Assembly (NCBI GenBank): GCA_015492515.1
Contig: WGEZ01000007.1
Span: 1-41,711 of the forward strand
Length of the DNA: 41,711 nt
Source: Nitrospirota bacterium
Lineage (GTDB): Bacteria > Nitrospirota > Thermodesulfovibrionia > Thermodesulfovibrionales > JdFR-85
Reading direction: 5' to 3'
Position 1 is the first letter of the stretch; each line of letters starts with the position of its first letter. Position numbers and translations under genes: made by a program. Below the pieces are notes generated by a model. The model was not told the origin of the DNA, searched no databases, and worked only from the letters and a program-made list of their open reading frames with translations. Positions 1 to 41,711 of this stretch are shown here, piece after piece.

Positions 1-678
1 CTAAAACATATCCGTTCCGCGCTTACTGCAAACGGCTTCTCTGCAGACCTGCCGGTCTGGATCACGGAAATGGGCTCATACTCCGGTGATCCGGCTGATC
101 TACCGAAATCACTGCCCTTTCAAACAGAGAGACAGCAGGCGCTGGACTATTTCAAGCGATTCATATACCCCCTCTCACGGGGGGTGGAAAAGGTCTTTCC
201 AGCCTTTGGTTTAATGGAAGGTTTCATGCATGACAACGGCTACTTCGACCACACAGGCCTGATCTATGACGGGAATGGCTCCGACGACCCGGGCCTCGGC
301 GTAAAGAAGCTTTCATACTACACGTACAAACTCATGACCGAAAAACTTGAAGGCTCCGAATGGGACGATGTCCGTACCATCCGGGAGTCGGATAATGTAT
401 ATGTCTATAAATTCACTAAGAAAGATTCCGGCAACCCTGTTTATGTCGCCTGGTGGGATTACTTCGATGACACGGGCAGCAGTAAGACAGTTACCCTGGA
501 TGTGGGCAACATCGATCAAGTCGAAGTCACTGAGGCGATTCCGAACGCTGATCGTGGAGCAGACTTGGATGAGAATGACTACCCGATTTTCTTTAAGGCG
601 GAGACGAAAACCGTAACCTATGGTCAGGTAGATATAACCCTGGGAGACAGCCCGGTGTTTATAGAGGTGAAACAGTGA
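1..678 (+). CDS. C-terminal part of a glycoside hydrolase-like (TIM-barrel) protein, truncated by window start
   Basis: Frame 1 is open from base 1 (LKHIRSALTANGFSADLPVWITEMGSYSG...). VWITEMGS resembles the catalytic-Glu strand of clan GH-A-like hydrolases; a beta-rich tail follows. The ORF track begins at an internal Met (70). Confidence 0.6.
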   Translation, partial: LKHIRSALTANGFSADLPVWITEMGSYSGDPADLPKSLPFQTERQQALDYFKRFIYPLSRGVEKVFPAFGLMEGFMHDNGYFDHTGLIYDGNGSDDPGLGVKKLSYYTYKLMTEKLEGSEWDDVRTIRESDNVYVYKFTKKDSGNPVYVAWWDYFDDTGSSKTVTLDVGNIDQVEVTEAIPNADRGADLDENDYPIFFKAETKTVTYGQVDITLGDSPVFIEVKQ

Positions 679-719
679 ACCCCGGGCCGTCCATAAGATC
701 CCTCTTGACACTGCTGCCA

Positions 720-827
720 TTAATGAATCAAGATCCAGATTGATACCGCCCCAACATCTGTTTTGGCTGTCATGTCACCGTTGGCGTCATACTCAAACGT
801 CACTCCGTCATGGCTGAGCAGTTGGCT
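720..827 (-). pseudogene. RHS/YD-repeat protein remnant
   Basis: Minus-strand reading frame gives SQLLSHDGVTFEYDANGDMTAKTDVGAVSIWILIH*, containing a YD-repeat-like EYDANGDMTAKTD; in-frame stops lie immediately upstream. Confidence 0.6.
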
Positions 828-841
828 TCATTATGCTGCCC

Positions 842-871
842 TTGTCACCGCCTCGGCGTCCGGATTATAAT
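842..871 (+). promoter_or_regulatory. Predicted sigma70-type promoter for the NamZ-like gene
   Basis: TTGTCA (842-847), 18-nt spacer, TATAAT (866-871), upstream of ATG 907 which has a GGAGGAGG-like SD. Confidence 0.6.
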
Positions 872-906
872 GGGACCTCGGAGGATCGAGACCGGAGGAG
901 GCGGGC

Positions 907-2079
907 ATGCATGTGATGACGGGACTGGAGCTCTTCGAGAAGGACTGGCCCGGGAGCCTGGAGGGGGCAAGGGTGGGACTGCTGGTGCATCCCGCCTCAG
1001 TGGACAGGAGGTTTCAGCACGCAGTAGAGCTTTTCGTCAAATCCAAAAGGTTTGAATTGAAGGCCCTCTTCGGCCCGCAGCACGGGGCCCGCGGAGAGAC
1101 TCAGGACAACATGGTGGAATGGGAGGGGTACAGGGACGGCCGGACGGGTCTTCCGGTCTACAGCCTCTACAGCAGCACGAGAAAGCCGGTGCCGGAGATG
1201 CTGGCCGGCATAGACGCGCTGGTTATCGACCTCCAGGATGTGGGCGCCCGTTATTATACATATATATGGACGATGGAGCTCTGTATGGAGGCCTGCCGCG
1301 AGCTGGGCAAGTCGGTGGTCATCCTGGACAGGCCGAACCCGATCGGCGGGACGCTCACCGAGGGTCCGGTGCTCGAGTCCGCCTGCGCGTCCTTCGTCGG
1401 GCTCCGTCCCCTCCCTGTACGCCACGGCATGACCATCGGGGAGGTCGGCGGCTACCTCAAGGAGGGGTTCCATCCCACCCTGGACCTCCACGTCATAGCC
1501 ATGAAGGGCTGGAGGCGGAGGATGTGGTTCGACGCCACAGGCCTCCCCTGGGTGATGCCCTCTCCGAATATGCCCACCCTGGATACGGCCACAGTGTACC
1601 CGGGCACCTGCCTCCTGGAGGGTACGAACCTCAGCGAGGGCAGAGGGACGACCCGACCCTTCGAGATCTTCGGTGCACCCTTCATCGATCCTGAGAGACT
1701 GGTGAGGAGGCTCGAGGAGTTCAGGCTCCCGGGCGTGGTCTTCAGGCCTCTCCATTTCCAGCCGACCTTCCACAAGCATGCAGGGAGGCTCTGCGGCGGT
1801 GCACAGATACATCTGACAAGCAGGGAGGGCTTCAGGCCCTTCAAGACGGGTGTTGCGATCCTGAAGGCCGTGCACGACCTCTATCCCGACGACTTCCTCT
1901 GGAGGCGCCCGCCCTACGAGTACGAGACGGAGAAGACACCGATCGATATCCTGGCGGGTACGGTGAGGCTGAGGGAGGATATCGAGAGGGGCGAGTCCCT
2001 CGAGTGGATGGAGGGGTGGTGGGAGGAGGAGTGCCGGAGGTTCGATGACGACGTGAGGAGAAGGTTCCTGCTCTATTAG
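907..2079 (+). CDS. namZ: DUF1343 / NamZ-like exo-beta-N-acetylmuramidase
   Basis: DUF1343-type motifs: VGLLVHPASVD, LFGPQHGARGETQDNM, LPVYSLYSSTRKP, DALVIDLQDVGARYYTYIWTM, VILDRPNPIGG, EGTNLSEGRGTTRPFEIFGAPF. Confidence 0.85.
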   Translation: MHVMTGLELFEKDWPGSLEGARVGLLVHPASVDRRFQHAVELFVKSKRFELKALFGPQHGARGETQDNMVEWEGYRDGRTGLPVYSLYSSTRKPVPEMLAGIDALVIDLQDVGARYYTYIWTMELCMEACRELGKSVVILDRPNPIGGTLTEGPVLESACASFVGLRPLPVRHGMTIGEVGGYLKEGFHPTLDLHVIAMKGWRRRMWFDATGLPWVMPSPNMPTLDTATVYPGTCLLEGTNLSEGRGTTRPFEIFGAPFIDPERLVRRLEEFRLPGVVFRPLHFQPTFHKHAGRLCGGAQIHLTSREGFRPFKTGVAILKAVHDLYPDDFLWRRPPYEYETEKTPIDILAGTVRLREDIERGESLEWMEGWWEEECRRFDDDVRRRFLLY

Positions 2080-2160
2080 CATATACCCGAGTCCAGCGAT
2101 GAGGGATGTTGACGAAGACGGCAGGGCGGTTATCGCTGAATCCGGGATATAATATCCTCT

Positions 2161-4029
2161 ATGGAAAGAAGGATCGATATCTTTGTCCTGGCGGCAGGTC
2201 GCGGTGAGAGGCTGCTGCCCATAACGAGACATCTACCGAAGCCCCTCATGCCCCTCCTGGGGAGGCCCCTCCTCCAGGTGGTCCTTGAGAGGGTCTCGGC
2301 CCTGCCGGCGGAGGGGATCGGGATTAACCTCCACCACGGGAGAGGGCTGATCGAGGAGTGGATAGAGCGATCAGCCTTCCGAGACAGGCTCGTGCCCTTC
2401 GTCGAGGAGCGCCTGCTCGGTACAGGCGGTGCGCTGAAGAACGCAGAGGCCTTCCTCTGCAGCAGGCCCTTTCTGGTACACAACTCGGACATCCTCACCG
2501 ACATGGACCTTGAGGACCTCCTCGAGGCCCATCTTTCATCGGGCAACATAGCGACCCTCGCCGTGCACGACCATCCGGAGTTCAACAGGCTCGCCGTGGA
2601 CGGAGAGGGTTTGCTGAGAGGGATCGGATGGGCGGGGCGGTCCGAGACGGTGGAGCACGTGGCCTTCACCGGGGTCGCTCTCTACGAGCCCCGGTTCCTC
2701 CGGTTCCTGCCCGAGGGGCCGTCCAGCGTCGTGGAGGGGTGGCTGAACGCCGTGGCGGCCGGTGAGGGGGTGGGGACATGGAGTGCTGCCGGTTGCTCCT
2801 GGAGCGATATCGGTACGGTGTCCGCCTACGCCTCAGCGGTCTTTCGCACCCTGAGGGCCGAGGGCGAGACGGTCTATGTCCATCCCTCGGTGGAGGGCTG
2901 CGGCACTGTGGAGCTCGGGGGGTGCGTGGTCGTCGAGGAGGGAGGCGGGCTCGGCGGAGGGGCCCGGCTGAGGAACTGTATCATCCTCCCCGGAGGGAGG
3001 GCAGAGCCCGGGCTGGAGTACGAGAACTGCATCCTCGGGCCGGGTTTCAGGGTTGACCTCAACGGGTCGGAGACGTCGGGCCTGACCGACGAGGCCCGGC
3101 TGATAGGCACAGGTGGTTCAGACAGGAGATACTACAGGGTGAAGAGAGACGGGGGATCGGCAGTGCTTATGCAGTCTTCTGATGACGATCCCGACTTCGA
3201 GCGCCAGATAGAATACACACGCTTTTTCTTGAGACATTCCGTTCCAGTCCCTGAGTTGATAGCAGTAGAAGCTGACAGAAAGAGGGCCCTGTTCGAGGAC
3301 CTCGGAGACCTCACCCTCTACAGCTGGTTGAAGTGCCCGCGTGAACATGCCCGGATAGAGGAGATATACGGAGAGGTTATCGAGATAATGGTTGCGATCC
3401 ATACGGAAGCAACGGAGCATGTATCAGAATGTCCGCTCCTTCAAAGCAGGATATTCGACTATGATCATCTCAGGTGGGAGACAAGGTACTTTATCGAAAG
3501 ATTCGTTGAAGGTGTCAGGGGCGTCAAGGTGGAGAACCCTCTGGCCCTGGAAAGGGAATTCCACAGGCTGGCCTCGAAGGTGGACTCCTTCCCCAAGACC
3601 GTGATCCATCGTGACTTTCACTCACAGAACATCATGATCACAGGAGGCGGGGTTCCGAGACCGGTCGATTACCAGGGGGCAAGGATCGGCCCGCCCGGTT
3701 ATGATCTCGTCTCTCTGCTCTGGGACCCCTACCACCGGCTTGACGATGGGGTGAGGAGACGTCTCCTGGACCGATATGTGGAGAGGATGAGGGAGGCGGC
3801 TGGAGCGTGGTTCAGCGAGGAGGGGTTCAGGGAGACGTTGCTTCCCTGCAGGCTCCAGAGGCATATGCAGGCCCTCGGCGCCTACGGGTATCTTGCCAGG
3901 GTGAAGGGGAAGGGACACTTCCTGAAATACGTACCGGAGGGGTTGAGGCTCTTGAAGGAAGACCTGTCCATCTCAATTGGCGAGTATCCAGAGCTGTACG
4001 GGCTGGTGATGGGCTTGAGGGTATCGTGA
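2161..4029 (+). CDS. Fusion of a MurU-like sugar-1-phosphate nucleotidyltransferase and an AmgK-like aminoglycoside-phosphotransferase-family kinase
   Basis: N-term FVLAAGRGERLLPITRHLPKPLMPLLGRPLLQ nucleotidyltransferase signature, a hexapeptide/beta-helix-like segment around residues 240-300, then an APH-type kinase with VIHRDFHSQNIMI and PVDYQGARIGPPGYDLVSLL. Confidence 0.8.
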   Translation: MERRIDIFVLAAGRGERLLPITRHLPKPLMPLLGRPLLQVVLERVSALPAEGIGINLHHGRGLIEEWIERSAFRDRLVPFVEERLLGTGGALKNAEAFLCSRPFLVHNSDILTDMDLEDLLEAHLSSGNIATLAVHDHPEFNRLAVDGEGLLRGIGWAGRSETVEHVAFTGVALYEPRFLRFLPEGPSSVVEGWLNAVAAGEGVGTWSAAGCSWSDIGTVSAYASAVFRTLRAEGETVYVHPSVEGCGTVELGGCVVVEEGGGLGGGARLRNCIILPGGRAEPGLEYENCILGPGFRVDLNGSETSGLTDEARLIGTGGSDRRYYRVKRDGGSAVLMQSSDDDPDFERQIEYTRFFLRHSVPVPELIAVEADRKRALFEDLGDLTLYSWLKCPREHARIEEIYGEVIEIMVAIHTEATEHVSECPLLQSRIFDYDHLRWETRYFIERFVEGVRGVKVENPLALEREFHRLASKVDSFPKTVIHRDFHSQNIMITGGGVPRPVDYQGARIGPPGYDLVSLLWDPYHRLDDGVRRRLLDRYVERMREAAGAWFSEEGFRETLLPCRLQRHMQALGAYGYLARVKGKGHFLKYVPEGLRLLKEDLSISIGEYPELYGLVMGLRVS

Positions 4030-4175
4030 GAGGAAAGGTCTCCAGCTCATATTCGTAAAAGAGATCATAATCCTCCATCGAGGTTTTTTCACGGCTACGA
4101 GGGGATTACGGGCAAGATCGGCCCAGGAGCCGTCCGGTAAGGTGTGACGGAACAGATCGCCTTCCGGTACAGGGC

Positions 4176-5144
4176 CTACAGGTGGAACTCCACTATATCC
4201 CTGTCCCTGAGGATATAGTCCTTCTGGACCCTCTGGCCAGGGAACTTCGACGATCCCCACAGGCAGGTGTACTTCATCTTCTTCGTGAAGTCCTTATGGA
4301 TCATCTCCGCAAGCCTCAGGACCGTCGAGCCCGAGGGGAGTATGAAAGGCTGGTCGAGGTCAGGCTCCTTGCCCGGCTCCTTGGTGTAGACCCTGATGAT
4401 CTCCGACACCCTGAATATCATCTCTCTCAGCTCCGGAAGACCGTCGCCCCTCAGGGCCGAGACCGCGGCCAACGGAAAGCGGTCACCGAAGCCCTCCCTC
4501 AGCCTTTCGAGGGCCTCTTCCGAGCCGGGGCGGTCGATCTTGTTGGCCGCGAGGACGACCCCCTTCTTCCCTCTATCGCCTCCCTCCAGACCTCGAAGGG
4601 GCATCCTCCACCTGGAGAGCTGCTCCAGGATGAGTTCCGCCTGGACCTCAGGGTCTTCCGTCAGGTCGAGGACGATGAGGAGGCCGTCGGCGTTCCTCAG
4701 GATCCCGGAGACCCAGCCGTCTGTGGACTCGTTCCCGATGGGCGGGAGGTCCACGAGCTGGAACTGTATATCCTCGAAGGGCATCATCCCTGAGAGGGGC
4801 ATCACGGTGGAGATGGGATAGTCCGCTATCACGGGCCGGGCCTTTGTGAGACTGCCGAGGAGGGAGGACTTGCCCGAGTTCGGGAAGCCCACCAGGGCGA
4901 GCTGGGCTGCGCCCTCTCTCTCGACGGTGTAGAGGTCTGTCCTGGCCGTCTTCTTCCGCTTCCGGGCCTCCTCCTTCAGCCTCGAGAGCTTACGTCTGAG
5001 GTCAGCCCTCAGCTTGTCCGTGCCCTTGTGCTTCGGGACGGTGGCTATCAGCTCCTTCAGGGCAGCCACCTTCTCGGCCGGACTGCCGGCCTCCCTGAAC
5101 CTCCTCTCCGCCTCGAAGTACTCTGGTGGAAGATTAGCCGGCAT
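4176..5144 (-). CDS. OBG/DRG-type GTPase with C-terminal TGS domain
   Basis: GFPNSGKSSLLGSLTKARPVIADYPISTVMPLSGMM (G1/G2), VDLPPIG, ANKID; C-terminal TGS-like region ending DYILRDRDIVEFHL. Confidence 0.85.
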   Translation of the reverse strand: MPANLPPEYFEAERRFREAGSPAEKVAALKELIATVPKHKGTDKLRADLRRKLSRLKEEARKRKKTARTDLYTVEREGAAQLALVGFPNSGKSSLLGSLTKARPVIADYPISTVMPLSGMMPFEDIQFQLVDLPPIGNESTDGWVSGILRNADGLLIVLDLTEDPEVQAELILEQLSRWRMPLRGLEGGDRGKKGVVLAANKIDRPGSEEALERLREGFGDRFPLAAVSALRGDGLPELREMIFRVSEIIRVYTKEPGKEPDLDQPFILPSGSTVLRLAEMIHKDFTKKMKYTCLWGSSKFPGQRVQKDYILRDRDIVEFHL

Positions 5145-5192
5145 ACAAGAAATATAACACTATCAGGTGGGTTCGGGCACCATATCGGAGGG

Positions 5193-5224
5193 CCGCCGAC
5201 CCGTGCCGGAGCACGGGTCGGCGG
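5193..5224 (-). terminator. Strong 14-bp GC hairpin downstream of the lipoprotein gene
   Basis: CCGCCGACCCGTGC-CGGA-GCACGGGTCGGCGG, a perfect 14-bp stem. On the minus strand the loop is C(TCCG)G, a UNCG-type tetraloop. No clear U-tract. Confidence 0.55.
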
Positions 5225-5231
5225 GGGGTCT

Positions 5232-6287
5232 TCAACCTCCGGGAGTGAAGGTCTTCACCGCATGGAGGAAGACCTCCTTGGGTGTCTTCCCTTCCGGCCC
5301 CCAGAGGACGACCATGTACTGCTTCCGGTCCTTCAGGAGGAGGGCCGTGTGTTTCTCGTATCTGGCACCGTCTTTGTCCCATGTGGTCTTTATGTAGTAT
5401 CCCTTCTCTCCGGCCATCGGGATCTCCGACTCCTCCACCACCTCCATCCCCTTGAGGGCTGCGTTCTGGCTCGCCTTGCGCCACCTGACGAAGTCGTCCA
5501 TGGACTTTATGTACTGGAACCCCTCGTCGAGCTTTATCCCCTCAAGCTGAAGGTCTCCCTCTTCGTCCTTGTAGTAGATCATCAGGAGCTTTCCCTCCAC
5601 GTCCTTGAACCCGGGCGACCATGCCTTCGGGACATCGAAGCTGAAACTCGTCCCTGTGACCTTCACGTAGGGCGATGCTGCCCCGGCCTTGGGCTCGAAG
5701 CTCGCCACGGCCTTGTCAAAGGGGGTCTTCTCCAGGCCCTTGGGCCCCCAGAGGACGACCATGTACCGGCTTCCGTCCCTGAGGAGGAGGGCGGTGTGTT
5801 TCTCATAGGTCTTCCCCTTGTTGTCCCATGTGGTGGCGATGTACTTGCCCTTCTGACCCGCTATGGTGATCTCCTCCTGTTTGATCACCTTGTGGTCCTT
5901 GAGGGCCTTCTCCTGTGCCGCGATGCGCCAGGAGACGAAGTCGTCCATGGTGTATTCAGGTCCCTGCTTCTCACGTAGAAGTATCCCCTCGAGCTGCACG
6001 TCCGCTGCTTCGTTCTTGACATAGAGCATCATAAGGGCGGGCAGGTCCTTGAAGCCCGGAGTCCAGCCCTTCGGTACGCTCATGTTGAAGTCCGTCCCCC
6101 TGGCTGTGACGTAGACGACCTCAGCTCGCCTCTCGCAGCTCACGAGGAAGAACGCCAGCATAAGCACCAACCCCGTCAAGGTCCCCCTCCGGAGGCCCAT
6201 TAGAGTAAGGAACGCCCGGTTGACCGCCTTCACCGCCTTCGACCCCACAGGGGCTCCGGCATGGCGCACTGTTGACCTCCACCTCAT
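5232..6287 (-). CDS. Lipoprotein with two tandem homologous domains (PsbP/Mog1-like fold is a guess)
   Basis: SD GGGAGGTGCGATT then ATG at 6287; N-terminal hydrophobic stretch with lipobox FLVSC; two ~140-aa repeats (TDFNMSVPKGWTPGFKD... and TSFSFDVPKAWSPGFKD...). Confidence 0.7.
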   Translation of the reverse strand: MRWRSTVRHAGAPVGSKAVKAVNRAFLTLMGLRRGTLTGLVLMLAFFLVSCERRAEVVYVTARGTDFNMSVPKGWTPGFKDLPALMMLYVKNEAADVQLEGILLREKQGPEYTMDDFVSWRIAAQEKALKDHKVIKQEEITIAGQKGKYIATTWDNKGKTYEKHTALLLRDGSRYMVVLWGPKGLEKTPFDKAVASFEPKAGAASPYVKVTGTSFSFDVPKAWSPGFKDVEGKLLMIYYKDEEGDLQLEGIKLDEGFQYIKSMDDFVRWRKASQNAALKGMEVVEESEIPMAGEKGYYIKTTWDKDGARYEKHTALLLKDRKQYMVVLWGPEGKTPKEVFLHAVKTFTPGG

Positions 6288-6375
6288 AATCGCACCTCCC
6301 TGTTTGGATTTGATGAAGATAAGATATACGATGGAACGTGGAAAATACAACATGCCGGCGACGCGTGGTTCGGTC

Positions 6376-8010
6376 TCAGCGGGAGAGCTCCTTCGCCTCC
6401 ATGTACTCCTTCCAGAGCGCCTCCCTGGAGATGCCTGCATCGATGAACTCCCAGGGGAGCATCTCTCCGAAGGGCCTTTCACGGAAGAGGTAGAAGGCGG
6501 GGTCCAGGCCGGCATCACCGAGCCACTCCCTCCACCTCCCCGTTTCCTTCAGCTCCGGCAGGGCCTTCGACAGCCTCCTGTCACCCCTTGAGAAGACCCC
6601 CTGCATGTAGGCGTACTTCACCACGTCGTGAAACACCCTCACCCCCTTGATGTTCAGCCCTGACCGGATCCTCTTGAGCCTTGTCTTGACGGTCCTTTCG
6701 TCGGCCATCGGGTGCCACTGGAAGGGGGTGAAGGGCTTCGGGACAAAGGTGCTTACACTGAGGACGACCGTACCCCTGGAGGAGAGGGCCCTGATCTTCT
6801 TTGTCAGGGCTATGATCCCCTCTATATCGTCGTCCCCCTCGAAGGGGAGCCCGACCATGAAGTACAGCCTCAGCGTCTGGACACCCTCCCTCATGATCAG
6901 CTCCGAGGTCTCCAGGATCTCTTCCTCGCTGATCCGCTTGTCCACTATCCTTCTCAGCCGCTCCGTTGCCGCCTCCGGAGCGATCGATACGCTCCTCGGG
7001 CCCTTCATCAGCCTCAGGAGCTCCTGCGCCTTCGGTGTCGCCCTGAGGGACGTGATGGAGAAGTCCACACCTTCGAGCTTCAGCGCCTCCTTTACGTACC
7101 TGTAATCCGTCAGCGAAGGGCCGATCATCCCCACCCTCCCCGCCTTCTCCCTTGCGAGCCCTATCTCTCTTTTCAGGAGATCGAGGCCTTTGTGCCTCGG
7201 AGGGTTGTAGATATGTCCGGCGAGGCAGAACCTGCAGCTCCAGACACACCCCCTCATGGCCTCAAGGAGGTACATCCCTGAGAACTCGGTCTCCGGTGTG
7301 ATGATGGCGGGCCTGAGCCTGCCGTCCAGCACCCCCTCGGTCCTCTTCCTTATAATTGGGGGAGCCCCTGGTGCAGCCCTCCTCTCCCTTATCCTTCCGT
7401 CCTCTGAGTAGAGGACCTCGTAGAGGTGGGGCAGATAGTAGCCTTCCCTCTCGGTGATCCTTCGCAGGAAGGACCCCTTGTCCCCCGAGGCCTTGAAGTC
7501 CTCAATCAGTTCCCCAAGGGCGCTCTCTGCCTCACCTATGAAGACGAGGTCGAAGAGCTCTGCAAGGGGCTCCGGGTTGAAGGTGGCGCATACCCCGCCG
7601 AGGAGGAGGACCGGTTCCCCCTCCCGGCGTTCTGATCGGAGGACCCCGATGCGGGCCAGTCTCAGTATGGCGGGGATGGAGGGATAGTCGTTTTCAAAGG
7701 ATACGGAGAAGGCGACTATGTCGAACCTGTTGAGGGGCCTCCTGGATTCAAGGGAGAAGAGCTCCGACCCTGTACGGGCGAACTCCTCAAGATCCTCTCC
7801 GTCAGGGAGGAAGGCCCGCTCGCAGACCGTGTCCTCCCTTGAGTTGAGGATCGAGTACACACCCTGAAACCCGAGGTTCGACATCCCCACGTGGTAGGTG
7901 TTCGGGTACACGAGGCATACGTTCACCCTGCCGCCGGGGTCCTTGAAGACGGTGCCCTTCTCCTTCCGGAGGAGTCCCTCTGCCTTTTCGATCAATCTCC
8001 TGCTGATCAT
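6376..8010 (-). CDS. Radical SAM protein with N-terminal B12-binding-like region
   Basis: CVWSCRFC (CX3CX2C) motif; VNVCLVYPNTYHVGMSNLGFQ at N-term; SIAPEAATERLRRIVDK and MVGLPFEGDDDIEGI typical of B12-binding radical SAM proteins. Confidence 0.85.
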   Translation of the reverse strand: MISRRLIEKAEGLLRKEKGTVFKDPGGRVNVCLVYPNTYHVGMSNLGFQGVYSILNSREDTVCERAFLPDGEDLEEFARTGSELFSLESRRPLNRFDIVAFSVSFENDYPSIPAILRLARIGVLRSERREGEPVLLLGGVCATFNPEPLAELFDLVFIGEAESALGELIEDFKASGDKGSFLRRITEREGYYLPHLYEVLYSEDGRIRERRAAPGAPPIIRKRTEGVLDGRLRPAIITPETEFSGMYLLEAMRGCVWSCRFCLAGHIYNPPRHKGLDLLKREIGLAREKAGRVGMIGPSLTDYRYVKEALKLEGVDFSITSLRATPKAQELLRLMKGPRSVSIAPEAATERLRRIVDKRISEEEILETSELIMREGVQTLRLYFMVGLPFEGDDDIEGIIALTKKIRALSSRGTVVLSVSTFVPKPFTPFQWHPMADERTVKTRLKRIRSGLNIKGVRVFHDVVKYAYMQGVFSRGDRRLSKALPELKETGRWREWLGDAGLDPAFYLFRERPFGEMLPWEFIDAGISREALWKEYMEAKELSR

Positions 8011-8291
8011 GGTGTTTTGATATCCCCCGGTCTCAAGCGGACCTCCGGTGTTTCTGGCTCCCCCTGCCTTTCAAGGCCTGAGTCAGGAGGGCCTCGCCTC
8101 CCTTATCGCCGGGAGCGCGTTCCCCGGGCGAGCCGGGCAGAGCCTGCCGGGGGAAACTTCAACGCCCCTGTTATTATATGCTATCATATTCCCGAATCGA
8201 GCGTGCGGAAAGGTCTTCGTTACGGAGAGGCGCCGCTGCGGCCCCGCAGTGAGTGGACGTCTTCCGGGAGCAAGGGTATCGCGAGGTTGAT

Positions 8292-8858
8292 ATGATAGGG
8301 ACGCTGAGAGGAAAACTGGCCCTGAAGAGCCCCGAGGGGGTGGTGATCGAGGCAGGTGGGGTCGGCTATGAGGTGAACGTACCCATCGGGGTGCTTTCGG
8401 AACTGCCGGAGGAGGGCGAAGAGGTCTTCCTCCATATCCACACCAATGTCAGGGACGACGCCATAGAGCTCTACGGGTTTCTGGACAGGGAGGTGAGGAG
8501 GGTATTCAGGTCCCTGCTGGGTGTCAGGGGCGTGGGGCCGAGGCTTGCGCTGAACATCCTCTCAGGCACCACTGTGGAGGACTTCATCCGGGCGATAGAG
8601 GCCGAGGACGTGGGGCTGCTCACAAGGCTTCCAGGGGTGGGGAGGAAGACCGCCCAGAGGATCCTCCTCGAGCTGAGGGAGAGGCTCCCGACAGCGGCAG
8701 AGGCGAGGGACAGGGCCTATGAGGATACACTCTCCGCCCTCGTCAGCCTCGGATACAGGAAGGCGCAGGCCCAGGAGGCCCTCGAGAAGGCGTACAGGAG
8801 CGGGAGCAGGGAGATTGAAACTCTCCTCAAGGAGGCATTAAAATATCTAAACAGGTGA
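8292..8858 (+). CDS. ruvA: Holliday junction branch migration protein RuvA
   Basis: MIGTLRGKLALKSPEGVVIEAGGVGYEV..., helix-hairpin-helix GVRGVGPRLALNILS and LTRLPGVGRKTAQRILLEL. Confidence 0.95.
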   Translation: MIGTLRGKLALKSPEGVVIEAGGVGYEVNVPIGVLSELPEEGEEVFLHIHTNVRDDAIELYGFLDREVRRVFRSLLGVRGVGPRLALNILSGTTVEDFIRAIEAEDVGLLTRLPGVGRKTAQRILLELRERLPTAAEARDRAYEDTLSALVSLGYRKAQAQEALEKAYRSGSREIETLLKEALKYLNR

Positions 8859-8948
8859 GACCATGGATTTCAGCGCGAGGGAGGCCGTCTGAAAGAGAGC
8901 AATGACAGAGCCGGTGCAGCCCCGTCCCAGGACGAGCTGCTCCTGGAC

Positions 8949-9902
8949 GTGACCCTCAGGCCGAGGAGCTTCGAGGAGTTCGTCGGGCAGGAGCGGATAA
9001 AGGACAACCTCCGTGTGTACATCCAGGCGGCAAGGCAGAGGGGTGAGGCGCTCGACCATGTCCTCTTCTACGGTCCGCCGGGCCTCGGCAAGACCACCCT
9101 TGCACATATAATCTCCCACGAGCTGAGTGTAAACATCAAGACCACCTCAGGCCCGATCCTCGAGCGGCCCGGTGACCTTGCGGCGATACTGACGAACCTC
9201 TCCGACCACGACATCCTCTTTATCGACGAGATCCACAGGATGCCGAGGATCGTGGAGGAGATCCTCTACCCCGCCATGGAGGATTTCCACCTCGACATCA
9301 TCATAGGCCAGGGGCCGAACGCCAGGACGCTCAAGGTCAACCTCCCGCACTTCACGCTCATCGGCGCCACCACCCGCACAGGTCTCCTCACATCCCCCCT
9401 GAGGGACCGTTTCGGTGTGATCGTGAGGCTCGGGTACTACAGCCCCGAGGACCTGATGAGGATAGTCGAGCGGTCCTCCGCGATCCTTGATGTAGAGATA
9501 ACGGAGGAGGCCACCTTCGAGATAGCCAGGCGCTCGAGGGGGACGCCGAGGATCGCGAACAGGCTCCTGAGGAGGGTGAGGGACTTCGCACAGGTGAAGG
9601 GCGACGGCACCATCGGGATGGAGATAGCCAGGCACGCCCTCGAGTCCATGGATGTGGACGAGAGGGGGCTCGACGAGATAGACAGGAAGCTGCTGCTGAC
9701 GATCATAGAGAAGTACGACGGCGGTCCTGTGGGTGTCGATACCCTCGCAGCCTCCCTCAGGGAGGACAAGGAGACGATCGAGGATGTCTACGAGCCCTTC
9801 CTCCTGCAGGAGGGGCTGATAGAGCGTACCCCGAGGGGAAGGCTCGCCACACGCGGCGCCTACGAACACCTCAGGATAGAGCTGCCCCAGAGGCTCTTCT
9901 GA
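8949..9902 (+). CDS. ruvB: Holliday junction branch migration helicase RuvB (5' end uncertain)
   Basis: [67 protein letters not shown] 8949 is the first canonical start in frame, but RuvB-like sequence continues upstream. Confidence 0.92.
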
Positions 9903-9926
9903 TATCTTGCTGAAAGGAGTGTAAGG

Positions 9927-10697
9927 ATGTCGTATCTGATTGCAGTGGCTGGAAAGGGCGGGACGGGCAAGACCAGCATAGCGGGCCTGACGGTCAGGTA
10001 TCTGGTGGAGAGGAAAGGGGGGCCGGTCCTCGCCGTCGATGCCGACAGCAACGCCTGCCTGAACGAGGCCCTCGGCGTCGAGGTCCATGCAACGGTCGGA
10101 CAGCTGAGGGAGACCTCCCTGGAGACCATCCGCTCTGGAGGCGCGAGACCCGGCGGCATGAGTATGGAGGAGCTCTTCGAGTACCAGATAAACCAGGCCC
10201 TCGTCGAGTCGAAGGGGTTCGACCTCCTGGTGATGGGCAGACCCGAGGGGCCCGGCTGTTACTGTGCTGCAAACAACATCATAAGGAAGTATACCGACCT
10301 CCTCTCGGAACGCTACCCCTACGTGGTGATCGATAACGAGGCGGGCATGGAGCACCTGAGCAGGCGTACGACGCACAGGGTGAACCTCCTCCTGATGGTG
10401 AGCGACCCGACGGTCAGGGGCGTGCAGACGGCGCGGAGGATCAACGACCTCGTGGATGAACTGAAGCTGGAGATCGAAAGAAGGGTGTTGATCATAAACA
10501 GGGTCTCCGGTGACGAGGGTGACAGGCTGAAGGAACTGGCAGAGGGCATGGGGCTTCACGTTGCAGGGCTTGTTCCACAGGACGGCATCATATTCGAGTA
10601 CGACCTGAAGGGCATCCCGATCTTCAACCTCCCCGGGGACTCGCCTGCCCTGATATCGGTCTTCTCCATCCTCGACGACCTCCTCGGGCAGCGGTAG
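9927..10697 (+). CDS. cooC: CooC/AcsF-type CODH maturation ATPase
   Basis: AVAGKGGTGKTS deviant Walker A, VDADSNACLNEALG, GPGCYCAANNIIRK (CXC), VVIDNEAGMEHLSRRTT. Confidence 0.9.
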   Translation: MSYLIAVAGKGGTGKTSIAGLTVRYLVERKGGPVLAVDADSNACLNEALGVEVHATVGQLRETSLETIRSGGARPGGMSMEELFEYQINQALVESKGFDLLVMGRPEGPGCYCAANNIIRKYTDLLSERYPYVVIDNEAGMEHLSRRTTHRVNLLLMVSDPTVRGVQTARRINDLVDELKLEIERRVLIINRVSGDEGDRLKELAEGMGLHVAGLVPQDGIIFEYDLKGIPIFNLPGDSPALISVFSILDDLLGQR

Positions 10698-10746
10698 TGC
10701 AGCCCGACGTCCCTCAGCTATAAAATTATAACTATTTTAAATAACA

Positions 10747-10764
10747 GGGTACTTTACCGTACCC
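10747..10764 (+). promoter_or_regulatory. Inverted repeat GGGTAC-N6-GTACCC upstream of acsE
   Basis: Perfect 6-bp arms 50 bp after the cooC stop, in an AT-rich promoter-like patch (TTTACC-18-TATGCT candidate promoter). Confidence 0.4.
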
Positions 10765-10889
10765 CGCATTTTATGTTATGCTTTCTAACTGTTGGACTCG
10801 GGACCTGGTCCTGGGCGGGAGCCGTCCTCTGCATCACGCCGCCTCATGTGCGCGGTTTAAGGCCTGATCTCTCCGAGGGCGATGGCTCC

Positions 10890-10904
10890 GGTATTCCGAA
10901 TACC
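10890..10904 (+). promoter_or_regulatory. 15-bp perfect palindrome GGTATTC-C-GAATACC in the acsE leader
   Basis: Direct reading; 7-bp arms around one central base, about 75 nt upstream of the acsE ATG. Confidence 0.4.
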
Positions 10905-10978
10905 CTGAAGAGAAACAACGGTCTTGCTCAGGCATACAATGCGGTTGCTTTATCAAAAAAATCTCAAGAGGTAGGGAC

Positions 10979-11761
10979 ATGCTTATAATCGGGGAGAAAC
11001 TGAGCATCATCGCCAAACGCGTCAGGGAAGCCATGATGAAGAGGGACAAGGGGCCCATTCAGGAGATCGCCCGTGCACAGCACAAGGGTGGTGCGGGGAT
11101 GATCGACGCCAACATAGGCCCTGCAGAGGACGGCGGCGAGGAACTGATGGAGTGGATGGTCACCACCATCCAGGAGGCCGTCCCCCTCCCTGTATGCCTC
11201 GATACCACTAACTACGCGGCCGTTGAGGCGGGGCTGAAGGTTCACAACAATGATTACGGCCTTCCCATGATCAACTCCACCTCGAACGATCCCGAGCGCT
11301 TTCCGATGCTCGAACTCGCAGCCAGGTACAGCTGTCTGATCATAGGGCTCACAGTGGGCAAGGGAGGGCTGCCTGCCGACGAGGAGGAGAGGTCTGCCAT
11401 TGCGGCGGAGATCATGGCAAGGGCCATGGAGTACGGCGTGCCCCTTGAGAACCTCTATCTCGACCCCCTGGTACTCCAGATATCCACGACCCAGGAGCAG
11501 GCACTGAAGGTGATCAAGACGATAGGGATGTTCCAGGAGCTGAACGACCCGCCGATGAAGACGGTGGTGGGGTTGAGCAACATCTCCAACGGATGCCCCA
11601 GGCATGTGAGGCCGGTGCTGAACAGGTACCTCCTTGCGCTGCTGATGTACGAGGGGCTCACGGCGGCCATAGCCGATCCGCTGGAGGTGAGGGAAACGGT
11701 GAAGACCATAGACGTACTCATGAACAGAACACTCTATGCCCATTCATACCTTGAGATGTGA
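10979..11761 (+). CDS. acsE: Methyltetrahydrofolate:corrinoid/iron-sulfur protein methyltransferase
   Basis: LIIGEKLSIIAKRVREAM, MIDANIGPAEDGGEELMEWMV, CLDTTNYAAVEAGL, GLSNISNGCPRHVRPVLNRYLLALLM; pterin-binding fold. Confidence 0.92.
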   Translation: MLIIGEKLSIIAKRVREAMMKRDKGPIQEIARAQHKGGAGMIDANIGPAEDGGEELMEWMVTTIQEAVPLPVCLDTTNYAAVEAGLKVHNNDYGLPMINSTSNDPERFPMLELAARYSCLIIGLTVGKGGLPADEEERSAIAAEIMARAMEYGVPLENLYLDPLVLQISTTQEQALKVIKTIGMFQELNDPPMKTVVGLSNISNGCPRHVRPVLNRYLLALLMYEGLTAAIADPLEVRETVKTIDVLMNRTLYAHSYLEM

Positions 11762-11814
11762 ACACGTTATACGGGAATATTAATGAGTTCGTGTAACGGA
11801 TAAGGGAGGATGCG

Positions 11815-12753
11815 ATGGCCTTTGTACCACCGAAAGAGAGCTTTGCAGGGAGGGTCTTTCCCGTAACGATCGGCTCCGAGGTTCAGGAGACCTTCGGCGG
11901 GGAGAACACGCTGCCCTTCCACACCTTCGAGGGCGAGGTGCCGCACAGGCCGCTCATCGCCTATGAGATACAGGATGTCCCTCCAGATGACTGGCCCGAG
12001 ACGGTGAGGATGGTCTACGACGGCGTGAGCGACGATCCCGTGAAGTGGGCCAGACACTGCGTTGAGGAGCTGAAGGCCAGGGCGATAACGCTGAGGCTCA
12101 TCGGCACCCATCCTGACAACAAGGACCTCTCCGCCGACGATGCGGCGAAGACCGTCTCCGAGGTCCTGGGGGCCGTGAAGGTGCCCTTCATCGTCCTGGG
12201 GAGCAACCACGTGGAGAAGGATTCAGAGGTCCTGGTGAAGGCTGCTGAGGCGGCGAAGGGGCACAACTGCATAATCGGCAAGGCACAGGAGGCGAACTAC
12301 AAGACCATAGCTGCGGCAGCCATGGCAAGCGGACACAAGCTCATCGCCATGAGCGAGCTTGACATAAACCTCTCCAAGCAGCTGAACATCCTGATCACCC
12401 AGATGGGGTTCGAGAAGGAGAGGCTGATCACCGATCCGATGTGTTCAGCCCTGGGATACGGGCTTGAGTATACCTACTCGGTGATGGAGCGTATCAGACT
12501 GGCGGCGCTTGCCCAGAACGACGCGGTGATGCAGCCGCCGCTGGTCGGCGACGTGGGTATGTATGTCTGGAAGATCAAGGAGACGCAGGCACCGGAGGAC
12601 GCGCTCCCTGAATGGGGGGCCCTCGAGCAGAGGGGCATCCTCTGGGAGGCGCTCACCGCGACCTCGTTGATGCTCTCCGGTGCGGAGCTGCTGATCCTCC
12701 GCCACCCAAAGGCCGTAGATGCGGTGGAGGGCTTTATAGACGAGCTCCTTTAA
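11815..12753 (+). CDS. acsD: Corrinoid/iron-sulfur protein small subunit (CODH/ACS delta)
   Basis: TIGSEVQETFGGENTLPFHTFEGEVPHRPLIAYEIQD; position between acsE and acsC. Confidence 0.92.
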   Translation: MAFVPPKESFAGRVFPVTIGSEVQETFGGENTLPFHTFEGEVPHRPLIAYEIQDVPPDDWPETVRMVYDGVSDDPVKWARHCVEELKARAITLRLIGTHPDNKDLSADDAAKTVSEVLGAVKVPFIVLGSNHVEKDSEVLVKAAEAAKGHNCIIGKAQEANYKTIAAAAMASGHKLIAMSELDINLSKQLNILITQMGFEKERLITDPMCSALGYGLEYTYSVMERIRLAALAQNDAVMQPPLVGDVGMYVWKIKETQAPEDALPEWGALEQRGILWEALTATSLMLSGAELLILRHPKAVDAVEGFIDELL

Positions 12754-12774
12754 AGAAAACCATGGAGGTCTGAG

Positions 12775-14118
12775 ATGGCATTGACGGGCGTTGAGATATT
12801 CAAGCTGCTGCCAAAGACGAACTGCAAGAAATGCGGGTTTCCCACATGTCTTGCCTTTGCGATGAAGCTGGCCCAGAGACAGGTGACGCTGGACGCCTGT
12901 CCCGACGTCTCCGATGAGGCGAAGAGGATCCTCGGCGAGGCGTCCGCCCCGCCCGTGAGGCCTATAACCATCGGTGCAGGGGATAAGGCCGTGAAGATGG
13001 GCGAGGAGACGGTGCTCTTCAGGCATGAGAAGAAGTTCGTGAACCCGAACGTCTTCGCCCTGGAGATCAAGGACACCGAGCCGGACGATGTGGTCGAGGG
13101 CAAGATCAACGACCTGCTCACCTCGGAGATAAACAGGGTGGGACAGCTCTTGAGGATCGACGCCTTCTGCCTCACCGGTGCCTCCGGCGACGCCGGAAGC
13201 CTTGAGGGCCTTGCGAAACGGGTGGCGGAGAAGGCGCCTGACGTACCGGTGATCATCTCCACTGAAGACCCGGAGGCTGCAGAGGCCGCCCTGAAGGTCT
13301 TCGGCGGCAAGAAGGCGGTCCTCTACGGTGCTACGGAGGCGAACGCGGAGAAGATGGCGGCCCTTGCAAAGGCCAACGGCGCGGTCCTCGGTGTGAGGGC
13401 GGAGGGCCTGGAGCCGCTCACCGCCCTGACGGAGAAGGTGAAGTCCCTCGGGGTCGAGGATCTGGTGATAGATTCGGGTGCCCGGAGGGCGCGGGAGATC
13501 CTTGAACACAACACCTTCATCAGGAGGGCGGCGGTAAAGAAGAACTTCAAGCCCCTCGGTTACCCGGTGATCAACTTCGTCCAGCGCGACGACCCCACGA
13601 TGGAGGCGCTGATCGCCGGGCTCGGCGTGGCGAAGTACGCCTCGATCGTTGTTATCAGCTCTGCGGAGAAATGGAAGAACCTCGCCCTCTTCACCCTGAG
13701 GCAGAACATCTATACAGACCCTCAGGTGCCGATGCAGGTGGAGCAGAAGATCTACAAGATCGGCGAGCCCACAGAGGAGTCCCCCCTGCTCATCACCACG
13801 AACTTCTCCCTCACCTACTTCATCGTCTCAGGCGAGGTGGAGAACTCGAGGGTGCCGGCCCATCTCGCCGTGATGGACTGCGAGGGGCTCTCCGTGCTCA
13901 CCGCATGGGCGGCGGGCAAGTTCACCGGTGCAAAGATCGCCAACTTCATCAAGGAGAGCGGGGTGGAGAAGGAGATAAAGCACAGGGAGCTGATCATCCC
14001 CGGTTATGTGGCCATACTGAGCGGTGCGATCGAGGAGAAGCTCGAGGGCTGGAAGGTCACCGTAGGCCCCAGGGAGGCGAACGCACTGCCCAGCTTCCTC
14101 CGCTCCAGGGCGGCGTGA
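12775..14118 (+). CDS. acsC: Corrinoid/iron-sulfur protein large subunit (CODH/ACS gamma)
   Basis: N-terminal TNCKKCGFPTCLAFAMKLAQ [4Fe-4S] motif; C-terminal corrinoid-binding region; 447 aa. Confidence 0.93.
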   Translation: MALTGVEIFKLLPKTNCKKCGFPTCLAFAMKLAQRQVTLDACPDVSDEAKRILGEASAPPVRPITIGAGDKAVKMGEETVLFRHEKKFVNPNVFALEIKDTEPDDVVEGKINDLLTSEINRVGQLLRIDAFCLTGASGDAGSLEGLAKRVAEKAPDVPVIISTEDPEAAEAALKVFGGKKAVLYGATEANAEKMAALAKANGAVLGVRAEGLEPLTALTEKVKSLGVEDLVIDSGARRAREILEHNTFIRRAAVKKNFKPLGYPVINFVQRDDPTMEALIAGLGVAKYASIVVISSAEKWKNLALFTLRQNIYTDPQVPMQVEQKIYKIGEPTEESPLLITTNFSLTYFIVSGEVENSRVPAHLAVMDCEGLSVLTAWAAGKFTGAKIANFIKESGVEKEIKHRELIIPGYVAILSGAIEEKLEGWKVTVGPREANALPSFLRSRAA

Positions 14119-14225
14119 GTTCCGGCAGTTGCGGCCCATAGAGAATACGACGATGTACAGCTGTTTCGCTTTCTTGGTCGACCTCAGTGAAATTATTAAA
14201 AATTTAAATCACCGTATTTGATATA

Positions 14226-14252
14226 TTGACTTTATAAAGTAAAAAGTATAAA
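14226..14252 (+). promoter_or_regulatory. Candidate internal promoter upstream of acsB
   Basis: TTGACT (14226-14231), 15-nt spacer, TATAAA (14247-14252) in a very AT-rich patch; overlaps the 12-bp palindrome ACTTTATAAAGT (14229-14240). Confidence 0.45.
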
Positions 14253-14269
14253 AATTAAGAAAGGCGTTT

Positions 14270-14287
14270 CAGGCGCCCCGGTGCCTG
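14270..14287 (+). other. GC hairpin in the acsB 5' leader
   Basis: CAGGCGCCCCGGTGCCTG forms a ~7-bp stem (one G-U), about 60 nt upstream of the acsB ATG. Confidence 0.4.
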
Positions 14288-14346
14288 GCCGGAACTGTAC
14301 TGAATCTGAAGCGAATAGAGAACAACGAAAGAAGAGGAGGTAGAGG

Positions 14347-16545
14347 ATGTCAAAGATAATCGCCTCGGCTGCGATCAGAGGGTCACATAGAGTCTTCAGG
14401 CAGACTGAGGAGTTGCTCCAGAAGGTGATCGCCGAGAAGGGGGAGGACCACCACTTCGAGTTTCCCGACACCGCATACCACCTTCCCATGATCTACGCCA
14501 TCACAGGCTTTGAGGTGAAGACGCTGAAGGACATGAAAGAGGCGCTGAGGATGACCCAGGACCTGCTGCACGACGAGCCTGACGACAGGCTCTGGTCTCC
14601 CTACCTCGGTGAGGCCCTCGATTCCGGGATGGCCACCCTCTTTGCCGAGGAGATATGGCTCGCCCTCAGATACATCGAGGGGCTTGAACCGGCGAAGGAC
14701 CCAGAGACAGGGTATGTGTACAACGGATTCATAACCGACACGATACAGAGGAACCTCGGCATCCAGCTCGTTGACGGCAGGATGCCCGGGTTTGCGGCCA
14801 TCATCGGTGCCGCCCCCGACGACGACACGGCGGTGAAGATAGTGAGGGAGCTTCAGCAGAAGAACATCCTCGTCTTCCTCTCGGGCAACGTCAAGGGCGA
14901 GAGCGTCACGAAACAGCTCCTCAGGAAGAAGGTCGAGCTCGGTTGGGACGTCTACGTCGTCCCCCTCGGCCCTGATACGGAGCATACCCTCTATGCCCTC
15001 GACTGGGCCATAAGGGCCTCTCTCATCTTCGGGGGCATGAGCGGCGGTGACTTCAAGGGCAACCTCAGATACACGAAGGAGAGGGTCTTCGCCTACGCCC
15101 TAGTGCTCGGCGAGCTCGACGACGTCAAGTGGGCGACCGGTGCAGGCGCCATAAACCTCGGCTTCCCGGCCATCTGTGACACCGACGTGCCCGTCATCCA
15201 CCCCACAGGCGTATGCACCTATGAGGAGGTGGAGAAGGAACTCGACCATGACAAGATCGTCCAGCGGGCCATCGAGGTGAGGGGGCTGAAGGTCCTGGTG
15301 GAGAAGCCGCCGATACCGATCGCCTACGGCCCTGCCTTTGAGGGTGAGAGGATAAGGAAGGAGGAGACCTTCATAGAGTTCGGCGGTACAAAGTCGGCCG
15401 CCTTCGAGTGGTGCAGGCTGCGTGAGGCCGAGGAGGTGGAGGACGGCAAGATCGAGATCGTGGGTGAGAACTGGAAGGAGAGGTATGAGCAGGGCGGTAC
15501 AATGCCCCTCGGCATCGTCGTCGACGTGACGGGCAGGAAGATGCAGGCCGACTTCCTCCCCATCATCGAGAGGAGGCTCCACCACAACATAAACGAAGGA
15601 CAGGGCATATGGCACATGGGACAGAGGGACATACCCTGGATAAGGATAAGCCATAGTGCGAAACAGGCGGGCTTCAGCCTTGAGGACATCGCCAAGATAC
15701 ACCATGCAATGACCCACAAGAGGTTCAGCTCCATAGTGGACAAGGTGCAGGTGACGCTCTATACAGAGGAGGAGGACGTGATCAGGCTCCGTGACGAGGC
15801 GAGGGCGGACTGGAAGGCGAGGGACGAGAGGCTCGCCGCCCTTACGGATGAGACGGTGGACACCTTCTACTCCTGTCTGCTCTGCCAGTCCTTCGCACCG
15901 AGCCACGTCTGCGTGATCACCCCCGAGAGGCTCGGCCTCTGCGGTGCCTACAACTGGCTGGACACGAAGGCGGCCTACGAGATAGATCCCACCGGCGGCA
16001 ACCAGCCCATCGCAAAGGGTGAGCTGATCGACACCAGATACGGCAGGTACACCGGTGTGGACGAGTACCTTAAGCAGGCCTCCGGCGGTGCCGTGGAGAC
16101 CCTGAACCTCTACACGATCATGGAGAACCCTATGACCTCCTGCGGATGCTTCGAATGCATCCTGGCGATCATTCCCGAGGCCAACGGCGTGATGATCGTC
16201 CAGAGGGGGCATACCGGCATGACCCCTATAGGGATGAAGTTCTCCACCCTCGCCGGAACCGTGGGTGGAGGCGTTCAGACACCCGGGTTCATGGGTATCG
16301 GTGTGAACTTCATCACCAGCAGGAAGTTCCTCGCCGGAGACGGCGGGATAAAGAGGGTGGTCTGGATGACGAAGGCCCTGAAGGAGAGGGTGAGAGAGGG
16401 CTTTCAGAGGGCTGCTGCCGAGGCAGGGGTTCCGGACCTCCTCGACAAGGTAGCCGATGAGACCATCTGTGAGGATTCGGAGAAGCTCCTCGAGTACCTT
16501 ACCGAGGTGGGACACCCGGCCCTCGAGATGGAGCCGATGATATGA
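14347..16545 (+). CDS. acsB: Acetyl-CoA synthase (CO-methylating), bacterial full-length form
   Basis: 732 aa; A-cluster cysteines present in FYSCLLCQSFAPSHVCVITPERLGLCGAYNW and TSCGCFECI. Confidence 0.95.
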   Translation: MSKIIASAAIRGSHRVFRQTEELLQKVIAEKGEDHHFEFPDTAYHLPMIYAITGFEVKTLKDMKEALRMTQDLLHDEPDDRLWSPYLGEALDSGMATLFAEEIWLALRYIEGLEPAKDPETGYVYNGFITDTIQRNLGIQLVDGRMPGFAAIIGAAPDDDTAVKIVRELQQKNILVFLSGNVKGESVTKQLLRKKVELGWDVYVVPLGPDTEHTLYALDWAIRASLIFGGMSGGDFKGNLRYTKERVFAYALVLGELDDVKWATGAGAINLGFPAICDTDVPVIHPTGVCTYEEVEKELDHDKIVQRAIEVRGLKVLVEKPPIPIAYGPAFEGERIRKEETFIEFGGTKSAAFEWCRLREAEEVEDGKIEIVGENWKERYEQGGTMPLGIVVDVTGRKMQADFLPIIERRLHHNINEGQGIWHMGQRDIPWIRISHSAKQAGFSLEDIAKIHHAMTHKRFSSIVDKVQVTLYTEEEDVIRLRDEARADWKARDERLAALTDETVDTFYSCLLCQSFAPSHVCVITPERLGLCGAYNWLDTKAAYEIDPTGGNQPIAKGELIDTRYGRYTGVDEYLKQASGGAVETLNLYTIMENPMTSCGCFECILAIIPEANGVMIVQRGHTGMTPIGMKFSTLAGTVGGGVQTPGFMGIGVNFITSRKFLAGDGGIKRVVWMTKALKERVREGFQRAAAEAGVPDLLDKVADETICEDSEKLLEYLTEVGHPALEMEPMI

Positions 16546-16585
16546 AAAACGGTCGATATGCCTTTGGTGGCGGTAATGGTCATGG

Positions 16586-16615
16586 AGTTGTCATGAGGTT
16601 GAGAGCATGACAGCT
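16586..16615 (+). other. Intercistronic hairpin between acsB and cooS/acsA
   Basis: AGTTGTCATG (16586-16595) / CATGACAGCT (16606-16615): 10-bp stem with one G-U, 10-nt loop. Confidence 0.5.
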
Positions 16616-16648
16616 AAGCATGGTGACTAAATTTATTGGAGGTTGGAG

Positions 16649-18634
16649 ATGGCGGACAAGACGATAAAGAGTGCAGACAGGGTCGCAGAGGAGATCATCG
16701 AGTGGGCCGAGGGCCACGGTCTCGAGACGGCCTTCGACAGGGCGGAGAGGCTTCATCCCTGCCCCATCGGGCATTCCGGCGCCTGCTGCAAGATATGCTT
16801 CATGGGGCCCTGCAGGCTCGTCGGGCCTGATGCTGAGGAGAAGGCGGCGGGCGTATGCGGAGCGACCCTGCCGGTGGTGAGCGCCAGGAACTTCCTGAGG
16901 ATGGTCGCCGCCGGTACAGCCGCCCACAGCGATCACGCAAGGGACATGGCCTTCACCCTCCTGGAGGCGGCGACCGGTGAGGCCCCGGACTTCAAGATAA
17001 AGGACGAGGTGAAGCTGAGGAAGCTCGCCGGCATCCTCGATATCCCCACCGACGGCAAGACGAAGGAGATCATCGCCAAGGAGGTGGCCGAGAAGATCAT
17101 CAGCCAGTTCGGTCAGCAGAAGGGAGAGCTCGCCTTCATCAGGAGGGCACCCAAGAAGCGCCAGGAGGTGTGGCGGAAGTGGGGCCTCGTGCCGAGGGGC
17201 ATCGACCGCGAGGTCGCCGAGGCGATGCACAGGACCAACATGGGTGTGGACCAGGACCCCGAGAACCTGATGATGGCCGCCCTCAAGGTCTCTCTCGCCG
17301 ACGGATGGGGCGGCTGCATGTTCAGCACCGATATCACGGACATACTCTTCGGCACCCCCAGGCCGAGGCGTTCGCAGGCAAGCATCGGCATAATGAAGGA
17401 GGACGAGGTGAACGTGGTGGTCCACGGCCATGAACCGACCCTTGCGGAGATGGTCGTCGAGGCCGCTCAGGAGAAGGAGATGCTCGATTATGCAAAGCAG
17501 AAGGGAGCGAAGGGGATCAACCTCGTGGGGATGTGCTGCACAGCGAACGAGGTGCTGATGAGGCACGGCATACCCACTGCCGGTGGGTTCCTCAATCAGG
17601 AGCTGGCCGTGATGACGGGCCTTGCAGAGGCCGTTATGGTCGATGTCCAGTGCATAATGCCCGCCATCGCCCAGGCGGCGAAGAAGTTCCATACCAAGAT
17701 CATCACCACATCCCACAAGGGCAAGATGATCGATGCGGTTCATGTCCAGTACGATGAGCACAGGGCGAAGGAGGTGGCCAGACAGGTCCTGAGGCTCGCC
17801 ATCGACAACTTCGCCAACAGGACGGCCGAGGGGAGCAGGGTCCACGAGACCACCCCGGTGATCGCCGGCTTCTCCCATGAGTACATAGACTACATGCAGG
17901 GCGGCAGGTTCAGGGCATCCTTCAGGCCCCTGAACGATGCGATAATGGCCGGCAGGATCAGGGGCGTGGCAGGCATCGTGGGCTGCAACAACCCGAGGAT
18001 CGCCCAGGACAGCATTCACGACTACCTGGCAGAGGAGTTCATAAAGAACGACGTCCTCGTCGTGAGCACTGGTTGCGGGGCCGCCGCCTGTGCAAAGGCA
18101 GGGTTCATGACCCCTGAGACCGCCCTCGAGAAGGCGGGTCCGGGGTTGAGGGAGGTCTGTGAGGCGATAGGCATACCCCCGATCCTGCACCTCGGTGCCT
18201 GCGTGGACAACTCAAGGATACTCACCGTCGCCACCCACATGGTCAACGAAGGCGGCCTCGGTGACGATATCTCCGATCTTCCGGCGGTCGGCATCGCTCC
18301 TGAGTGGATGAGCGAGAAGGCCCTTGCGATAGGCTGCTACTTCGTGGCTTCCGGGATGTACGTCATATTCGGCTCCGAGAGCCCCGTCGAGGCGAGCGAG
18401 ACGGTCAAACATATAAAGAGGAACGTCTGGGAGGAGCGCGTGGGCGGCAAACTGGAGTTCGTAGCTGACCCTGACGAGATCCTGAAGAAGTCGCTGGAGC
18501 ATATCGACAAGAAGCGTGACGCCCTGAAGCTGAGGAAGTACGAGCCGGGCAGGTTCGGCGTGGAGAGGAAGCTGATGAGCATGGCTGACCGGCGTAAGCT
18601 CGAGGCCATTGCAAAGCCACACGAGATAAAGTGA
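16649..18634 (+). CDS. acsA: Ni-containing anaerobic carbon monoxide dehydrogenase catalytic subunit
   Basis: HPCPIGHSGACCKICFMGPCRL cluster motif, MCCTANEVLMRHGIP, GCNNPRIAQDSIHDY, VVSTGCGAAACAKAG, LHLGACVDNSRI. ATG 16649 has a GGAGG SD; the ORF-track start 16643 is a TTG. Confidence 0.95.
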   Translation: MADKTIKSADRVAEEIIEWAEGHGLETAFDRAERLHPCPIGHSGACCKICFMGPCRLVGPDAEEKAAGVCGATLPVVSARNFLRMVAAGTAAHSDHARDMAFTLLEAATGEAPDFKIKDEVKLRKLAGILDIPTDGKTKEIIAKEVAEKIISQFGQQKGELAFIRRAPKKRQEVWRKWGLVPRGIDREVAEAMHRTNMGVDQDPENLMMAALKVSLADGWGGCMFSTDITDILFGTPRPRRSQASIGIMKEDEVNVVVHGHEPTLAEMVVEAAQEKEMLDYAKQKGAKGINLVGMCCTANEVLMRHGIPTAGGFLNQELAVMTGLAEAVMVDVQCIMPAIAQAAKKFHTKIITTSHKGKMIDAVHVQYDEHRAKEVARQVLRLAIDNFANRTAEGSRVHETTPVIAGFSHEYIDYMQGGRFRASFRPLNDAIMAGRIRGVAGIVGCNNPRIAQDSIHDYLAEEFIKNDVLVVSTGCGAAACAKAGFMTPETALEKAGPGLREVCEAIGIPPILHLGACVDNSRILTVATHMVNEGGLGDDISDLPAVGIAPEWMSEKALAIGCYFVASGMYVIFGSESPVEASETVKHIKRNVWEERVGGKLEFVADPDEILKKSLEHIDKKRDALKLRKYEPGRFGVERKLMSMADRRKLEAIAKPHEIK

Positions 18635-18662
18635 TGCAGGAGCCATACGAAGGGAGGTCTCG

Positions 18663-19151
18663 ATGGATATAGAAGGTCTTGACGTCGAGCGGGAGATCGG
18701 CCGCGTCGGAAGGGTGCTCGGTGAGGTTGAGAAGAAGAGGGGGCTCCTGATACCCATCCTCCACAGGATCCAGGAGGACTACGGCTATCTGCCCGGAGAG
18801 GCCCTCGAGAGGCTGTCGAAGAAGCTCGGCCTGCCCCTGGCGGAGATATACAGCGTGGCCAGTTTCTACCACCAGTTCCATTTCAAGCCGAGGGGGAAGA
18901 AGATCGTGAGGGTCTGTATGGGGACCGCATGCCACGTCCGTGGCGCCTCGAAGGTGCTGGAGACGCTGGAGGACCGGTTCAGGATAGACGTGGGAGAGAC
19001 GACGGAGGACCTCTCCATGACGCTGGAGACCGTCGGCTGTGTGGGCTGTTGCGGCCTTGCACCCGTGGTCACCGTGAACGACGAGGTGCTGGGCGAGGTG
19101 AGCCCGAAGAAGATAGAGGGGCTGATAGAGATGATCGAGCAGGAGGAGTGA
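18663..19151 (+). CDS. NuoE-like [2Fe-2S] thioredoxin-fold subunit
   Basis: ILHRIQEDYGYLPGEALERLS, IYSVASFYHQFHF, CMGTACHVRGA...VGCVGCCGLAPVVTVND. Confidence 0.9.
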   Translation: MDIEGLDVEREIGRVGRVLGEVEKKRGLLIPILHRIQEDYGYLPGEALERLSKKLGLPLAEIYSVASFYHQFHFKPRGKKIVRVCMGTACHVRGASKVLETLEDRFRIDVGETTEDLSMTLETVGCVGCCGLAPVVTVNDEVLGEVSPKKIEGLIEMIEQEE

Positions 19152-19212
19152 AGGGAGCCGACGGGAGACCGGGAAGGGTCGTGGGGCCAACATACAACAC
19201 AAGAGGAGTGAG

Positions 19213-21093
19213 ATGACCAAACTGAAGAGCATCGAGGAGCTCAAGAACCTCAGGCTCCTCCTTAAGGACGAGACGTTCAAGGAGGATAAGGAGCGTATAA
19301 GGGCCTGCACAGGCACCGCCTGCCTGGCTACAGGGGCGAAGAAGGTGATCGAGAGGATCGAGGAGGGTGCCAGGCAGAAGGGGTTGGAGGTGGAGATCGT
19401 GAAGACAGGATGCCAGGGGCTCTGCCAGAAGGGGCCTGTGATGAAGGTGGAACCCTTCGGTTACTTCTATCAGAGGGTGAAGAGCGACGACGCCCCTGAG
19501 TTGGTCACCAACACGCTCTCGGCAGGGTTCCCCGTGAGGCGGCTGCTCTTCAGGGACTCCATCTACGAGGAACCCTATGAGCTCATGGACAGCCTCCCCT
19601 TCTACAAGAAGCAGTACCGCATCGCCCTCAGGAACAACGGCCGTATCGATCCGAACAACATAAACCATTACATAGCCGTGGGCGGCTACTCCGCCTTCGA
19701 GAAGGCCCTGGAGGGCATGACCCCAGACGAGGTCCTCGACGAGGTGGACAGGGCGAACCTCCGCGGCCGCGGAGGCGCCGGGTTCCCGGCGGGCAAGAAG
19801 TGGCGCCACACAAAGAAGGCGCCGGGGGAGCTGAAGTTCGTGGTCGCCAACGGCGACGAGGGTGACCCCGGTGCGTTCATGGACCGCTCGATCATGGAGG
19901 GCGACCCCCACAGCCTGATCGAGGGGATGCTGCTCTGCGCCTATGCGATCCAGGCCAGGTACGGCTTCATATACGTTCGTCACGAGTATCCCCTCGCGGT
20001 CAGGAACCTGAGGGTGGCCATAAAACAGGCCGAGGAACTCGGCCTCCTCGGCGAGGACATACTCGGAAGCGGTTTCAGCTTTTACCTTGATATAAGGGAG
20101 GGTGCGGGCGCCTTCGTCTGCGGAGAGTCGACGGCGCTCGTGGCCTCTATAGAGGGTGACAGGGGCTTCCCCAGGCCGAGACCCCCGAGGCTCTCCGAGC
20201 CGGGAGGAGGCCTCTGGGGCCACCCGACGAACCTCAACAACATCGAGACCTATGCATGCGTGCCTCCCATAATCGAGAAGGGCGCCGATTGGTTCCTCTC
20301 GATCGGAACCCCGAACTCACCGGGTACAAAGGTCTTCGCCCTCACGGGGAAGGTGAAGAATACGGGGCTCGTCGAGGTGCCGATGGGAACCACCCTCAGG
20401 GAGATAATATTCGAGATAGGCGGCGGCATAATGGGGGACAAGAGGTTCAAGGCCGTTCAGACGGGCGGTCCCTCGGGCGGTTGCATCCCCGAGCAGTTTC
20501 TGGACCATCCCGTTGATTTCGACTCCCTCAGGGAGCTCGGCTCCATGATGGGTTCCGGCGGGCTCGTAGTCATGGACGAGGATACCTGCATGGTGGACGT
20601 GGCAAGGTACTTCCTCTCCTTCACCCAGTCGGAGTCCTGCGGAAAGTGTCCTCCCTGCAGGCTGGGCACCTTCCAGATGCTCAATATCCTGGAGCGGATC
20701 ACCACCGGAAAGGGGGTTCCCGAGGACCTGGAGATACTCGAGCGGTACAGCAGGCTGATCAAGGAAGGCTCGCTCTGCGGCCTCGGCCAGAGCGCCCTCA
20801 ACCCTGTGATCAGCACCATGAAGTACTTCAGGCAGGAGTACGAAGAGCACATCTACGACAAGTACTGCAGGGCCAAGGTATGCACCGGGCTCGGCTTCTT
20901 CAGGATCGAACACTCGGAGTGCTTCCTCTGCGGCCTCTGCAAGCAGGCCTGCGCCTACGGTGCGGTGAAGGAGTCGAAGGACAGGTTCTTCATCGAGCAG
21001 GCGGAATGCACCAAGTGCAAGGCCTGTTACATCGCCTGTCCCATCGATGCGGTGAAGATAGAGAAGCAGCCTAAAGAGGCGGCAAGAAGGTAG
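19213..21093 (+). CDS. NuoF/HydB-like FMN and NAD-binding Fe-S subunit with N-terminal 2Fe-2S and C-terminal 2x[4Fe-4S] domains
   Basis: CTGTACLATGAKKV (N-term), NLRGRGGAGFPAGKKW, NGDEGDPGAFMDRS, SESCGKCPPCRLG, and C-terminal CFLCGLCKQAC / CTKCKACYIAC. Confidence 0.92.
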   Translation: MTKLKSIEELKNLRLLLKDETFKEDKERIRACTGTACLATGAKKVIERIEEGARQKGLEVEIVKTGCQGLCQKGPVMKVEPFGYFYQRVKSDDAPELVTNTLSAGFPVRRLLFRDSIYEEPYELMDSLPFYKKQYRIALRNNGRIDPNNINHYIAVGGYSAFEKALEGMTPDEVLDEVDRANLRGRGGAGFPAGKKWRHTKKAPGELKFVVANGDEGDPGAFMDRSIMEGDPHSLIEGMLLCAYAIQARYGFIYVRHEYPLAVRNLRVAIKQAEELGLLGEDILGSGFSFYLDIREGAGAFVCGESTALVASIEGDRGFPRPRPPRLSEPGGGLWGHPTNLNNIETYACVPPIIEKGADWFLSIGTPNSPGTKVFALTGKVKNTGLVEVPMGTTLREIIFEIGGGIMGDKRFKAVQTGGPSGGCIPEQFLDHPVDFDSLRELGSMMGSGGLVVMDEDTCMVDVARYFLSFTQSESCGKCPPCRLGTFQMLNILERITTGKGVPEDLEILERYSRLIKEGSLCGLGQSALNPVISTMKYFRQEYEEHIYDKYCRAKVCTGLGFFRIEHSECFLCGLCKQACAYGAVKESKDRFFIEQAECTKCKACYIACPIDAVKIEKQPKEAARR

Positions 21094-21166
21094 GGTCCCC
21101 CGGGGCGGCGGCACGCCACGGCTGAGGAAAGCCATTGGCTTACAACAAAGAATCAGCGAGGGTTAT

Positions 21167-21760
21167 ATGACCGAGCGGAAAGAGAAGAACCTGAAGGAGA
21201 TATTCAGGGAGATCGAGGAGAGAGGCTGCGTTGTCCAGAAGGGGATCATGCTCCTTGACGAGTTTCTGGACGGTCCGATGTGCGGCAGGTGTCTTCCATG
21301 TCCCATGGGCAGCTACGAGATGAGGGTGAGGCTCAGGAAGCTCGCGGAAGGCGAAGGAGAGGAGGAGGATATCGATGCCCTCATGATGATCGCACCGAAG
21401 ATGTACGACTCCTCCATGTGCAAGAAGGGAAAGGATACGGCGAAGTTCATCCTCGACACCCTTCAGACATTGACCGGAGAGTACTACTTCCATATACAGG
21501 GGAGGTGTCCCAAGAAGGAGTGCAGGCCCCTCTTTGTCTACAGGATCGCACATGACAGGTGCACCATGTGTGGCGACTGCCTCGATGTCTGCAAGGAGAA
21601 CGCGATCATCGGGGAGAAGAAGATCCCCTTCAAAACAGGGTATCTACCGTACGAGATAGTGGATAAACGGTGCACCAGGTGTGACGAGTGCAGGAAGGTC
21701 TGCAGGTATGACGCCGTAGAGATAGTGGATATCAAAGAGCTGGAGTCCGTTTCTCCTTGA
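21167..21760 (+). CDS. Stand-alone NuoF-C-terminal-like Fe-S protein (N3-type site plus 2x[4Fe-4S])
   Basis: MCGRCLPCPMGSYEM...DSSMC matches the NADH_4Fe-4S region of NuoF; then CTMCGDCLDVC and CTRCDECRKVC. No FMN/NAD domain. Confidence 0.8.
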   Translation: MTERKEKNLKEIFREIEERGCVVQKGIMLLDEFLDGPMCGRCLPCPMGSYEMRVRLRKLAEGEGEEEDIDALMMIAPKMYDSSMCKKGKDTAKFILDTLQTLTGEYYFHIQGRCPKKECRPLFVYRIAHDRCTMCGDCLDVCKENAIIGEKKIPFKTGYLPYEIVDKRCTRCDECRKVCRYDAVEIVDIKELESVSP

Positions 21761-21824
21761 CCGGCGTATCGGTGGTCGAGGCAGAGAGGGCGGCTCCAGC
21801 AAAGAATATAAAGGGAGGATCGAG

Positions 21825-23831
21825 ATGGGCAAGATGGTGAAGATCAGGATAAACGGCCGGGACTACAAGGTGCCCGAGGGCGTCAACCTCATTGATGCAG
21901 CCGAGGGCGTGGGCATCCATATCCCTAACTTCTGCTACCTCAAGGGGATGAAAGGGATAGGCGCATGCAGGATGTGTATGGTGGAGGTGGGTGGAAGGAT
22001 GTCCGTGGCATGCATAATGAGGACGAAGGAGGGGATGGACGTCGTCACCGAGAACGAAAAGATCAGGGAGCTGAGGAAGTTCGTCGTGGACATGATCCTC
22101 TCCATGCACCCCCTCGACTGTATGACCTGCACGAAGGCGGGTGTCTGCGGGCTCCAGAAGTACGCCTACGAGTTCGAGGTGCGGGAGTCCACCTTCACGA
22201 GGAAGAAGTTCGGTTTTCCAGTAGACGACGGCAACCCCTTCATCAAGCGCGACCCTGACTACTGCATACTCTGCGGCCGTTGCGTGAGGGTATGCAAGGA
22301 GCAGGGCACGAACGTGCTCGACTTCTACGGCCGGGGCGTCGGCTCAAGGGTAATTGCAGGCAACGACAGCCCCCTCCACGAGGCGGGCTGCACCTTCTGC
22401 GGCAGCTGCATCGATGCCTGTCCGGTGAACGCCATACTCGAGGCCGACAGGTGGCGCAAGGGGAGGGAGTGGGAGTACGAGAGGTTCAACTCCGTCTGCC
22501 TCTCCTGCGGCAACGCCTGCAGCACCCTGGTCTCCGTCCATGGCAAGGACGTGGCGAAGGTCACCATCGGTGCTGAGGAGGGGAGGGCCGAGCACTATAT
22601 CTGTGCCTACGGCAGATACGGGTTCGACTCCATGATCTCAGAGACGAGGGTCTCGACCCCCATGAAGAGGATCGACGGTGAACTGAAGCCCGTCACGTGG
22701 GAGGAGGCATACAGCAGCGCTGCCGAGGCCCTCAGCAACCCCGCCGAGGTGGGGATCGTGACCACGGGGAACCTGCCAAACGAGGATCTGCTGATGTTGA
22801 AGGGCCTTGCCGAGGCTGCAGGCATAAGAAACATCGACTCCACGGTGAGCCTCTACGCTGACCCCCCTTCGCTCATCGGTGATGAGGTGGACCTCGAGGA
22901 GGCCGACCTCGTGATGGTCGTGGGGCTCGATCCCTCCCAGAGGGAGAGGGTCCTCCCTGCGCTTGACGCCACGTTGAGGAAGATGGCGGCGAGGAAGACG
23001 ACGAAGCTGGTGGTTGTCAGCGCCGGGGATACGGGGCTCTCGGAGGTCGCAGAGTTGACCCTGAAGGGGGATGAGGCGGCCACCCTCGCAGGTGTTGCAA
23101 GGGCGCTTCTCCGGAAGGGGCTGAAGGCCCCGGAAGGGCTCGAGATCCCGGATGTGGAGCTCACAGAGGACGTCGAGAAGGCTGCCGAGCTCTTTGCAGG
23201 GGCGAAGAGCCCTGTGCTGGTGACGTCACCGCCCCTGTTCGAGGCGGCCCGGAACATCGCCCTCATGAAGGGTGCGGCCCTGTCGGTCCCTGTGGAGGCG
23301 AATGCAAAGGGTACCCTCATGATGGGGGTCATCGGCGACGGAAAGGGTTACACGGAGATGACCGGCGGCGGGACGAAGGTGCTCTATGCCGTCGGTGAGG
23401 TCCCTGTGAGCAGACCCGACGGGGTCGGGTTCCTGATAGTGCAGCATTCCCACCTCACAGACCTCGCAAAGGAGGCTGACCTCGTTCTCCCCGCCACCAC
23501 CCCCTACGAGACGGAGGGTACGGTGGTCGACTACATGGGGAGGCTGAAGAGGCTCGAGAGGGCGGTGCAGCCCTACGAGGATGCGAAGCCTCACAGGGAG
23601 ATATTCGGAGGCGTTGCAAAGGGTATGGACCTCTCGCTCAAACCCCCGAAGACCACGGATGTGAAGAAGGTGATCAAGACGTTCAAGGTCGAGGCAGGAC
23701 CCTCTGCATTCGAAAAGAGGGGCGACCTTGCGTTCAACCCGGAGGAGTTGATCCCCGCCCTCAACACCACGGTGATAAACGGCTCGAGACTCTTCTGGCT
23801 GAAAGAGGTCGAAGAGGCGGCAGCGGTCTGA
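21825..23831 (+). CDS. NuoG-like Fe-S subunit with shortened molybdopterin-oxidoreductase-like domain
   Basis: [2Fe-2S] IPNFCYLKGMKGIGACRMCMVEV, HPLDCMTCTKAGVCGL His-Cys site, CILCGRCVRVCKEQ, CTFCGSCIDACPVNA, CLSCGNAC; ~430-aa C-terminal domain. Confidence 0.88.
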   Translation: MGKMVKIRINGRDYKVPEGVNLIDAAEGVGIHIPNFCYLKGMKGIGACRMCMVEVGGRMSVACIMRTKEGMDVVTENEKIRELRKFVVDMILSMHPLDCMTCTKAGVCGLQKYAYEFEVRESTFTRKKFGFPVDDGNPFIKRDPDYCILCGRCVRVCKEQGTNVLDFYGRGVGSRVIAGNDSPLHEAGCTFCGSCIDACPVNAILEADRWRKGREWEYERFNSVCLSCGNACSTLVSVHGKDVAKVTIGAEEGRAEHYICAYGRYGFDSMISETRVSTPMKRIDGELKPVTWEEAYSSAAEALSNPAEVGIVTTGNLPNEDLLMLKGLAEAAGIRNIDSTVSLYADPPSLIGDEVDLEEADLVMVVGLDPSQRERVLPALDATLRKMAARKTTKLVVVSAGDTGLSEVAELTLKGDEAATLAGVARALLRKGLKAPEGLEIPDVELTEDVEKAAELFAGAKSPVLVTSPPLFEAARNIALMKGAALSVPVEANAKGTLMMGVIGDGKGYTEMTGGGTKVLYAVGEVPVSRPDGVGFLIVQHSHLTDLAKEADLVLPATTPYETEGTVVDYMGRLKRLERAVQPYEDAKPHREIFGGVAKGMDLSLKPPKTTDVKKVIKTFKVEAGPSAFEKRGDLAFNPEELIPALNTTVINGSRLFWLKEVEEAAAV

Positions 23832-23908
23832 ACCGCGGCGCACCCGGTTCCGTTTCCAGAAGTCCGGAGGGGGCGTCTTGCGTCCGGACAACTCTCCAGA
23901 GCTGACTG

Positions 23909-23926
23909 TGCTATAATAACCCTGTG
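23909..23926 (+). promoter_or_regulatory. Extended -10 promoter abutting a GTG start (leaderless)
   Basis: TGCTATAAT (23909-23917), then exactly 6 nt, then GTG at 23924; no SD. Confidence 0.6.
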
Positions 23927-24313
23927 ATGATCGAGATCGCCGTGATCATACTTGCGGTGGCCGTCGTGGCGGCTTCGGTATTCCTGATCTCCGTGCTCGT
24001 CGAGCTGAAGAAGACAACGAGGAGGCTCAACGGGTTTATCGACTCCCTCGACAGGGACCTCCTGCCTGCCGTCACCGAGCTGAGATACGCCCTCGAGGAT
24101 ATCCGTACCACAACGAAGAGGGCCAGGGACCTGTCCGAGGCCCTCCATGACGTCGCAGACAACGTCAGGTCCGTCTCAGATGTGGTGAGCGGCGTCAGGA
24201 GGGAGACCAACGCCACCCTGGCGGGCCTTAAGGCGGGGCTGAAGACGGGCCTGGGGGTCTTCCTCAAGAACCTGATAGGTGCAGGGCCGGGAGGCTCCTC
24301 GAAGGAGGGTTAG
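23924..24313 (+). CDS. DUF948-like membrane-anchored coiled-coil protein
   Basis: N-terminal TM helix IAVIILAVAVVAASVFLISVLVEL followed by KKTTRRLNGFIDSLDRDLLPAVTELRYALEDI. Confidence 0.75.
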   Translation: MMIEIAVIILAVAVVAASVFLISVLVELKKTTRRLNGFIDSLDRDLLPAVTELRYALEDIRTTTKRARDLSEALHDVADNVRSVSDVVSGVRRETNATLAGLKAGLKTGLGVFLKNLIGAGPGGSSKEG

Positions 24314-24343
24314 ATTTCGATCAACGGAAAGGAGGTCGGTGTC

Positions 24344-24688
24344 ATGTCAGAGAGAGAGGGATACGGGCTTGGTTCGATCTTCTTCGCCTTCCTGATGGGT
24401 GGTATCGTGGGTGCGGGTCTCGCCCTTCTGATCGCCCCCCAGTCAGGTGAGGAGATGAGGAGACGGATAAGGGATGCAGCCGAGGATGTGAAGGACAAGA
24501 CCACGGGTTACGCCGAGGAGGTGAAGGAGAAGGTGACGAAGGGGGTGGAGAAGGGCAGGGAGGTGATCTCCGAGACACTCGAGAAGGGGAAGGAGCAGAT
24601 CGAGGAGAAGAAGTCCGCCATCGCCTCGGCGATCGAGGCGGGGAAGAAGGCCTACGAGCAGGAGAAGGAGAGACACGGGAAGGCCTGA
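24344..24688 (+). CDS. YtxH-domain-like protein
   Basis: FFAFLMGGIVGAGLALLIAPQSGEEMRRRIRDAAED then a charged coiled-coil; strong SD. Confidence 0.8.
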   Translation: MSEREGYGLGSIFFAFLMGGIVGAGLALLIAPQSGEEMRRRIRDAAEDVKDKTTGYAEEVKEKVTKGVEKGREVISETLEKGKEQIEEKKSAIASAIEAGKKAYEQEKERHGKA

Positions 24689-24694
24689 TGCCCT

Positions 24695-24710
24695 TATGAC
24701 TTAGATCATA
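24695..24710 (+). promoter_or_regulatory. CRP/FNR-family-like palindrome TATGA-N6-TCATA
   Basis: Centre at 24702.5; with -10 TACAAT (24732-24737) and predicted TSS 24744 it sits at -41.5. Confidence 0.5.
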
Positions 24711-24768
24711 CAAAGCATCTCCTCCTTGGTATACAATAGGGTAGTGACTTTCAAAACAAGGAGGAACC

Positions 24769-24981
24769 ATGGAGACGGCAAAGAAGAAGATAACGAAGGA
24801 TACGATGATTGGAGAGGTGGTCAACATGAGCCCGGAGGCGAAGGCGGTGATCGAGAAGTACTTCGGCAACGGCTGCTTCACATGTGCGGGGATAAACGTG
24901 GAGTCCATAGCCTTCGGCGCCATGATGCACAACATCGACCCCCAGAAGATCGTCGACGAGATAAACGCGCTGGAGGATTGA
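24769..24981 (+). CDS. DUF1858-domain small protein
   Basis: TKDTMIGEVVNMSPEAKAVIEKYFGNGCFTCAGINVESIAFGAMMHNIDPQKIVDEIN; AAGGAGG SD. Confidence 0.85.
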   Translation: METAKKKITKDTMIGEVVNMSPEAKAVIEKYFGNGCFTCAGINVESIAFGAMMHNIDPQKIVDEINALED

Positions 24982-24982
24982 T

Positions 24983-25111
24983 GTGGAGGTGAAGTGTTTC
25001 GTCTGCGGGATCGCCGACAGGGAGCGCACTTACCTGCCCTGTATCCATCAGGGGGAAGAGAAGATCGTCTGCGTGAGATGCCTGCCCGCACTCATCCACG
25101 GAGCACACTGA
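24983..25111 (+). CDS. Tiny CxxC...CxxC putative zinc-binding protein (42 aa)
   Basis: GTG start with GGAGG at 24972-24976; MEVKCFVCGIADRERTYLPCIHQGEEKIVCVRCLPALIHGAH*. Absent from the ORF track. Confidence 0.6.
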   Translation: MEVKCFVCGIADRERTYLPCIHQGEEKIVCVRCLPALIHGAH

Positions 25112-25206
25112 GGTCCACCCTCTGAAGGGGTCCCTGCTCCTGCGGTGAATGCCCCTTCCGGAAGGGTTGCCGCCCCCTCCGGCTGCTTCCGTCGCGAGGA
25201 CGTAAG

Positions 25207-25265
25207 CCCGGTGCCGGAGCCGCGTGGATCGTCTCACCGTGCCTGCCTTCTGTCTCATCCCGGGA
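25207..25265. repeat. Intergenic repeat copy A (diverged)
   Basis: GGTGCCGGAGCCGCGTGGATCGTCTCACCGTGCCTGCCTTCTGTCTCATCCCGGG aligns by eye to 26920-26975. Confidence 0.5.
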
Positions 25266-25403
25266 CCCTGCATTGCTATGCCGGAAGGCCATAGCGGTTC
25301 CCTCCGGGTTCCGGTGCCGCGTCGAGGCTATCCCTCTCTCCTCCTTCATGATGTATAATGTTTCAGTGACCTTCAAACCCTTAGGGACCTAAAGGAGGCA
25401 GAG

Positions 25404-25946
25404 ATGAAGAGACTAACCAGATATTTCCTGGAGGGGCTCCTGTTCCTCGTTCCCGTCGTAGCGACCGTATACGTCCTGTACATAGTATTCATCAAGATCG
25501 ACAGCCTCTTCAGGTTCGAGGTGCCCGGTCTCGGCTTTGCGGTCACGGTGCTGACCGTAACGGTCGTAGGGTTCATCGCATCGAACTTCATAACGCGGGG
25601 GCTCGTCAGGGTGGTCGACAGGACCTTCGTCCGTCTTCCCCTGGTGAAGATGATCTACACCTCCATAAAGGACCTGATAGGGGCCTTCGTGGGTGACAAG
25701 AAGGGGTTCAACAAGCCGGTGCTGGTCACCCTCGTGCCGGGGAGCAACATCCGGGTGATCGGGTTCATGACCCGCGAGGACCTCGACAACCTGGGGCTCA
25801 CCGACAGCGTGGCCGTCTACCTTCCCCAGTCCTATAACTTTGCGGGAAACCTGATCATCGTACCGAGGGAGCAGGTGAGGCCCCTTGAGGCCCTCGGCGG
25901 AGAGGTGATGGCCTTCATCGTCTCCGGTGGTGTCTCGGCGAAGTAG
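25404..25946 (+). CDS. DUF502 family membrane protein
   Basis: Two N-terminal TM segments, LPLVKMIYTSIKDLIGAF, VLVTLVPGSNIRVIGFMT, VAVYLPQSYNFAGNLIIVPRE. Confidence 0.85.
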   Translation: MKRLTRYFLEGLLFLVPVVATVYVLYIVFIKIDSLFRFEVPGLGFAVTVLTVTVVGFIASNFITRGLVRVVDRTFVRLPLVKMIYTSIKDLIGAFVGDKKGFNKPVLVTLVPGSNIRVIGFMTREDLDNLGLTDSVAVYLPQSYNFAGNLIIVPREQVRPLEALGGEVMAFIVSGGVSAK

Positions 25947-25954
25947 GCAGGCTG

Positions 25955-26314
25955 TCAGGGCATGTTGATCGTTATATCGTAGGTGCCGATGGAGACCCTG
26001 TCGGCGATCGACGCCTCCCAGAGGAGCCCGGTCACGTCCTTCACGGTCCTCTTGGGCACCATGAGGATCAGCTTTGTGCCCGCCTCGGAGAGGGTCTTCC
26101 ACTGGAGCGCCTTCTCCCTGTTGATGCTGTGTTCGGTCTCTACCACGACGACGGCGAGGACCATGCCGTGGTTGCCTAATATGAGATCTGGATAGCAGCC
26201 CTTGAACTCGTTCTTCTCACCCCCGAGGTTGTCCTTTATCTCCCTGTACTCCCTGGAGAGCCTCGTCCTCAGGGTCCTGACGAGCCAGTCATGGATCAGT
26301 CTCTCTTCATCCAT
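25955..26314 (-). CDS. Small hypothetical protein, possible PD-(D/E)XK nuclease-fold relative
   Basis: GCYPDLILGNHGMVLAVVVVETEHSINREKALQWKTL resembles a PD...ExK core, but with ETE instead of ExK. Confidence 0.45.
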   Translation of the reverse strand: MDEERLIHDWLVRTLRTRLSREYREIKDNLGGEKNEFKGCYPDLILGNHGMVLAVVVVETEHSINREKALQWKTLSEAGTKLILMVPKRTVKDVTGLLWEASIADRVSIGTYDITINMP

Positions 26315-26754
26315 CGCTCCTCGACCTCCTCTATCTTGGCCAGTCTCCTCCGGTACCTCTCGAGGCCCTTGAACTCGGCCTTCAGGTAGGCTGACACGAT
26401 CTCCTTGGCCAGCTCCTCGCCGACGATGCGTGCTCCGAGGCAGAGTACATTCATTGCATCGTCTTCTACGCCCTGATGGGCCGAGTATGTATCATGACAG
26501 ACCGAGGCCCTTATCCCCCTGAACTTGTTTGCAGCCACTGAGGTGCCGACACCGCTTCCACAGATCAGTATACCCCGTGAGGCCTCACCGGTGGAGATCC
26601 TCTCAGCCACCAGACGGGCGAAGTCAGGATAATCCGAGGGCTCCTCGGTATGGGCTCCGATGTCGATGACCTCGTATCCGCTGTCCCGGAGGAACCCCAC
26701 GATCACCTCCTTCAGATGATACCCTCCGTGGTCTGCGCCGATGACGATCTTCAT
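26296..26754 (-). CDS. rpiB: Ribose-5-phosphate isomerase B
   Basis: MKIVIGADHGGYHLKE, DYPDFARLVAERI, ILICGSGVGTSVAANKFRGIRASVCHD. Confidence 0.93.
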   Translation of the reverse strand: MKIVIGADHGGYHLKEVIVGFLRDSGYEVIDIGAHTEEPSDYPDFARLVAERISTGEASRGILICGSGVGTSVAANKFRGIRASVCHDTYSAHQGVEDDAMNVLCLGARIVGEELAKEIVSAYLKAEFKGLERYRRRLAKIEEVEERWMKRD

Positions 26755-26764
26755 CTTTGTCTCA

Positions 26765-26999
26765 CCTTCCGCTGTTCCGTGAGCACCGGAGGCTGTCCTC
26801 ACAGGGGGCAGGGCGCTGAAACGATTGGAACTACCTCTGCACCCCGGTGAACACCCTGACAGGGCCGCACGGTGTGTGTGCCGCACGGCCGTCCGCTCCT
26901 CTCTTCAGGAGAGGAGCTCGGTGCCGAAGACCCGTAAATCGTTTCAGACATCCCTGCCCCCTGTCTCTCCCGGGGCCTCCCCTTCCGCCGTTCCGTGAG
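26765..26999. repeat. Intergenic element B: long inverted repeats inside a 19-bp direct repeat
   Basis: Direct repeats CCTTCCGCTGTTCCGTGAG (26765-26783) and CCTTCCGCCGTTCCGTGAG (26981-26999). Internal inverted arms at 26802-26826 and 26937-26963; inner hairpin CTCCTCTC-TTCAG-GAGAGGAG. Confidence 0.6.
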
Positions 27000-27000
27000 G

Positions 27001-28656
27001 TCATCCCTCCATAACGGCACCGGAGGCGGCGGAACTCACCATCCGTGCATATCTTGAGAGGTATCCCTTCTTGATCTTCGGCTCCGGTTGCTTCCATGCT
27101 GCAAGCCTTCTTTGGAGCTCCTCCTCTGAGAGGAGGGCGTCTATCCTCCTGTCCGGTATATCTATCCTTATCCTGTCTCCGTCCCTGATCACCGCCAGGG
27201 GGCCTCCTTCCATGGCCTCCGGTGAGATATGGCCGATACACGGTCCCCTCGTGCCTCCCGAGAACCTGCCGTCGGTGATCAGCGCCACTGATTCGCTCAG
27301 CCCCATCCCGGCGATGGTGGCCGTGGGGGAGAGCATCTCCCTCATCCCCGGCCCGCCCTTGGGGCCCTCGTATCTGATGACCACCACGTCACCGGGTGAT
27401 ATAGTGCCGTCGAGGATCGCCTTCATGCCGGCCTCCTCGGAGTCGAATACCCTTGCTGTGCCTTCAAAGCGCATCATCTTCCTGCTGACCGCGGACTGTT
27501 TCACCACCGCGCCTTGGGGGGCGAGGTTGCCCCTCAGTATGGCGATCCAGCCCTCCCTGTGGTGCGCCTTCTCCAGGGGCCTTATCACCTCTCCGTCGGA
27601 GATCTCGGCTGAATCCGCGATCCTGTGGGTCCTCATGCCGCTGACGGTCGGTGTGTTGTGTATCAGGTCCTTCAGCCTCCTGAGCACGGCCGGTATGCCT
27701 CCGGCATAGTGGAGGTCCTCGAGATAGTGCTTTCCTCCGGGCAGCATGTCGGCGATATGGGGGGTCGTCCTGCTCAGGTCGTCGAAGACCTCGAGGGGCA
27801 GTCTCACGCCGGCGTCACGGGCGATCGCCGGGATGTGGAGCACCGTGTTGGTGGACCCGCCGAGCGCCATATCCACCCTGATGGCGTTCTCAAAGGCCTT
27901 CCGGGTCATTATCTTCCTCGGCGTTACCCCCTTCTCCACCAGCTCGACGACCCTCCGGCCGCTCTCGAAGGCGATCCTCCGCTTCTCGGCCTCCGAGGCG
28001 AGGGCGGTTGCACAGTAGGGGATGCTCATGCCGAGGGCCTCGGTGACGCAGGCCATGGTGTTCGCCGTGTACATCCCCTGGCAGGACCCCACACCGGGGC
28101 AGGCGCACATCTCGAGGGCCTGGATCTCCTCGTCCCCGATGAGGCCCTTCCTGTATTTGCCTATCGCCTCGAAGGTGTCATTCACGAGGGAGAGCCTCCT
28201 TCCCCTGAGGTGACCTGAATGCATGGGACCCGCCGTGACCACGATCGTGGGGATGTTGACCCTGCCTGCGGCCATCAGCATCCCCGGGGTGATCTTGTCA
28301 CAGTTCGTCAAGAGCAGGAGACCGTCGAACTGATGCGCCTCTGCGACGGTCTCCACCATGTCGGCTATCAGTTCCCTCGAGGGCAGGGAGTAATGCATGC
28401 CCCTGTGACCCATGGCTATACCGTCGCATATCCCCGGTACTCCGAAGAAGAAGGGGTAGCCACCACCGGTGTGAACGCCCTTCTCGATGAACCTCTCGAG
28501 GTCCCTCATCCCGATGTGTCCGGGGATTATATCGGTGAAGCTCGTGGCCACGCCTATGAAGGGCTTGTTGATCTCCGACCTGGGGATGCCCGTGGCGTAA
28601 AGCAGCGCCCTGTGGGGGAGGCGTTCAACCCCCTCCTTGATGATGTCGCTTCTCAA
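27001..28656 (-). CDS. ilvD: Dihydroxy-acid dehydratase
   Basis: [89 protein letters not shown] start with AAGGAGG SD. Confidence 0.95.
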
Positions 28657-28705
28657 TCCCTGTAACCTCCTTTTAGAAGTATCCCGGCTGTTCTCCCGGG
28701 AGGGG

Positions 28706-28936
28706 TCAGTTCATCGCCCCCGTCTTCTTGAACTCCCTTATCAATGCAGCCATCTTGTCCTTCTTTGCGAGCTTCTGCTTCTTGATGGTCTTGATCTCCA
28801 TCTCCTCCTCCGGGGTCAGGAAGTGCCTGCCGTCGAGCTCTGAAAGCCTCGCCTCCAGAGCCTGGTGTTCCTTCTCGAGGGTCCTGAACTCGGTATTCTC
28901 CCTTCTGAGTGCTTCGATGATCTCCTGTTCCTTCAT
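28706..28936 (-). CDS. DUF465/YdcH-like small protein
   Basis: [40 protein letters not shown] is the typical DUF465 pattern. Confidence 0.8.
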
Positions 28937-28972
28937 GGGTCCTCCTTTCCCATCCCATGGATGAGCGTTACA

Positions 28973-30331
28973 TCAGTTTTCCGTCAGTATCCTGTTGCAG
29001 AGGGTATGGGAGTTCTCGACACAGTCGTTGACCCCTATCCCCCTGTAGGCGTTCCCCGTTATGTACAGCCCCGGATGCCGCTTCAGGGCACGATCCATCC
29101 TCTCCAGGCGTGCGGCATGACCCACGTTGTACTGGGGTATCGCCTTTTCATGCCTGTAGATCCTCACGAACGACGGTTGTACGTCGATCCCCATCACCTC
29201 CTCGAGCTCCTCGAGGACGATCCCTGTCAGGGTCACGTCATCCTCCAGGGCGAGCTCGGGGGCCCTCGCTCCGCCCACCATGGTCCTCAAGAGCACGTAC
29301 CCCTCAGGTGCCCTCCTGGGGAAGATGCTCGAGTCCCAGAGGGTGCCGAGTATCCTCCTTCCTTCCACTCCTGGTACGAGGAAGCCGAAGCCGTTGAGGT
29401 TGTGCCCGATCTCCTCGAGCCTGAACCCCGTGCAGACGATGGAGAGGGCGGGGTAGGGGATCTCGCCGAGGAGGCGGGAGAGCGAGGGGTCCAGGTGGGA
29501 GAGTATCTCCGAGGATTCATAGGCGGGGCAGGCGAGGACGACCGTCTCTGAGTCGACCGCACCGCCGTCCTCGGTGTGGAGCCTGTAGCGGTCGTCCACC
29601 CTTTCGACAGCCTTGACCCTTCTGCCGGTTTTGAGCCTGTTGCCGAGGAGGTCCCTCAGGGATCCGACCATCGTCTCCATCCCCTCCGTGAAGGAGGTCA
29701 GCGTACCTCCAGGTCCCGGCCCGACGCTTTCACCCCTCTTCTTTGCCTCCCTCTGGAGTTTCACCATCGCCCGGAGGAGGCTTCCATGGCGTTTCTCGAG
29801 CTGGTATATCCTGGGGAAGCAGCTCTTGAGGCTCAGCATCTCGGGGTCTCCGGCATATATCCCCGATGCCATGGGGTCGATCAGTCTCTCGTAGGCCTCC
29901 CTGCCCAGCCGCCTCCTGGCGAAGTCCGCGAGGCTCTCGTCCTCTTCCCCGCCTCCCGGGACGATCACCTCATAGATGAGCCTCCCCTTTCCGCAGGGGG
30001 TGAGGATGCCCGAGGTGAGGAAGGCCTGTGGAGACTCGGGGATGGGGTGGAGCCTCCCCCTGGAGTAGATGAACCTCCTCTTTGCAGACTCGTTGCTCCT
30101 GATGGGTGTGAGGGAGAGGGCCCTGGCGAGCTCCAGGGTGAGGGGCTTGTTGTCGAGGAAGCCGTTCACCCCCTTCTCGCAGAGGAACCCCTCCGTCCTG
30201 TCAGAGCATATCTTGCCGCCCGGCCTCTCCGCGGCCTCGAGCACCTGGATCTCCAGGAGGGGGTCTTTTTCTAAGAGGAAGTATGCAAGGGAGAGTCCCG
30301 AGATGCCACCACCTACGATGGTGATACTCAT
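28973..30331 (-). CDS. hemG: Protoporphyrinogen oxidase, HemG/HemY family
   Basis: MSITIVGGGISGLSLAYFL FAD-binding; AERPGGKICSDR; C-term GLYITGNAYRGIGVNDCVENSHTL. Confidence 0.88.
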   Translation of the reverse strand: MSITIVGGGISGLSLAYFLLEKDPLLEIQVLEAAERPGGKICSDRTEGFLCEKGVNGFLDNKPLTLELARALSLTPIRSNESAKRRFIYSRGRLHPIPESPQAFLTSGILTPCGKGRLIYEVIVPGGGEEDESLADFARRRLGREAYERLIDPMASGIYAGDPEMLSLKSCFPRIYQLEKRHGSLLRAMVKLQREAKKRGESVGPGPGGTLTSFTEGMETMVGSLRDLLGNRLKTGRRVKAVERVDDRYRLHTEDGGAVDSETVVLACPAYESSEILSHLDPSLSRLLGEIPYPALSIVCTGFRLEEIGHNLNGFGFLVPGVEGRRILGTLWDSSIFPRRAPEGYVLLRTMVGGARAPELALEDDVTLTGIVLEELEEVMGIDVQPSFVRIYRHEKAIPQYNVGHAARLERMDRALKRHPGLYITGNAYRGIGVNDCVENSHTLCNRILTEN

Positions 30332-30393
30332 CTCAGGACCTCCGTATGTGAAGTGCCTGCTCCGAGCATTTAATAGACTAATTATACCACCTT

Positions 30394-31083
30394 TCAAAAA
30401 TAAATGCCATCGATCAGCTCCCTCAGCCGGACCGCGGAGACCTGTCCCGGGGCCGTGGGCTTCCCGATGGAGGCGAAGGTGAAGAGGGAACCGATGATCG
30501 GGAAGAAGATCCGCGTCGGGAGGCCCTTCCCGCCCATACAGATGGTGACGAGGCCGTCCTTCCAGTAGCCGAGGGTGAGCCTGGTCATAGACCTCAGGTC
30601 CTCACAGCCTGTCGCGGATGTGGCCACCTTCACTATATCGGCCCCTCTGGACCTGAACCTCCTGACCAGCACGGAGAGCTCGCTGTAGGCCGGGGTGGCC
30701 TCGAAGTTGTGATAGGATGCTATCAGGATGCTCCGGCTGTCTGCAGCAATCCTCCTCACCCCCCTGAATATGCCCGAGCTCCCCTCTATGTCGATCAGGT
30801 CCGCAAGGTCGGCCACCGCCTCGAAGAGGCCGAGCCTCTCTCCGTCGCGGAGCTCCCTTCCTCCCCCTTCCTCCCTCGACCTTACGGTTGCGATGACCGG
30901 CTTGCCGAGGGCCTTCGTCTTCTCGAAGACCGTCCTGACGTATCTCCGGTCGAGGTCTGAGAAGAGGTCGATCCTCAGTTCGATCAGGTCCAGGGCGTCG
31001 AGGACCTTGCCGCTGATCAGTTCAAGATCCCTGTCCGACGCCGCACCCGCGATAGCCGGTCTTCCGAAGTCGAGTCTCTTCAT
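30394..31083 (-). CDS. aroD: 3-dehydroquinate dehydratase, type I
   Basis: LIELRIDLFSDLD, KPVIATVRSREEGG, LIASYHNFEATP, ADIVKVATSA, KPTAPGQVSAVRLRELI. Confidence 0.9.
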   Translation of the reverse strand: MKRLDFGRPAIAGAASDRDLELISGKVLDALDLIELRIDLFSDLDRRYVRTVFEKTKALGKPVIATVRSREEGGGRELRDGERLGLFEAVADLADLIDIEGSSGIFRGVRRIAADSRSILIASYHNFEATPAYSELSVLVRRFRSRGADIVKVATSATGCEDLRSMTRLTLGYWKDGLVTICMGGKGLPTRIFFPIIGSLFTFASIGKPTAPGQVSAVRLRELIDGIYF

Positions 31084-32621
31084 CTCTCCGCCGTGTATCT
31101 CTCAAGGATGGTCCCCTTCGCCTTATCGAACCTGGAAAGGGCCTTCAGATACTCGATCCGTGCCCTCCGCTCCTCGAAGAGGGCGTCGGTGTACTCCTGC
31201 TGAAACCTGAGCACGTCGTTCAGCGTCGCCATCCCGATCCGGAACCTCTCCTCCTCCGCCTCGAGCCTCTTTTCCGTGGCCGTCCTCGTCTTCCTTGCGG
31301 CCTCGATACGTTTCAGCCACAGGGCCAGCTCCCTCCAGGCCCGCCTCACCTCGAGCCTTACCTCCTGCTGCAGCTCCTTCAGCCTCGCCTCCGCCCTCCG
31401 CACCCCGTAGCCGGCCTTCAGGTACTCGGCCTTCGATGCACGTCTCCAGAGGGGGATCTGGAGGGAGAGCCCGATCCGCCAGCTCCTGTACCGGCCCTCG
31501 AGCAGGCTGTCGAGGGAGCCGGAGGGGGTACCGGAGAGCCCGTTCAGCCCCACGGTGCCGAAGAGCTCGAGGTCCGGCAGCATCTGGTTCCTGTAGTACC
31601 TTTCGAGGAGCTCCAGCCTCCGCTTCTCAGAGCGTGCCTGCAACAGGTCCCTCCGGTGGGAGAGGGCTGAAGCGATGGACTCCTTGAGGTCCGGAGGGCC
31701 TTCCAGAGGCGGTTCAGGCTCGGTGAGTTCCACCTCCGTGTCCAGGTCCTCCATACCCAGGACCGCCTTCAGGAGATCGAGGCCGTCCCTCAGGGCGTTC
31801 TCCGCCTCGAGGAGGGCCTCCTCCCTCTTCGCCACCTCCGCCTCTGCCTTGTATATCTCCACCGGCGCCATCGCACCCGTCTCGATCCTTGCCTCAACCT
31901 CCTCCAGCACCTCACGGGCCAGCTCGAGGGAGAGGCCCGCCGTCCGTCTCCTCTCCTCAGAGAGCAGGACGTCGTAGTAGGAGCTCACGGCGGAGTCGAC
32001 GATCTCTTCCGCCTTCATCCGGAGACCGAACTCCGAGGCCCTCAGGTTCTCTTCGGCCACATCAATCATGGTGGTCTGTATGTCCTCTCCGAAGCCCTTC
32101 AGCAGCGGCTGTGACACGGTGAGTGTCAGGGTCGTCAGGTGGTAAGGGTTGAGGGTGAGGAAGCTCGAGTCACCGTGGTATCGCTCGTAGGTCCAGTTGA
32201 GGCTGTACTCAGTGCCGGTGACGAGCCTCCCCTCGAGGCCGAGCTCCATATCGAGGGACCTCTCTTCCGAGCTCATCACCACCGATGATGCAGGCACCTC
32301 CTCGCGGGAGCCGCTCATGGTGAGGGAGAGGATGGGGTCGAAGGCGCCTTTCTCCTTCACGACCTCCTGCGATGCCGTCAGGGGGCCGTAACGCTCGACC
32401 CTCAGGGCCGGGTTGTTCCGGAGTGCCATCCGGACCGCCTCCTCGAGGCTGAGGCGGATCCTCTCCGATGCCAGGGAGGGATCGGGCAGAACCAGGACGG
32501 CGGCGAGCATGGGAAGACATCCCGCCCTGAGGGCCAGAGACCCGGAAGGCCGCCTGGTGAAGAGGACCGACAGGAGGCCCGGTCCCCGAAGTGCATGCAG
32601 TATCCGGTCGAGGTGCAACAT
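31080..32621 (-). CDS. TolC-family outer membrane protein
   Basis: Long helical protein with SLEEAVRMALRNNPALRVER and GMATLNDVLRFQQEYTDALFEERRARIEYLKAL. Confidence 0.85.
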   Translation of the reverse strand: MLHLDRILHALRGPGLLSVLFTRRPSGSLALRAGCLPMLAAVLVLPDPSLASERIRLSLEEAVRMALRNNPALRVERYGPLTASQEVVKEKGAFDPILSLTMSGSREEVPASSVVMSSEERSLDMELGLEGRLVTGTEYSLNWTYERYHGDSSFLTLNPYHLTTLTLTVSQPLLKGFGEDIQTTMIDVAEENLRASEFGLRMKAEEIVDSAVSSYYDVLLSEERRRTAGLSLELAREVLEEVEARIETGAMAPVEIYKAEAEVAKREEALLEAENALRDGLDLLKAVLGMEDLDTEVELTEPEPPLEGPPDLKESIASALSHRRDLLQARSEKRRLELLERYYRNQMLPDLELFGTVGLNGLSGTPSGSLDSLLEGRYRSWRIGLSLQIPLWRRASKAEYLKAGYGVRRAEARLKELQQEVRLEVRRAWRELALWLKRIEAARKTRTATEKRLEAEEERFRIGMATLNDVLRFQQEYTDALFEERRARIEYLKALSRFDKAKGTILERYTAER

Positions 32622-32624
32622 CGG

Positions 32625-33485
32625 TCACTCCTCTTTGATGGTCAGGTATCCGGAAAGAATGATCAGTCCACCTCCGATGTAGGTGTTCAGGAGGGGACGC
32701 TCACCCAGAAAGATCACACTTAAGATTATAGCACCAACGGGTTCGAGATAGCCAAGCACCGCCGCCCTGCTCGCCTGGACGTAGCTCAACCCCCGGTAGT
32801 ACAGGAAGGGGGCGGCGGTGGAGTGGAGTGCACCCATGAGGAGAAAGAACCAGATCTTCTCCGCAGGAAAGGTCCTGACAAAGGGGAGCAGCATCACGGT
32901 CATGAAGAGGTTCTGGAAGAATACCAGTACATAGGGGTTGAACCTCCGGGAGAAGACCCTTATCAGGATGACGACCACGGCGTAGGCGATGCCCGAGAGC
33001 AGCCCCGATACTATCCCTACGAGGTCAGGTCCCGGCTTAACCCCCCTGGTGAAGACGCTCCTGAAGCACTCCAGGATCGTGGCGCCGCCGAGCATCGTCC
33101 AGAGGCCGACCGATGCCACCAGGATGGACAGGACGAGCCGTCGGGTTATCCTCTCCCCCAGGAAGAGGACCGCCAGGAAGGCGACCACGACGGGTGCGAT
33201 GTAGTGGGTCATCACCGCGTTGGCGATCGTGGTCTTCGAGTAGGCGAAGAGGAAGGTGAAGACGTTCAACAGGATGAACAGGCTCAGCAGGAGGATGAAG
33301 GGCATCTTCCTCAAGGGCGGCACGGCCCTCCTGAACCGTCTCATGGTGAACATCAGGCCCTGGAGGGGAAGGGAGAAGACGGTGGAGTAGAAGATGAGGA
33401 TATGTACATCCACCTCCGCGAGCCTCACCATCAGGCCGAGGGAGCTCCAGATCAGGATGGCCGTTACTATGTAGAGGGAGGCCAT
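32625..33485 (-). CDS. EamA/DMT-superfamily transporter
   Basis: Ten predicted TM helices; two EamA-like halves; YIAPVVVAFLAVLFLGERI and YLEPVGAIILSVIFLGERP. Confidence 0.9.
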   Translation of the reverse strand: MASLYIVTAILIWSSLGLMVRLAEVDVHILIFYSTVFSLPLQGLMFTMRRFRRAVPPLRKMPFILLLSLFILLNVFTFLFAYSKTTIANAVMTHYIAPVVVAFLAVLFLGERITRRLVLSILVASVGLWTMLGGATILECFRSVFTRGVKPGPDLVGIVSGLLSGIAYAVVVILIRVFSRRFNPYVLVFFQNLFMTVMLLPFVRTFPAEKIWFFLLMGALHSTAAPFLYYRGLSYVQASRAAVLGYLEPVGAIILSVIFLGERPLLNTYIGGGLIILSGYLTIKEE

Positions 33486-34645
33486 CAGGTGAGCGGCAGT
33501 CCCTCTATCTGCTTCAGCACCCTCTGCCGGATCGCACCCGCCCCTTCGCTCTCGATGAGGCGCCTCCCTGCGTCAAGGACCGGTATCAGCACCTCCTCGA
33601 ACCCCCCGCCGCAGCTGCAGACCGGCACCTCGACGGAGGCGGGGACCACCCTCCTGGCGCCGCAGCCACGGCACCTCAGCACCCTCTTGCTGCCCGACCA
33701 CTTGCCCCTCTTGGCTACGGCCCTGCCCTCGAGCTCCATGATGTCCATTGCATAATCGACGACGGGTGCGTTGCTGATGGATGTGCCGATCCCGTAGGCA
33801 TCGACGAGGGGGTTCAGCACCGGTATGTCCCCTTCCCTGATGCCGCCGCTGACGAAGAGCTTTACGTGGTTGTGTCCCCTGAGGTCCAGCTCCCACCGCA
33901 CCTCCTCGAGTATGCGGTAGAAATCTCCGCGTCTCGATGACGGCGTGTCGAGCCTCACGGCGAAGAGCCTCTCTCCGAGGGCCTCGGCCACATTTATCGC
34001 CTCGAACTTCTCGTCCAGGAAGGTATCGATAAGGGCGACCCTCTTCACCTCGGGCTCCAGGACCTCGTCGTAGGCCTTGAGGGCCTCGACGGTGGAGCCC
34101 ATGCATATCACCAGGGCGTGGGGCATCGTGCCCATGGGGTCCTCTCCGATCACCTCGCCGCTTTTGATCACCGCCACCCCGTCACACCCACCGACGTAGG
34201 CGTTCCTCTCGATCATCGGGGCCAGCACGGGATGCATCCTCCTCGCACCGAAGCTGACCACGAGACGGCCGTCGGCGAGGCTCTTGAACCTGGCCGCCTT
34301 CGTGGCCACCCCGGAGGCCTGGCAGATCAGCCCGAGGATGGCTGTCTCGTATATACAGAAGTCCTGGTAGCGTCCCTCTATCTCCATGACCGGCTCGTAG
34401 GGATAAAAGACGGTTCCTTCCCTCATCGCCCTCAGCCTTACAGGGAGCCTCTCCAGGAGATAGAGCACCTCCTCGAGGCCTGCAAAGACGGCCCACGGCC
34501 AGTTCTCCGGCAGGCCCTTGGCGAAGAACTCGGCCTTTACCACGGGGTTGACGCCCTTGGCCTTCAGTATCCTGAGGGTCCGTTCAAAATAGACGTCCGT
34601 GACCTTCCCATCGAGGATATCCTCTGTCGCTGCGGTCTGAAACAT
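33485..34645 (-). CDS. Nicotinate phosphoribosyltransferase with C-terminal zinc ribbon
   Basis: FEAINVAEALGERLFAVRLDTPSSRRGDF, LFVSGGIREGDIPVLNPLVDAYGIGTSIS, then CRGCGARRVVPASVEVPVCSCGG. Confidence 0.85.
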   Translation of the reverse strand: MFQTAATEDILDGKVTDVYFERTLRILKAKGVNPVVKAEFFAKGLPENWPWAVFAGLEEVLYLLERLPVRLRAMREGTVFYPYEPVMEIEGRYQDFCIYETAILGLICQASGVATKAARFKSLADGRLVVSFGARRMHPVLAPMIERNAYVGGCDGVAVIKSGEVIGEDPMGTMPHALVICMGSTVEALKAYDEVLEPEVKRVALIDTFLDEKFEAINVAEALGERLFAVRLDTPSSRRGDFYRILEEVRWELDLRGHNHVKLFVSGGIREGDIPVLNPLVDAYGIGTSISNAPVVDYAMDIMELEGRAVAKRGKWSGSKRVLRCRGCGARRVVPASVEVPVCSCGGGFEEVLIPVLDAGRRLIESEGAGAIRQRVLKQIEGLPLT

Positions 34646-34745
34646 CCTCTCCTCCTTCGGTGAAATCTGATGTTGAGTATGCTCAGCGGGCGCCCTCTAC
34701 AGCCGCGGGTAAACGGCGGAGCGCTCCGGCGCCCGGGATACGGCG

Positions 34746-35462
34746 CTATCTCTCAGCCCTTATGATCCATATCTGGCCGAAGGGGCCTTCCTGGTAGCTC
34801 CGTACGACCCCCAGACGGAGGAGCTCCAGCAGTGCAAGGAACGTCACTATCAGCTGGCTCCGCGAAGAGTCCCCCTCGAAGACCTCCTCGAACCTGACGG
34901 TGGTCTCCTCGTCGAGCCTCTCGATTATGAGGTTCATCCTGTCCTTGACGGTCAGCCTCTCCCTGGTTATGGTGACCGCCTGGGGCGGTGCCTTCTCCAG
35001 GACCCTCTTGAAGGCGACGAGGAGGTCGTAGATGTCCACGTCGAAGAGGCAGGGCTCCGTCTCCGGCTCCTCGGGCAGCGAAGACCCCCTCCAGAAATGG
35101 TCCGACCACCTCTTCCGCCTCTCCATCAGCTCCAGCCCCGCATCCTTGAAGGCCTGGTACTGGAGGAGCCTCTCGACGAGCTCCACCCTGGGGTCTTCCA
35201 TCTCTTCAGGCGGGACCTCCTCATCGACGGGAAGGAGCATCCTCGTCTTTATCTGGATGAGGGTGGCCGCCATCACCAGGAACTCTCCGGCCACCTCGAG
35301 GTTGAGTTCCTTCATCAGGTCGAGGTACTCGATGTACTGCCTCGTTATCTCGGCGATGGGTATGTCGTATATGTCGACCTTGTTCTCCCTTATCAGATGG
35401 AGGAGCAGGTCGAGTGGTCCTTCAAAGACGGGCAGCTTTATGCTGTAGGTGGTTTCAGCCAT
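34746..35462 (-). CDS. scpA: Segregation and condensation protein A
   Basis: VFEGPLDLLLHLIRENKVDIYDIPIAEITRQYIEYL; LVMAATLIQIKTRMLLP. Confidence 0.92.
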   Translation of the reverse strand: MAETTYSIKLPVFEGPLDLLLHLIRENKVDIYDIPIAEITRQYIEYLDLMKELNLEVAGEFLVMAATLIQIKTRMLLPVDEEVPPEEMEDPRVELVERLLQYQAFKDAGLELMERRKRWSDHFWRGSSLPEEPETEPCLFDVDIYDLLVAFKRVLEKAPPQAVTITRERLTVKDRMNLIIERLDEETTVRFEEVFEGDSSRSQLIVTFLALLELLRLGVVRSYQEGPFGQIWIIRAER

Positions 35463-35692
35463 CTTCGTAAAGCGTCCCAAGGGTCTCTGTCCGGAGGGTC
35501 CCGGACCTCAGGTGCTCGGTCCCCCTTTGCAGTGTTCGGCTCAAGCCGCTCCCGGGCCTCCGGAGGGCTCAGGTATTATATCACAACAGGGCTGACAGGG
35601 AGGCGGTCTGGATGGCTCCTGGGATGGTCTCCCCCTTCATCCCTGAACCGTGGGGCGGTATGTGGTGAGGACGCCTTGACGGGGCGTTCCGT

Positions 35693-35710
35693 CGGCGGCT
35701 GAGGCCGCCG
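35693..35710. other. Short GC hairpin in the scpA/spy intergenic region
   Basis: CGGCGGC-TGAG-GCCGCCG, perfect 7-bp stem. Confidence 0.4.
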
Positions 35711-35746
35711 GATTGGTGCCGGGGTATACCCTCTCAGGATGCTCCA

Positions 35747-35776
35747 GGCCCGGGCAGCACCGGCGCCACCCGGGCC
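35747..35776 (-). terminator. Hairpin just downstream of the Spy-like gene
   Basis: GGCCCGGG ... CCCGGGCC, perfect 8-bp stem with 14-nt loop, 6 nt after the stop; no U-tract. Confidence 0.45.
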
Positions 35777-35782
35777 CGGCTG

Positions 35783-36337
35783 CTACGGCCTCTCGGTGAA
35801 GGGGGTGTCCGGCCGTCTCTTTCCGAGCCTCTGGAGCCGTCTCTCTCTCGCCTCGGCGACGATCCTCCTGATCTCCTTCTTGAAGTCCTGAAGGAAGATC
35901 ACGAACCTCGCCTGCTGCTCCACGGTCAGGATCTTCTTCAGCTCGGCCATCTCTTCGGTCCTGAGCCTCTGGAGCTCTCCGTGCCTCCGCTCGAGTTCTT
36001 CAAGGAGCTCCTTCAGCCTCGCCTCGCTTCCTTCCCTCAGCGCCTTCCTCAGCTCCCTCAACCCCTCCTTCAGGGCACGCTCGGTCTCCGCCCTCCTCTT
36101 GTCGTACTTATGGAGTACGGGGAAGAGCCTTGCGGCCGTCTCCTCGTCGAGGTCGAGGGCCTTTGTAAGCCTCCACATCCTCAGCGTCTCGATCCTCTTC
36201 CTCACCCTCTCCATCTGTTCCGGTGAGGGTCTGTCGGACTCCTCCGGCGGCAGGGCCATGCTGTCCGTGCAGAGGACCCCTGCCAGAAAGAGCAGTAGCA
36301 CGATGCCGGATAACGTCCTTGCCATCATCATCATCAT
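35783..36337 (-). CDS. Spy/CpxP-like periplasmic protein
   Basis: Signal peptide, then LTKALDLDEETAARLFPVLHKYDKRRAETERALKEGLRELRKAL and LTVEQQARFVIFLQDF. Confidence 0.75.
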   Translation of the reverse strand: MMMMMARTLSGIVLLLFLAGVLCTDSMALPPEESDRPSPEQMERVRKRIETLRMWRLTKALDLDEETAARLFPVLHKYDKRRAETERALKEGLRELRKALREGSEARLKELLEELERRHGELQRLRTEEMAELKKILTVEQQARFVIFLQDFKKEIRRIVAEARERRLQRLGKRRPDTPFTERP

Positions 36338-36384
36338 AACCTCCGATCTGTTGTTCTTCCCCCGGGGTTCCCTTCAAAGGGCTG

Positions 36385-36404
36385 GCAACCCTGCAAGGGG
36401 TTGC
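36385..36404 (-). other. Intercistronic hairpin between anti-sigma and Spy-like genes
   Basis: GCAACCC-tgcaag-GGGTTGC, perfect 7-bp stem immediately after the anti-sigma stop. Confidence 0.5.
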
Positions 36405-36406
36405 TT

Positions 36407-36973
36407 CTAACCGGTATTGTCCTGCTGCCGCGCACTGTATGCCTCCAGCGCCTCGTACAGGCTCTCCAGCTCTTCCGGACTCAGGGAGGCGAACTCCCTG
36501 TAGTAGGAGTATTCGATGAGATCACCGGGCAGGAGTGCCTCATAGGGCAGCTCCTCCGTTATCACCGCGATGTCCCTCTCGTCGATTCCGTCGTACTCGA
36601 GGAGGTCCGCCGAGAAGGGGTCGGTGAAGAAGGGATCAGGCAGCAGATCCGCCTCCCTGTTCAGGGATATGAACAGGAGCAGGACCAGTGCCGCAACAGC
36701 AGCCGCCAGGGGTAAGCGGCGGAAGAGCCAGGGCAGCCCCGCCGGTCTCTCCTCCCTCACAGCCCCTTTCACCCTCTGGGGAAGGGTCTTCCAGTAGAGC
36801 TCCCCCGGGTCAGGGACCTCCAGGGAGCAGAGCTGCTTCAGCAGATCCAGCTCCTCGGTGCAGTCGGGGCAGCCCCTCAGGTGTGCCTCCACCTCCGCCG
36901 CGGCGTCCTCGTTGAGGGCCCCCCTGAGGTACTCCGGAAGCCTCTCCCTTGTCATCTCATGTCCTGATCTCAT
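36407..36973 (-). CDS. Putative zinc-finger anti-sigma factor
   Basis: ZAS-type VEAHLRGCPDCTEEL and a single TM helix LPLAAAVAALVLLLFISL; overlaps the 3' end of the ECF sigma gene. Confidence 0.8.
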   Translation of the reverse strand: MRSGHEMTRERLPEYLRGALNEDAAAEVEAHLRGCPDCTEELDLLKQLCSLEVPDPGELYWKTLPQRVKGAVREERPAGLPWLFRRLPLAAAVAALVLLLFISLNREADLLPDPFFTDPFSADLLEYDGIDERDIAVITEELPYEALLPGDLIEYSYYREFASLSPEELESLYEALEAYSARQQDNTG

Positions 36974-37502
36974 ATCCCCTCTCCTTCAAAGAGCTTCTCA
37001 GTCTCTTCACTCCGTTGTGGTAATGGGCCTTCACAGCACCTTCGGAACAGCCCAGGACGTCCGCTGTCTCACTGCAGCTCAGGCCCTCGTAGGCCCTGAG
37101 GATTATCGTCAGCCGCTGTCTCTCCGGCAGCTCGTGGAGCGACCTCCTTATATGGTCCCTCTTCTCCCTCTCGATGATCTCTGAGAGGGCTTCAGGCTGC
37201 CCTGCAGCCGTTGATTCTTCAAGCTCCGTCTCCCTCCGGCTGTTCCGCCGCAGATGGTTGAGGCCCGTGTTCAGGGCTATCCGGTACAACCAGGTCTTGA
37301 AGGAGGACTCCATCCTGAACCTTCGGAGACCCTGTATCGCCTTTATGAAGGTGTCCTGCGTGAGGTCCTTCGCCTCCTCGACATCCCGGGTCATCCTGTA
37401 AAGGAACGCATAGATCTGCTTCTGGTACTTCATGACCAGCTCCTCCTGGGCGTCCTCGTCTCCTGCGAGGTGCCGCCTGATTATACCGACGTCTTCATCC
37501 AT
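36957..37502 (-). CDS. ECF RNA polymerase sigma factor
   Basis: YRMTRDVEEAKDLTQDTFIKAIQGLRRF, FKTWLYRIALNTGLNHLRR, LRAYEGLSCSETADVLGCSEGAVKAHYHNGVKRLR. Confidence 0.93.
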   Translation of the reverse strand: MDEDVGIIRRHLAGDEDAQEELVMKYQKQIYAFLYRMTRDVEEAKDLTQDTFIKAIQGLRRFRMESSFKTWLYRIALNTGLNHLRRNSRRETELEESTAAGQPEALSEIIEREKRDHIRRSLHELPERQRLTIILRAYEGLSCSETADVLGCSEGAVKAHYHNGVKRLRSSLKERGYEIRT

Positions 37503-37510
37503 CTGTTACT

Positions 37511-37539
37511 TTAGACATGCAGTGGGGGAAAAGGTTTAA
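37511..37539 (-). promoter_or_regulatory. Candidate ECF-type (RpoE-like) autoregulatory promoter
   Basis: On the minus strand: TTAAACCTT-N15-TCTAA, then 8 nt to the sigma ATG. Confidence 0.35.
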
Positions 37540-37620
37540 GGGATACAACCGGCAGCGCCGTGTAATGGAGGGATATCCGGCAGGGAGTGCGGTTCACCAT
37601 GGTGGAGCGGGGTCGCAACC

Positions 37621-39204
37621 TCACCCCCCTCCCGCGCTTTCTTCTTCCTTGAGGAGTCTGTACTCTATGCTGTCCACGAGGGCCTGCCACGAGGCCTCTA
37701 TGATATTCTCGCTCACGCCGACGGTGCCCCATCTGAGGTCGTCGTCCCCTGACTCGATCAACACCCTCACCTTTGCCGAGGTCCCCCTGCCGGCAGCCAG
37801 CACCCGCACCTTGTAGTCGATGAGCCTGATGCTCTTCAGCTGGGGATAGAACTTCTCAAGGGCCTTCCTGAGGGCGTTGTCCAGGGCGTTCACAGGCCCG
37901 TTGCCCGTTGCAGCGGTGTGTTCCACATGCCCTCCGACCCTCACCATTATCGTTGCCTCGCTCAGGGGCTCCTCGCCCTCCTTCCTCTTCTCCACGATCA
38001 CCCTGAACCCGATCAGGTCGAAGAACCTCCTGTGCAACCCGAGGGTCTTCCTCATCAACAGCTCGAAGGAGCCTTCGGCGGCCTCGAACTGGAACCCCTG
38101 GTTCTCGAGCTCCTTGATGGTGGCCAGGATCTCCATCAGCTGGGGCGAGTCCTTCTGGATGTGGAGCCCGAACTCCTCGGCCTTCCGGAGGACGTTGCTC
38201 TTGCCGGCGAGGTCCGAGATGAGCACCCTCCGGGAGTTGCCCACGAGTTCAGGCACGATATGCTCGTATGTGCGGGGCTTTTTGGCGATAGCCGAGACGT
38301 GTATCCCGCCCTTGTGCGCGAAGGCGCTGTCGCCCACGTAGGGCTGACGCCGGAAGTGCCTCAGGTTTGCGATCTCGTTGACGAACCTCGATACATCCCT
38401 CAGCCTCCTCAACTGCTCGTCTGTAACACACCTGTAGCCGAGCTTGAGCTGGAGGTCGGGGATGATGGAGCAGAGGTTGGCATTGCCGCACCTCTCGCCG
38501 AGGCCGTTTATCGTCCCCTGGACATGCCTCGCCCCTGCCTCCACGGCCATCACCGAGTTCGCCACGCCGCACTCTGAGTCGTTGTGGGCATGGATGCCCA
38601 GGGGCGACTTCAGGGCCTTCTTCACCGCTGACGTTATCTTCCCCACCTCTGCAGGGAGGGTGCCTCCGTTCGTATCGCAGAGGACGATGCAGTCGGCCCC
38701 TGAGTCCTGAGCAGCGATCAGGCACCTCAGGGCGTAGTCAGGGTTGTCCCTGTAGCCGTCGTAGAAGTGCTCGGCGTCGAAGAAGACCTTATCGAGCCGT
38801 TCCTTGAGGTACCGTACCGTGTTGTGGATCAGCTCGAGGTTCTCCTCGAGGCTTATCCTGAGGGCGTCCGTCACATGGAAGTCCCAGGTCTTGCCGAAGA
38901 TGGTGGCCACCCCTGTCCCGGCGTTCAGGATGGCCTTTACGTTGCCGTCCTTCTCCACCCTTGTTCTTGCCCTGTGGGTGCTGCCGAAGGCCACGACAGC
39001 GGCGTTGCTCAGGTCGAGCTTCCTGGCCTTCCGGAAATACTCGGCGTCCTTGGGGTTCGCACCGGGCCAGCCGCCCTCTATGTAGTGGATGCCGAGTTCG
39101 TCGAGCTTCTCCGTTATCCTGAGCTTGTCCTCGACGGAGAAGTTCACGTCCTCGGCCTGGGAGCCGTCCCTCAAGGTTGTATCGTATACCTCGATCCTTT
39201 TCAT
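37621..39204 (-). CDS. cimA: (R)-citramalate synthase
   Basis: [68 protein letters not shown]-terminal regulatory domain. Confidence 0.93.
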
Positions 39205-39430
39205 GGTCAGTACCTTAATTATACCCGATCGGAACGCTTCTTTTTAAAGCTCCCCGGCATCTTCCGTGAATACGTTTGTAGAGCCCATGGCACGATGCCC
39301 GATTGCGGAGAAAGCATCTCCCCCGTCTGTCAAGGCAAGAGGTTGTGATCTTCCTTGATCGGGGATGTCGGCATCCCAGGGGGGCCTCCGTCGTCCGATC
39401 CCCGGTGTGTTTGATCAGGGCTGTTTGGAT

Positions 39431-39445
39431 TATAATTATAGTGTG
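39431..39445 (+). promoter_or_regulatory. -10 box abutting a GTG start (leaderless candidate)
   Basis: TATAAT (39431-39436), exactly 6 nt, then GTG at 39443; no SD. Confidence 0.5.
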
Positions 39446-40750
39446 CGATGCATACTCCTGGTGCTCGACGGTCTCGGTGACAAAGGTCATCCCGTGCTCG
39501 AGGGAAAGACCCCTCTGGAGGTTGCCGATACGCCCAACCTCGACCATATCGCCGGGGTCGGGATGAACGGGCTCTATCACAGCTCCCTCCAGGGGATCCC
39601 CATGCCGAGCGAAGCAGCGCATTTCCTGATGTTCGGCTACGAGATGGAGGAGTTCCCCGGCAGGGGGCTGATCGAGGCGGTCGGCGCCGGTCTGAGGGTC
39701 GGTGAAGGAGAGGTCTATCTCCTTGCGAGGCTCTTCTCCGTGAGGCCCGAGGCCGGCATGCTCGTGCTCGTCGATGAAGACCCTGAGGCGGATGAGGAGA
39801 CGTGCCGGGTCCTGCAGAGAGAGATAGGTGCCTTCAGGGTAGGTGCGGTCGAGCTGGAGTTCATCCCCACAGCAGGGATCGAGGGCATCATCGTGCTGAG
39901 GGGGGAGGTCTCCGCCGGGATCACCGACTCGAACCCCCTATACGAGGGCCGTCCGCTCATGGAGGTCCTTCCCATTGAAGGGACAGAGGAGATGGAGAAG
40001 GCGCTCCGTACGGCAGACGTCGTGAACGCCTACCTGAGGTGGGCGCATGAGAGGCTCTCCGGGCATCCTCTGAACAGGGAGCGGGAGGGGATGGGGCTCC
40101 CGGTGCTGAACGCCGTCGGAACACAGCGGGCGGGAATGAAGAGGGAACTGACCCCCTTCGTGGAGAGATGGGGGCTCAGGCCCCTCTCCATATCGTCGGG
40201 CCGCCTCTACCACGGCCTCTGCTCCGTCCTGGGCATGGAGATCCACAAGGTGGATGACACGGGGGACGCGGAGAAGGACCTGGTGGACCGGCTGAGGGTT
40301 GCAAAGGAGGCGGAGGGTTTCGATTTCATCCATGTCCATACCAAGGCCCCTGATGTGGCGGCGCACACCAGGGACCCCTCCCGAAAGATATCGGTGCTCG
40401 AGGCCGTCGACAGGGCGATCTCGTACGCGATAGAGGAGATCCTTCCCGACGAAGAGATCCTCTTCGTGGTCACCTCCGACCACTCGACGGCGAGTGCCGG
40501 AAGGATGATACACTCGGGAGAGACCGTACCCATCACCATGGCTGGTAGATACACGCGGAGGGACGATGTGAGGGAGTTCAACGAGGTGAGCTGCGCAAGG
40601 GGAGGGCTCGGCCTCGTCAGGGGCAGGGAGCTGATGTACCTCATACTGAACTTCCTCGACAGGGGGAAGATGTTCGGTCTCATGGACACCCCTGTCAACC
40701 AACCCTATTTCCCCGGCAGGTACAGGCCGCTCTTGATCAAACAGGCGTGA
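39443..40750 (+). CDS. apgM: 2,3-bisphosphoglycerate-independent phosphoglycerate mutase, archaeal (ApgM) type
   Basis: CILLVLDGLGDKGHPVLEGKTPLEVADTPNLDHIAGVGMNGLY; VHTKAPDVAAHTRDPSRKISVLEAVD; VVTSDHSTAS. GTG 39443 preferred over the track start at 39365. Confidence 0.88.
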   Translation: MRCILLVLDGLGDKGHPVLEGKTPLEVADTPNLDHIAGVGMNGLYHSSLQGIPMPSEAAHFLMFGYEMEEFPGRGLIEAVGAGLRVGEGEVYLLARLFSVRPEAGMLVLVDEDPEADEETCRVLQREIGAFRVGAVELEFIPTAGIEGIIVLRGEVSAGITDSNPLYEGRPLMEVLPIEGTEEMEKALRTADVVNAYLRWAHERLSGHPLNREREGMGLPVLNAVGTQRAGMKRELTPFVERWGLRPLSISSGRLYHGLCSVLGMEIHKVDDTGDAEKDLVDRLRVAKEAEGFDFIHVHTKAPDVAAHTRDPSRKISVLEAVDRAISYAIEEILPDEEILFVVTSDHSTASAGRMIHSGETVPITMAGRYTRRDDVREFNEVSCARGGLGLVRGRELMYLILNFLDRGKMFGLMDTPVNQPYFPGRYRPLLIKQA

Positions 40751-40774
40751 CCATCACCGGGGGCGGAGGGAAGG

Positions 40775-41575
40775 ATGCAGAAGAGGCTGCTTGAGATATT
40801 CAGCCGCAAGCCGGAGCTGATCAACAGGTTTCCCTCGTGGATGCTGTCCGAGGAGAGGATAAGGTCCCTCAGGAGGGCGGAGGCCCTGGCGATCGCCGAG
40901 ATCGCGGGCAGAGACAGCGTGGCCGCTGTCCTGAAGGCCGCTGAGTCGGGAAGGATAAAGACGATCCTTCCCACCGTCGCCTACACGGGCACCGAGTTCG
41001 GAGACTGGAGCCAGCCCTTCGAGAAGGCGGCCTTCCTCAGGGAGGTGCTCAGGGGGAGGGGACTCCAGGTCCACGAGCCCGTCGTCCTCGGATCTCCTGA
41101 ACTCTGGTGGATCCTCTGCGGCCGGTATGCATCGAAGCACGTGAAGGAGTTCGGGTTCTACACCCCGTGCCTCGGCTGTCACCTCTATTTCCACGCTATC
41201 CGCATCCCCCTGTCGAAGATGGTCGACTGCACGATCGTCATCGGGGGTGAGAGGGAGTCCCATGACGGCAGGATAAAGCTGAACCAGATAGGCATCGCCC
41301 TCGATGCCTACACGGACCTCCTCGGGAGGTTCGGTGTCGAGCTCCTCCTGCCCCTGAGATCCATCCGCTCCGGTGAGGCCGTCCAGAGGATAATAGGCTC
41401 CGAATGGTCGGAGGGCTCGCAACAGCTGCTGTGCGTGATGCGCAAAAACTACCTGGACGAAAGGGGCGAGGTCGAGTATTCAGAAGAGGCCGTCAGGAGA
41501 TACTTCGATCGCTTCGCCCTCTCGACGGCCGAGGCCATGGTGCAGAGCTACGTCAGGGATCTGGGTCACGGCTGA
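40775..41575 (+). CDS. PP-loop / adenine nucleotide alpha-hydrolase-like protein of unknown function
   Basis: AIAEIAGRDSVAAVLKA (PP-loop-like), TPCLGCHLYFHAIRIPLSK, IGGERESHDGRIKLNQ. Confidence 0.6.
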   Translation: MQKRLLEIFSRKPELINRFPSWMLSEERIRSLRRAEALAIAEIAGRDSVAAVLKAAESGRIKTILPTVAYTGTEFGDWSQPFEKAAFLREVLRGRGLQVHEPVVLGSPELWWILCGRYASKHVKEFGFYTPCLGCHLYFHAIRIPLSKMVDCTIVIGGERESHDGRIKLNQIGIALDAYTDLLGRFGVELLLPLRSIRSGEAVQRIIGSEWSEGSQQLLCVMRKNYLDERGEVEYSEEAVRRYFDRFALSTAEAMVQSYVRDLGHG

Positions 41576-41648
41576 CCGAGGTTTGCAAACCCTGCTGCAG
41601 GAATGCTAAAATTCAAGTCGAATCAGACCCATATCCGAAGGAGGTAAC

Positions 41649-41711
41649 ATGAGGTCCAGCTTGATCGTAGCCGTGGCGGTGGCAGTGCTGATCTCATCCG
41701 GAGCCTGCAAG
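41649..41711 (+). CDS. Lipoprotein N-terminus, truncated by window end
   Basis: GAAGGAGGTAAC SD; MRSSLIVAVAVAVLISSGACK with a lipobox-like SSGAC. Confidence 0.65.
   Translation, partial: MRSSLIVAVAVAVLISSGACK

Follow-up and report, generated by a model that had tools for sequence, protein, structure and literature searches.

A free-standing Fe-S protein related to the C-terminal part of HydB/NuoF, encoded among CODH/ACS and NuoEFG-like genes in Nitrospirota

SHORT is a small protein encoded in the CODH/ACS operon of a Nitrospirota bacterium. It matches the C-terminal third of HydB/NuoF-type subunits and lacks the FMN/NAD domain. Probably it belongs, as a conserved and obligate fourth subunit, to a soluble NuoE-NuoF-NuoG module (Bfu/HydABC type), where it would be a flavin-free Fe-S relay or docking arm linking NAD(H) to ferredoxin-level enzymes.

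The window is the whole stretch of DNA that was analysed, 41,711 nucleotides of contig WGEZ01000007.1. On its + strand the genes run in the order cooC, acsE, acsD, acsC, acsB, cooS, nuoE, nuoF, SHORT, nuoG. This places SHORT inside a CODH/ACS operon, as a sequence-only reading of the window had said.

9927..10697, + strand: CooC-like ATPase (CODH nickel insertion), CbiA/MinD type
10979..11761, + strand: AcsE, methyltransferase
11815..12753, + strand: AcsD, corrinoid Fe-S protein small subunit
12775..14118, + strand: AcsC, corrinoid Fe-S protein large subunit
14347..16545, + strand: AcsB, acetyl-CoA synthase
16643..18634, + strand: CooS / AcsA, anaerobic CO dehydrogenase catalytic subunit
18663..19151, + strand: NuoE/HydC/BfuC-like thioredoxin-fold [2Fe-2S] subunit
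19213..21093, + strand: NuoF/HydB/BfuB-like subunit with FMN, N3, Zn/B2, 2x[4Fe-4S] and N-terminal [2Fe-2S]; partner clade of SHORT
21158..21162, + strand: GAGGG, Shine-Dalgarno-like by sequence, 4 bases 5' of the SHORT ATG
21167..21760, + strand: SHORT, ATG start, 197 aa
21825..23831, + strand: NuoG/BfuA-like subunit, FdhF-type [4Fe-4S] site retained

The SHORT ORF has exactly the coordinates first given for it, and both motif pairs by which it had been likened to NuoF are present in the sequence. No strong + strand terminator was found from nuoE to nuoG, and a promoter scan gave a result no better than chance.

In Pfam, SHORT matches NADH_4Fe-4S (PF10589, 53.8 bits, cut-off 23.5) and Fer4/Fer4_7. 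The same scan finds no Complex1_51K / FMN-binding domain (IPR011538 / PF01512), no SLBB domain (IPR019554) and no thioredoxin-like domain, and only 38 residues stand ahead of the N3 motif. The domains thus confirm the earlier description of a detached N3-type cluster plus two [4Fe-4S] motifs without FMN. No NCBIfam model reaches its cut-off on SHORT, so it has no curated NCBIfam name.

The nearest solved proteins by sequence are the B subunits of electron-bifurcating complexes: NfnB (9n5u_B, E=2.7e-28), HoxF/StnB (8oh5_B, 4.5e-24) and HydB (7p5h_B, 7.2e-22). Each match spans SHORT residues 17 to about 185-191. An AlphaFold2 model made from 20 homologues (mean pLDDT 86.5) fits the C-terminal unit of NfnB 9n5u_B with TMq 0.73 and rmsd 1.6 A over 168 columns. 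The C-terminal half of these B subunits (BfuB; 7p5h, 8oh5, 9n5u, 9bp5; from HydABC, StnABC and NfnABC) shares the fold of SHORT, and has the same ligands for N3/B1, for Zn/B2 and for the two C-terminal [4Fe-4S] clusters. SHORT differs in being free-standing, in lacking the FMN/NAD, SLBB and N-terminal [2Fe-2S] domains, and in having about 7-9 extra residues between the ferredoxin motifs. Complex I NuoF/Nqo1 has the C-terminal N3 [4Fe-4S] bundle (PF10589) in common with SHORT; unlike SHORT, Nqo1 has neither the Zn ligands (PMC9499530) nor a C-terminal ferredoxin domain.

The metal ligands of SHORT, and one motif specific to it, are as follows.

21227-21229, + strand: C21, the remaining Zn/B2 ligand (assignment per PMC9304861 and PMC9499530)
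21281..21301, + strand: CGRCLPC (C39, C42, C45), three ligands of the N3-type [4Fe-4S] cluster, by alignment with NuoF/HydB
21419-21421, + strand: C85, fourth N3 ligand, by alignment with NuoF/HydB
21422..21436, + strand: KKGKD (K86-D90), SHORT-specific, adjoining the fourth N3 ligand; GLGQS or similar in NuoF/HydB
21491..21523, + strand: H109-C114-C119, part of the Zn/B2 site (assignment per PMC9304861 and PMC9499530)
21560..21592, + strand: first ferredoxin-type CxxCxxCxxxC (C132, C135, C138, C142)
21671..21703, + strand: second ferredoxin-type CxxCxxCxxxC (C169, C172, C175, C179)

These 16 Cys/His ligands are invariant in 20 aligned homologues. They are likewise invariant in 31 sequences from two phyla, a count that leaves out one C45Y row (L071).

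The HIQGRCPKKEC segment is more than a linker: it is the Zn / 'B2 [2Fe-2S]' site that is conserved among bifurcating HydB proteins. In T. maritima HydB, three Cys and one His hold Zn (PMC9499530), while in a NiFe enzyme ligands at the same positions are described as part of a pentacoordinate [2Fe-2S] B2 cluster (PMC9304861). The fifth ligand position of B2 is Thr or Cys in 47/49 HydB/NuoF rows. It is Thr in only three of the 29 Nitrospirota SHORT rows, and the other 26 have neither Thr nor Cys. This makes Zn the likelier occupant, and the site of SHORT may hold only Zn; if so, the N3 and ferredoxin clusters of SHORT would have no internal bridge.

Around N3, no SHORT keeps the residues found in every HydB/NuoF row (S38, R46, G86, and S/T/G at 90). 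The replacements are mostly M38, K86 and D90, with R46 lost and the GLG motif gone. On the side by which NuoF contacts its flavin domain, SHORT has therefore probably acquired a different conserved face. The changes are identical in copies linked to CODH and in copies linked to pyruvate/2-oxoacid:ferredoxin oxidoreductase (POR), which points to a shared partner for this face, NuoG or NuoF, and not to CODH or POR.

HydB-type complexes are dimers of heterotrimers with reciprocating bridges. SHORT could be mainly structural, standing where a symmetric complex would have its second HydB bridge domain and so making the complex asymmetric, with its clusters structural or of minor redox use. The model of SHORT has the fold of the bundle plus bridge unit, most SHORTs have lost the fifth B2 ligand, the residues around N3 are swapped for a conserved charged motif, and no class with both bridges closed was seen in T. 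maritima HydABC (PMC9499530). A scaffold, however, would not need all twelve [4Fe-4S] cysteines to be strictly kept in the 31 sequences from two phyla, and a mainly structural role is improbable.

SHORT is not peculiar to one genome. A profile search finds a free-standing homologue in 149 of 396 Nitrospirota genomes, and in 96 of 170 genera. The dN/dS of SHORT is 0.05-0.19, and the protein is under purifying selection. SHORT aligns with about 170 C-terminal residues of the adjacent NuoF at 32% identity, which is what a decayed or misassembled fragment of a duplicated nuoF might also do. That explanation deserves practically no credence: besides the number of genomes and the dN/dS, the ligands are invariant and the SHORTs form one ancient clade, so that a decayed fragment in a single genome is excluded.

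The 28 Nitrospirota SHORT rows form one clade in the tree (100/99). When Actinomycetota are added, all 31 SHORT rows are split from all 51 HydB/NuoF rows by a single branch (100/99), inside which placements are unsure because of the long branches L065 and L121. The partner NuoF clade is likewise common to both phyla (99/97). The sequence-only reading had taken SHORT for a duplicated module of the NuoF next to it. A recent duplication is rejected, as the SHORTs of two phyla are one clade outside all HydB/NuoF. SHORT appears to descend from the C-terminal half of a HydB-like protein that lost its FMN/NAD domain.

Whether SHORT tracks the acs genes could be counted directly. AcsB is present in 178 of the 396 Nitrospirota genomes. 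SHORT and AcsB occur together in 143 genomes, SHORT alone in 6, AcsB alone in 35 and neither in 212. The association across these genomes is strong, in counts that are not corrected for kinship; 11 of the 35 genomes with AcsB only belong to one genus (g16).

The genomes without SHORT are informative. An intact partner-clade NuoF is absent from all 24 that were checked. Four of them (G005, G009, G096, G334) have a piece of such a NuoF ending at or near a contig end, and the rest have other HydB/NuoF proteins, at about 38-55% identity, or nothing. This argues that it is one NuoF clade, and not acs itself, that SHORT follows. One genus (L076 of G024, family f9) has acs genes without SHORT or the partner NuoF, and would be a natural control for the function of the module.

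At 65 of 75 loci examined, NuoF lies just upstream and NuoG just downstream of SHORT. Most of the other ten are at contig ends, or are rearranged yet still clustered. The order acsE-D-C-B-cooS-nuoE-F-SHORT-G is kept in named Nitrospirota, including Ca. Magnetobacterium and Magnetominusculus. Within 9 kb of SHORT there is CooS at 40 of the 75 loci, AcsB/C only at 2, Por at 7 and none of these at 26, the last class being inflated by short contigs. The earlier tie to CODH therefore stands in part. The acs/cooS neighbourhood is real, but it is not CODH alone that SHORT goes with: it follows one NuoF clade, and in seven genomes it is fused beside porGAB.

Several long contigs (L090-L094) carry a separate nuoE-F-SHORT-G cluster. 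Given these, and the 26/75 loci without cooS, acs or por, a physical union of SHORT with CODH is not forced by genome order. NuoEFG-SHORT might then stand alone as an NAD:ferredoxin oxidoreductase, of transhydrogenase-like or bifurcating type, with the supply of reduced ferredoxin as its only task. SHORT would be its second ferredoxin-docking port and have no contact with CODH or POR, and the shared operon would reflect co-regulation. Apart from the clusters away from cooS/acs, this draws support from family f25 (L065, L066, L081), where the module is with cooS on one contig and acs with a different NuoF on another, and from the proposal that the HydB C-terminal domains serve ferredoxin in the solved relatives (PMC9304861). 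It does not sit well with an Actinomycetota module lying inside the acs operon with its genes abutting, nor with the seven genomes in which a free-standing specialised copy coexists with another that is fused and lies beside por genes. We consider it unlikely, though a serious alternative.

In family f25, a different NuoF, longer at 774 aa and with 44% identity, comes after the acs operon together with a short NuoG (L081, 9646-11967), and cooS-nuoG-SHORT-nuoF-nuoE is sited away from that operon. Other loci vary as well. Tandem nuoF genes stand ahead of a single SHORT, three in G025 and two each in G034 and G225 (L052, 3405-10095; L097; L103). In L034 (JAKOEO010000008.1, 11519-17716), nuoG contains 1033-bp tandem copies, five identical and a sixth partly so; this is likely an assembly artefact, as 1033 is not a multiple of three.

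A second CooS type, at 52-54% identity to the CooS of the window, occurs with nuoE/F and SHORT in L071, L075 and L083. It adjoins larC-like (nickel insertion), larE-like PP-loop and larB-like AIR carboxylase genes, perhaps a nickel-pincer or nickel-supply cluster. Ech-type hydrogenase genes were not found beside this second CODH type in L071 and L075, where the neighbours are larBCE-like and other genes. In L071, NuoG is reduced to 131 aa and SHORT carries the C45Y change.

SHORT is not confined to Nitrospirota either. It is found in 4 of 150 Actinomycetota genomes, as proteins of 172-173 aa with scores of 150-174 bits. Their gene order is cooC-folD-acsD-nuoE-nuoF-SHORT-nuoG-cooS-acsB-acsC, with neighbouring genes abutting or overlapping. 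No SHORT was found in 149 Acidobacteriota genomes, nor in two overlapping Bacillota samples of 300 and 150 genomes. The best profile match among the 300 Bacillota genomes scores 118 bits, and all matches are HydB. A 191-aa ORF in one Bacillota genome (G468) was considered as a free-standing SHORT and rejected. It groups with HydB in the tree and is the tail of a HydB gene with one in-frame stop between its FMN part and its N3/ferredoxin part (L129, 6362-8218).

The partners of SHORT in the window can be classified by their domains. NuoF has the domain set of BfuB, with PF01512, PF10531, PF10589 and Fer4 in Pfam, BfuB being defined by IPR011538, IPR019554, IPR019575 and IPR017896 (PMC9304861). 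NuoE has the thioredoxin-like [2Fe-2S] domain of BfuC, and NuoG the Fer2 and Fer4 domains of BfuA. The B2-site His, reported as missing from HydB homologues that do not bifurcate, is present in the window NuoF (H546, aligned to H109 of SHORT) and in 49/49 HydB/NuoF rows. CODH genes are clustered with these bfuABC-type genes, as in Codh-Bfu. The NuoE-F-G module (18663-23831) is by these signs of the Bfu, HydABC-like type and putatively electron-bifurcating.

NuoG was considered as a formate dehydrogenase and rejected. The window protein has Tyr where the molybdopterin domain would carry its catalytic Sec/Cys. Among 22 NuoG proteins, most likewise have Tyr and none has Cys or Sec there. NuoG, whose Fe-S sites are kept, is thus expected to be an electron-transfer subunit.

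Some NuoF proteins carry additions. A partner NuoF of ~780 aa has a C-terminal CBS pair after the ferredoxin domain in Pfam (L043, 7650-9989), which suggests control by adenine nucleotides. L042, L057, L060 and others have a NuoF of the same length, with CBS identified in L043; the window NuoF is without the pair. An extra ferredoxin-type stretch past the usual dicluster occurs in a NuoF of ~738 aa (L071, 12744-14957) and in a NuoF-SHORT fusion (L051, 2476-5166).

Such fusions are found in seven genomes of family f10, where a NuoF of about 900 aa has a SHORT domain at its end. In all seven the fusion is followed by NuoG-PorG-PorA-PorB, and PorD is absent alongside it in 7/7. All seven genomes also hold a free-standing SHORT. 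In five it adjoins cooS or acsB; the contigs of the remaining two, G183 and G197, end before a cooS/acs neighbourhood can show. The fusion and the paired specialisation are the best evidence that SHORT would work with NuoF and that the module would serve ferredoxin-level enzymes.

In known relatives, B subunits carry electrons among FMN, N3 and the A subunit (PMC9499530, PMC9304861). Their C-terminal clusters are proposed to serve ferredoxin, and the Zn site may act as a hinge (PMC9499530, PMC9304861). The sequence-only reading had seen SHORT as an electron wire or docking protein, and we infer much the same.

As the probable fourth subunit, SHORT would have lost the FMN/NAD domain and retained ligands for three [4Fe-4S] clusters and the Zn/B2 site. 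At its ferredoxin-like end, low-potential electrons would pass to or from a ferredoxin-dependent catalyst, either directly or, for CODH, possibly via ferredoxin. In the window that catalyst would be the CODH of CODH/ACS; where SHORT is fused to NuoF, it would be POR. The remodelled N3 face would dock on NuoG or NuoF, giving a link to FMN and NAD(H). SHORT would thus give NuoEFG a second, flavin-free arm through which low-potential electrons could move in either direction between the module and CODH or POR. Overall, NAD(H) would be coupled to the reversible turnover of CO2/CO (or of 2-oxoacids), and ferredoxin might be a third partner. CooF and PorD are missing beside SHORT, which suggests that it replaces a ferredoxin subunit of that type. 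Its presumed role, as electron carrier of CODH or POR, is like theirs; they have no homology to SHORT over the N3 bundle. A point against this reading is that the adjacent NuoF keeps complete N3 and ferredoxin domains of its own, which leaves a second set of clusters without an obvious need.

It is possible, and we offer it tentatively, that SHORT is a detachable flavin-free port. It would let an NAD(H)-dependent bifurcating-type module exchange electrons directly with CODH/ACS or POR, without free ferredoxin. Two specialised copies in one genome, free-standing beside cooS/acs and fused beside porGAB, would then plug into two CO2-fixing enzymes.

Related systems have been proposed from gene clusters. 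Codh-Bfu is described for Firmicutes only (Acetohalobium arabaticum, Clostridium cellulovorans; Schut et al. 2022, PMC9304861), with BfuABC-like genes clustered with CO dehydrogenase as in the SHORT module. There the Codh genes lie between bfuB and bfuA, whereas the SHORT module belongs to Nitrospirota and Actinomycetota and has a full acs operon next to it. Por-Bfu, proposed for Dehalococcoides and others (PMC9304861), joins a Bfu module to 2-oxoacid oxidoreductase subunits, like the POR-linked SHORT loci; the latter differ in having only porG, porA and porB, and in the fusion of the SHORT domain to NuoF. The passages on Codh-Bfu and Por-Bfu in that source make no mention of a free-standing BfuB C-terminal subunit. 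A nuoEF pair near CODH/ACS has been reported in NPL-UPA2 Unc8 (PMC6305446). A word search of open-access full texts found no description of SHORT.

SHORT, being small, could serve for studying the debated Zn versus [2Fe-2S] B2 site by itself. It also shows that HydB's bundle-plus-bridge half, on which proposed mechanisms of flavin-based bifurcation in this family centre, can exist apart from the flavin domain.

Reduction of CO2 to CO needs electrons below the potential of NADH. To our knowledge, how CODH/ACS is supplied with electrons, or relieved of them, is largely unknown in Wood-Ljungdahl organisms beyond the model acetogens. SHORT is a concrete, testable candidate for the link from an NAD(H) module to CODH/ACS in two phyla and, in a sister arrangement, to POR.
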